Assembly: GCA_937883785.1 (NCBI GenBank)
Contig: CALGDE010000123.1
Span: 1 to 46,286, forward strand
Length of the DNA stretch: 46,286 nucleotides
Reading direction: 5' to 3'
From: an uncultured cyanobacterium
Lineage (GTDB): Bacteria > Cyanobacteriota > Cyanobacteriia > CACIAM-69d
A program made the position numbers and the translations under genes. This document shows, in pieces, positions 1 to 46,286 of the stretch (positions are counted from its first letter, which is position 1; every line of letters starts with the position of its first letter). A model generated the notes under the pieces. It saw nothing but the letters and a program-made list of their open reading frames with translations. It ran no database searches and was not told the DNA's origin.

Positions 1-1
1 T

Positions 2-103
2 GATTGGGATGGATGGTGGGGGAGTTGGTCGCCGGTGTCTGAGGATTTTATGGTGAAGCGTGATCAGTTGCCGTTGCCGCAGCGGGATAGTTGGTGTGAT
101 TAA
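2..103 (+). CDS. VapB-type antitoxin, C-terminal fragment (cut by window edge)
   Basis: The gene is open from the window edge to a TAA at 101-103, giving 33 residues. The tail reads SPVSEDFMVKRDQ followed by a Gln-Arg ending. This matches the C-terminus of cyanobacterial VapB/MazE-like (SpoVT/AbrB-fold) antitoxins, the segment that wraps around the cognate PIN toxin. The DNA-binding N-terminal half lies outside the window. The gene ends 11 bases before the toxin reading frame, which is the usual layout of a co-transcribed antitoxin-toxin pair. The family call rests on this short tail and on its neighbour; the antitoxin itself shows no damage in the visible part. Confidence 0.65.
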   Translation, partial: DWDGWWGSWSPVSEDFMVKRDQLPLPQRDSWCD

Positions 104-114
104 GGGGGTGGTGG

Positions 115-518
115 TTGGAGTTTCTGCTGGATACCAACATCTGTATTTACATTATGAAAGAACGCCCGGAGTCGGTGATTCGTCGGTTTCGGCAGGTTGA
201 ACCGAGGGGTGTGGGAATTTGATTATTACGGTGGCGGAGTTGGAGTATAGGGTGGCTAAGAGTCGGGATATTCAGCGGAATCGGGAACAGTTGAGGCGGT
301 TTTGTCAGCCGTTTCCTGTGGTGGGTTTGAGTGATGAGGATGTGCAGGTTTTTGGGGAAGTGCGGGTGGACTTGGAACGGCGGGGGTTACCGATTGGGGC
401 TTACGATTTGCTGATTGCGGCGCAGGCAAAGTGTTGTGGGTTGGTGTTGGTGACAAACAATGTGCGTGAGTTTGAGCGGGTGCAAGGGCTGAAGGTTGAA
501 AACTGGGTGGATAGTTGA
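115..518 (+). pseudogene. vapC: VapC-type PIN-domain toxin gene, frameshifted
   Basis: A TTG at 115 opens a frame starting EFLLDTNICIYIMKERPES, the first strand of a VapC PIN nuclease with its leading acidic residue (LLDTN). It runs to GVGI and stops at TGA 220-222. The next frame continues the same protein: ITVAELEY, then AYDLLIAAQA, then TNNVREF, ending at 518. Adding one base near 219-221 restores GI-x-IITVAEL, so a single-base deletion is the simplest explanation. All three acidic PIN motifs survive in the two halves. VapC proteins are Mg-dependent RNases that cleave tRNA or rRNA and are held inactive by VapB. As read, only an inactive fragment of about 35 residues could be made. A sequencing error would give the same picture. 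Confidence 0.75.
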
Positions 519-533
519 GTTTAGGCAGCTCGG

Positions 534-2954
534 TTAGTCGGATTGCTGGTTTTGCAGTTGCTGGAGGGTGGCTTGGGTGAGGGGATGGTCGGAGAGTTGG
601 GCGGTTTGTTGTTTTTCGATAACTGTTTGAACGAAAAGTTGAAAGTGGTAGATAACAGCTTGGGTATTGGGGTGATTGTTCCCCAATGCCACCTGGAAAA
701 TTTCGATACAGTGACAATACAATGGCTCTGCTTCTTGATACCTTTCCAAATTTTTATACAATTCTGCCAAATTGTTTGAGCTAATCGCCGTGTCAGGATG
801 GTGCGCTCCTAGGTGTTCCTTATGAACAGCCAACGCTCTTTGAAATAGGGGCTCTGCTTCATCAAAATTTCTCTGTGCGTGGTAAATACTCGCTAAGTTG
901 CCATAACTTATGCCCGTGTCAGGATGGTTTGCCCCTAGTTGCTTTTTGCGGATTTCCAGCGCTTGCTTATACAACGGTAGGGCATCTTCATAACGCCCCT
1001 GAGAGTAATGCAAGGCTGCCAAATTGTTCAGGCTCAGAGCGGTTTCGGGATGGTCCGCTCCCAGTTGCTTTTTGCGGATTTCCAGCGCTTGCTTATACAA
1101 AGGCAGGGCATCTTCGTAACGTCTCTGAGATTTATACAACTTTGCCAAATCATTCAGGCTCACCGCAGTTTCGGGATGGTCCGCTCCCAGTTGCTTTTTG
1201 CGGATTTCCAGTGCTCGTTCACACAAAGGTAGGGCATCTTCATAACGTCCCTGAGAGTAATGCAACTCTGCCAAAAGGCTCAAGCTCAGAGCAATTCGGG
1301 GATCGTGCGCTCCCAGTCGCTTTTTGTAAATTGACAGTGATCGCTCCACCAGCGGCAAGGCTTCTTTGTAACGTCCCTGACATTTATACAGAATCACCAC
1401 ATGGTTCAGAGTTGCTGCTACGTCAGGATGGTTTACTCCACAACGGTTTTCACTGGCTCTCACCGCTGCTTTCCAATACTGTTCAGCTTGGGACCAAAGG
1501 CTTTGAGCTCGAGCCAAACGACCTAGGGCATTGAAAGGCCAAATGTAATCTTTGTCGTCAGTGGTGATTTGGTCGGTGGATTGGGTGGCGTGTTCTAAAT
1601 GGGGGACGGCAGTGCGGGTGCGGGCTTGGTCCCCCAAAGTGGGAATTTCGGGAACAGTCGTGGCGACGGCGACCAGGGTGTTTAAAAATGCCTGGTGCAA
1701 ATCCTCCCCGTCCTGCTTGTGCGCCCGCTTCTCCCCGAAAAACTGCCAAATCAGCGGGTGGAGCCGATAAAGTCCCTCCCCCTGCCGCCCCAATAAGCTA
1801 AGGCGCTGTAGCTCTCGGGACCGCCAATGGTCCAACTGCTCCCCATCTTCCCCAGCCAAACACTCCCGCACCAGCCCCCAAGGCACCGGTGCCAACCCAA
1901 AACATCCCAACAACACCGCCAGCCGCTGCGCCCCCGCCGACAACCGCTCCCAGCTCAACTCAAACGCCGCCGCCACCCCCCGCTCTGCCTGCACATCCTC
2001 CGTGGCATCGGTCAACGGAGCCGCCTCCAACCCCTTCTTTTCCAGTCCTCCCAATAACTGCGCCAAAGATAAATCCTCATCCTCCTGCAAATACGCCCCC
2101 ACCAAATCGATCGCCAACGGCAACCGCCCCAACCGCTCCACCAACTCCACCGCCAAATCCCCCTCGCGCCCCAACCGCTCGTCCCCAATCCAAACGCCCA
2201 ACAGTTCCAGGGATTTATCCAAATCCAGCACATCTAAAAACAAGCAATCGGACTTCGACAAAAGCTTCCGATTTCGCGTCGTCAGCAACACTCGAAACCG
2301 TTTTTTATCCCCCGGCAACAGCGGCTTGATTTTGGTTTTATATTCCACCACATCATCAACGATCGCCAGCACCCGTCCCACCGGCCAGCGAGACCAACAA
2401 AACTGCGCCTGCTGCGCCTCCGTTCCCAACTGCCCCAGCTTTTCCCTATCCGCCGAAGTCAAAAACGCCCCTTCCGCCACCGCCACCAAATCCAACAACA
2501 ACCGCGCCCCCGACAACCAAACCACCCCACCGGGAAACTTTTCCGCCGTGCCAAATTGCCGAGCAAACTGCACCGCCAACTCCGACTTCCCCACGCCTCC
2601 CATACCCACAAGCCCGGTAATGGCCACCACCGAAGACCCGCCCAACTTTTCCACCAACTCCCGCAGCTCACCACCTCGCCCTACAAACCGGCTAGAATCC
2701 TCAATCCCCCGCCGCGCCAAATTATTAATCCGCCCCGTCCGCTCCGCAATCTCAGGCTGCGGTAAAACTACCGTGTTATTGATATCGCCCTCAGCATACT
2801 GACCCAAATCATTAACCTCTCGGTAATCACCGCCGCCAGTATTTACCGTCCGCGAGTCGCCCGCTACATGAACGCTCTTATCCCCAGCGACATTATCACC
2901 ACTGCCACTGTGGGTTTGGTCAATATTTTGCTGTTTATCGTCAGTTTCTGCCAT
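534..2954 (-). CDS. STAND NTPase: NB-ARC domain with kinesin-light-chain-type TPR repeats
   Basis: This 806-residue protein has three parts. Residues 1-85 are polar and contain GSGDNVAGDK plus further Gly-Asp repeats, with no recognisable catalytic domain. Residues 86-410 form an NB-ARC switch: Walker A GMGGVGKSE (117-125), Walker B VLAIVDD (195-201), the sensor LLTTRN (223-228), GRLPLAID (276-283) and RLHPLIWQFF (397-406) in the MHD-like winged-helix position. Residues 470-765 are about seven 42-residue TPRs of the HPxTAxSLNNLA type. STAND proteins are ligand-triggered ATP switches, and many bacterial members act in phage defence or signalling. The TPRs would be the sensor. The gene stands alone, convergent with the broken toxin gene. 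The fold is clear; the role is inferred. ATG at 2954 is the start; no strong ribosome site is seen. Confidence 0.88.
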   Translation of the reverse strand: MAETDDKQQNIDQTHSGSGDNVAGDKSVHVAGDSRTVNTGGGDYREVNDLGQYAEGDINNTVVLPQPEIAERTGRINNLARRGIEDSSRFVGRGGELRELVEKLGGSSVVAITGLVGMGGVGKSELAVQFARQFGTAEKFPGGVVWLSGARLLLDLVAVAEGAFLTSADREKLGQLGTEAQQAQFCWSRWPVGRVLAIVDDVVEYKTKIKPLLPGDKKRFRVLLTTRNRKLLSKSDCLFLDVLDLDKSLELLGVWIGDERLGREGDLAVELVERLGRLPLAIDLVGAYLQEDEDLSLAQLLGGLEKKGLEAAPLTDATEDVQAERGVAAAFELSWERLSAGAQRLAVLLGCFGLAPVPWGLVRECLAGEDGEQLDHWRSRELQRLSLLGRQGEGLYRLHPLIWQFFGEKRAHKQDGEDLHQAFLNTLVAVATTVPEIPTLGDQARTRTAVPHLEHATQSTDQITTDDKDYIWPFNALGRLARAQSLWSQAEQYWKAAVRASENRCGVNHPDVAATLNHVVILYKCQGRYKEALPLVERSLSIYKKRLGAHDPRIALSLSLLAELHYSQGRYEDALPLCERALEIRKKQLGADHPETAVSLNDLAKLYKSQRRYEDALPLYKQALEIRKKQLGADHPETALSLNNLAALHYSQGRYEDALPLYKQALEIRKKQLGANHPDTGISYGNLASIYHAQRNFDEAEPLFQRALAVHKEHLGAHHPDTAISSNNLAELYKNLERYQEAEPLYCHCIEIFQVALGNNHPNTQAVIYHFQLFVQTVIEKQQTAQLSDHPLTQATLQQLQNQQSD
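916..1293 (-). repeat. Three tandem 126-bp repeats encoding near-identical TPR units
   Basis: The DNA repeats with a 126-base period. For example, GCTTTTTGCGGATTTCCAG starts at 941, 1067 and 1193, the third copy with a single base change at its end. Each unit encodes one 42-residue TPR of the STAND protein (ALEIRKKQLGADHPETA...). Conservation at DNA level, not just protein level, points to recent unit duplication or gene conversion. The flanking units are more diverged. Confidence 0.85.
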
Positions 2955-3023
2955 GGGAGTTTAGTGCGCCGTGATACCCCAATACTGATAAATGTCGCCT
3001 TATGGGCAGCGATTAAAACTGCC

Positions 3024-4277
3024 CTAAAACTTAAACCGCTGTCGATGGTTCGCCACCGACTCCACCAAACCGATCGCCAAGAAATTTGTCACCATCGCCG
3101 ATCTCCCATAACTCAACAGCGGCAGTGGAATCCCGGTGATGGGCGCTAAACCAATGGTCATCCCAATATTAATCACCACCTGAAACACCAGCATTCCCAG
3201 CACGCCGATCGCAATCAGCGACCCAAAATTATCCTTCGCTCCCTGGGCAATCCACACCAGCCGCAGGCAAATTAGCCAAAATCCAATCAGTACCAGCATC
3301 GAGCCAATAAAGCCAAACTCCTCGCCGATCGCCGCAAAGATAAAATCCGTATCTTGCTCAGGAATAAAATTAAGCTGCGTTTGGGTTCCTTGGTTAACTC
3401 CCTTGCCCCACAGCTCACCGGCACCAATGGCGATGCGCGACTGAATCAAGTGATAGCCACCGCCCATGGGATCCTGATCCGGGTTGAGAAACATGGTGAT
3501 CCGCGCCTTTTGGTAAGGCTGCAAAATATCCCAGAAGATTTTCCCTAAGCCCCCCGACACCGCATTCAACGTCACCGCCCCCAGCGCCCCGATCGCCGAC
3601 CAGGGCAAACTAACCCATGCCACCACGCCAATTAGGGACACCCACGCCAGCCAGGCAGGAATATACAAATTGAACAAAATTGCAGCCACCAGGGGCGACA
3701 CCAACAGCAACAACCATCCTGGATTGGCATTGCCCCAATAGAGCATGCCAAAACAAATTGATGCGATTACCAGCGACGTTCCCAAGCTGGGCTGAATAAA
3801 CACCAACGCCCAGGGCACCGCCGTAATTCCCAGCACCTGGAACATGCGCGGCAGCGTCGACGCCGTGGACTGGTGCAACATCGCCGCCAGGGTCAGGATA
3901 ATTCCCACTTTGGCAAACTCCGACGGTTGGATATGCACCCCCCCGATCGCAATCCACCGTTCCGCCCCCAACGCCGTCGTCCCTACCAGCTTCACCGCCA
4001 CCAGGGACAAATTCGTTAAGCCATAAATAACCCATTTAAACCGCAGCAAATTGTCATAGCGATACCGGGCAATACCCAGCGCCATCACCAGTCCAACGCC
4101 AGCAGTGGTCAAATGGCGAATCCAATTACCACCGTCGGATTTAATCTCAACGCTACGAATAGCGACGCTGCCCAAACAGGTCATCAAGACAACCAGCAGG
4201 AGCAAGATCCAATCCATCTCCATCCACGGTTGAATCAGCGTGCGCCATCGAAAGCGCCTAAGGGTCGGTGCAGCCAT
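3024..4277 (-). CDS. rodA: Rod-shape peptidoglycan glycosyltransferase RodA (SEDS family)
   Basis: RodA polymerises lipid II into peptidoglycan strands with a class B PBP partner during elongation, in the plasma membrane. The 417-residue product is highly hydrophobic with about ten membrane segments. It carries the SEDS signatures AERWIAIGGVHIQPSEFAK, PEQDTDFIFAAIGEE (holding the conserved catalytic Asp) and GIPLPLLSYGRSAMVTNF, the last in the form usual for cyanobacterial RodA. ATG 4277 is preferred over the in-frame TTG at 4283. It lies about 100 bases downstream of mrp on the same strand and may be co-transcribed with it. FtsW is the alternative family member, but the C-terminal motif and the short N-terminus favour RodA. 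Confidence 0.9.
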   Translation of the reverse strand: MAAPTLRRFRWRTLIQPWMEMDWILLLLVVLMTCLGSVAIRSVEIKSDGGNWIRHLTTAGVGLVMALGIARYRYDNLLRFKWVIYGLTNLSLVAVKLVGTTALGAERWIAIGGVHIQPSEFAKVGIILTLAAMLHQSTASTLPRMFQVLGITAVPWALVFIQPSLGTSLVIASICFGMLYWGNANPGWLLLLVSPLVAAILFNLYIPAWLAWVSLIGVVAWVSLPWSAIGALGAVTLNAVSGGLGKIFWDILQPYQKARITMFLNPDQDPMGGGYHLIQSRIAIGAGELWGKGVNQGTQTQLNFIPEQDTDFIFAAIGEEFGFIGSMLVLIGFWLICLRLVWIAQGAKDNFGSLIAIGVLGMLVFQVVINIGMTIGLAPITGIPLPLLSYGRSAMVTNFLAIGLVESVANHRQRFKF

Positions 4278-4384
4278 AGTCAAAAAAGCAGGTTAATGCA
4301 GCCTAAGGTCGGCGGGGTCGGTCGAAAAACGTTGAAACTATCCCTCAACAGTTTTCTCGACGCTTTTTATCTCTCCATTATCCC

Positions 4385-5503
4385 CTAAGCCAGAGCCGGA
4401 GCCGATGGCGTTGTCACTTCCGCCCGCGCAATGACCTCTTCCGTAATTTTGGTGAGGGCGATCGCCGACGCCGACTCGGGAGCTGAAATTACGATGGGCA
4501 CACCAGAATCGCCCCCTTCCCGGAGGGGTAACTCCAGGGGAATCATCCCCAGCAAATCAATCCCCAACTCCGCCGCCGTATTCTTGCCGCCCCCAGAACC
4601 GAAAATATCGTATTGGCGATCCGGCATATCCGGCGGGATGAAATAGCTCATATTCTCCACAATCCCCAACACCGGCACGTTCAGCTGCTCGAACATGCGC
4701 AGCCCCCGCCGTGCATCAATTAAAGACACCATCTGGGGCGTAGTCACAATAATCGAACCCGCCAACGGCACTGCTTGAGCCAACGTCAGCTGGGCATCTC
4801 CCGTGCCCGGTGGCATATCCACCACCAAATAATCCAGTTGCCCCCAGTCCACCTGGTACAAAAATTGACGGATAATGCCATTGAGCATCGGACCACGCCA
4901 CACCACCGGCTGGTCAGGATCAATCAGAAATGCCATGGACACCAGCTTCACCCCATGGGCGATCGGCGGCTCCAAAATATCCTGCCCGTTCTCCTGGCGC
5001 ACCATCACCTTCGTGTCGGCAATGCCAAACATCGTCGGCGCATTGGGACCGTAAATATCCGCATCAATCAGCCCCACAGCAGCCCCTTTCTTTGCCAGGG
5101 ACACTGCTAAATTAATAGCCACCGTGGATTTACCCACGCCGCCCTTGCCACTGGACACCGCAATAATATGCTTAACGCCAGAAATGCCGCTTTGTTGAGG
5201 CAACGGCTTTTGCTTTGGCGTATCGGTGGTGACAACCACATCGACGGACTTAACGCCATCTAGCGTCTTGCGAATCGCCCGCTTACAGTCGTCCACAATA
5301 AGCCCGCGCAGGGGACAGCCTGCTGCCGGCAGCACCAACGTAAACGTAATCTCTCCTCGCAACACAATGACGTTGCGAATCATATCGAGATCAACCAAGC
5401 TTTCTTCCCGCTCCGGATCCTGCACTGGACGCAGGGCTTCGATTACATCATTGGAAGTTATGGCACCGGGGTTCGAGGCGCTGGAATTGGGGACGCTAGT
5501 CAT
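4385..5503 (-). CDS. mrp: Mrp/ApbC/NBP35-family iron-sulfur cluster carrier P-loop ATPase
   Basis: The 372-residue protein has an N-terminal MIP18/DUF59 domain (about residues 15-95) followed by a MinD-like ATPase with the deviant Walker A GKGGVGKST (119-127), DADIYGPNAPTMFG and VDMPPGTGDAQLT. Such proteins bind and pass on Fe-S clusters in the cytosol. The CxxC pair that bridges a cluster between subunits in many Mrp proteins is absent: VENMSYF is followed by IPPDMPDRQYDIFG. Cluster binding must therefore differ, as has been noted for HCF101-like and other cyanobacterial forms. ATG 5503 is the start. The upstream region is shared with divergent hemF. Confidence 0.92.
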   Translation of the reverse strand: MTSVPNSSASNPGAITSNDVIEALRPVQDPEREESLVDLDMIRNVIVLRGEITFTLVLPAAGCPLRGLIVDDCKRAIRKTLDGVKSVDVVVTTDTPKQKPLPQQSGISGVKHIIAVSSGKGGVGKSTVAINLAVSLAKKGAAVGLIDADIYGPNAPTMFGIADTKVMVRQENGQDILEPPIAHGVKLVSMAFLIDPDQPVVWRGPMLNGIIRQFLYQVDWGQLDYLVVDMPPGTGDAQLTLAQAVPLAGSIIVTTPQMVSLIDARRGLRMFEQLNVPVLGIVENMSYFIPPDMPDRQYDIFGSGGGKNTAAELGIDLLGMIPLELPLREGGDSGVPIVISAPESASAIALTKITEEVIARAEVTTPSAPALA

Positions 5504-5851
5504 AACAGAGAAAGGGGGGAAGGTCCAAAGGATCTGGGAAACGGGTTAATAAAAGTTTATTGGAGTTTTGCCCGAAGTGCCGTGGTCTAAACCCGAATTT
5601 TCAAGGTTTTCGCCGGATCGCTGAGGTGTGCACTTGCTTTGCTCAGGGGGGTTGGAGCGGGCAAAGAGAGTATTCACCAGGATTTTTTATCGCTTTATTA
5701 AGTTCCATTGGGATGAGCGATTTCCCCTTGGGCGATCGCGGTAGGCTAAAGCGAACTAAAAACCAGGCGCACGCCCACGTCAGCGTCGCCCTGTTTCCGA
5801 GGCTTTATTCTCGGGCTTTATTGAAAGACTGTTTAGTGAGAACAACGAAGT
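5504..5851. other. Divergent intergenic region mrp / hemF
   Basis: This 348-base spacer holds the promoters of both mrp (minus) and hemF (plus). It contains a HIP1-like GGGCGATCGCGG near 5730. No convincing operator, riboswitch or small gene was seen; the short frames crossing it look non-coding. Confidence 0.5.
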
Positions 5852-6871
5852 ATGACGGCATTTGCTACTCCTTCCAAAGCGGTTTCCAACGCTCCCCCTA
5901 AGGATTCTCGAGAGCGTGTTGGGCAGTGGATGCGTCAAATTCAGGACGAAATTTGTCGGGGCTTATTAGACGCTGATGGAAGCGGTGGATTTAAGCAGGA
6001 TGCGTGGGAGCGTCCCGAAGGTGGTGGCGGGCGATCGCGAGTGATGCGCGACGGCGATATTTTTGAACAGGGTGGCGTGAATTTTTCTGAGGTGTGGGGC
6101 GATCGTCTGCCGCCATCTATTTTGAGCCAGCGCCCAGAAGCAAAGGGACACCGGTTTTATGCCACTGGCACATCCATGGTTCTGCACCCGAAGAATCCCC
6201 ATATCCCGACGGTGCACCTTAACTACCGATACTTTGAGGCGGGTCCCGTGTGGTGGTTCGGCGGCGGTATTGACCTAACGCCTTATTATCCCGTGCGTGA
6301 AGATGTGGAAAACTTCCATCGCACCTTGAAAGGCGCCTGCGACAAGCATCACGGCGAATACTACGACGTATTTAAGCGTTGGTGCGATGAGTATTTCTAT
6401 TTGAAGCACCGCGATGAAACCCGCGGCGTTGGCGGTATCTTTTTTGACTATCAAGACGGTATTAATGACCAGCTTTACTGCGGTCCCAATCCTGATGGTG
6501 GCGCTGCTGAGTACAGCCGCAATGTTCCTAAGCTAGAGAATCGCAGTTGGGAGCAACTATTTGCCTTCGTGCAGGATTGTGGGCGAGCATTTTTGCCCGC
6601 TTACGTACCTATTGTGGAAAAGCGCAAGGATACGGAATACGGCGATCGTGAACGTGACTTTCAGCTATACCGTCGAGGGCGCTATGTGGAGTTCAATTTG
6701 GTTTATGACCGGGGTACCATCTTTGGGCTACAAACCAACGGTCGCACTGAATCCATCTTAATGTCGTTGCCTCCCATGGTTCGCTGGGAATATGGCTACA
6801 CTCCCGAGCCAAACACCCGTGAAGCTGAGTTGTACGACACTTACTTGAAGCCCCAAGACTGGCTTGGTTAG
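5852..6871 (+). CDS. hemF: Oxygen-dependent coproporphyrinogen III oxidase
   Basis: HemF oxidatively decarboxylates two propionates of coproporphyrinogen III to give protoporphyrinogen IX, using O2, on the route to haem, chlorophyll and bilins. The 339-residue product matches the family from end to end: [36 protein letters not shown] (residues around 135-147), [43 protein letters not shown] and ESILMSLPP. The start is ATG 5852, preceded by GAAG. It is a single gene with its own promoter region, transcribed away from mrp. Nothing unusual in length or residues. Confidence 0.96.
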
Positions 6872-7294
6872 AAAGTAGGGGTGCAGCCGCAGATCGTTTG
6901 GGCTTTATTGAATGGTGTTTGTCCTGCCATTTCGGGGAAATTTCCCTAGCCAGCTACCTGTAAAACAATAAGCTTTGAAGAGGAACTTTCGGAAGCCTTG
7001 TTATTCTTACTATGTCACTTACTTTACAAGGGCATGATGGATTGTTTCCCCAATCTTTGCCGTGGAGCAAGTCGATTATACTGGGCTTAGTAAATCAGGG
7101 TGATTTAGATTTACGAGGGACCACGAGGCGGATTAGGGCTGCGCCCTAAAGGGTATTAGACGGCATTCCACGCTATTAAATTAGTTGGTCGTCCCCAGAG
7201 ATCTACCAGTGATGCTGCGTAAAGCAGTGAAAGAGTGGTCAAAATAATTGGAGCATTTGCCGTGGAGGTGGAAGAATCGCCCACTTTCGTACTC

Positions 7295-7358
7295 TAACTC
7301 TCGATTAAGGTATGATTCGCAACTAGGATCGTCAATATAAATCTTGAAACGAGAGTTA
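7295..7358 (+). repeat. Inverted repeat in the leader of the STAS gene
   Basis: TAACTCTCG at 7295-7303 is the exact reverse complement of CGAGAGTTA at 7350-7358, enclosing 46 bases. It could form the closing stem of a structured RNA upstream of the STAS gene. The match is seen directly; function is inferred. Confidence 0.45.
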
Positions 7359-7491
7359 TGTGGTAACGCCCGGTATGGTCCCACTGCCAAATATTTGCAA
7401 AAAAAAAGCCCGACATCTGTCGTCGTCTTTCCTTGCATTGATATAACGTTTGACGGTAGCGATTGCACGCTTGCGCCTTCGGACTGTCGAG

Positions 7492-7532
7492 AAGCAAATC
7501 AGAGTTTTTATATCTGCCTCAGATTTGCTTTT
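7492..7532 (+). terminator. Terminator- or attenuator-like hairpin before the STAS gene
   Basis: AAGCAAATCAGAG (7492-7504) pairs with CTCAGATTTGCTT (7518-7530) with one mismatch and a 13-base loop, and the 3' arm runs into TTAT. It lies 54 bases before the STAS start codon. It could end a small RNA transcribed from upstream or act as an attenuator. The T-run is short, so termination strength is uncertain. Confidence 0.5.
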
Positions 7533-7586
7533 ATCAACCTCCTGTATCCTGTTTCTAGCCCTACGAAGGCACAACCACGATTCACC

Positions 7587-7946
7587 ATGAAGCAAAAGAC
7601 CTATACGACGAAAGATAATGTCACTGTCATTGTCCTTAGTCCGTCGGGACGCTTGGACATCGCGACGGCGTGGCAATTTCGCTTGAAGCTACAGGAATGT
7701 ATTTCCAAGCTGAGTCCTCATGTGGTGGTGAATCTGAGCGAAGTAGGTTTTATTGATAGTTCGGGATTGACAGCACTAGTGGCAGGAATGCGAGATGCCG
7801 ACAAGGAAGGGGGCAGCTTCCGGCTGTGTAATGTGCACCCAGAATCGAAGTTGGTCTTTGAAGTGACCATGATGGACTCAGTGTTTGAAATTTGTGAAAC
7901 GGAGGAGGAAGCCTTAGAAGGTAATCCTCGCAGTGCCGTCAGCTAA
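7587..7946 (+). CDS. STAS-domain anti-sigma factor antagonist
   Basis: The 119-residue protein is a stand-alone STAS domain of the SpoIIAA/RsbV type. VSGRLD-like PSGRLDIATAWQFR is followed by VVVNLSEVGFIDSSGLTALVAG, where the first Ser of DSSGL is the usual phosphorylation site. Members bind an anti-sigma/serine kinase and so release a sigma factor or regulate a phosphatase cascade. No kinase or phosphatase partner is next to it, so its partner must be elsewhere. ATG 7587 begins the conserved domain at once; the frame is open upstream but that part does not look like protein. It follows a structured leader and converges on the CpcT-like gene. Confidence 0.88.
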   Translation: MKQKTYTTKDNVTVIVLSPSGRLDIATAWQFRLKLQECISKLSPHVVVNLSEVGFIDSSGLTALVAGMRDADKEGGSFRLCNVHPESKLVFEVTMMDSVFEICETEEEALEGNPRSAVS

Positions 7947-7966
7947 ATTTGTCAGTTGTTTTTTGA

Positions 7967-7994
7967 TGGGCAGGCGTTTTATATTGCCTGGTCT
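7967..7994. terminator. Possible weak bidirectional terminator between convergent genes
   Basis: CAGGC and GCCTG flank GTTTTATATT between the STAS gene and the convergent lyase gene, with a T-rich stretch (TTGTTTTTTG) just before. The stem is only five pairs, so this is tentative. Confidence 0.3.
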
Positions 7995-8017
7995 TACGAG
8001 TTAGGGTGCTAAGTCAG

Positions 8018-8611
8018 CTAGGCACTGTAGGTTGAGAGTTTTTGATATTGATAGGGACCCATTAGGGCTCCCCAAATCGCCTGTCCTGTGTCAGGGTTGA
8101 TGCCTTTGTCGTAGGTTTGTAGCCCTTCAGAACTAGCGTCAAAGCCCAGGGAAACTTCCCGGACAGCTCCCTCTACGGTGAATTGGCACCTACAGTGCGG
8201 ATCGGGACGGGCGGAGAATTTTTGGGCAGATTGGGTGACGGTCAGGGTGCACCCTGGCAAAGGTTCCAAGACGTCGGGGTTTAGAGCCGTTAAAAGTTCT
8301 GGCGATCGCCCTCCACCGCGTACCGCTTCGGCATCAGCAATTTGAAAGTATTCCACCTGGATTTGCCCTTCCGATTCCGATAGCAGAAACACTCGGGGAC
8401 GATAGGGTTGATCCAGCTTTAGGGCGTTAGATTGTTCCGCGTAGAAAGCAAAACCGCGATCGCCCCACAGCTTTAGGGGACGATGCCAAAGGCGCACCGG
8501 CACATACCAGACCGGTTCCTCACGGGCTTGGGCTTGATTATCGAACTCGCCAGCAAGGTAGGTGGCGAGGGTCGTTAGGGGTTGACTGTGGGATTGGGAG
8601 GATAAGGGCAT
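8018..8611 (-). CDS. cpcT: CpcT/CpeT-family phycobiliprotein bilin lyase
   Basis: The product of about 197 residues matches the CpcT/CpeT (DUF1001) family: LATYLAGEFDNQAQA, PVWYVPVRLWHRPL, FYAEQSNALKLDQPYRPRV and LEPLPGCTLTV. CpcT attaches phycocyanobilin to Cys-153 of the phycocyanin beta subunit; CpeT does the matching job for phycoerythrin. Sequence alone does not separate the paralogues. ATG 8611 is chosen because it lies two bases after the stop codon of rsmB and gives the family's normal length; a longer frame reaching 8689 would overlap rsmB. Close spacing suggests translational coupling to rsmB. Confidence 0.82.
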   Translation of the reverse strand: MPLSSQSHSQPLTTLATYLAGEFDNQAQAREEPVWYVPVRLWHRPLKLWGDRGFAFYAEQSNALKLDQPYRPRVFLLSESEGQIQVEYFQIADAEAVRGGGRSPELLTALNPDVLEPLPGCTLTVTQSAQKFSARPDPHCRCQFTVEGAVREVSLGFDASSEGLQTYDKGINPDTGQAIWGALMGPYQYQKLSTYSA

Positions 8612-8613
8612 TG

Positions 8614-10119
8614 CTAGGATGCGGCGAGGGGGGTCGATTTCACCATTTTCACCATAAAGAAGCCGTCCATGTCGTACTGGTGTGGCCACAGTTCGATGGT
8701 GCCGTCGGGTTTAGCGAATTGGGCAGGGATTGAACCGGCAGGCGGCGAGGCGATCGCCCACTGGGAATTCTCCGCCAAAAATGCGTTGATTAATTCCAAG
8801 TTTTCAGGCGGATTGATGGTGCAGGTGGCATAGACGAGAATTCCGCCGGGCTTGACCCAGGGGGCAGTGGCATCCAGAATTTGGCGCTGAAGCTGGATAA
8901 TGTCGACGATATTGTCGGGGGTTTGTCGCCAGCGGGCGTCGGCGCGGCGATGTAAAGTGCCTAGACCGGAGCAAGGGACGTCGAGCAACAGGCGATCGCA
9001 CGAGTTTGGCAAACCGTCGGGGAAAATTTCCTTCAACTCCTCGGGGTAACTGTCGGTGACCGTGACGTACTCTTGCCACTGGCAGGCGTCGATGGCAAGG
9101 CTACGGACGCTGTCTAGCTGGAAACGCTGAACGTTTTGGCGCAGCTTTTTGAGGCGGGACAGGGTGCGGTCCAGGGCAATAATGCACCCGCGATCGCCCA
9201 TTAAGTCAGCAATATGGCAGGTTTTTCCCCCCGGTGCGGCGCAGGCATCAACAACGATGTCGTCCGGCTGGGGATCCAGCAGCAGGCTAACCAACTGGGC
9301 GCTAGCATCTTGCACCGCCCACCAGCCCTCCTTAAACCCCGGCAGCTCCATCACCTTGCGTCCCGCCGCCTCGGATTTGCCCAGCTTGCGCACCCGAATC
9401 CCTTGGGGCAAGGGGGCAATCTCTTCCCCCTCAGTTCCGCTCCCTTGAAGTGCCCTGATCACGGTGGCGCGATCGCACCGACTTTGGTTTACCCGCAGAT
9501 CCAGCGCCGGAACCTGATTAAACCACTGACACAACTGCTCCGCTGCCTCTGGTCCCAGGGAGTCACACCAAGATTTCACAATCCAATTGGGATAGCTGTG
9601 GAGGGTACCCAGGCGATCGATGGGATCCTCCGGCAGGGGAAAACACCAGGGACCGCCTTGCTCCAAAGCCTCCAAGCGGCGAACATAGCTACGCAAAATG
9701 CCGTTTACCAAGCCGCTGAGTCCTTGGAGTCCCGACAACTTCGCCAGCTCAACGGTTTCGTGAACGGCGATGCCATTGGGAATTTGGGTGAGGTAACCGA
9801 TTTGATATAGCCCCAGATGCAGCACCGCCAGCAGCTCCGGCGCTTGATCCTTGGCGGGCCTTTTGGCGAGGTGGTCCACCATGGCGTCCAGCGATCGCCG
9901 CTGCCGAGTACAGCCGTACACCAGCTCCGTGACCAGCCCCCGGTCCTGCCCACTAAGGTGGCTTGCCTGACGCAAATACCGATCCAGTGCTGCGTCCGCG
10001 TAACTGCCCGCCAACACTGACCGCAAGGCTTGTAGTGCCACCTGACGAGCGGTGCCGCCCACTGGCTTTGTCTTGGTTTTGGCAAACTTTTTGGCAGATT
10101 TCGAGCGGGGTTTGGGCAC
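8614..10119 (-). CDS. rsmB: 16S rRNA (cytosine-967 C5)-methyltransferase RsmB
   Basis: This SAM-dependent enzyme (501 residues) has an N-terminal NusB-like RNA-binding domain (about 20-155) and a C-terminal Rossmann methyltransferase. Visible motifs are DACAAPGGKT (291-300, SAM binding), LLLDVPCSGLGTLHRR (release Cys-383) and LVYATCTINPPEN (nucleophile Cys-433). The 50-residue gap between the two cysteines is as in E. coli RsmB. The start is GTG 10119, giving a Lys-rich N-terminal tail. It is the first gene of a two-gene unit with the CpcT-like lyase and is divergent from the NFACT gene. Confidence 0.95.
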   Translation of the reverse strand: MPKPRSKSAKKFAKTKTKPVGGTARQVALQALRSVLAGSYADAALDRYLRQASHLSGQDRGLVTELVYGCTRQRRSLDAMVDHLAKRPAKDQAPELLAVLHLGLYQIGYLTQIPNGIAVHETVELAKLSGLQGLSGLVNGILRSYVRRLEALEQGGPWCFPLPEDPIDRLGTLHSYPNWIVKSWCDSLGPEAAEQLCQWFNQVPALDLRVNQSRCDRATVIRALQGSGTEGEEIAPLPQGIRVRKLGKSEAAGRKVMELPGFKEGWWAVQDASAQLVSLLLDPQPDDIVVDACAAPGGKTCHIADLMGDRGCIIALDRTLSRLKKLRQNVQRFQLDSVRSLAIDACQWQEYVTVTDSYPEELKEIFPDGLPNSCDRLLLDVPCSGLGTLHRRADARWRQTPDNIVDIIQLQRQILDATAPWVKPGGILVYATCTINPPENLELINAFLAENSQWAIASPPAGSIPAQFAKPDGTIELWPHQYDMDGFFMVKMVKSTPLAAS

Positions 10120-10200
10120 AGGAATACCGGTAGAAACAGCGTAGAAATTAGGGGGATTGGCGGTGAATCCAGTACCCTATATCACACGAGCGCCGGTTAG

Positions 10201-10207
10201 GAGGGGA
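10201..10207 (+). promoter_or_regulatory. Strong ribosome binding site for the NFACT gene
   Basis: TTAGGAGGGGAACCC directly precedes ATG 10212. The anti-Shine-Dalgarno match with good spacing fixes the start codon; few other genes in this window have such a site. Confidence 0.6.
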
Positions 10208-10211
10208 ACCC

Positions 10212-12005
10212 ATGCAGCCCGTAGACTTCACCACTTTAGCGGCGGTTTGTGCGGATTTGAACGATTCCTGGCAACCGGCGCGGGTGGAACAGGTATTTCA
10301 GCGAAATCCCTTCACCGTTTTCCTGTGTTTGCGTACCCTTAATAGTCGCGGCTGGCTAGCCATTTCCTGGCATCCCCAGGCAGCTCGAATTCACGTGGCA
10401 GCGCCGCCCCCCAAAGCGCCGGACACCTTCACCTTTAGCCAACAGCTTCTTCACCAGATTAAGGGCTTTGCTCTGGTGAACTACGCCTGGGTTGCACCTT
10501 GGGAGCGGGTGGTGGATTTGCAATTTGCTAAGCGCCCCGGAGACCCGGTGCAGTGGCATTTGTACGTGGAAATTATGGGTAAGTATAGCAATGCCATTTT
10601 GACCCACGCGGATCAAACCATTGTTACCGCTGCTCACCAGGTGAGCGACCAACAATCCAGCCTGCGCCCCATCCAAACGGGACAGCCCTACGTGCCGCCA
10701 CCGAAGCTTACCGATGCTGTGCCCTCTTTAGAAGAGTCCCAGCAGGATTGGCAGGGGCGAGTGGGGCTTATTCCAGATCGGCTCCAGCGGCAATTGGTCA
10801 AAACTTACCGGGGCATTAGCACCCCCCTAGCGCGTACCCTAATTCGCCGCGCTAAGTTGCCTGCCGATATCACCACGGACCAACTGGGTGATCGCCAATG
10901 GCAGGACTTATTTACCCAGTGGCAAGCCTGGCTCAAAGCCCTAGAGTCCAAAGAATTTACGCCCGCTTTCGACGATGCAAATCCCAAAAAGCCTGGCTAC
11001 ACGGTGCTGGGGGAAAGGGCGGCGGTGGAGTCAATTCAGGTTTTGCTGGATCGGTATTACGGGAGTCGCCTCAATGAGGATGCCTTCAAACGGCTGCACC
11101 ATCAGCTACGGCAAAAAATTGCGGGGTATTTGAAAAAGTTGACCAAGAAACGAGATGGGTTTGGCGATCGCCTAGACCTGTCTGAAGATGCGGAAGCCTA
11201 TCGCCAAAAAGCCGATTTGCTGATGGCCTATCTCCACCAGTGGCGCATCGGGATGGAGAAAATTACCCTGAACGATTTTGAAACGGGAGAGCCCGTTACG
11301 ATTCCCCTGGATCCCACGATCAATGCCCAGGGGAACGCCCAGAAGCTTTATAAAAAGCATCAGAAATTGCGGCGATCGCGCCAGGCGATCGAGCCCCTAC
11401 TAAACGCAGTTAATGCCGAGATTCAATATCTGGAGCAGGTGGATGAGGCGCTGGACGAGTGCAATATTTATCGAACGGTGGAAGATTTAAGCGCTTTGGA
11501 AGAAATCCGCGACGAGCTCATTGAGCAAAACTATATGGCGGATCCCGGCTACCAGCGACCTAAACGAACTGACGACGACATTAGCTACAGCCGCTATCAC
11601 ACCGCTAGCGGTTACGAAATCTGGGTAGGGCGCAACAATACCCAAAATGATCGCCTCACCTTCCGCCTGGCTGGGGATTATGACCTGTGGTTCCATGCCC
11701 AGGAAATTGCTGGAAGCCATGTGCTGCTGCGCCTACCGCCGGGGGAAACCGCCGACGAAACGGACCTACAAACCGCCGCCAATATTGCCGCCCTTCACAG
11801 CCGCGGTCGCCAGGCGGACGCCGTCCCCGTGGTTTATACCAAACCCAAATCCGTGTACAAACCCAAAGGCGCAAAGCCCGGCATGGCCATTTACAAAAAC
11901 GAAACCATTCTCTGGGGGCATCCCAACAAAGTTACGCCGAAGGTTCAGATCTTGGCGTCTGAGGACAAGTCGGCCGGTAGACAGGAAAAATTGACAAAAA
12001 AATAA
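10212..12005 (+). CDS. rqcH: NFACT-family ribosome rescue factor (RqcH/Rqc2 homologue, FbpA-like)
   Basis: RqcH binds stalled 50S subunits and recruits tRNA-Ala to add C-terminal alanine tails that mark nascent chains for proteolysis. The 597-residue protein has an NFACT-N domain (1 to about 270), a long charged helical region (about 280-450, coiled-coil like) and NFACT-R (about 470-590) with the signatures IWVGRNNTQNDRLT and DLWFHAQEIAGSHVLLR. The Asp-Arg pair needed in B. subtilis RqcH appears here as Glu98-Arg99 (PWERVVDL). Older annotations call such proteins fibronectin-binding. It is monocistronic and ends at a strong terminator. Confidence 0.88.
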   Translation: MQPVDFTTLAAVCADLNDSWQPARVEQVFQRNPFTVFLCLRTLNSRGWLAISWHPQAARIHVAAPPPKAPDTFTFSQQLLHQIKGFALVNYAWVAPWERVVDLQFAKRPGDPVQWHLYVEIMGKYSNAILTHADQTIVTAAHQVSDQQSSLRPIQTGQPYVPPPKLTDAVPSLEESQQDWQGRVGLIPDRLQRQLVKTYRGISTPLARTLIRRAKLPADITTDQLGDRQWQDLFTQWQAWLKALESKEFTPAFDDANPKKPGYTVLGERAAVESIQVLLDRYYGSRLNEDAFKRLHHQLRQKIAGYLKKLTKKRDGFGDRLDLSEDAEAYRQKADLLMAYLHQWRIGMEKITLNDFETGEPVTIPLDPTINAQGNAQKLYKKHQKLRRSRQAIEPLLNAVNAEIQYLEQVDEALDECNIYRTVEDLSALEEIRDELIEQNYMADPGYQRPKRTDDDISYSRYHTASGYEIWVGRNNTQNDRLTFRLAGDYDLWFHAQEIAGSHVLLRLPPGETADETDLQTAANIAALHSRGRQADAVPVVYTKPKSVYKPKGAKPGMAIYKNETILWGHPNKVTPKVQILASEDKSAGRQEKLTKK

Positions 12006-12043
12006 AGCCTTTCAGTTCTTGCGAACTTGGAGGCTTTATTTTC
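12001..12043 (+). terminator. Rho-independent terminator after the NFACT gene
   Basis: AATAAAGCCT (12001-12010) pairs perfectly with AGGCTTTATT (12031-12040), with an inner stem AGTTC/GAACT, then TT. The hairpin overlaps the stop codon region. Symmetric A and T flanks would let it work on both strands. Confidence 0.85.
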
Positions 12044-12274
12044 AGGGTGCATCTACCATTACGTTCTTCTCAGTTGATGACTCCCGTCAGGACAGTTTTT
12101 AAAAGAAGCTACCGTCCTTGCGACTAAGGCGTGTCATCAAATGGGCACCGGAAACTTTACGTAGTGGGGAGTACACGCCCTTTCAAACAAAAAATGCAAG
12201 GGGACTGAAACCCCTACAGCTAAAGGCTCTGAAACTTAAACGATATGGCAGCCCCTAGCTCCTATGGAACATTT

Positions 12275-12709
12275 TTAGTCGCTGCTTTTGTTGCCGATAA
12301 CCTGGTCTTTCAGGTCGCCCACTTTAGAAGATAGCTCTTGGCGGCTGGATACCCGTAGCAAGTAGCGATACACAAACCAACCCGAGTAGGTCAGACCCAC
12401 CAGCTCAAAAACCGGCGACAGTAGCGGCACTTCGTTGATGGCTCCCAATAGGGCAATCACCAACTTTACGGAAATAAAAGCGGCGATAATTAAACCGGCG
12501 GTGACGATGGGCTGACGATACTCGCCGTAGAACTTGCCCACGTAGTCGGGGAGGTCAGACAGAATTTTGTAAAACTGCTCCAAAATTTGCTGCCATTCTG
12601 GGGAGTCTTCACCGTTCGCAGAGGACAAAGAGGGCGTGCTGGTGGTCACTTCAGCTTTCGCATTGGTGCCCGCGTCTGCGTATTCTGATTTTTGTAGTTC
12701 AGGTTCCAT
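12275..12709 (-). CDS. curT: CAAD/CURT1-domain thylakoid membrane curvature protein CurT
   Basis: The 144-residue protein has a polar, acidic N-terminus (1-60), two adjacent membrane helices (about 67-90 and 97-118: IVTAGLIIAAFISVKLVIAL, then LVGLTYSGWFVYRYLL) and a charged amphipathic tail. This is the CAAD domain plan shared with plant CURT1. CurT bends thylakoid membranes and in Synechocystis is needed for their contact zones with the plasma membrane and for photosystem II assembly. CAAD is also found fused to some cyanobacterial aminoacyl-tRNA synthetases, but here it stands alone. ATG 12709 follows AGAAAG. No operon partner. Confidence 0.85.
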   Translation of the reverse strand: MEPELQKSEYADAGTNAKAEVTTSTPSLSSANGEDSPEWQQILEQFYKILSDLPDYVGKFYGEYRQPIVTAGLIIAAFISVKLVIALLGAINEVPLLSPVFELVGLTYSGWFVYRYLLRVSSRQELSSKVGDLKDQVIGNKSSD

Positions 12710-13044
12710 ACTTTCTAAAGCTCTCTATGTTTAAGGCGAATTTGGTAAGGCAAATCTAGGGCGAGTCCCAAAGCGAAGCTTTTGTTGCTTCCTCAGATTT
12801 TTTTGCTTTTAAGAGTTAATTTGCTAGGAAAATAGCCTACTACCACCGCATTCGCAATGAAATCGCGAACCTTTGCAACAAAATCTCTTAATTTACGCTT
12901 TCAAAATTGCTGGCTGCTATTGGCATTTAGCCCGTGCTTAACAGTGCTTGAAAGCCCATACAAACTAGCATACTGACCGAACTGGAACCGAACCTCGCTG
13001 TTAGGATAAATCACGGTGAAAAGCGGCGAGATGGCGGTATTGGC
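12710..13044. other. Divergent intergenic region curT / thiE
   Basis: This 335-base AT-rich spacer must hold both promoters. No TPP riboswitch-like sequence was recognised ahead of thiE, and no small gene was seen. Confidence 0.45.
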
Positions 13045-14085
13045 ATGCAAAAAGTAGTGTTGCGAATTTTGGATGCGAATTTGGACCGGGCGCGGGAGGG
13101 AGTGCGCACGGTGGAGGAGTGGTGTCGGTTTGGGCTGAATGATGGAGAGCTGACGGCGCTGTGTAAGGAGATTCGTCAGGAGTTGGGGCTGTGGCATTCG
13201 GCGGAGATGCGGGCGGCGCGGGATACGGAGGGGGATGCGGGGACGGCGCTGACCCATAGCCAGGAGGCGCGGCGATCGCACGTGGGATCCGTGGTGCAAG
13301 CCAACCTATGTCGGGTACAGGAAGCGTTGCGAGTTTTGGAGGAGTACGGCAAACTCGCCAGCCCGGAGATGGGCACGGCGTTTAAACAGTTGCGTTATCA
13401 GGCTTACGTATTGGACAGCCGTCTTCAGGGAGCGCTATCGGAGGCTGTCCACGCGGATCGTATGGGGCGGCTGCGGCGATCGCCCGTGTACCTGGTGACG
13501 TCTCCCGATGATCGACTGGTGGAAATTGTAGAGCAGGCGTTGCAAGGCGGGCTGAGCCTGGTGCAGTATCGCGATAAAAATTCTGACGACGGGCTACGGC
13601 TACAGCGAGCGAGGGCGCTGAAGGCGGTGTGTGAATCCTACGGGGCGCTGTTTTTGGTGAATGATCGGGTGGATTTGGCGATCGCGGTGGATGCGGACGG
13701 GGTGCACGTGGGGCAGCAGGATTTACCGGTGCCGATGGTGCGGGAGTTGCTGGGACCGGAGAAGATTGTGGGCTGTTCGACGACAAATCCCGAGGAGATG
13801 GAGCGGGCGATCGCCTGGGGAGCAGATTACATCGGCGTCGGTCCGGTTCACGCCACGCCCACAAAGCCGGGGAAGGCGGCTTCTGGACTGGATTATGTGC
13901 GCTATGCCTTGGACAATGCGCCGATGCCTTGGTTTGCCATCGGTGGATTGGACTTACGTACGGCGGGGGCAACCTACGAAGCGGGAGCCCAGGGGATTGC
14001 GGTGGTGCGGGCGATTATGGCGGCGGATAGTCCCAAGGCGGCAACGGAACAGCTTTTGGCGATCGCCCAAGAATCTCGACGGTAG
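13045..14085 (+). CDS. thiE: Thiamine-phosphate synthase with N-terminal ThiD2-like domain
   Basis: ThiE joins HMP-pyrophosphate and thiazole phosphate to give thiamine monophosphate. The 346-residue protein is longer than plain ThiE (about 210). Residues 1-125 form a ThiD2-family helical domain (ILDANLDRAREGVRTVEEWCRF, then SHVGSVVQANLCRVQEALRVLEEY). Residues from about 140 form the TIM-barrel ThiE with LVQYRDKN, LFLVNDRVDLAIAVDADGVHVGQQDLP, GVGPVHATPTKPG and WFAIGGLD. The fusion is standard in cyanobacteria. The N-terminal domain resembles a family with HMP-phosphate kinase activity; whether it is active here cannot be read. It ends two bases from the convergent rsmI. Confidence 0.93.
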   Translation: MQKVVLRILDANLDRAREGVRTVEEWCRFGLNDGELTALCKEIRQELGLWHSAEMRAARDTEGDAGTALTHSQEARRSHVGSVVQANLCRVQEALRVLEEYGKLASPEMGTAFKQLRYQAYVLDSRLQGALSEAVHADRMGRLRRSPVYLVTSPDDRLVEIVEQALQGGLSLVQYRDKNSDDGLRLQRARALKAVCESYGALFLVNDRVDLAIAVDADGVHVGQQDLPVPMVRELLGPEKIVGCSTTNPEEMERAIAWGADYIGVGPVHATPTKPGKAASGLDYVRYALDNAPMPWFAIGGLDLRTAGATYEAGAQGIAVVRAIMAADSPKAATEQLLAIAQESRR

Positions 14086-14087
14086 AC

Positions 14088-14957
14088 TTACCCAAGCTGA
14101 AGCGAAAGCTCGTAAACCTGTCGCTTTGAAAGCCGGTGGGTTTGGGCAAGTTGGCGGCTGGCTCTGGACTTTGAAACGCCTTGGTCAATTAATGCCTGTA
14201 GTTCTCTGAGCAGTTGTGCGTCTGATAGCTCTGGCTTTTCTGCGGCGATCGCCCCCTCCAACACCAGCACAAATTCCCCTTTCAACGTCAAACCATACTC
14301 GTCCGGCTGGGACCATTGGGTGACCGCATCTGCTAGGGAACCGCGCCAGATTGCCTCGTAGCGCTTAGTTAATTCACGGGCGATCGCCACCGACCGCATT
14401 TCCCCCACCGTCCCCGCCAAATCTGTCAACGTCGTCACTAACCGATGGGGCGCTTCATATAGCACCACCGTCCGAGAATCCTGAGCAAGCTGCTCCAGGG
14501 ATGCACGCCGCTCCTTGCCTTTCACCGGCAAAAAGCCTTCGAAACTAAACCGCGCCAGGGATAAGCCGGACGCCACTAATGCCGCGATCGCCGCACAGGC
14601 TCCCGGTACCGGCACCACAGAAATTCCTGCCTCGATACACGCCGAAATTAGCGGCACGCCAGGATCGGAAATGCCGGGAGTGCCTGCGTCAGACACCAGC
14701 GCAATAGTCTGTCCCTGTTGCAGCTTTTCCAGCAGCTCGGGAATTCGCCGCGCTTCGTTGTGTTGATGGCAGCTAATTTGGGGCGTTTGGATTTCAAAAT
14801 GCTTAAGAAGCTGACCGGTGTGACGGGTGTCCTCTGCGGCGATCGCATCCGCCTCCTTCAGCACCCGCACCGCCCGAAAGGTCATATCCTCCCGGTTGCC
14901 AATGGGCGTCGCCACCACGTAAAGAGTTCCAACCTTTGCCTCACCCTCTTGATTCAT
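14088..14957 (-). CDS. rsmI: 16S rRNA (cytidine-1402 2'-O)-methyltransferase RsmI
   Basis: RsmI methylates the 2'-O of C1402 in the decoding centre. The product (289 residues) has the tetrapyrrole-methylase fold and the family signatures GTLYVVATPIGNREDMTFRA, AEDTRHTGQLLKHF, ALVSDAGTPGISDPG, VPGACAAIAAL and FEGFLPVKGKER. A short helical tail follows (residues about 235-289). ATG 14957 with GGTAGGTGA just upstream is preferred; an in-frame GTG at 14975 would add six residues. It meets thiE tail to tail with a two-base gap, leaving no room for a terminator between them. Confidence 0.94.
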   Translation of the reverse strand: MNQEGEAKVGTLYVVATPIGNREDMTFRAVRVLKEADAIAAEDTRHTGQLLKHFEIQTPQISCHQHNEARRIPELLEKLQQGQTIALVSDAGTPGISDPGVPLISACIEAGISVVPVPGACAAIAALVASGLSLARFSFEGFLPVKGKERRASLEQLAQDSRTVVLYEAPHRLVTTLTDLAGTVGEMRSVAIARELTKRYEAIWRGSLADAVTQWSQPDEYGLTLKGEFVLVLEGAIAAEKPELSDAQLLRELQALIDQGVSKSRASRQLAQTHRLSKRQVYELSLQLG

Positions 14958-15040
14958 TGCTTCACCTACCCCCACGGAACCTTAGACGGTCGGAAAACCG
15001 CCATCGCACTGCGTAACGGTGCCTCGCGGCTACTTATAGA

Positions 15041-16432
15041 ATGAACACTAACAAAATTGCAAATCATAGCCTTAATTTCGCCATTCGTTCTGCCGTTAAC
15101 CTTTGGGCGATCGCCCCTCTAGCCATGACCTGGTTGACCTCAATTGCTAAAGCAGTCGCTCGATTCTTCTCATCACTGCCGAGCAAGCTGTTTGCAAGCC
15201 CCAATCGTTTCCAACGCCCCCGCAAACGCAAATCCTTTCGGACAAGCCTAAGCCACGGTTTGGCGCTGGTATTGGGGGTCATTTTGGGATTAGACGGACT
15301 GCCGATGCTGCCTTTGCAAGCAAGTCCGGTGGATGCAATGGAGCCTGTGGAGGTTGCCCAGGCGGTGCCGGCTCAGCGGGCTAGCGTTGCGGCGTTGTCT
15401 TCCAATAGCTTTGTGACGTCGGCGGTTAACCAGGTGGGACCGGCGGTGGTGCGCATCGACACGGAGCGTACCGTTACTCAGCGCATCAACCCGGCTTTTG
15501 ATGACCCGTTTTTTGAGCGTTTCTTTGGCGATGAGTTTTTCCGGTCTGCTCCGCGAGAACGACAGCGGCGACTAACGGGGCAAGGCTCCGGCTTTATCAT
15601 CGACTCTGACGGATCGTTGCTGACCAACGCCCACGTGGTGGATAAAGCGGATCGCGTGGTGGTGACCTTGAAAGACGGGCGCGAGTTTGAAGGCACCGTC
15701 AAAGGGGCGGATCCGGTGACCGACTTGGCGCTGGTAAAAATTGACGCGAAGGGCGATCGCCTTCCGGTGGCGTCCCTCGGCGATTCTGACAATGTTCAAG
15801 TGGGAGACTGGGCGATCGCAGTGGGTAATCCCCTGGGTTTAGACAACACCGTCACCTTAGGAATTATCAGCACCCTGAAGCGGTCCAGCGCCCAGGTGGG
15901 GATTCCCGACAAGCGTCTGGACTTTATCCAAACCGATGCTGCGATCAACCCCGGCAACTCCGGCGGTCCTTTGGTGGATGCCAACGGTCGCGTGATTGGC
16001 ATCAATACCGCTATTCGTGCTGATGCCATGGGTATTGGCTTTGCGATTCCCATCAATAAGGCTAAGTCCATCCAAGCTCAGCTAGCCAAGGGGCAGCGGG
16101 TCCCCCATCCGTTCGTTGGCATCGAAATGCGCACCTTAACCCCTGAGCTGGCGCGCAAAAATAATGAAGATCCTAATGCCCTACTGGAACTGCCAGTCAC
16201 CACCGGTGTGTTGGTCGTCAATGTCCTGCCCGATATGCCTGCCGCTGAAGCAGGACTGCGTCGCGGCGATGTGATTGTGTCGGCCGGTGGCAAACGAATT
16301 GAAAGTGCTGAGGCATTCCAGCGGGCAGTTGAGAATACTGCCATTGGCAAAACTCTCAAGCTGCAAGTTAAGCGCGGAAATCGCGACTTAACCATCAACG
16401 TGCGCACCGCTGAGCTACAGGACCTGTCCTAA
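15041..16432 (+). CDS. HtrA/Deg-family serine protease with one PDZ domain
   Basis: Deg proteases degrade or refold damaged proteins in the periplasm or thylakoid lumen under heat, light or oxidative stress. The 463-residue protein has a long basic N-terminus, a membrane/signal segment (about 74-94), a trypsin-like domain with the triad His198 (LTNAHVV), Asp228 (TDLALVKI) and Ser307 (NPGNSGGPL), and one C-terminal PDZ (about 355-460). Cyanobacteria have three such proteins (HtrA, HhoA, HhoB); I cannot say which this is. The 70 residues before the hydrophobic segment are unusually long for a signal peptide, so a later start, such as Met29, is possible. Single gene. Confidence 0.92.
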
Positions 16433-16623
16433 ACGCCAGCTCGAATAGGACGATTTTTGGGCGATCGCCGGATTACTTTCTAAACACTCCCGGGGATCGT
16501 CCATCCTTTTACGTCTGCGCCTTTACAATTGAGAACGTTTCAGAAAGCTTCTACTCATTGGTAAGTTTTCATATAAACCGACTCATAAGCTGACTCGACG
16601 AAAAACGCTGGGGTAGTGAAGTA

Positions 16624-17859
16624 ATGGTAGCGATGGTTTGGGTGGCACTGGCGTTGGCGTCGGTGGTGCTGGCGGAAGTGACCCGCGATTTTTATCACGT
16701 GGCGGGGCATACCTGGGAGCCCATTAAGCAGTGGCACAACACTCACCACAAGGCATTCCGCAAGGATTTGACCATGGTGAGTTTTGACGCCTTTTCTAAG
16801 TCCCAGTGGTACAACGACGTGCCCGAAGCACTGGTAATGGCAACCGTTGTGGCGATCGCTGCCACCGGTGCCGGTATAGGGTTTGGATGGGCAATAACCT
16901 GGACCCTGTGGACGGGGGTGATGTACTCGCTGGCGTTTGCGGTAACGGCGATCGCCCGGTCCCAAAATCGTATGATGTGGACAGACCTGACCCACGAGCC
17001 CGGTCCACTGACCGACAATCCCTCCAACTGGTTCGTCAACCGTACCTATCACTGGCGACACCACTTCGACTCTGGCAATGCTTACTACTGTGGCACCCTA
17101 ACCGCCGTGGATAAAATTCTAGGAACCGCCCTTTCCCTTCAGGGCAAAACCGTTGCAGTGACCGGCGCATCCGGCACCTTGGGTCGCGCTTTACTTAAGG
17201 CGCTGAAAGCCGCTGGAGCTCGTCCCATCGCCCTGACCACATCTCCCAACGCTGATTTTGGTCCCCGTGTTCCCGTTCATCAGTGGCGACCGGGACAGGA
17301 GCGCGAGCTGCAAAAGAAGCTCGCTAACGTGGATATTTTGATTATTAATCACGGTATCAATGAGGCGGGAGCGCGATCCCCCGAAGCCATCGCCAAAGCC
17401 TACGAAGTTAACACCATGTCTGCGTGGCGGCTAATGGAAACTTTCCTGGATACGATCACCCTTTCGAAACACCGCGCTTTGAAGGAAGTTTGGATCAATA
17501 CGTCCGAAGCTGAGGTGCAGCCTGCCTTTAGTCCCCTTTATGAAATTTCTAAGCGGGCGATCGGCGACATTATTACCCTGCGCCGCCTGGACGCCCCCTG
17601 TGTCATTCGCAAGCTGGTGTTGGGACCGTTTAAAAGCAACCTCAACCCCATTGGCGTGATGGATGCCAACTTCGTGGCGCGAGGAATTGTGGAGCTAGCT
17701 AAGCGAGATTTCCGCGACATTATTGTCACCATTAACCCCTTAACCTACGTCACCTTTCCTCTGAAGGAAGCTAGTAAGTCCCTGTATTTTCGGCTATTTT
17801 CCAAGGCGGCGCGATCGCCCCGTGGCTCCAAGGCGTCCAACCCAATCGGGCTGAAATAA
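16624..17859 (+). CDS. Bifunctional membrane fatty-acid hydroxylase/sterol-desaturase-type and short-chain dehydrogenase fusion
   Basis: The 411-residue protein joins two enzymes. Residues 1-170 are a di-iron membrane hydroxylase/desaturase domain with its histidine boxes: HVAGH (25-29), HNTHH (38-42) and HWRHH near 144, plus a conserved DLTHEP. Residues from about 174 are an SDR Rossmann domain with GASGTLG for NAD(P) binding and a SPLYEISK active-site Tyr-x3-Lys. This fusion is a known cyanobacterial protein type, but its substrate is not established as far as I know. A lipid-like alcohol or aldehyde handled in two linked steps is an inference. It starts at ATG 16624; single gene. Confidence 0.85.
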   Translation: MVAMVWVALALASVVLAEVTRDFYHVAGHTWEPIKQWHNTHHKAFRKDLTMVSFDAFSKSQWYNDVPEALVMATVVAIAATGAGIGFGWAITWTLWTGVMYSLAFAVTAIARSQNRMMWTDLTHEPGPLTDNPSNWFVNRTYHWRHHFDSGNAYYCGTLTAVDKILGTALSLQGKTVAVTGASGTLGRALLKALKAAGARPIALTTSPNADFGPRVPVHQWRPGQERELQKKLANVDILIINHGINEAGARSPEAIAKAYEVNTMSAWRLMETFLDTITLSKHRALKEVWINTSEAEVQPAFSPLYEISKRAIGDIITLRRLDAPCVIRKLVLGPFKSNLNPIGVMDANFVARGIVELAKRDFRDIIVTINPLTYVTFPLKEASKSLYFRLFSKAARSPRGSKASNPIGLK

Positions 17860-17880
17860 TCATTCAGAACCCCTATTTTT

Positions 17881-18768
17881 CTATCCCTGGAAAACCTGGG
17901 TCCAATAGTGATTCCATCGCTCCGTCCCAGGGTCATTGGCGGAGAACACATGCCCCACCCCAATTTTGGTGAAGCTTGGATTTAGGATATTGGCGCGATG
18001 TCCCGAGCTATTGAGCCAACCGGTGACGGCTGCTTGAGGTGTTGCGTACCCGACGCCGATATTTTCGGCAGCCGGTCCTGGGATTGCTGCCTGTTGCACG
18101 CGATCGCTGAAGCTAACGCCGTCGGGGCTGGTGTGGGAGAAAAAGTCCCGCTGGAGCATATCCTCACTGTGGGACTCCGCTAAGCCCCCCAACAACGGGT
18201 CGTAAACTAGGGGCGCTAACCCCGACCGTGCCCGGGCCTCATTAACTAAGGTGACCACTTCCTGCTCAAAGGTGCTGGTGGGCGACGGTGTGGAGACTGG
18301 CGTTGGTGATGGCGCAGGCGTTGGGGCACTAACGGCTTCACCGGCAGGATCGGCGAAAAAGCCCACCCCTTCATCGCGATATCCGGGCAAATTTGCCCTA
18401 ACTGAGGCGGCTTCTTGGGCATTGGGGGTGAAAAAGTGGCGACCGGTGACGGTGTTGTAGAAGCGGTATACCGGCACCAGACCACTTTGGGGGGCGATCG
18501 CCGCATCAAAGCCACCGCCAGGAATTTCAAGAAACCCCGGATTTTGGCGCACATCATTTTGCTCAGCGGGAGAGATGGCGTAAAAAATCCCCCCGGTCAC
18601 TTGGTTCAAAAAGCGCACAACAGGGCTAGGACCGATGGAGTCGAAGGCTGCTCCCTCGTTGCGATATCTGGCTGGGTCCGCCGTCAGCTGGGCGATTTCT
18701 GCCTCGTTGGTGGTGTATACATGGCTGCCAGTCAATACGTCATAAATTCGAGTTACGGTTCCTGTCAT
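17881..18768 (-). CDS. CAP (SCP/PR-1)-domain protein with N-terminal DUF5648-like repeats, short Pro/Thr linker
   Basis: The 295-residue protein starts with about three 45-residue repeats of the form YRFYNTVTGRHFFTPNAQEA...YRDEGVGFFA (DUF5648-like; residues 5-145). A 20-residue linker rich in Ala, Pro, Thr and Ser follows, then a CAP domain (from about 168): LVNEARARSGLAPLVYD, ESHSEDMLQRDFFSHTSPDG, AENIGVGYATP and GHRANILNPSFTKIGVGH. CAP proteins are generally extracellular and their bacterial role is little known. No N-terminal signal peptide is visible, so export would need another route. Its upstream neighbour is a paralogue of the same design. ATG 18768 is the start. Confidence 0.85.
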   Translation of the reverse strand: MTGTVTRIYDVLTGSHVYTTNEAEIAQLTADPARYRNEGAAFDSIGPSPVVRFLNQVTGGIFYAISPAEQNDVRQNPGFLEIPGGGFDAAIAPQSGLVPVYRFYNTVTGRHFFTPNAQEAASVRANLPGYRDEGVGFFADPAGEAVSAPTPAPSPTPVSTPSPTSTFEQEVVTLVNEARARSGLAPLVYDPLLGGLAESHSEDMLQRDFFSHTSPDGVSFSDRVQQAAIPGPAAENIGVGYATPQAAVTGWLNSSGHRANILNPSFTKIGVGHVFSANDPGTERWNHYWTQVFQG

Positions 18769-19239
18769 GGAGCTTTACCTTGAACGAAAAGGGAATGAAA
18801 GTGCTTTCTTTAAATCTCTACCCAGCTACAGCGATCGCCACAGGATTGGATTTACAAGCCTTGTGACGCTTAAAATTCTGGGGCAATGGGGTATTGGCAA
18901 AGTGTGGGTTCTCAAGCAAGGATCCTGGCAATCGTCGCCATTGATCTGCAATCTGCCAGTACACATTCCATAGACGTGTTTAGACTCCATAAGATTCCAC
19001 GGAAGCTGTTCGACGGCAAAAGTACAGGCTGGTCCTGCTTTCCTCCTCAACAGGGGAGAGACTGAGGGGGGATCCTTAATCCCTATTTCCCTGCATCAGA
19101 TTTTTTGGGCATTTTGGACACAAAACTCAAACTCCGGGGGACTCCTCTCCCCTTATTGAGGGGAGAGATTCGTCGGCTTTCCCATGCCTTTCCTTTTGTA
19201 GACTGACATGAGTGCTGGTTAATCCTTGGCTATTGAGCT
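18769..19239. other. Intergenic stretch between the two CAP genes, with an inverted repeat
   Basis: In 471 bases no gene is supported. CTCTCCCC/GGGGAGAG flank a 7-base loop at 19145-19167, and a related CAGGGGAGAGAC occurs near 19051-19062. These may be a terminator for the upstream CAP gene or remains of a dispersed repeat. Confidence 0.5.
19145..19167. repeat. Perfect 8-bp inverted repeat CTCTCCCC-N7-GGGGAGAG
   Basis: The eight-pair stem is GC-rich with a TTATTGA loop. It lies about 70 bases past the stop of the downstream-reading CAP gene (minus strand), so it could end that transcript, although no T-run follows on that strand. Confidence 0.5.
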
Positions 19240-20721
19240 TTAGCCGTTGAACTTCTGGGTCCAATAGTGCCTATCGTTGATATTGCCGGGATCATTGGAC
19301 GAGAACACATGACTAAGCCCAATCTTGGTGTAATTGGGATTCAGAATATTGGCGCGGTGCCCTGAACTGTTTAGCCAAGCGGTGACGACACCGCTTGGCG
19401 TGCTGAAACCGGCGGCGATATTCTCTCCTGTTCTCCCCGTAAACCCAGCATCCAGAATGCGATCGCGCGCAGTCTTATTATCAGGATTGGTGTGGGCGAA
19501 GAAATCCCGTGCCAGCATATCTGCACTATGCGCCTCTGCCGCCTGACCCAACAAAGGATCGTGGCTTAGTGGCGAAAGCCCCTCCGCAGAACGTGCATCG
19601 TTGACTAAACTCAACACCTGTTGCTCAAAAGCTCCGTAACCCACGCTGCTAGCGTCAGGTGTCGGTCCCCCACTTGAAGCACCGCCGCCCGATGAACTGC
19701 TGCTATCAGACGGGGCACCGCTACCGGACGAACCACTGCCAGAAGATCCGCTAGAGGAACCGCCGCCACCAGACGAGCCACCACTACCGGACGAAGAACT
19801 ACCGCTACCGGACGAACCACTGCCGCCGGACGAACTACCGGAGCTACCGCTGCCAGAGGAACTGCTCCCAGACGAGCTACTGCTACCGGAGGAGCTGCTG
19901 CCGGAGCTGCCGCCCGAGGACGTTCCACCATCAGAAACTGGGGTGCCGAGGCTAGTGCCAATGGAATTACTGTTGCTGCCGCCAGTGGAGCCGGTACTGG
20001 TGGAATTGCCGGTGGTGGCGCTGCTGCCGGTGGTGGCGCTGCTTCCGGTGGTGTTGAAAGCGGTGGACGCAGAGGTGCCGGAGGTCGAGCCGTTAGTTGC
20101 GCTGCTGGTTGTTCCCCCGCTCGTGCTGCCGGTGGTGCCTGCTGTTGCTCCGTTAGTTCCCGGAATTAGCCCACCCGCCGCCAGGGCTTCATCGGAAAAA
20201 TTGGAAAGGGGATTGCCGGGGCGCAGGGGGCGGATAAAAGAGGTCGGGGGGGATGAATTGGGCTGGATGGGAGTGGCTGCCGGGAAGGGAGGATCACCCA
20301 AAGGGTCCGCGTAAAAACCAATGCCTTCGTCTCGATAGCCCGGTAGGCTGGACCGCACTGATGCCGCTTCTTCGGCGTTGGAGGTAAAAAAGTGTCGATC
20401 GGTGACCGTGTTGTAAAAGCGGTATACGGGCTCGACTCCCAGGCGTGGGTTGATGGTGGCATTAAAACCGCCGTTTTCGATTTCTGTAAATCCTGGGTTT
20501 TGTCGGACAGCTGCTTGTTCTTCTGGGGAAATGGCGTAGAAAATACCGCCGGTTACCTGGTTGCGAAATCGCGCCACAGGATTAGGTCCCGCAGATTCAA
20601 AAACTGCCCCTTCGTCCCGGTAGCGATCGCCATCTTCGATGAGCTGGGAGATTTCTGCTTTGCTACGCGTGTAAATATGACTGCCGGTTACGGCGTCGTA
20701 AATGCGAACAACTGTTTCCAT
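19240..20721 (-). CDS. CAP (SCP/PR-1)-domain protein with DUF5648-like repeats and a long Ser/Gly linker
   Basis: This 493-residue paralogue of the next gene downstream keeps the same order: DUF5648-like repeats (5-143, e.g. YRFYNTVTDRHFFTSNAEEA), linker, CAP domain (from about 365: LVNDARSAEGLSPLSHD, HSADMLARDFFAHTNPD, GENIAAGFSTP, GHRANILNPNYTKIGLSH). The linker differs: residues 188-358 are low-complexity Thr/Ser/Gly, almost pure Ser/Gly from 267 to 350. No signal peptide is seen. The shared layout points to gene duplication followed by linker expansion. Role unknown; surface attachment or an envelope-spanning stalk is only a guess. ATG 20721 is the start. Confidence 0.85.
   Translation of the reverse strand: METVVRIYDAVTGSHIYTRSKAEISQLIEDGDRYRDEGAVFESAGPNPVARFRNQVTGGIFYAISPEEQAAVRQNPGFTEIENGGFNATINPRLGVEPVYRFYNTVTDRHFFTSNAEEAASVRSSLPGYRDEGIGFYADPLGDPPFPAATPIQPNSSPPTSFIRPLRPGNPLSNFSDEALAAGGLIPGTNGATAGTTGSTSGGTTSSATNGSTSGTSASTAFNTTGSSATTGSSATTGNSTSTGSTGGSNSNSIGTSLGTPVSDGGTSSGGSSGSSSSGSSSSSGSSSSGSGSSGSSSGGSGSSGSGSSSSGSGGSSGGGGSSSGSSGSGSSGSGAPSDSSSSSGGGASSGGPTPDASSVGYGAFEQQVLSLVNDARSAEGLSPLSHDPLLGQAAEAHSADMLARDFFAHTNPDNKTARDRILDAGFTGRTGENIAAGFSTPSGVVTAWLNSSGHRANILNPNYTKIGLSHVFSSNDPGNINDRHYWTQKFNG
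19648..20160 (-). repeat. Low-complexity Ser/Gly/Thr-coding tract
   Basis: The DNA encodes residues 188-358 of the CAP protein and repeats short units such as CTACCGGACGAACCACTGCC on the plus strand. It is prone to slippage, so its length may vary between strains. Confidence 0.8.
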
Positions 20722-20940
20722 GGTTAATTACTTTTCAAAGAGTGAGTGGCATTGAGGGTCTTGTTAGCGCCGACGATTCCGCACAGGAAGCACGGCAAGA
20801 TGCAACGCCATAACGATGTTTTGAGGTAAAAACACGTCGACGCTAGATGCAAGTAATACCTGATGGGTCCAATATTCGTATTTTGAATTTGGCGAGTTTA
20901 AATTTCGCCCGTTCGAATTGCGCTAGCTGACGTGAAAGGT

Positions 20941-20970
20941 AGCCGCCACGGAGTTGCCATAGTGGTGGCT
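20941..20970 (-). terminator. Possible hairpin terminator after the ABC importer operon
   Basis: AGCCGCCAC (20941-20949) can pair with GTGGTGGCT (20962-20970) with one G-T pair. It lies about 40 bases beyond the stop of the ATPase gene on the minus strand. No clear T-run follows. Confidence 0.35.
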
Positions 20971-21009
20971 TCTATTCGAAAAATCAACTGGGAAATCGAC
21001 TACGTAAAA

Positions 21010-22107
21010 TCAACTGTCGAGGCGATCGCCCGTAACTGCATCAAACCAGTGCAGGCGATTTCGGGGCAAAAGGAGAGTGACTTTATCCCCCACCGAAACG
21101 GAACCGACAGGCACCAGCGATCGCAAGGTGATCGATTCCTCTGTTCTCTCTTCGCTCAGTCGTAAGCTGATCAGTAAATTTGGACCTAAGTTTTCACTTA
21201 GAAACACGGTGCCAGAAACAGCCACCGCTTTATCTGTGTCTTCGGCGTCGGAGCCACCCAAAATGCAATCCTCGGGGCGAATGCCTAAACTGACCGTTGC
21301 CGCTGCCGTGGAGCCCCCGTCCGGCAGCTTGATTGGCACATCGCCCAATTGCGCGCTATTTCCTTGGCATTTCAGAATTAGCAAATTCATTTGGGGACTG
21401 CCGATAAAGCCTGCCACAAATTGGTTGGCGGGCTTGGAGTAAATTTGTTCGGGGGAATCGAGCTGCTGTAAATATCCGTCGTACAGCACTGCCACCTTGC
21501 TGGACAGGGTCATTGCCTCCGTCTGGTCGTGGGTAACGTACACCACTGGGGCAGGCTGGTCGGCAAAAATCTGCTTCAGCTCCGCTCGCACCTGCTCCCG
21601 CAATAGGGCATCCAAATTACTAAGGGGCTCGTCGAGTAAAAATACATCTGGTCGTCGCACCAAAGCCCGCGCCAATGCCACCCGCTGCCGTTGCCCCCCC
21701 GATAGCTCACTGGGCTTACGGTCCAATAGCGAATCTAAATCCAACTTTATCGCCACCGACTGCACCCGATCAGAAATCTCCCCCACCGGCAGCCGCCGCA
21801 GCTTTAACCCCGCCGCCACGTTTTCTCGAACGCTCATATGGGGATACAGGGCATAGCTTTGAAACACCATAGCCACGTTGCGATCGCCAGGGGGCGTGTA
21901 GGTTACATCGCGATCGCCAATCAGCACCTGCCCCCGCGTTGGAAGATCAAGTCCGGCGATCGCCCGCAGCGTCGTTGATTTGCCGCACCCCGACGGTCCC
22001 AGTAGCGTTAAAAACTCGTCATCTCCCACCGTCAGCGAAATATCTTTCACCGGCACAACGGTGCGGCTATAGGTTTTGTTGATATTTTTAAGTTCTAAAG
22101 TTGCCAC
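21010..22107 (-). CDS. ABC importer ATPase, MalK/UgpC/GgtA type
   Basis: The 365-residue ATPase energises the carbohydrate importer encoded just upstream. It shows Walker A GPSGCGKST (37-45), the Q-loop in VFQSYALYPHMSV, signature LSGGQRQRVALARAL, Walker B VFLLDEPLSNLD and the switch His in VTHDQTEAM. A C-terminal OB/TOBE_2 domain (about 235-365) is typical of the CUT1 sugar group. The start is GTG 22107 (VATLELKNINKTY). It is the last gene of a four-gene minus-strand set, 70 bases after the second permease gene. In cyanobacteria the closest functional group known to me is GgtABCD (glucosylglycerol, sucrose, trehalose); this substrate call is inferred. Confidence 0.92.
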   Translation of the reverse strand: MATLELKNINKTYSRTVVPVKDISLTVGDDEFLTLLGPSGCGKSTTLRAIAGLDLPTRGQVLIGDRDVTYTPPGDRNVAMVFQSYALYPHMSVRENVAAGLKLRRLPVGEISDRVQSVAIKLDLDSLLDRKPSELSGGQRQRVALARALVRRPDVFLLDEPLSNLDALLREQVRAELKQIFADQPAPVVYVTHDQTEAMTLSSKVAVLYDGYLQQLDSPEQIYSKPANQFVAGFIGSPQMNLLILKCQGNSAQLGDVPIKLPDGGSTAAATVSLGIRPEDCILGGSDAEDTDKAVAVSGTVFLSENLGPNLLISLRLSEERTEESITLRSLVPVGSVSVGDKVTLLLPRNRLHWFDAVTGDRLDS

Positions 22108-22177
22108 AGAATTGAAGTCTAAAGGTCAACGAAACAGTTTCAAAGATTAGGGAGGATGGTTTTTGAGTGAGGAGAAT

Positions 22178-23053
22178 TTATCCTTTTACGGCGCCAGCGG
22201 TTAATCCTTGAACAATTTTTCTTTGGAAGAATAACACCAGTAAAACTAGAGGGATTGTGCCCACAATTGTGGCGGCCGCCATGGGACCGTAAGGGGTTTC
22301 AAACTGACTTGCGCCACTGAGTTGAGCTGTAGCTACGGGAACGGTTTTTAACGTCTCCTGAGTCATAAACGTCAGCGCAAATAAGAATTCATTCCAGGCA
22401 AAAATAAACGTCAAAATTCCAGTGGTAACTAGGGCTGGCAATGTTAGCGGCAACAGAATCTTTGTAAGAATTTGCTGAGTATTGTACCCATCAACTTTTG
22501 CCGCATCTTCTAAGTCTTGGGGGAGCTGCTGAAAAAAGCTGCGCATCACTAAAATTGTTAGTGGCAAATTAATCGCCGTGTAGGGAACAATCAAAGCTAA
22601 ATAATTATTTCCAACCCCAAAAGCGCTAACAATTTCCAACAACCCCAGGAACAGCAGAATGTAGGGAAACAGGCTAACGATGAGCAATAGTCCCAGCAAT
22701 ATTGATTTTCCTGGCAATCGCAATCGGGCGATCGCGTAAGCCGCAGGCGTCCCTACTCCTAGGCACAGCAGCGTCGATAAAACTGATACTAAAGCGCTGT
22801 TGCCCAGGTATGCCCAAAACGGTCGTCGGGAGAATAATTCAGCGTAGTGGGAGAGGGTATATCGACTGGGGAAATAGATATTTGGCGTGGTCTCAATATC
22901 TGCATTAACTTTCACCGAAGTTAGCCATTGCCACATGACGGGAGCTAGGCAAAAAGCCACTAAACAAACAATTAAAATTCCGAAAATAATGCCTTTCCAC
23001 AGTTGGGGCGATCGCTCGGAACCAGAACTTGATTGGGACAAACCAGAGGACAT
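22178..23053 (-). CDS. ABC sugar/compatible-solute importer permease, MalG type
   Basis: The 291-residue inner-membrane protein has six predicted helices and the ATPase-contacting EAA loop EDAAKVDGYNTQQILTKI followed by LPALVTTGILTFIFAWNEF, typical of MalG-like (CUT1) permeases. Start ATG 23053 is preferred over TTG 23062. The Ser-rich N-terminus is cytoplasmic. It lies between the MalF-type permease and the ATPase gene on the same strand. Confidence 0.9.
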   Translation of the reverse strand: MSSGLSQSSSGSERSPQLWKGIIFGILIVCLVAFCLAPVMWQWLTSVKVNADIETTPNIYFPSRYTLSHYAELFSRRPFWAYLGNSALVSVLSTLLCLGVGTPAAYAIARLRLPGKSILLGLLLIVSLFPYILLFLGLLEIVSAFGVGNNYLALIVPYTAINLPLTILVMRSFFQQLPQDLEDAAKVDGYNTQQILTKILLPLTLPALVTTGILTFIFAWNEFLFALTFMTQETLKTVPVATAQLSGASQFETPYGPMAAATIVGTIPLVLLVLFFQRKIVQGLTAGAVKG

Positions 23054-23107
23054 ACAGAACAATAATCCAACAGTAAATTACGAGAAATCTAAACCTAGCG
23101 ATGCCCC

Positions 23108-24040
23108 TTACTCAGTGACATTAACGCCTAAGCGTCGCAAGGCATAAGCGGCTAGAGCTACCGCAAGAATAAGCAACAGGAATGTAACAACAATTAGCGC
23201 TGCCCCGTAGCCGAAGTCCAGATAGCGCATCACGGTGGAATAGATATAGATAGACACCATTTCCGTCGATCCCGCCGGACCGCCACCGGTCATCACCTGC
23301 ACCAGGTCAAAAATGCCGAAAGACTGGGCGAATCGAAACAGAACGGAAATTAAAATCTGCGGCATTAACAATGGCACGGTAATGGCCGTAAAGCTTTGCC
23401 AAGGGGTAGCCCCATCCATGGCGTGGGCTTCGTACAGATCTTTGGAAATCGACTGTAATCCCGCCAGTAAAATTACGCTCACAAAAGGCGTTGTCTTCCA
23501 CACGTCCGCCACAATTAACGACACCATTGCCAGTGTGGGGTTTCCCAGCCAATTAATACCGTCGCCGATAAGCCCCGCCCGCTGGAGCAAGTCATTCACC
23601 ACCCCAAACTGGTCATTAAAAATCCATGCCCACCCAACGGCCATCACTGCCGTGGGCAGCGCCCAGGGCAAAATTGCAATGGTACGTACAATGCCTCGCC
23701 CGCGGAAAGACCGGTTTAGTATCAGGGCGATCGCCAACCCCAACCCCAACTCAATGGCCACGGAGGCAACGGTAAAAAACGTGGTGTTTCCTAAACTTTG
23801 CCAAAATCGCCCATCGCCCACTAAACGCCCATAGTTTCCCAGACCATTAAAAACCGGCTGTAGCTGGGTGCCCAGGTTTTCTGCAAATAAACTAAGAACG
23901 AAGGATCGCCCGATGGGATAGGCATAAACCAACAGCAAAATGGCGATCGCCGGTGCCACTAAAATCCCTGCCGTTTTCCATTCCTTTTGGATCCAACTGG
24001 ACTCTTCCTGTGATTGTTTGGCGGTTACTTTAGCGGTCAT
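23108..24040 (-). CDS. ABC sugar/compatible-solute importer permease, MalF type
   Basis: The 310-residue permease has six or so membrane helices and the EAA loop EAHAMDGATPWQSFTAITVPL, followed by LFRFAQSFGIFDLVQVMTGGGP, a hallmark of the UgpA/MalF-like CUT1 subunit. The start is ATG 24040, 62 bases after the binding-protein gene. It would pair with the next permease to form the membrane channel. Confidence 0.91.
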   Translation of the reverse strand: MTAKVTAKQSQEESSWIQKEWKTAGILVAPAIAILLLVYAYPIGRSFVLSLFAENLGTQLQPVFNGLGNYGRLVGDGRFWQSLGNTTFFTVASVAIELGLGLAIALILNRSFRGRGIVRTIAILPWALPTAVMAVGWAWIFNDQFGVVNDLLQRAGLIGDGINWLGNPTLAMVSLIVADVWKTTPFVSVILLAGLQSISKDLYEAHAMDGATPWQSFTAITVPLLMPQILISVLFRFAQSFGIFDLVQVMTGGGPAGSTEMVSIYIYSTVMRYLDFGYGAALIVVTFLLLILAVALAAYALRRLGVNVTE

Positions 24041-24102
24041 TGATTAACGTTGTCGCGGTTTTCTTACTGTGATTTCAAATCTAAGGGTGTACTTTTCAAC
24101 GG

Positions 24103-25440
24103 CTAAGTTTCTTCCGTACCCAGTAGCGATCGCGTTTCCCGCGCCGCCGCCGTCATCGCGGCTTCCGGTGTCATGCTTTTAGTCAGGGCTGCCGTCAGAT
24201 AGCGCTGCAAAATATCGGACGCTTGAGCATACTGGGCGATGGGCGGGCGCAACACGGGGCTGCTGTCCAAAATTTCCACAAGCTGCGAATACTGGGGATA
24301 TTTAGCGGTTACATCGGGATCATCAGCCAGGGATTTGCGACTGGCAACGTAGCTATGTTCCATCACAAACTGCTTTTGAATATCCTCGCGGGCAAAGAAC
24401 TTTGCCGCCGCGATCGCTTCTTCAGGATGGTCAGAAAATCGGTTAATGCCCAGTCCCCATCCCCCCTGGCAAGCGCCACTAGATTGACCGGGCTCGTGAA
24501 CCATGGGCACAATGCCCACCTTGCCGCGAATGGGGGAGTCGGGCTTATTGGCTTCCGCCCAAACGTAGGGCCAATTCCGCAAAAATGCGGCGCTACCGTT
24601 GCGGAAAAATCGCAACGTTTCTGTTTCGGTGTACGTGGTTGTTCCCGGTGGAGATATGCCTTCGTCGATGGCGCTGACTAAAAAATCCACTGCGGCGATC
24701 GCCTCCGGTTGATCCAATCCCACCACATTAGTTGTCGGATCCACCCAAAAGCCGCCAAAGCCCTCAAAAATCTCCACAACCATGGCAGCCAACCCTTCAT
24801 ATTGCTTGCCCTGCCACAAATACCCCCACTCAGTTTTGCCCGCCTCCTGCAACTGTTTCGAAGCACTCATCAAATCAGCAAACGTAGCGGGCGGATCAAT
24901 ATTCAGCTCCTCTAATAAGTCCTTGCGGTAATACAACATGCCCATGTCCGTACGAAACGGCATGCGATAAAGGCCACCCTTGTATCGACCGCCATCCACA
25001 TCACCGGGCAAGAAACTATCCAGCTCCTCTTCCGTCAACTCCTTGGACAGATCCATCAACCATCCCGCCGCCGCAAACTTTGGCACCCAAGCAATGTCCA
25101 AATAAATTAAGTCGTAGGGAGAGTCGCCCAAAATAAACGCCGACGTATGCAAATCCTCAATTAAGTTAGTGGCGCTCGGTCCCTCAATAACATTGAGTTT
25201 AATATTGGGATTTTCCCGCTCAAAAGACTCCACAATGCCGCTCCACTGTTCTGCCTCAGGAACGTGCATCAGTAAATTAAGCTCAACGGTTTCGCTCGAT
25301 GGATTAGCCGCAATATTTTCCTCAAATTGACCCGTAAACCCGGGCCAGGCGATCGCCCCCAGCAGCCCCAGGGTCAGCATCACCGCCATCAATCCCCATG
25401 GGGGCGACTGTCGCGATCGTCGCAATCCAAAAATTCCCAT
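24103..25440 (-). CDS. ABC importer extracellular sugar-binding protein (family 1)
   Basis: This protein of about 445 residues catches the solute in the periplasm and delivers it to the permease pair. A basic segment (GLRRSRQS) and a hydrophobic helix (WGLMAVMLTLGLLGAIAW) form a signal or anchor. The mature part has the family-1 solute-binding pattern: LNLLMHVPEAEQWSGIVESFE, DLIYLDIAWVPKFAAAGWLMDL, PFRTDMGMLYYRKDLLEE and FLRNWPYVWAEA. ATG 25440 is chosen since it places the signal near the N-terminus; the frame continues open to a TTG at 25569. First gene of the four-gene importer unit. The ligand cannot be read; compatible solutes or disaccharides are likely by family. Confidence 0.9.
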   Translation of the reverse strand: MGIFGLRRSRQSPPWGLMAVMLTLGLLGAIAWPGFTGQFEENIAANPSSETVELNLLMHVPEAEQWSGIVESFERENPNIKLNVIEGPSATNLIEDLHTSAFILGDSPYDLIYLDIAWVPKFAAAGWLMDLSKELTEEELDSFLPGDVDGGRYKGGLYRMPFRTDMGMLYYRKDLLEELNIDPPATFADLMSASKQLQEAGKTEWGYLWQGKQYEGLAAMVVEIFEGFGGFWVDPTTNVVGLDQPEAIAAVDFLVSAIDEGISPPGTTTYTETETLRFFRNGSAAFLRNWPYVWAEANKPDSPIRGKVGIVPMVHEPGQSSGACQGGWGLGINRFSDHPEEAIAAAKFFAREDIQKQFVMEHSYVASRKSLADDPDVTAKYPQYSQLVEILDSSPVLRPPIAQYAQASDILQRYLTAALTKSMTPEAAMTAAARETRSLLGTEET

Positions 25441-27006
25441 TAGCTTACCGATTTGCCCACCGGCAACTTGCACCAGTTGCCCGAACCAGTTCGTAAGCCA
25501 ATCATTTTGAATCTGCAAGATCCTCGCTCCAACTAAAAGGTCAACTCCCCAAGGGAGAAAAATCCACAAAGGCGCAAAACTAAACCGCGCTCATATATTC
25601 CTTTCATACATTCTTTTCAAATATTCCCTGAAGAAGAATTCTTTCAAGGAGAACCAATCAATCAAAATATTTGGAATAAGTCAAAAAAATCAGCGAAAAA
25701 AATAGTGAATAATAGTCAGACGTATAAGTCTGCTCAAACCCGCACTGAGAGCGCCTTAGACGTTTCTCTAAATACGCTAAACAAGGCTACGTTTCACCGG
25801 TTGCCGTTGTAAAGCTTTCGTCTCAAATCTACATTTCGAATCCAGCGGAAGCTTTTCTGAAGGCGGTGATTTTTTATGGCTTCCATGGAACGAGTTCTAA
25901 TGCCTGTTTTGGTCAGGTTTACAGCATCTTGGAGATAAATGTTCGAAAAAGTGATCGAGACTTTTTGGAAAAGCCTCAGCATCCTTCACTGAAAAAGCTT
26001 TGTAGGTATGAAACGGTTTGAACGTAATTAACGGTTTGAACGTAATCAACGGTGAGACCTAATTGTCCCTTCGGTTTACCGCACGGTCGGCATTCCCTAA
26101 CCCGTTGGTTGGGTTTCCCTACCTTTATTTAGAGCACTAATACATAGAAATCTCTGGGACGACGGTATTTTTACAAACGCCATTCAATGTTGCTAACAGC
26201 AACCTTCTCCAGGGACGGATCTCCCCCCAAAACCACATACGGAAACCCGTGAATCCCCCCTCTTCACAGACAGAATTCATCCTTGCCATGATGGATTTGT
26301 TGTTAGGACAGCTTTAAGTAGCCTGTTACTTCGGTTTCTTTTCGTAAGTTTGGTGTCTGACTTTTTTTCAAAGGTTTCGTCGTTATCTTGGAGCAAAACC
26401 GGAACGTTATTCCTCGGTCTTTCGACTTAGAAGCTGTGGAATTCTTAAAGCGCCCTAAATTAGCTCTTTAAGTGGCGATGGCTTAAACGTTTCCAAGATC
26501 ATTGATTGGCGTAAACTTTTGTTGAGTTCCCTGATTCCTTTGATTAACTGCTCGACTTGAACAGATTGGTAGAAGGAGTCGTGAAATGATGCGCTGAAAA
26601 TAAGAATGGCAGCAACTTATGGGCGGTATTTATCGCCTAAAGTCCAGAACCTAGAGCCAGGGCAAAAGTAGGAGATTCGCCTTTGGTTGGGAACATTAAT
26701 TTAAACGGACATTGCACGCCATGTGTTGCATTTGACTTTTTGGGTTGTTGTTCTGATTACACAACGAACGAACGCAATTTTACTTAAAGCCTGTTGTGAA
26801 CAGGGTTACTCGTTACCGCAACGAAGCATCGGAGGTTTTCTGAAGATTAACAACGGTAGAAACCGCTTTCTACTGGCGAGTCTTCCCCAAAATTTTTTTG
26901 ACCCTAGCTAATTTTTTTAATTGGCTTTTTGGACTTTACGCACTGTATTTGTTTGTTCTTAGGAATGCCTCACGGTGTCCTTTCTGCTAACCAGGTGGAA
27001 GAGATT
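25441..27006. other. 1.5-kb AT-rich non-coding stretch before the sigma factor gene
   Basis: No gene is supported in about 1.5 kb. It contains the divergent promoters of the importer operon and the sigma gene, tandem 18-base repeats (26012-26054), a palindrome TTCCATGGAA near 25882, a GTTGC/GCAAC hairpin near 26190 and CTTAAAG/CTTTAAG arms near 26445-26473. A long 5' leader for the sigma gene or an unrecognised small RNA is possible. No tRNA-like T-arm was found. Confidence 0.5.
26012..26054. repeat. Tandem 18-bp repeats AACGGTTTGAACGTAAT(T/C)
   Basis: Two full units (26012-26029 and 26030-26047) differ only in the last base; a third begins AACGGT at 26048. They lie about 1 kb before the sigma factor start and about 570 bases before the divergent importer operon, so they could be regulator sites for either. 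Confidence 0.7.
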
Positions 27007-28011
27007 ATGTCATTAGCTCCGATCGCAACTAAAACTCGTAAAACTAAAGCTGCAAAAGTAACCAAGGGACAGGCCACTGATCTGGTTCGCACCTATCTCC
27101 ATGAAATCGGTCGGGTGCCTTTGTTGACAGGCGAGCAAGAAATTACCTTTGGCAAGCAAGTACAGGGAATGATGTCCCTCTTTGAATTGCGCAAGGAGTT
27201 GGCGGAATCTTTGGGACAGCCGCCGTCTCGTCAGGTGTGGGCAGAAAAAGCCAGCATTACTGAAGAGGAACTGTCTCACACCTTGCGAGTGGGGCAGCGG
27301 GCAAAACGCAAGATGATTGAGGCAAATTTGCGCCTGGTGGTGGCGATCGCCAAGAAATATCAAAAGCGCAACCTAGAGCTGCTAGACCTGATCCAAGAGG
27401 GCAGTTTGGGGCTGGAGCGAGGGGTAGAAAAGTTTGATCCCACCTTGGGTTATAAGTTTTCCACCTATGCCTATTGGTGGATTCGCCAAGCAATTACTCG
27501 GGCGATTGCCCAGCAATCCCGCGCTATTCGCCTGCCCATCCACATCACCGAAAAACTCAACAAAATCAAAAAGGTGCAGCGAGACCTAACGCAAAAATAT
27601 GGTCGCGCCCCCAAGCTGCCGGAAATTGCCGAAATCTTGGACCTAAAAGTGGAGCAGGTGCGCGACTACTTAGCCATGTCCCGCCAGCCGGTCTCCCTAG
27701 AGCTACGGGTGGGCGACAACCAAGACACGGAGCTGCAGGACCTACTGGAAGACGCCGGGATTTTGCCGGAGGAGTATGCCAGCACCCAGTCCCTGAAGGA
27801 TGACTTGCAGGGGATGATGGCGGAGCTAACTCCCCAGCAGCGGGAAGTGTTGATTCTGCGTTTTGGGCTCGGCGATGGTCGAGAACTGTCCTTGGCAAAA
27901 GTGGGACGACGGCTCAATATCAGCCGAGAGCGGGTACGCCAGCTTGAGCATCAGGCTCTGAAACAGCTACGGCGCCGTCAGTCAGATGTGCGCGCTTACC
28001 TAGCCGGTTAA
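27007..28011 (+). CDS. Group 2 sigma-70 factor (RpoD-like, non-essential type)
   Basis: The 334-residue product has sigma region 1.2 ([21 protein letters not shown]), region 2 ([40 protein letters not shown], then [17 protein letters not shown]), region 3 and region 4 ([15 protein letters not shown], then [25 protein letters not shown]). It lacks the long acidic N-terminus of the primary factor. ATG 27007, behind GGTGGAAGAG, is preferred; ATG 26965 and TTG 26929 are also in frame. Group 2 factors in cyanobacteria respond to stress, dark and carbon/nitrogen state. I cannot assign it to SigB, C, D or E. It is followed by a terminator and then by fbp, zwf and opcA. Confidence 0.92.
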
Positions 28012-28487
28012 TTTAGCAGGTGATTCAACAACAACCGGTGTAGCGGCGGTGATCATTAATCGCATTTGAGTCACATCCGGTAAGTAGCATCTAAGTAGGA
28101 CCTAGAAAAAGCGACTTTGAAACATTGATTTCAAAGCCGCTTTTTTAACGTTTATTGTGCGTAGCCTGCTTCCCTTATTGTTGCTTTGCATATCGTCACA
28201 GCTTGAAATTCTTGCGTTATTAAAACAACGTTCAACGGTTGGTTTTTAAGGGCTTCACTACATTTTCTATACAATCTCGAACCCAGGACTGATTTCCCAT
28301 AAAAATCCCTCCTAAGATGGAACCAGCAGTAAGGACAACAAAGATAAACATTAAAGAGAGCGGGCGCAAAAAATAAGCGAGGCAGTTGCGTTTCATTCCT
28401 TAGGTCTAGGTTATTTCTCCTTATTTCTGACTTTAAAGACGCCATTTGAAGTTTGGTCTCGGTTCGTTTTTTTAATAACTTAAAGCC
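28012..28487. other. Intergenic stretch between sigma factor and fbp genes
   Basis: The 476 bases contain the sigma gene terminator (28106-28146) and then an AT-rich segment that should hold the fbp promoter. No gene is supported. Confidence 0.5.
28106..28146 (+). terminator. Rho-independent terminator after the sigma factor gene
   Basis: AAAAAGCGACTTTGAAA pairs with TTTCAAAGCCGCTTTTT with one mismatch and a 6-base loop (CATTGA), ending in a run of T. The A-rich 5' arm makes it potentially bidirectional. Confidence 0.85.
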
Positions 28488-29519
28488 ATGGTTATTGCTC
28501 AATCCAATACTCGATTAAGTAGCGATCGCTCCCTAGATCGTGACTGCACTACCCTTTCACGCCACGTTTTAGGGCAGCTTAAAAGTTTCGGTCCCAATGC
28601 CCAAGATTTAAGTGCCTTGATGAACCGCATTGCCCTTGCTGGTAAGCTGATTGCCCGTCGTTTAAGTCAGTCGGGACTCGTTGATAACGCCCTTGGATTT
28701 ACGGGCGAAACCAACGTGCAAGGAGAAGCCGTCAAGAAAATGGACATTTACGCCAACGACGTTTTTATTTCGGTTTTCGAGCAAAGTGGTTTGGTTTGCC
28801 GCTTAGCGTCCGAAGAGATGGAGAAGCCTTACTACATTCCCGAAAACTGCCCCTTGGGGCGCTACACCCTGCTTTATGATCCCGTCGATGGATCGTCAAA
28901 TTTGGACGTGAATCTGATGGTGGGATCAATCTTTTCCATTCGTCAGCAAGAGGGAAATGACGAGTTGGGAGATGCCCAGGATCTGCTGCAAAGTGGCCAC
29001 AAGCAAATTGGCGCTGGCTATATCCTGTACGGTCCCAGCACCATGTTGGTATATTCCATTGGTCGCGGCGTGCACGCGTTCACCTTGGACCCCAGTTTAG
29101 GAGAATTTATTCTGTCCCACGAAAACATCGTGATCCCCAAGCACGGATCCATTTATAGCGTTAACGAGGGAAATTTCTGCCAGTGGGATACGTCAATGCA
29201 GGAATACGTGCGCTACGTTCACCGCACGGAAGGCTACTCTGCCCGTTACAGCGGTGCCCTGGTGTCAGACTTTCACCGCATCCTATTCCAGGGGGGCGTT
29301 TTCCTGTATCCCGGCACCCAGTCGAAGCCCAGCGGTAAGCTGCGGTTGCTATACGAAGCGGCGCCCCTAGCGTTTCTTGCGGATCAAGCTGGAGGGCGAG
29401 CTAGCGATGGTACTCAGCCGATTCTTGATGTGATTCCCGATCATTTACACGGTCGGACACCGTTGATTATTGGCAGCTCCGATGATGTGGCGCTAGTGCA
29501 GTCTTTTGTTAAGTCCTAA
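28488..29519 (+). CDS. fbp: Fructose-1,6-bisphosphatase class I
   Basis: FBPase hydrolyses fructose 1,6-bisphosphate to fructose 6-phosphate in gluconeogenesis and sugar-phosphate recycling. The 343-residue protein shows the metal-binding set LASEEM (107-111) and [13 protein letters not shown] (128-140), the substrate loop [17 protein letters not shown] and the C-terminal [20 protein letters not shown]. It is the class I enzyme, separate from the class II GlpX FBPase/SBPase that serves the Calvin cycle in many cyanobacteria. It is the first gene of the fbp-zwf-opcA series; a transaldolase gene, present at this place in some cyanobacteria, is missing. Start ATG 28488. Confidence 0.96.
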
Positions 29520-30064
29520 ATAGCCACGTCGAAAGGGCGGCAATAGGTGTTTATGACATAAGTTTGTGACGGAAATCTGCAAAAAACTTTAACTTCTACT
29601 GACAGTTTGCCGCCGATTTCCCCTTGATGACTTTGCGCTAGCACTGAAAAATCCATGAACCTGTTCTCGGGATCATCCAGCGCTGTGAAATTTGCCCAAA
29701 GCTAGTCTTTGTGCATCTGGATTAAACAACTAAATTCAGCGGCTAGATTGCCATTCTCTTTTCGCCGATTTCTTCGAAGCAAGTCACTCAAGAAGTGTGT
29801 TGGCGAAACGTTCAGAAAAGGAATGTTTGGAAAAAGGGTGTTTAGCGATCGCCCCTTGATTGTCGCCTTTTATCCTCTCGATCTTTTCCCAACCTTTCTC
29901 AGGTCTTCTACGTTTACAGTTTTTATTTTTCAAGCCACATCTGCTTACTTTTGCTGAACCCTCTTTCCTAACTTGGCTACCAGCTCAGCTTTTATCTAGC
30001 CCATATTTTTAGCCCAAGTTTACCCAGCCCAAGTTATGTATTCCCTGTTAAATAACCCCAGCTT
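29520..30064. other. Intergenic stretch between fbp and zwf
   Basis: No gene is supported in 545 bases. A HIP1 core (GCGATCGC) lies near 29848. AGCCCAAGTT occurs twice, at 30011 and 30026, 30-55 bases before the zwf start, and could be an activator site. The length implies that zwf has its own promoter. Confidence 0.45.
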
Positions 30065-31594
30065 ATGCTTAGCCTTCAAGAAAATCCCCTCAGAGTTGGA
30101 TTACAGCAGGACCGAGTTCCAGAACCGCAAATATTGATAATTTTCGGCGCATCGGGAGATCTAACCCAGCGAAAACTGGTGCCTTCCCTGTACGAAATGA
30201 AGCTGGAGCGTCGCCTGCCTCCGGAGCTAACCATCGTGGGCGTTGCCCGTCGCTCCTGGAGTCACGACTTCTTCCGAGAGCATATGCGTGAAGGCATTGA
30301 ATCCTTCGGCAGCGGATTACAATCCGAAGACACCTGGGAAGAATTTGCAAAAGGCTTGTACTACCATCCCGGGAATATTGACAATCCAGAGGACTACCAA
30401 GCCCTCAAGGAATTTTTAGACAAGCTGGACACAGAGCGGGGTACTCGTGGCAACCGTGTGTTCTATCTTTCCGTCGCGCCGCGCTTTTTCGGAGAAGCTA
30501 CCCGACAACTGGGGCAGGCAGGAATGCTGGAGGATACCGATAAACACCGATTGGTCATTGAGAAGCCTTTTGGGCGAGATCTGGCGTCAGCGCAGGCGTT
30601 AAACCGAGTGGTGCAACAGGTGTGCTCGGAAAAGCAGGTTTACCGCATTGACCATTACCTCGGTAAAGAAACCGTTCAGAACCTATTGGTGTTCCGATTT
30701 GCCAACGCCATTTTTGAGCCCCTATGGAATCGGCAATTTGTGGACCATGTGCAAATTACCGTGGCAGAAACAGTGGGTCTAGAGGGACGCGCTGGATATT
30801 ACGAAACGGCGGGAGCTTTGCGAGATATGGTGCAAAACCATTTGATGCAGCTCTTTTGTTTAACCGCCATGGAGCCCCCTAATTCACTGGATGCGGACAG
30901 TATTCGCAATGAAAAAGTGAAGGTGATTCAGGCTACCCACTTAGCAGACCCAGAAAATTTGGAGTCCTGTGCCATTCGTGGACAGTACACCGATGGTTGG
31001 ATGAAGGGTAAAGCGGTCCCTGGTTATCGTGCCGAGGAGGGAGCCCCTGATGATTCCACAACCCCCACCTATGCCGCCCTCAAGTTGACCATTGATAACT
31101 GGCGATGGAAAGGGGTGCCGTTTTATTTGCGCACCGGTAAGCGAATGCCGAAGAAGGTGAGCGAGATTGCGATTCAGTTTAAGGAGGTGCCTTTGTTGAT
31201 GTTTCCGTCGGCGGCGAAGCAGGCGAACCCTAATGTGTTGGCTTTGCGGATTCAGCCGAATGAGGGGATTTCTATGCGGTTTGAGGTGAAAACGCCAGGG
31301 AATGCTTTGCGGACGCGATCAGTGGATATGGATTTTCGTTACGATACGGCTTTTGGACAGCCTAGTTCTGAGGCGTATGGCCGTTTGTTGATGGATTGCA
31401 TGTTGGCGGACCAGTCCCTGTTTACCCGAGATGATGAGGTGGAGGCGGCTTGGCGGGTGTTGACGCCGGTTTTGGAGGCGTGGGAAGCTCCCACATCGCC
31501 AGAGTCAATTCCCCTTTACGAAGCCGGCACCTGGGAACCGGTGGAGGCGGAGTTGCTGCTAAATCGCGACGGTCGACGGTGGCGACGGCTATAG
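30065..31594 (+). CDS. zwf: Glucose-6-phosphate dehydrogenase
   Basis: Zwf oxidises glucose 6-phosphate to 6-phosphogluconolactone with NADP, the first step of the oxidative pentose phosphate pathway and the main dark NADPH source in cyanobacteria. The 509-residue protein has [14 protein letters not shown] (NADP site, 25-38), VIEKPFGRD (164-172) and the active-site RIDHYLGKE (194-202). The start is ATG 30065. OpcA, encoded 220 bases downstream, is its allosteric activator/assembly factor. The gene is full length and normal. Confidence 0.97.
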
Positions 31595-31815
31595 GTAAAG
31601 GGAGTCATACTGCAAGCCCCAGATTAGTGCCTAACGGTATTTCAGGAACATTATTTCGGGAACATGGCCAAACATTTAGCAATCAGGGCTTTGGCGTTAC
31701 TGGAATAGCGAAATAAGCCGTACTCACGGCAAGCAAGGGTGGGTTTACAGGTATTGAGTGCCGTCCCTGATTATTTGGATTTTTACAAGCGAGTTTATTA
31801 CTGGAGTTGGAAACG

Positions 31816-33132
31816 ATGAGCACAACGATCGCCTTACAAAAGCCCAAAGATATTTCCCTTAGCGAGATTGAAGCGGAGCTAAGCGGCCTTTGGGTGGGTC
31901 AGGAAAGCACGTCGGGCGTTGCCACCCGGGCAGCCACGTTTAGCATGGTGGTCTATGAGCCGGAGGAATTTCAGCAGCTTTTGGGGGCGCTAGGATTTTA
32001 TAAGGGGGCCATTGATAGTATTCATGGTCCTGAAACCCGGGAGGCCATTCACCAAGCCCAGTCTGCCTATGGTTTGAGAACCACAGCGCGGGTGGACTCG
32101 GAGACGTTAAAACGGCTGCGGCAGGAGTATCAAACGCTGCCGGAGAAGCAAAAGACAATTCGGAATATGGACCTGCGGGGGGCTAGCGTTAGTGATGCGA
32201 TCGCCTCAAGAAATCCGTCGCGTATCATTAGCCTTTGCCCCACATTGGGACCCGACACGGGGGTTAAGGCTCAAGTCTCTGCCTACTGCCCCATTCAAAA
32301 GTCTAAAAGCCACAGCTTAATGTGCTGTGAGTACGTGACTTTGCGTGGCACTAAGGAAGCTCTGGAGCGGGTGGCGGACTTGGTGGCGGGGCTGTTGATT
32401 CCTGATTTGCCGAAGTTTTTATGGTGGAAGGCAACCCCTAACCCGGAGCAGGAACTATTTGGACGGCTGTCGGCGATCGCCAACTGCACCATTTTGGACT
32501 CATGCTATTTCAGCGATCCTGCGTCAGAATTTATTAAAATCAATAGCCTCGTGGAGCAGGAATCTTATATTGCCGACTTGAATTGGCACCGCCTACTGCC
32601 CTGGCAAGAGCTAACGGCGTCCATGTTTGATCCCCCGGAACGCCGAGCTGCCCTAGGGTGTATCGATGACATCACCATTGACTACGAAAAAGGAAATGAT
32701 GCCCAGGCGCTTATGTTCCTCTCTTGGTTAGCCAGCCGCTTAGGATGGCAGCCCACAGGGCACGAATTTATGGGAGGGCAGTATGAAATTCAGAACGTCA
32801 CCTTCGAAGGCAGCAACGGCCGCGAAATTAAGGCGGAATTAGCTGCAATTCCCACTTCTGATTTTGGCGAAATTCCTGGGGACCTGATCGGTCTTAGCTT
32901 GAACTCTCAAGATCCTAACGCCAACTGTTGCACTATCCTGTGTTCTGAAACCACCGGGTGTATGCGCATGGAGTCGGGAGGAAGTGCCCAATCTTGCCGC
33001 ACTGAGTTAGTGACAGCACTGCCTGATCAAAAAGCCGCTGAGCTAATGGCGCAACAGTTACAGCGCTGGGGGCGGGAAATTCTCTTTGAAGAAAGCCTAG
33101 CCGTAATGATCAATATCTTAAAGTTGCGGTAG
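31816..33132 (+). CDS. opcA: OpcA, glucose-6-phosphate dehydrogenase assembly/activator protein
   Basis: OpcA promotes formation of active Zwf oligomers and is a redox target in cyanobacteria. The 438-residue protein has an N-terminal peptidoglycan-binding-like three-helix module (about 42-112: FQQLLGALGFYKGAIDSIHGPETREAIHQAQ) and then the OpcA core (about 125-438) with ACPTLG-like LCPTLGPDTGVKAQVSAYCPI, LPKFLWWKA and LDSCYFSDP. ATG 31816, with GGAG nine bases upstream, is preferred over TTG 31807. Several Cys residues (e.g. SLCPTLG, AYCPI, MCCEY) could serve redox control. Last gene of the fbp-zwf-opcA series, closed by a terminator. Confidence 0.93.
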   Translation: MSTTIALQKPKDISLSEIEAELSGLWVGQESTSGVATRAATFSMVVYEPEEFQQLLGALGFYKGAIDSIHGPETREAIHQAQSAYGLRTTARVDSETLKRLRQEYQTLPEKQKTIRNMDLRGASVSDAIASRNPSRIISLCPTLGPDTGVKAQVSAYCPIQKSKSHSLMCCEYVTLRGTKEALERVADLVAGLLIPDLPKFLWWKATPNPEQELFGRLSAIANCTILDSCYFSDPASEFIKINSLVEQESYIADLNWHRLLPWQELTASMFDPPERRAALGCIDDITIDYEKGNDAQALMFLSWLASRLGWQPTGHEFMGGQYEIQNVTFEGSNGREIKAELAAIPTSDFGEIPGDLIGLSLNSQDPNANCCTILCSETTGCMRMESGGSAQSCRTELVTALPDQKAAELMAQQLQRWGREILFEESLAVMINILKLR

Positions 33133-33161
33133 CTTCGGCAGGACTGTAAAAGCAACTCTGA

Positions 33162-33194
33162 AAAAAGTCCCTTTCTTACAGGAAGGGACTTTTT
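33162..33194. terminator. Bidirectional terminator between opcA and the cyclase gene
   Basis: AAAAAGTCCCTT (33162-33173) pairs perfectly with AAGGGACTTTTT (33183-33194) across a 9-base loop. The A and T flanks suit termination of both convergent transcripts. Confidence 0.88.
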
Positions 33195-33411
33195 GATGGG
33201 TGACGCTTGCATTAGTAGAACAGTCAGCGATCGCTGAGAGTCACGCTCGCGAAGCGTTGGCGGAGCTAATAATGCGTGCGGATTCAGCTTTCGATCTATA
33301 GGTGCCCAACAAAGCGGGAATATGCCGTCAAATACGACTCTACCCAGCCTTCAATAGTTCTTAGTGCCCTGTCTGTGTCTACATCAAAAACTACGGTGGC
33401 GGTAGAGAGAA

Positions 33412-36264
33412 TTACTTGCTGGTCATGGTGAAAGCGCCATCCCAATCATCCTCAGGGGGATGGGTTAGATAATGCTGACAGCGCCCCAATTGCAGAGCCG
33501 CAGCTTTATCGCCGCTGTTAATCTCCAGCACTGAACCGAAGGCAGCCATGGCTTGGGCAAACTTGCGGTCCAAGTAATGCTGGCGACCCTTTGAGTAAGC
33601 CTCAATCACCTGCTTTTTATCATCGGAAATGGGTCTTGCCAAGTCTCCTTCAGCAATGCCCACCAGCTCGTATACCGACACCGGCTTGGTTTTTCCTTTG
33701 ACCTTGATATAGTCCAGCTCGCGCACAACCACCCGATCAGCGCCGCACTTGTGGTACGTATTCTCGCTAATCATGATGTCGCAGCCGTACTGCTTTGTGG
33801 CACCCTCAAGGCGAGACCCCAGGTTGACCCCGTCGCCGATCGCCGTAAACTCCATTCGTCGGCTAGAGCCAATGTTGCCGCTAATTACCTCATCGGAGTG
33901 CAAGCCAATACCAATGGCAATTTCCTGCTTGCCCATAGTGCGCCGGGCTGCATTAAACTCCACCAGTCGATGGCGCATATCGATCGCCGTTTGCACGGAC
34001 ATCCAGGCGTGATCCTCCAGCGGCAGCGGCGAACCGAACACCGCCATAATGGCATCGCCAATGTACTTGTCCAAGGTGCCCTTGTGCTTGAACACGGCAT
34101 CCACCATGGATTCAAAGTACTCGTTTAGCATGGCCACCACTTCTTCCGCCTGCATGCTTTCGGTCAAAGTGGTGTAGCTGCGAATATCCGAGAACAATAC
34201 CGATACGTCCTTGCGATCGCCGCCCATTTTCGTTTCGCCGCTAGCCAGCAACTGTTCCGCCAGTTCCTGGGTCATATAGCGATACATGGTACTCTTCAGC
34301 CGCTTCTCGTCGCTAATGTCCTCCATAACCACCAAGGCACCACGCACCTGGGCTCCATCTTGAGCATCGGCGATCGTATTTAGGGAAAGGTTGACGCTGC
34401 GTTCCTCCGTTGATTCCTCATCATCGGCATCTTCATCCCAAAGATCAGCTTCTTGCTTCGGTGCATCGGGGGACGGCAACAGAATTTGGTCTGGGTAATA
34501 CTGCTGGCGATTATCGTCATCGCCCTCTCCCAGAGCTGTCTGCATCCACTGTCCAAACTTATTGGACGCTTCCGTGCCCTCTTCCTTAACCTTGATACGG
34601 ATCACTTCCTCAATAGGACGCCCCTCTAAAATGAATGATTGGGGCAGCCCCAAAAATTCCTTGGCGCTCTCGTTGGCGGCAATAACCGAACCGTTGCGAT
34701 CCACGGAAATAACCCCGTCCGACAGCGATCGCAGGATATCTTTCTGCATCTGCTCCTGCTGCTTCACTTCCGCAAATAGCTTGGCATTTTGCAGCGCCAC
34801 ACCCGCCTGAATATTGAAGGTTTCCATAAACTGCTGGTCCCCTTGGTTGAAGCTCGCCTTCCACCGTTCTGGAGCTTCTGGCCAATTTTCTGGGTCGTAC
34901 TCTGGGTGCTCTCCCTGGCGAGTTTTATTGATTAGCTGGGTCACTCCAATCAATTGACGATCTGAATTAAATACCGGCATACACAGCATGCTGCAAGTGC
35001 GATAGCCTGTGCGCTGGTCCGTTTCCTTGGATGTATCAGAATCGGGGTGGGAGTACAGGTCAAAGGGAATCAATAGGGGCTTACCTGACTGGGCCACCTG
35101 CGCCGCAAAAGAATTACCCATGCTGGGAATGCGAATCTCCCGCATCTCGCCACCAATAGGCAGCCGGGTCCATAGCTCGTCTTTAATATCGTCCAACAGC
35201 CACAGGGTGCTACGGTCCGCCTGCATCAGCGCCTTCGCCTGATCCATCACATTTTTAAGGGTTTCCTGAAGATCTAGGCTGCCCTTACTTAAAGCTTCCG
35301 TTGCCTTCATCAGGGCATTGGCTGCCCGCTGACGCTGCATTGCCGCATAGAATGCTCGGGATGATTCCAAAATAAGGCGAATGGACGGGGCAAACTCCCG
35401 GAAAACCTGCTCGTCGTCCTCCGTAAAGCCCTTGAGGTCGATGCGATCGCTCAAACTAGCCTGGGGAGAATTCCCTGCATCGGGCTTCAGCTTATTAATT
35501 AACTGCACCACCGCCACCAGTCCATCGTCCTCGTTCAGCAGAGGCAGTGCCAGCATGGTGTAAGTGCGATATCCACTTTTCTGGTCAAACTTCTTCGCCG
35601 CTGCAGATCGCGGATCCTCGTAGAAATCGTAGGGAATATTGACCACTTTGCGAAACTGGGCCACCTCACCGGCAATCCCCACTGATGCAGGGAATCGCAG
35701 CTCAGGCATTCCCTTCGCGACCTTGGACCACAGCTCGTCCTTTTCCTCGTCCAGCAAATAGATGGTGGTGCGATCAGCATTCAACAGCTCACCGGTCTTA
35801 AGGCTGATGGACTCTAGCATTTCTTCTAGAACCGACTCAAAGCCCCCCTGATTGTCATTGAGCACGTCCAACATTGACAGGGTTTGATTCACCACCCCCA
35901 GCTTTGCTTCCACGTCGGACACCACCTGTTTAAAGGTGTCCCGCTTTAGGGGGGCTAAAAAGGACTTAAAGCTACCTTTGCTTGTAACCAGAGCGCTGCC
36001 CGTATCTGAAGATGCTGAGGGTGACTCGTGGGAGGCAATACTGCCGGGAGGGTCTTGGCTGATGCCTAAATCGTCTTTACCCTCCGCGTCCACCACGGTG
36101 GCATCAACGGCAACTTCCACAGCGATCGTCTGAGTGGCGGAAGGATTGACCTCCGATGCCTCTACCACGGTTGCTTCAATGACCTGCTGGGAGGAATCCT
36201 GAGATTTATTTGAAGACGAAGAAGTCATAGATGCTCGGTGGGAAGGGTCTAATTCGCTCGCCAT
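33412..36264 (-). CDS. GAF-GAF-PAS class III adenylate cyclase (CyaB type)
   Basis: This signalling enzyme of about 950 residues makes cAMP. Order: Ser/Val-rich N-terminus (1-110), GAF-A (about 140-300), GAF-B (about 330-510), PAS (about 515-590), acidic spacer, catalytic domain (about 680-870) and a TPR-like tail. Metal-binding Asp693 (LFSDIRS) and Asp737 (KYIGDAIM) are 44 residues apart. Lys733 and Thr807 occupy the purine-selecting positions seen in Anabaena CyaB1, supporting ATP over GTP. The GAFs resemble the cyclic-nucleotide-binding GAFs of CyaB1/B2. ATG 36264 or 36228 is likely the start; TTG 36300 is also in frame. Convergent with opcA; recN lies upstream on the same strand. Confidence 0.92.
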   Translation of the reverse strand: MASELDPSHRASMTSSSSNKSQDSSQQVIEATVVEASEVNPSATQTIAVEVAVDATVVDAEGKDDLGISQDPPGSIASHESPSASSDTGSALVTSKGSFKSFLAPLKRDTFKQVVSDVEAKLGVVNQTLSMLDVLNDNQGGFESVLEEMLESISLKTGELLNADRTTIYLLDEEKDELWSKVAKGMPELRFPASVGIAGEVAQFRKVVNIPYDFYEDPRSAAAKKFDQKSGYRTYTMLALPLLNEDDGLVAVVQLINKLKPDAGNSPQASLSDRIDLKGFTEDDEQVFREFAPSIRLILESSRAFYAAMQRQRAANALMKATEALSKGSLDLQETLKNVMDQAKALMQADRSTLWLLDDIKDELWTRLPIGGEMREIRIPSMGNSFAAQVAQSGKPLLIPFDLYSHPDSDTSKETDQRTGYRTCSMLCMPVFNSDRQLIGVTQLINKTRQGEHPEYDPENWPEAPERWKASFNQGDQQFMETFNIQAGVALQNAKLFAEVKQQEQMQKDILRSLSDGVISVDRNGSVIAANESAKEFLGLPQSFILEGRPIEEVIRIKVKEEGTEASNKFGQWMQTALGEGDDDNRQQYYPDQILLPSPDAPKQEADLWDEDADDEESTEERSVNLSLNTIADAQDGAQVRGALVVMEDISDEKRLKSTMYRYMTQELAEQLLASGETKMGGDRKDVSVLFSDIRSYTTLTESMQAEEVVAMLNEYFESMVDAVFKHKGTLDKYIGDAIMAVFGSPLPLEDHAWMSVQTAIDMRHRLVEFNAARRTMGKQEIAIGIGLHSDEVISGNIGSSRRMEFTAIGDGVNLGSRLEGATKQYGCDIMISENTYHKCGADRVVVRELDYIKVKGKTKPVSVYELVGIAEGDLARPISDDKKQVIEAYSKGRQHYLDRKFAQAMAAFGSVLEINSGDKAAALQLGRCQHYLTHPPEDDWDGAFTMTSK

Positions 36265-36836
36265 GGGTGCGGGCCGACATCCACATTTGTAAACGCGCAA
36301 TATAACGCGCGGGTCAGCAACGCCTGTAGGCCCTAGTTTACTCTGCTTATTTTAGTTTTACCCAGTTAGGCGCAACGAAATATAAGGAAGCGTTTCGGGG
36401 GGCTTAGGGGCAGATAAAGCTTCAGGGCGACGCGGTTAGTCCTTCAATTTTTTGCTTTTTGGACCTGTAGGTTCCAGACACTTTAGTTACAAAGGTCTAG
36501 ATGTGTGCGCTTTCAGACACATTTTGAATAAATCTTAAAAACGCTCTGACGCAGTAGAAGCACCGTAAAAGACCTGTTTCCTCAGGCTGAGCCCAGTCTA
36601 ATGGCAGAACTAGGGCGGATCTGCTCCCAGTGTACTTTCCACAGGAAGACAGGGTGGGGGCTTGACCCCCTACATTCACTTGTTTAAAGGTTTGGTTACA
36701 GTGCTTTTTGTTTTGTGTGCTTCTCTGTTGCCTTTTGATTCGCTCTCAGTAAGCGGAATCGCTGCTGTTTATGCGGAGGTGACAGGGGCTGTGGGATGGA
36801 CTGAGAGGGCTGGAAAGCGTTCAAGGACAGTAAAAA
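36265..36836. other. Intergenic stretch upstream of the cyclase gene
   Basis: No gene is supported in about 570 bases. Two structures stand out: ATGTGT-N10-ACACAT (36501-36522), a possible operator about 240 bases before the cyclase start, and GGGGG-CTTGA-CCCCC (36656-36670), which may act as a recN terminator on the minus strand. Confidence 0.5.
36501..36522. promoter_or_regulatory. Dyad ATGTGT-N10-ACACAT upstream of the cyclase gene
   Basis: The 6-base arms are perfect. The spacing and TGTG core recall, but do not match, the cyanobacterial CRP site TGTGA-N6-TCACA. Regulatory role is inferred only from position. Confidence 0.3.
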
Positions 36837-38768
36837 TTACGATTTGTTAGCAATGTCCTTGCGCAACAGGGCGGCCCGCTCCAAAAGGGAGTCGGCAAAG
36901 GCGTTGGCGGCGGCGAGGGTGGCTCCAGTGGGGTCGTTACGGTTTTCGGCTCCACTGACCAGTTGGGCTAGCTCCAGGCGCCGATCTCCCTCATCCAAAA
37001 TGCTGAGATGGGTAAGGGTGCGCAAATCGGATTTATCGTCGACTCTGGCATCAGAAGCCTCAGCATTGGCTCCTTCGCCGTTGGCGACGGCAACTTTTTC
37101 CACCCGCTTTTCCACGTGAAAATGACGATCGCCCATGGCGGCCACAATGGGCTGGTGGGTGACGCACAGTACTTGGTGGTTTTGGGCCAGCTGGTGTAAT
37201 TTTTGGGCGATCGCCTGGGCTACGCGTCCCGAGACCCCCACGTCGATTTCGTCAAAAATCAAGGTGCCCACGGTGCTGACCTTAGAAAAACAGGCTTTTA
37301 AAGCCAGCAAGAATCGGCTCATTTCTCCGCCAGATGCGGTTTCGCCCAGGGGTGCCAGCGGTTCGCCGGGGTTAGGGCTAAAGCAATAGGTGATGCGATC
37401 GCCCCCGTCGGCAGTGGGGGTTACCGAGTCGAACTGCACCTGAAACTGCACGTGGTCCATCGCCAGGGGCGCCAGCTGATCCACTAGTTTTTGCTCTAGA
37501 TTTTGGGCCACCTCCTGGCGCTTTTCCGTTAGTTGCGCGGCGGCAGCGTTGAGACGTTTTTGGGTGGCGATCGCTGCTTCCTGGAGCGCTTCCACCGACT
37601 GCCCCTCCTCATCCAACTCCTCCAAAATCTCCTGAAGCTCGTCCCGCTTTTGGATGGTTTCCGCTAGGGTGAGCCCGTATCGCCGACACAGCCCCTTTAG
37701 AAAAACAATGCGTTCTTCCACCTCCCCTAAACGCTGGGGATCACTTTCTAGGCGATCGCCGTAAAGATTAATCGCCTGCCCCGCCTCCGACACCTGAGCC
37801 AACGCCCCGGTGATCATTTCCAAAATGGGCTCCAGCTCAGTGGTGTCATAATCCACAATGCTTTCAATGTTCTTTTCCGCCTGTCCTAACAGGTCCGCGC
37901 AGGAGTCGCTTTGTCCGTCCCCGTACAGCAACTGGTATAGCCCGTAGCTGGTTTTTTGCAGTTCCACCACGTTGCTCAGGCGATCGCGCTCCTGGATTAG
38001 CTCATCCAGTTCGTCGGCATCTTCCAGCTCGGCGGCACTGAGTTCGTCGTATTGAAATCGATATAAATCAAGCTGTTGCTGGCGCAGTTCGTCCGCCGCC
38101 TGACGTTTTGCCAACAGTGCCTGAGCCGCCCGGGCCGCTTCGTAGGTTTCTGTCACCTGTTGTTTCAGGGGCAGCACCGATTCCCCGCCAAAGTTGTCTA
38201 GCCAATCCCGCTGGCGATCGCTTTGAAGTAACTGCACCGTCTGACCCTGGGCGGCAATTTCCACCAGGCGATCGCGGATTTTTCCCAGCACTTGCTTGGA
38301 GGACGACTTGCCGTTGAGCTTAAAACGACTGCGAATGCTGGTGCGTTTGCCCGCTTCCTTGGGTGGCACCACGGTAATTTCTAAATTGCAAGTCAGACGC
38401 TTTTCCGACAGTTTTTCTGGGGATTCCGCCGGCGGTGACAGCTTAGACTTGGTGCTTTTCTTCTTGCGTCCCGAGGATTTTTCCGGCGGTTTGGACTCTG
38501 CCTCTGCATCAGCTAGCTCAACCCCCTGGCTAGCCAAAAATTCTTCCAAAGGGGGGGCAACGGCAAACTCAGCGGTCAGGGAACTTTGGGAGGCTCCGCT
38601 GCGCACCATGCGGGCAGTAACCTTGCCCCCTAACACCGCGTCGATCGCGTCCAAGATAATTGATTTTCCCGCCCCTGTTTCCCCGGTAAATACCTGTAAA
38701 CCCGTGGTGAAGTCCACCGCCAGCGTATCGATTAGGGCAAAGTTTTTGATTCGTAGCGCAAGGAGCAT
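36837..38768 (-). CDS. recN: DNA repair protein RecN (SMC-like ATPase)
   Basis: RecN acts early in double-strand break repair, holding DNA ends or sister duplexes together. The 643-residue protein has Walker A FTGETGAGKSIILDAI (27-42), a long coiled-coil middle (about 190-450), the ABC signature ETASGGEMSRFLLALK, Walker B TLIFDEIDVGVSGR and VTHQPIVAAMGD. Residues 87-124 are a Lys/Ser/Pro-rich insert (e.g. KSSGRKKKSTKSK) in the N-terminal lobe, and a second polar insert containing NGEGANAEASD lies near the C-terminus; both lengthen it compared with the usual 550-590. Start ATG 38768. No operon partner is evident. Confidence 0.95.
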   Translation of the reverse strand: MLLALRIKNFALIDTLAVDFTTGLQVFTGETGAGKSIILDAIDAVLGGKVTARMVRSGASQSSLTAEFAVAPPLEEFLASQGVELADAEAESKPPEKSSGRKKKSTKSKLSPPAESPEKLSEKRLTCNLEITVVPPKEAGKRTSIRSRFKLNGKSSSKQVLGKIRDRLVEIAAQGQTVQLLQSDRQRDWLDNFGGESVLPLKQQVTETYEAARAAQALLAKRQAADELRQQQLDLYRFQYDELSAAELEDADELDELIQERDRLSNVVELQKTSYGLYQLLYGDGQSDSCADLLGQAEKNIESIVDYDTTELEPILEMITGALAQVSEAGQAINLYGDRLESDPQRLGEVEERIVFLKGLCRRYGLTLAETIQKRDELQEILEELDEEGQSVEALQEAAIATQKRLNAAAAQLTEKRQEVAQNLEQKLVDQLAPLAMDHVQFQVQFDSVTPTADGGDRITYCFSPNPGEPLAPLGETASGGEMSRFLLALKACFSKVSTVGTLIFDEIDVGVSGRVAQAIAQKLHQLAQNHQVLCVTHQPIVAAMGDRHFHVEKRVEKVAVANGEGANAEASDARVDDKSDLRTLTHLSILDEGDRRLELAQLVSGAENRNDPTGATLAAANAFADSLLERAALLRKDIANKS

Positions 38769-39310
38769 GGGAAAAAGACGTCGCTAGAGGGATGGAGAAT
38801 GCGCGAATAAGAGTCAGAATACTGGCATTAAAGCTGAACCGCACCGCTGAGAAACAGGCAACTCATCTTGGAATGGCTGCGGGGCGACCACGATTTCTTG
38901 TTCATCTAACCTTATCTAAGTTTTTAAGGCCTTTCAGTTTGAAAGTTTTACTTTCAAGATTTCTCCATTTTGCAAACCTCTCTCGGTTAGACACGCCCAC
39001 TGTTTCTCTTGAGGGAAACCTGAAAGCTTACGGACAGAAATACTCAAGTCTTTAAGAAAGAATTGCCGTGATCCCCTGTGCTTTGTGACGAACTTGTTAC
39101 AATGACTTAAGCCATTTTTTAGTTTGGGAAAAGCGTTGAAAAGCGCGCAACTAGCCTATGACCTTCTAGGTATTTCTTTGTCGAAGTTCCTTGAATTGAT
39201 AATTTCCCGGGCTGATGTGGCGATCGCCTCAGACGCTGTTTTAGCGGCGGTTTCTGACGCTTGCTCCGATTTCCCATAAAGTTTAGAAGTTGGCTCCAAA
39301 CCAGATTTCT
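38769..39310. other. Divergent intergenic region recN / ABC1 kinase
   Basis: The 542 bases separate two divergent genes and should hold both promoters. A HIP1-related GCGATCGCC lies near 39221. No gene or clear operator was seen. Confidence 0.45.
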
Positions 39311-41293
39311 ATGAACGTTCTGACTGTAGAAGCATCCACAGTGCCCACCTCCGATTTGCCCCAGCTACCGCCGGCAAAGAGCACAAAGGGAGATGGTACG
39401 CCGCCGCCGCCACGGCAGGAGCCCCACTACCAGGCGGAAAAGGTGGATGCTCTCTACCGCGGTCGGCCCCTTAAGGTGCTGTTCCGGTTTTTGGCGATCG
39501 CCCTGCCGTTGCTGAGTTTTTTCCTGGGCATTTGGTGGGATAAAGCCACAGGCTTTTTGCAGAAGAACGAAGGCAACCGCGCCACCCAACTGCTAAAGAT
39601 TTTGACCAAGTTGGGACCGGCATACATCAAAATCGGTCAGGCATTGTCTACCCGTCCCGACCTGGTGCCGCCCCTGTATTTGGAGCGATTGACGGAGCTT
39701 CAGGATCAGATTCCGCCGTTTTCCAACAAAATCGCCTTTCGATTTATTGAAGAAGAGCTAGGTGCGCCCCCCAGTGAGCTGTATGCGGAATTTAGCGATC
39801 GTCCCCTCGCCGCCGCGTCGTTGGGACAGGTGTACAAAGGCAAGCTAAAAACCGGCGAAACCGTAGCGGTCAAAGTGCAGCGTCCTGGTTTGACAGAGCA
39901 AATCACTTTGGACGTGTACATCATGCGCCGCCTCGCCCTAGCGGTGCAAAAATTGGCGAATCTGCGCAGCGACCTGGTGGCCATTACCGATGAATTTGCC
40001 GGACGCATTTTTGAGGAAATGGACTACACCCAGGAGGGACTAAACGCCGAGCGCTTTGCCAACCTGTACAGTTACTTGCCCGATATTTACGTGCCTGGCA
40101 TTTACTGGAATTACACCGGGCGACGGGTGCTCACCATGGAATGGATTGACGGCACCAAGCTGACTAATTTGGAAGAAATTTCCGCCCAGGGTATCGACGC
40201 CAAGCACCTGATTGAGGTGGGCGTGCAGTGCTCTCTGCGTCAGCTCTTAGAATTTGGCTTCTTCCACGCGGATCCTCACCCTGGCAACCTGTTGGCGACT
40301 CCTAGCGGCAAGCTGGCGTACCTGGACTTCGGCATGATGAGCGAGGTGAAAGATTACCAGCGCTACGGGCTAATTGAAGCGGTGGTGCATATGGTCAACC
40401 GCGACTTTGACAGCCTGGCAGAAGATTACGTCACCTTAGAGTTTCTGACGCCGGATACCTATTTGCCGCCGATCGCCGCTGCCCTGTCCACCGTGTTTAG
40501 CAATGCGTTGGGAGCCAGCGTTGCAGATCTGAATTTCAAAAGTATTACCGACCAGCTTTCTGGGGTGATGTACGAGTTTCCCTTTCGGGTGCCCGCCTAC
40601 TACGCCTTGATTATTCGATCGCTGGTGACCTTGGAAGGAATTGCCATCAATGTGGATCCTGAATTCAAGGTGCTGAGCAAGGCATATCCCTACATCGCCA
40701 AGCGGCTGCTGGTGGATCCGGCTCCTGAGCTGCGGGCATCCCTACAAGCGCTGCTATTCCAAGATGATCGCTTCCGGTGGAATCGTCTGGAAAATCTGCT
40801 GAATAACGCTAAGGACAGCATGGATTACGACCTAAACCAGGGGTTGGACCAGGCGGTGGAGTTTCTCTATTCTGAGCGGGGGGCGTTTATTCGCGAGCAG
40901 TTGGTGGAAAAACTGGTGGAGGCGATCGAAGCGTCGGGTAAAAATGCTTGGCAAAATTTTGTCGCCCAGTGGGGTCAACGGCTGGGGCTGGGGGTAGATC
41001 GTCCGGTGCCCATTACGGTGAAATCCACCACCAGTCCCCAGGAAACTTTAGAGCGCGTCCAGCGGATTTGGGCGATCGTTCAGGACACCCCCGGTATGGA
41101 TGGGATGCGTTTGGCCCAGCTGGGAGCGCAGTTGTTAATCAAGCCGGAAACTCAGCAGATGGGGCAGCGTATTGCTGGTGAATTAGCCCAGCGTGCCCTA
41201 GCTCGCTTTATCCGCGAGGTTGTGCTGAAAGATGCGGCGGAGTCTCATTCCGTTCCCCTAGAGCCCACTGTTGCTGCGGTTCGCAGTCGCTAG
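39311..41293 (+). CDS. ABC1/UbiB-family atypical kinase (plastoquinone/lipid homeostasis)
   Basis: The product (about 660 residues) has a Pro-rich N-terminus, a hydrophobic segment near 60-80 and the ABC1 core: KxGQ motif PAYIKIGQALSTRPDLVP, Ala-rich nucleotide loop LAAASLGQVYKG, Lys in VAVKVQRPG, catalytic FFHADPHPGNLL and metal-binding YLDFGMM. UbiB/COQ8 proteins support quinone synthesis as atypical kinases or ATPases; plant ABC1Ks act at plastoglobules on tocopherol and plastoquinone metabolism. The exact substrate here is unknown. ATG 39311 is preferred over TTG 39290. Stand-alone gene. Confidence 0.92.
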   Translation: MNVLTVEASTVPTSDLPQLPPAKSTKGDGTPPPPRQEPHYQAEKVDALYRGRPLKVLFRFLAIALPLLSFFLGIWWDKATGFLQKNEGNRATQLLKILTKLGPAYIKIGQALSTRPDLVPPLYLERLTELQDQIPPFSNKIAFRFIEEELGAPPSELYAEFSDRPLAAASLGQVYKGKLKTGETVAVKVQRPGLTEQITLDVYIMRRLALAVQKLANLRSDLVAITDEFAGRIFEEMDYTQEGLNAERFANLYSYLPDIYVPGIYWNYTGRRVLTMEWIDGTKLTNLEEISAQGIDAKHLIEVGVQCSLRQLLEFGFFHADPHPGNLLATPSGKLAYLDFGMMSEVKDYQRYGLIEAVVHMVNRDFDSLAEDYVTLEFLTPDTYLPPIAAALSTVFSNALGASVADLNFKSITDQLSGVMYEFPFRVPAYYALIIRSLVTLEGIAINVDPEFKVLSKAYPYIAKRLLVDPAPELRASLQALLFQDDRFRWNRLENLLNNAKDSMDYDLNQGLDQAVEFLYSERGAFIREQLVEKLVEAIEASGKNAWQNFVAQWGQRLGLGVDRPVPITVKSTTSPQETLERVQRIWAIVQDTPGMDGMRLAQLGAQLLIKPETQQMGQRIAGELAQRALARFIREVVLKDAAESHSVPLEPTVAAVRSR

Positions 41294-41422
41294 GGGCTGT
41301 GTTCAGGACCTTACCTCCACCAAAGTTCGATTCACTGACCAACGAATAATCACTCAAGGCGGTAAGGTTTTCCCCCTTCCTAAAGGGACTTTACGTTGCA
41401 TTGGCGTGATGTGGCATTGGCG

Positions 41423-42127
41423 TTATGAGGCTTGATGCACCGGTTTTAAGTTGGAAAATTCGGTGGGGCGGTTTTGTCCAAGGTGACCGGTTTTGACGTA
41501 GATGATGCAGCCTTCTGTACTGGATGGAGTGTGGACGCTGCCGGGGGGATTACGCAGCCAGGTGCCTTTGGGATAAGTGCCATGCTCGTCTTTAAAGGTG
41601 CCGCTCAGCACAAAGATTTCCTCGCCGCCCCAATGTTTGTGGGGCTGAAATATTGTGCCCGGTGCCCATTTCACTAGGGCAACGTTTTCGGTGCCGTAAT
41701 TATGGAGGGGCATAACCTCCAAACCGGTCACTAATCCTGGTACCCAGTGGGTTTGGGCTGTGGCGATCGCCACGGTTTGTTGGTCGTCAGGGTGCATTTG
41801 CCACAGTTTGACCAAAATGGTGCAGCCGCGATCGCTGTGGGGGGTATGGCGGGAACCGACGGGGTTGCGCAAGTAGCTGCCGGGACCATAGTCGCCGGTT
41901 TCATCGGAGAATATGCCGTCCAGCACAAAGAGTTCTTCGCCGCCGCCATGGCTATGGGCAGAGAAGTGGCTGCCGGGGGCAAAGCGCACAAGGGTGGTAG
42001 CGCGGGCAATTTCGTCGCCGTCGCGATCTAGCATTCGCCGCTGGACGCCGGGCATGGGAGAGTCAATCCACGGTTGGGCTTCAGTTTCGATAACGACGCG
42101 CTGATTAAGGTCGGCGTTGAGTTTCAT
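41423..42127 (-). CDS. Double ChrR-type cupin protein
   Basis: The 234-residue protein contains two consecutive cupin barrels. The first has FSAHSHGGGEELFVLDGIFSD...GSYLRNPVGSRHTP and the second FQPHKHWGGEEIFVLSGTFKDE...GTWLRNPPGSVHTP, each with the His-x-His...Glu...His metal set. This is the form of the ChrR anti-sigma cupin domain, but without the Zn-finger anti-sigma domain. It may be a quercetinase-like or reactive-oxygen-linked metal enzyme or sensor. It lies 64 bases after the SDR gene on the same strand, so it is probably in the TetR-controlled unit. ATG 42127 is the start. Confidence 0.85.
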   Translation of the reverse strand: MKLNADLNQRVVIETEAQPWIDSPMPGVQRRMLDRDGDEIARATTLVRFAPGSHFSAHSHGGGEELFVLDGIFSDETGDYGPGSYLRNPVGSRHTPHSDRGCTILVKLWQMHPDDQQTVAIATAQTHWVPGLVTGLEVMPLHNYGTENVALVKWAPGTIFQPHKHWGGEEIFVLSGTFKDEHGTYPKGTWLRNPPGSVHTPSSTEGCIIYVKTGHLGQNRPTEFSNLKPVHQAS

Positions 42128-42191
42128 GGGACAGTTACGGTGCTCTCAAGGTTTACGGGGGAAGGTAGAAATGGTGCAGTAGGGCACTGGG

Positions 42192-42989
42192 TTAGCTGTA
42201 CTGGTTTCGACCGGCCATTACGCCGCCGTCCACATCCCAGATGGCTCCGGTAACCCAGCTCGCTTGGTTCGAGAGCAGAAAGGCGATCGCTTCAGCAACA
42301 TCTTCTGGCGTCCCCACTCGACCCATGGGATGAAATTCATTAAAACCTTGCAGGGTCTCATGGACTTGGTCAGTGGGGATAAAGCCTTGATATATAGGCG
42401 TTTCCACCACCGCAGGCGATACGGCATTCACTCGAATTTGATGCTCTGCTAACTCCATCGCCAGGTGCTGGGTCAAAGAATGCAAGCCCGCCTTCGCCAT
42501 GGAATAGGCGGAGGATGGCGTTGCCTGCACCGCCTGTTTCGCCCACATCGATCCCACGTTAACGATCGCCCCACCGTTGCCCGACGCCACAATATTTTTC
42601 GCAATTCCCTGGGTCAGAAAAAACGTCGCCTTGTTTAACTCCAAATACAAGTCATAATCCGCTTCCGTATGCTCCAAAAATGACTTGGGCAAAAACACCC
42701 CCGCCGAATTCACCAACAATGTGGCATCTCCGTGGTTAACAATCAGACGCTCCATCACATCATTACGTTCAGCAGCATCAGCAATATCCGCCCGCTCAGC
42801 AACAATCGCCCCTAACGAACTGAGATCCGCGATCGCCTTCTTCAGCTTTTCACCATTGCGACCGACGATCACCGCTGAACCGCCCCGCTCCAACACTAGC
42901 CGGGCGATCGCCTTACCAATCCCACTGGACCCACCAATCACAACCAACTTTTGACCGGCAAAGGTTTGAGGAACTACAGCATTAGCCAT
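42192..42989 (-). CDS. Short-chain dehydrogenase/reductase (classical SDR)
   Basis: The 265-residue NAD(P)-dependent oxidoreductase has the cofactor motif [15 protein letters not shown] (residues 17-31), NSAG (VNSAGVFLP), catalytic Ser in [13 protein letters not shown] (Tyr-x3-Lys) and [12 protein letters not shown]. The substrate cannot be read. ATG 42989 follows TAGGAGAA, a good ribosome site. A TetR operator-like dyad (43029-43046) lies inside its promoter, so the upstream TetR gene very likely controls it; the cupin gene follows. Confidence 0.92.
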
Positions 42990-43027
42990 GAAAAATTCTC
43001 CTAGAAATAAATGATTGAACGAGTAGC

Positions 43028-43056
43028 TATCTACTAGAAGGTAGATGAAAGGACAA
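43028..43056 (-). promoter_or_regulatory. SDR promoter with TetR operator dyad between -35 and -10
   Basis: On the minus strand, TTGTCC (43056-43051), 17 bases, then TAGATA (43033-43028) form a plausible sigma-70 promoter. The 18-base dyad ATCTACTAGAAGGTAGAT (43029-43046, plus strand) fills the spacer with perfect six-base arms. It matches the dyad ahead of the TetR gene at 16 of 18 positions. Confidence 0.7.
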
Positions 43057-43061
43057 AAAAT

Positions 43062-43637
43062 TTAAGCGCCAACAGCCTTGGCACGAAGCAATGGATAGAT
43101 GATTTGCTCAAAGGCAGCAAAGCTGTCCGCCTCCGGTCGCGCCAGAAGCTGAGCCCCTTGCAACATTGCAATCAGCCCCTTGGCTTCCTGCTTCGCCGAA
43201 GGATTGCAATGCCACAGTTGATCATCGCAGCCCCGCTGCAACAGGGCTGCGAGCCACTGCTCCATTTGATGGAAAAACTGTCGAACTTCCTCCTGAACCG
43301 GCTCCGGCAGCACCACATAATCTGCCCCTAACATGGTGCACAAACAGGCCTGGTCCTGCTTAAGTCCATCTCGATAAAGATGGGCAAATTCCAGAAGCTG
43401 TTCGTTGGCGGGGGCATTGGACCGGGCAATGCGATCGCACGCACGCCCCAGCATCTCCCGATAGCGCTGCACCAGATGCTTCACCAAATCCGCCTTAGAC
43501 GGGAAATGGTAATGAATACTGGCTTTGCGAATGCCGACGCGCTTGGAAATATCGGCGTAGCTAAAAGCGCTGTACCCTTGGCGACGCACCATTTCCTGAG
43601 CCACATCCAAAATTTGCTCAGCAGTTTTCTTTTCCAT
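43062..43637 (-). CDS. TetR/AcrR-family transcriptional regulator
   Basis: The product of about 191 residues has an N-terminal helix-turn-helix (residues about 5-52: AEQILDVAQEMVRRQGYSAFSYADI, then VGIRKASIHYHFPSKADLVKHL) and a helical C-terminal ligand/dimer domain with several Cys residues (CDR, CLC, GCDDQLWHC). Such repressors leave DNA when they bind a small effector. ATG 43637 is preferred. ATG 43655 is also in frame but lies inside the promoter spacer defined by TTGACA and AGATAT, so it would not be transcribed from that promoter. The matching dyads before this gene and before the SDR gene indicate self-regulation and control of the SDR/cupin genes. Confidence 0.9.
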   Translation of the reverse strand: MEKKTAEQILDVAQEMVRRQGYSAFSYADISKRVGIRKASIHYHFPSKADLVKHLVQRYREMLGRACDRIARSNAPANEQLLEFAHLYRDGLKQDQACLCTMLGADYVVLPEPVQEEVRQFFHQMEQWLAALLQRGCDDQLWHCNPSAKQEAKGLIAMLQGAQLLARPEADSFAAFEQIIYPLLRAKAVGA

Positions 43638-43644
43638 AGAATCA

Positions 43645-43673
43645 ATATCTACCATCTAGTAGGTAAATGTCAA
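43645..43673 (-). promoter_or_regulatory. TetR-gene promoter with operator dyad between -35 and -10
   Basis: On the minus strand, TTGACA (43673-43668), 17 bases, then AGATAT (43650-43645). The spacer holds ACCTACTAGATGGTAGAT (43664-43647), nearly identical to the dyad in the SDR promoter. Transcription would begin close to ATG 43637, which would give a leaderless message. Confidence 0.7.
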
Positions 43674-43802
43674 CGTACTGGTGAACATTGCCTGGCGTTA
43701 AATGTGTCAAGATCTTCGTTCTGTCTCGAATTGTGATGGTTTTGGCGATCGCAGATGCTTGGAAAGTATTGATGAGGTCCATCAATAGGCTGTTCAGTTC
43801 CG

Positions 43803-45764
43803 CTAGTTGGGAGAGGGGGAAAATAGCTCTAGATGGCCTCCCCAGGCGGGGGCGGTGATGAGTTGATTGCTCGGTAGGGTTTGGGTGGCGATCGCCGGTA
43901 CTTGAGTTTTTATTTGCTGATCGCACTGCAACGTTTCCACATTCCACCAGCGCACCGTTGAATCTAGGCTGCTGCTGATTAAATAGCCGTCGGCGAAATG
44001 CAGGTGGGTGATGGCGCGGGTGTGTCCGGTGAAGGTGGCGCTGAGGATGCCGGTGTGGGCGTTCCATAGGTATACGTGGCGATCGCTGCCGGTGGCAATC
44101 CAGTGTGCGGCGGGGTCAATGGCAACGGTTTCTAGGATGCTGCCGGTGGGTGGGGTTAGGGTGCGTAGGCATTTGCCGGTGTTGCAATTCCATTGGCGTA
44201 GGGTGCCGTCGTGGCTGGCGCTGACTAACCAACTGTCGTCAGGAGCGATCGCCAGGGCACTAATCCAACCGGTATGTCCGCGCAGTTGTTGCAGTGGCTG
44301 ACCGTCCAGGCTCCACAGGGTGACAAACTGGTCGGTGCCGCCGCTGGCAATCCATTTTGAGCCGGGCAAACTGGCACGGGCGATCGCCATGACCCACAGC
44401 GTATCCGTATGCCAGGCGTTGAGGGGATGAACTTGAATATCTGTGGACACCTGGGGTGCAGCGGGGGAGTCCGGCAAGTTTGGACTCACTTGCCAGCGGC
44501 GCACAAAACCATCATCGCCGCCGGTCCATAGCTCGTATTTATGATTGTTTGCATTGCTTTTGTGCCAGGCAATTCCCCGCACTCGCCCGTCGCAGTGACC
44601 GTGAATTGCCGTAAACGTCACCGCCGTGGGGGTCGGCGGCAGGGCGATCGCCCGAATTTCGCCATGGTTACCGCCCACCCAAAGGGTTTGACCGTCGGGG
44701 GTAATGGCCAAACCTGGCAGCTGTTCGCCGTCCGTGGCGATCGCCCCTAAATCCTGACCATCGGGCAACGACCACCGGCGAATATATTCATCAGCCCCCG
44801 CCACCGCCAGCCACCGACCATCGGGGGCGATCGCCAACGCCCAAGGACAGTTACTGAGCCCAATAAACCGCGAAAATTTTCCCGACTCCGTCTCCCACGC
44901 TCGAATCGTTCCGTCGCTGCCGCTGCTGTACAAAGTATGTGCGTCGGGGTGAAATTCCAACCCAAATACATTGCCGCCGTTGCCCGAGAGCGTTGCCCGA
45001 CAGTGACCCGTTTCAAAATCCCACAGGTAAATTAGCCGGTCCGCGCCGCCGGTGGCGATGGTTTTGCCGTTGGGGGCGCACGCCACGCTGGAACAGTAGC
45101 CAGAATGAGCTTGCCAGTGGCGAATTTCTTCCCCTTGCTCCACATCCCACAACGCCAGTTGACCGTCATAGCCCACGCTGGCCACGGTGCCACCCTCGGC
45201 AGTTAATGCCAAACCGCTCACCCAGAAGGTATGGCGACTCCCCGACCAAGTTGGGACCAGCGTAATGCCCAGCTCGTGATGTTCAACCCGCCACGCCTGG
45301 ACGCGATTATCAGCTCCGGCGCTAATCACCGTTTTTCCATCGGGCGTAATCACCACCGCCATCACCCAAAATCCATGGGCCCGCGCCACCAGCTGACAGG
45401 GTTTCCATTGGCGATCGCACCACCAAAACACCCGCAGGGAGCCGTCGTTGCTGCCGCATACCCACCATTGCCCAGAGGGAGCTACCGCAATTGCCCGCAC
45501 CCAATCGGATCCTACGTTGTAAGCAGGCATAATTTCAGAAGCCGCGTCAAATTCTGCCCGTTCCTGTAATTTTTTTGTTGAATGAATGGCCACCCGACCG
45601 TCGTCGCCGCCGCTGGCTAGCCACTGTTGGTGTGGGGATAGGGCGAGCGATCGCACCCCACCGTGTCCGCCATTTCCAGGGCTGGGGGCGCAATGACTCG
45701 GTAAGCTAAAAGTGGCGTGAAATTGACAGTAACGATCCTGGGGCGAGTTTATGGGCGAACTCAT
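43803..45764 (-). CDS. WD40-repeat protein, fourteen repeats (two beta-propellers)
   Basis: Apart from about 30 N-terminal residues the protein (about 653 residues) is all WD40 repeats. I count fourteen, from VRSLALSPHQQWLASGGDDGRVAI to the last, LPSNQLITAPAWGGHLELF. Fourteen would make two seven-bladed propellers. WD40 proteins are binding scaffolds; no enzymatic or kinase domain is attached. ATG 45764 is chosen; GTG 45788 is in frame. Either start overlaps or abuts the 5' end of the divergent gene, so the promoters of the two genes must lie in or near each other's coding sequence. Partner and role unknown. Confidence 0.88.
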   Translation of the reverse strand: MSSPINSPQDRYCQFHATFSLPSHCAPSPGNGGHGGVRSLALSPHQQWLASGGDDGRVAIHSTKKLQERAEFDAASEIMPAYNVGSDWVRAIAVAPSGQWWVCGSNDGSLRVFWWCDRQWKPCQLVARAHGFWVMAVVITPDGKTVISAGADNRVQAWRVEHHELGITLVPTWSGSRHTFWVSGLALTAEGGTVASVGYDGQLALWDVEQGEEIRHWQAHSGYCSSVACAPNGKTIATGGADRLIYLWDFETGHCRATLSGNGGNVFGLEFHPDAHTLYSSGSDGTIRAWETESGKFSRFIGLSNCPWALAIAPDGRWLAVAGADEYIRRWSLPDGQDLGAIATDGEQLPGLAITPDGQTLWVGGNHGEIRAIALPPTPTAVTFTAIHGHCDGRVRGIAWHKSNANNHKYELWTGGDDGFVRRWQVSPNLPDSPAAPQVSTDIQVHPLNAWHTDTLWVMAIARASLPGSKWIASGGTDQFVTLWSLDGQPLQQLRGHTGWISALAIAPDDSWLVSASHDGTLRQWNCNTGKCLRTLTPPTGSILETVAIDPAAHWIATGSDRHVYLWNAHTGILSATFTGHTRAITHLHFADGYLISSSLDSTVRWWNVETLQCDQQIKTQVPAIATQTLPSNQLITAPAWGGHLELFSPSPN

Positions 45765-46092
45765 TGGCGGATTTTTTGATGTGAACACACTGTTTGCAGC
45801 GTCCCTCTTTCCCTATCTGGGTTTCCTCTGGTTTCTGACCAAATCGGGACAAACCCCAAAACTGGCGCTAATTGGGTTTTATGTGCTGCTGGTCTTCGTC
45901 GCCATCAGCATCCCGGCGGGACTTTACGCAGAAATGCACTACGGCAAAAGCTTAGCCAACGTCGATTGGCTCCATGGTAGTGCCGAAAGTTTTTTATCCC
46001 TGTCCAATATTTTGGTGGTGCTTGGATTTCATCGGGCGATCGCCAAACGGAAAGCCAACGCCCAGGATACGCCGCAGGAATCCTCTAAATAG
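45751..46092 (+). CDS. DUF3593-like small membrane protein
   Basis: The 113-residue protein has three hydrophobic segments: TLFAASLFPYLGFLWFL, ALIGFYVLLVFVAISIPAGLY and FLSLSNILVVLGF. A conserved-looking MHYGKSLANVDWLHGSAE loop lies between the last two. It matches my memory of the DUF3593 family, found in cyanobacteria and chloroplasts, with no known function. ATG 45751 follows GGGCGAG; GTG 45781 is a possible later start that would avoid overlap with the WD40 gene. The C-terminal tail is polar. Confidence 0.75.
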   Translation: MGELIGGFFDVNTLFAASLFPYLGFLWFLTKSGQTPKLALIGFYVLLVFVAISIPAGLYAEMHYGKSLANVDWLHGSAESFLSLSNILVVLGFHRAIAKRKANAQDTPQESSK

Positions 46093-46286
46093 CCGGAGCA
46101 AGCAGCAAAGTAATTACTTTATGAAAGTTTTCTAAAGAAATTTAAATCGGCGATAAAGCCAGCAGACTCTTTTTTGAAGATTCAGTGAAGTTGGCATTGT
46201 AATCTTGACCATTTTCTTGATAATTTTCATACTTAGAGCTAATTTATAAAGTAAATCTTAATTAGCTAACCTGCGCATCATCAAGT
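46093..46286. other. AT-rich right edge
   Basis: About 190 AT-rich bases after the last gene. No gene, hairpin or repeat was recognised before the window ends. Confidence 0.5.

Follow-up and report, generated by a model that had tools for sequence, protein, structure and literature searches.

A leaderless pair of DUF5648-CAP paralogues in an uncultured cyanobacterium and their possible display outside the cell

Introduction

How do CAP-domain proteins that carry no signal peptide come to act, and on which side of the cell envelope? This question is raised by two neighbouring open reading frames, P0001 and P0002, in a 46,286-nucleotide stretch of an uncultured cyanobacterial genome, which is called the window here. 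Each protein unites a probable glycan-binding module, DUF5648, with a CAP domain, two domains whose functions in bacteria are poorly known, and searches of open PubMed Central papers on CAP domain proteins and cyanobacterial secretion returned none on this pair. With about an even chance of being right, we propose that the two are leaderless exported proteins, docked on glycans and displaying a CAP head outside the cell, probably by way of type I secretion. Leaderless cyanobacterial CAP exoproteins are a kind already known; what is new here is that DUF5648 takes the position otherwise filled by RTX or PPC, and does so in two anciently duplicated copies whose tethers differ in length. If the proposal is true, leaderless export, for which few cyanobacterial substrates are known, could be studied on a small system free of RTX repeats, and the pair would also supply two natural tethers differing mainly in linker length.

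Results

Two paralogues with one order of domains

P0002 (493 aa, 19240..20721) is followed by P0001 (295 aa, 17881..18768) on the minus strand, on which all protein features given below lie, at a spacing of 471 bp. Profile searches returned one match each to PF18885 (DUF5648; curated cut-off 25 bits), at aa 5-139 of P0001 (88.1 bits) and aa 4-138 of P0002 (88.6 bits), and one each to PF00188 (CAP; curated cut-off 21.1 bits), at aa 173-293 (86.1 bits) and aa 370-491 (84.7 bits), respectively. The DUF5648 domain of P0001 was delimited at aa 4-141 (18346..18759) by PF18885 and an AlphaFold2 model, and its CAP domain at aa 166-295 (17884..18273) by PF00188 and a fold match; in P0002 the profiles place DUF5648 at aa 3-140 (20302..20715) and CAP at aa 364-493 (19243..19632). 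Both proteins therefore run from DUF5648 through a linker to a CAP domain that reaches the C-terminus, which bears out the common order of module, linker and CAP given by an earlier, sequence-only reading. That reading spoke of a repeat module; internal repeats are indeed present, but the module is a single DUF5648 domain holding three of them. The two proteins are 60% identical in each of both long BLASTP segments, and 70% identical over the DUF5648 stretch. The neighbours examined are an HtrA-like protease, a desaturase/dehydrogenase-like protein and a sugar ABC importer, with no secretion gene among them. A promoter and terminator scan of 17700-21100 returned no promoter-like site, and 6 terminator-like sites against 4.6 expected.

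CAP proteins without a signal peptide are ordinary in cyanobacteria

Neither protein has a signal peptide, as had been stated from the sequence. The first in-frame stop sits three codons upstream of each ATG, which makes a start revision impossible, and the other two upstream frames, judged by eye, contain no evident signal sequence. A frameshift or a revised start codon hiding a signal peptide is ruled out by these observations; start revision had been singled out beforehand as the place where one could come to light, and it reveals none in P0001 or P0002. Elsewhere in the window genome, a signal peptide is evident in a third CAP protein, and a third DUF5648 protein, with a PPC-like part, is without one.

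The earlier reading also implied that a CAP protein lacking a signal peptide is an oddity, and this did not stand. In a phylum sample of 386 genomes, PF00188 is found in 140 and PF18885 in 29. For a survey of CAP ORFs, taken from the matches listed plus the loci found with P0001, 136 ORFs were read and 127 kept, including L041 from Hydrogenophaga. Those dropped were cut copies of P0002 (L003 frame 0, L005, L098), members of another class (L082, L094), and fragments or ORFs with unsure starts (L116, L127 frame 0, L193 frame 465, L179). Signal peptides were called by our own hydrophobicity rule and then changed by eye, to present in L077 and L084 and to absent in L076, L086, L130 and L134, the last two on account of a hydrophobic stretch that directly precedes the RTX part. 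Among the matches listed, 80 of the 127 ORFs have a signal peptide and 47 are leaderless, the latter including L104 and the first ORF of L036, both without an N-terminus in the available DNA. The lack of a signal peptide is thus ordinary for CAP proteins in this phylum, occurring in about a third of the surveyed cyanobacterial ORFs (matches listed), and the impression of oddity is corrected.

Many of these leaderless proteins carry RTX repeats, scored as two or more GGxGxD motifs. After the changes by eye, RTX repeats occur in 19/47 leaderless and 0/80 signal-peptide CAP ORFs among the matches listed; by the raw heuristic the counts are 17/45 and 2/82. Counted on domains, the association gives a Fisher p of 1e-10, a value inflated by relatedness, and an independent-pairs test (4 usable pairs, none opposite, median p 1) has no power. 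The link between RTX and the leaderless state is not independent of descent. Signal state clusters strongly on the CAP tree, with 6 changes for the signal-peptide label against a shuffled mean of 39.2, and a single clade uniting the leaderless CAPs is neither rejected (p-AU 0.423) nor demonstrated.

In a quick tree, the window CAPs join three RTX-CAPs (SH-aLRT 83), and a wider group of 29 leaderless CAPs encloses them (91). In a careful 45-row tree their nearest neighbour is L147, a leaderless PPC-bearing CAP (81/72), with RTX-CAPs next in path distance once the pair itself is set aside. Judging from both trees, which agree on this point and differ in the sister group, the window CAPs appear to belong among the leaderless CAPs. 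The leaderless RTX-CAPs (L073, L088, L089, L092, L124, L126 and others) resemble the window pair in having a CAP domain, no signal peptide and an acidic composition, and the six named share its NDxG...YW loop; they differ in carrying RTX repeats where the pair has DUF5648.

A candidate route through type I secretion

Both proteins may leave the cell although they have no signal peptide, and the most likely route is type I secretion, as for the RTX-bearing leaderless CAPs. The window genome encodes, in one cluster, a PPIC-type PPIase, an HlyB-like C39/ABC exporter (TIGR01846, 694.5 bits, under the cut-off of 725.55) and HlyD (212 bits, over the cut-off of 208.65), with an OEP/TolC-like frame elsewhere. 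At least 147 matches to the RTX repeat PF00353 were obtained, from 150 of 258 candidates scored. The type I route suggested from the sequence hence suits the genome, with its HlyB-like, HlyD, TolC-like and RTX components, but suits the pair less well, as P0001 and P0002 have no RTX repeats (no PF00353 match, no GGxGxD) and no adjoining secretion gene; for these two reasons we can only infer their export by it.

Composition points the same way as the genome. P0001 and P0002 have a pI of 4.90 and 4.95 and no cysteine, and the median pI is 4.15 for RTX-CAP ORFs versus 9.44 for signal-peptide CAPs. An acidic, cysteine-poor composition is named among the traits of type I substrates in the available part of PMC11424642; the pair thus shows this trait and the missing signal peptide, and lacks the RTX nonapeptide repeats. 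A precedent is HesF of Anabaena sp. PCC 7120, a leaderless protein with a role in adhesion that depends on HgdD and type I secretion according to the available text of PMC4390845, which shows dependence on a TolC-like protein to be possible for a leaderless adhesin of cyanobacteria; HesF is likened to the window pair as a leaderless cyanobacterial exoprotein.

Leaderless export could instead take place via outer-membrane vesicles, lysis or some other non-classical route. The absence of RTX repeats and of adjoining type I genes favours this idea, and vesicles and non-classical release in cyanobacteria are discussed in the available parts of PMC4390845 and PMC11424642. We consider it rather unlikely, however, because it sits poorly with the RTX-bearing CAP relatives, the acidic, cysteine-free composition and the type I parts in the genome.

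Relatives point to a probable place outside the cell

Intracellular CAP proteins are known from eukaryotes, GAPR-1 among them, and P0001 and P0002, having no signal peptide, might likewise be cytosolic, with both domains acting inside the cell. Within cyanobacteria, 33 of 36 untruncated DUF5648 ORFs have no signal peptide and 3 have one (8 further ORFs are cut off), a leaderless pattern that we count in favour of our proposal, with the 3 exceptions counting against it. Outside the phylum, 37 of 45 untruncated DUF5648 ORFs carry a signal peptide (8 are without, some of these having one further in), the leaderless relatives bear RTX, PPC or subtilase domains, and the linkers include long Ser/Gly stretches, all of which speaks against a cytosolic place and makes it improbable. 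DUF5648 also occurs on RTX proteins, namely L008, L040 (twice), L210 and L215.

A further point against the cytosol is L041 of Hydrogenophaga sp. A37, in which DUF5648 precedes CAP as in the window pair and which, unlike the pair, has a lipoprotein-like signal peptide. The CAP domain of L041 falls among signal-peptide CAPs (98/95), and its DUF5648 among further Hydrogenophaga domains of this kind (98), although joining its CAP with the window CAPs is not firmly rejected (p-AU 0.06). Use at the surface or outside the cell, as in our proposal, is supported indirectly, both because leaderless CAPs are common in cyanobacteria, often with RTX repeats, and because published work ties DUF5648 to glycan recognition.

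The CAP head and its C-terminal loop

The P0001 model has the alpha-beta-alpha CAP fold; it matches 4ifa, a bacterial SCP protein, with E 1.3e-9 and an rmsd of 1.6 over 129 columns, and 4d53 with a TMt of 0.81. In the CAP superfamily the cavity is known for a His/Glu/His/Glu residue set; in the window pair, three candidate residues of this set lie at motif positions, namely H212, E235 and H257 in P0001 and H410, E433 and H455 in P0002. Scores for the YkwD family TIGR02909 (105.5 and 101.9 bits) lie under the cut-off of 171, and those for the DalA model NF052539 (P0001 49.1, P0002 62.0 bits) under the cut-off of 200, so both CAP domains match the DalA model, yet below its cut-off. According to the available parts of PMC5442454 and PMC10470522, DalA (RSP_1200), which is annotated as a YkwD lipoprotein in Rhodobacter sphaeroides, is a peptidoglycan binder with a function at the divisome; unlike the window pair, it is an outer-membrane lipoprotein without DUF5648. 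The YkwD-type CAP domain of the pair may bind or act on a target in the envelope or matrix.

Both CAP domains have a C-terminal hairpin with the loop NDPG...HYWTQ, at aa 276-291 of P0001 (17896..17943) and aa 474-489 of P0002 (19255..19302). In the survey of the matches listed, the NDxG loop is present in 35/48 leaderless and 0/82 signal-peptide CAP domains. A test set of 57 ORFs, nearly all alphaproteobacterial (L242 and L245 come from Hydrogenophaga, leaving 55 without them), contains the loop in 3 ORFs: L247 has no signal peptide, L249 has one, and L289 is called without, its N-terminus being unsure. RTX repeats occur in one ORF of this set, L283, which has no signal peptide. L249 shows that the loop does not mark leaderless export in general; it may serve at best as a lineage marker inside cyanobacteria and is no proof of an export route.

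A stronger version of the loop's role would be that the extended NDxG...HYWTQ hairpin marks a distinct cyanobacterial class of leaderless CAPs: the type I export signal would be located in, or aided by, the CAP domain itself, leaving the N-terminal anchor (RTX, PPC or DUF5648) freely exchangeable. The distribution of the loop just given supports this, as do five RTX-CAP ORFs with no more than 4-7 residues after the CAP domain, at the position expected for a C-terminal type I signal. We hold this version to be quite doubtful.

DUF5648 as a probable glycan-binding module

AlphaFold2 models the DUF5648 domain of P0001 as three beta-beta-alpha-beta repeats (pLDDT 94.5, pTM 0.87), a predicted three-bladed beta-alpha propeller. 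A Foldseek search of the PDB with this model found nothing at E 0.001 or lower; VIA-align placed 9uj0 first (Z 8.7, rmsd 3.8, 121 aligned; next Z 4.0), in a region at the end of an aegerolysin-like pore protein. The available part of PMC12853789 describes DUF5648 as a three-bladed beta-alpha propeller and states that the largest BSAP group, some members of which target O-antigen, has it as its C-terminal domain; this published propeller fits the three-repeat model. The PF18885 group of BSAP C-terminal domains thus has the DUF5648 propeller in common with the window pair, but there it is joined to pore-forming toxins of Bacteroidales and here to CAP (PMC12853789, available part). Glycan binding by DUF5648 has been proposed (PMC12853789, PMC11299179), and GH70 enzymes contain the same repeat with surface aromatic residues (PMC11299179), again according to the text available. 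By analogy, the window domain is a probable glycan-binding module, and as an N-terminal propeller it may dock on a surface polysaccharide such as O-antigen, sheath or EPS.

It is improbable that the two are instead diffusible, lectin-guided competition factors, with DUF5648 recognising a neighbour's glycan as in BSAPs, CAP harming or blocking the envelope, and copies differing in target and reach: the BSAP context, the 9uj0 match and a difference of 30% between the DUF5648 domains of the paralogues favour such a role, but a profile search found no pore-forming or lytic domain in either ORF, and we know of no killing activity of YkwD-type CAP domains.

An old duplication with two linker lengths

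The closest match to the pair, L036, lies in a congener (G386), its DUF5648 being 94% identical. This congener retains the orthologue of P0001 (90% identical), the last part of that of P0002, and, further on, the genes that follow in the window; the first part of the P0002 orthologue stands at the edge of a second contig (C183, L199), with the break within the Ser/Gly linker. On the CAP tree each window copy pairs with its own congener orthologue (100/97 for both pairs), and the DUF5648 tree pairs them likewise. The duplication read from the sequence is therefore supported, and it is older than the split between the window genome and the congener.

Among 30 relatives searched with P0001, matches spanning both domains come only from the window genome and the congener, and matches over the DUF5648 part alone also from G033 and G387. 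A plasmid collection searched with P0001 gave 113 records; among the matches listed, only the CAP part is matched and no record covers 80% of P0001. One protein of G033, a member of the same family as the window genome, has the two Pfam domains, the leaderless state and the DUF5648 lineage of the window pair, but differs in its reversed order, CAP-DUF5648, and its CAP lineage (L019; one CAP clade with the window rejected, p-AU 1.3e-7). Within this family, one and the same DUF5648 lineage has several partners (the window CAP, this other CAP in reversed order, a PPC-like part, another N-terminal part), as expected for an exchangeable anchor.

The linkers had been read as about 20 residues of Pro/Thr versus about 170 of Ser/Gly, and the contrast holds, although the latter figure describes the Ser/Gly part of a longer whole. 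In P0001 the linker (aa 142-165, 18274..18345) has about 25 residues rich in Pro/Thr/Ser, of which aa 145-160 are disordered, with pLDDT under 50 in the AlphaFold2 model. In P0002 (aa 141-363, 19633..20301) it has about 225 in all, with a Pro-rich start, and 69% of the 175 residues at aa 186-360 are Ser or Gly. The long Ser/Gly stretch is likewise present in the congener's P0002 orthologue, and the long linker is therefore inherited. Its DNA has short tandem repeats of 2.2 to 2.6 copies at 19780-19826, 19861-19901 and 20007-20053; as an origin of the linker such repeats are not decisive, since there are only three short arrays. In the reading we prefer, that of glycan-docked exported proteins, the disordered linker, short or long, would hold the CAP head out at differing reach. 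Taken together, the earlier reading of a surface protein that was duplicated and then extended in reach is supported in part, the extension of reach being its conjectural element.

As a side observation, the window is without an ORF like the one that the congener carries between both genes, which is 614 aa long and has two phycobilisome-linker domains.

Surroundings of the CAP gene pair

In the congener, an ORF of 614 aa (L036:1238-3082, L198) sits between the two CAP genes. It carries a phycobilisome-linker domain (PF00427, 336 bits) in two almost identical copies, whereas in the window the genes are separated at that place by a spacer of only 471 bp. Also in the window, a single-frame ORF at 16624-17859 joins fatty-acid-hydroxylase-like and short-chain-dehydrogenase-like parts, with profile scores above the cut-off for adh_short and below it for FA_hydroxylase. 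Elsewhere in the same genome, numerous RTX repeats occur in an 8950 aa open reading frame on contig C130 (G000:C130, L218).

Related architectures in other genomes

The order of CAP and DUF5648 is reversed in a protein from a genome of the window genome's family (L019:1489-2646), which lacks a signal peptide and whose CAP domain belongs to a different lineage from those of the window. Outside cyanobacteria, the DUF5648-CAP protein of Hydrogenophaga sp. A37 (L041:9569-10912) has a signal peptide, which resembles that of a lipoprotein. Other leaderless cyanobacterial proteins include one in which two CAP domains of different lineages flank RTX repeats (L090:1489-3156, locus L090) and one combining PPC, CAP and subtilase domains (L119:920-3631).
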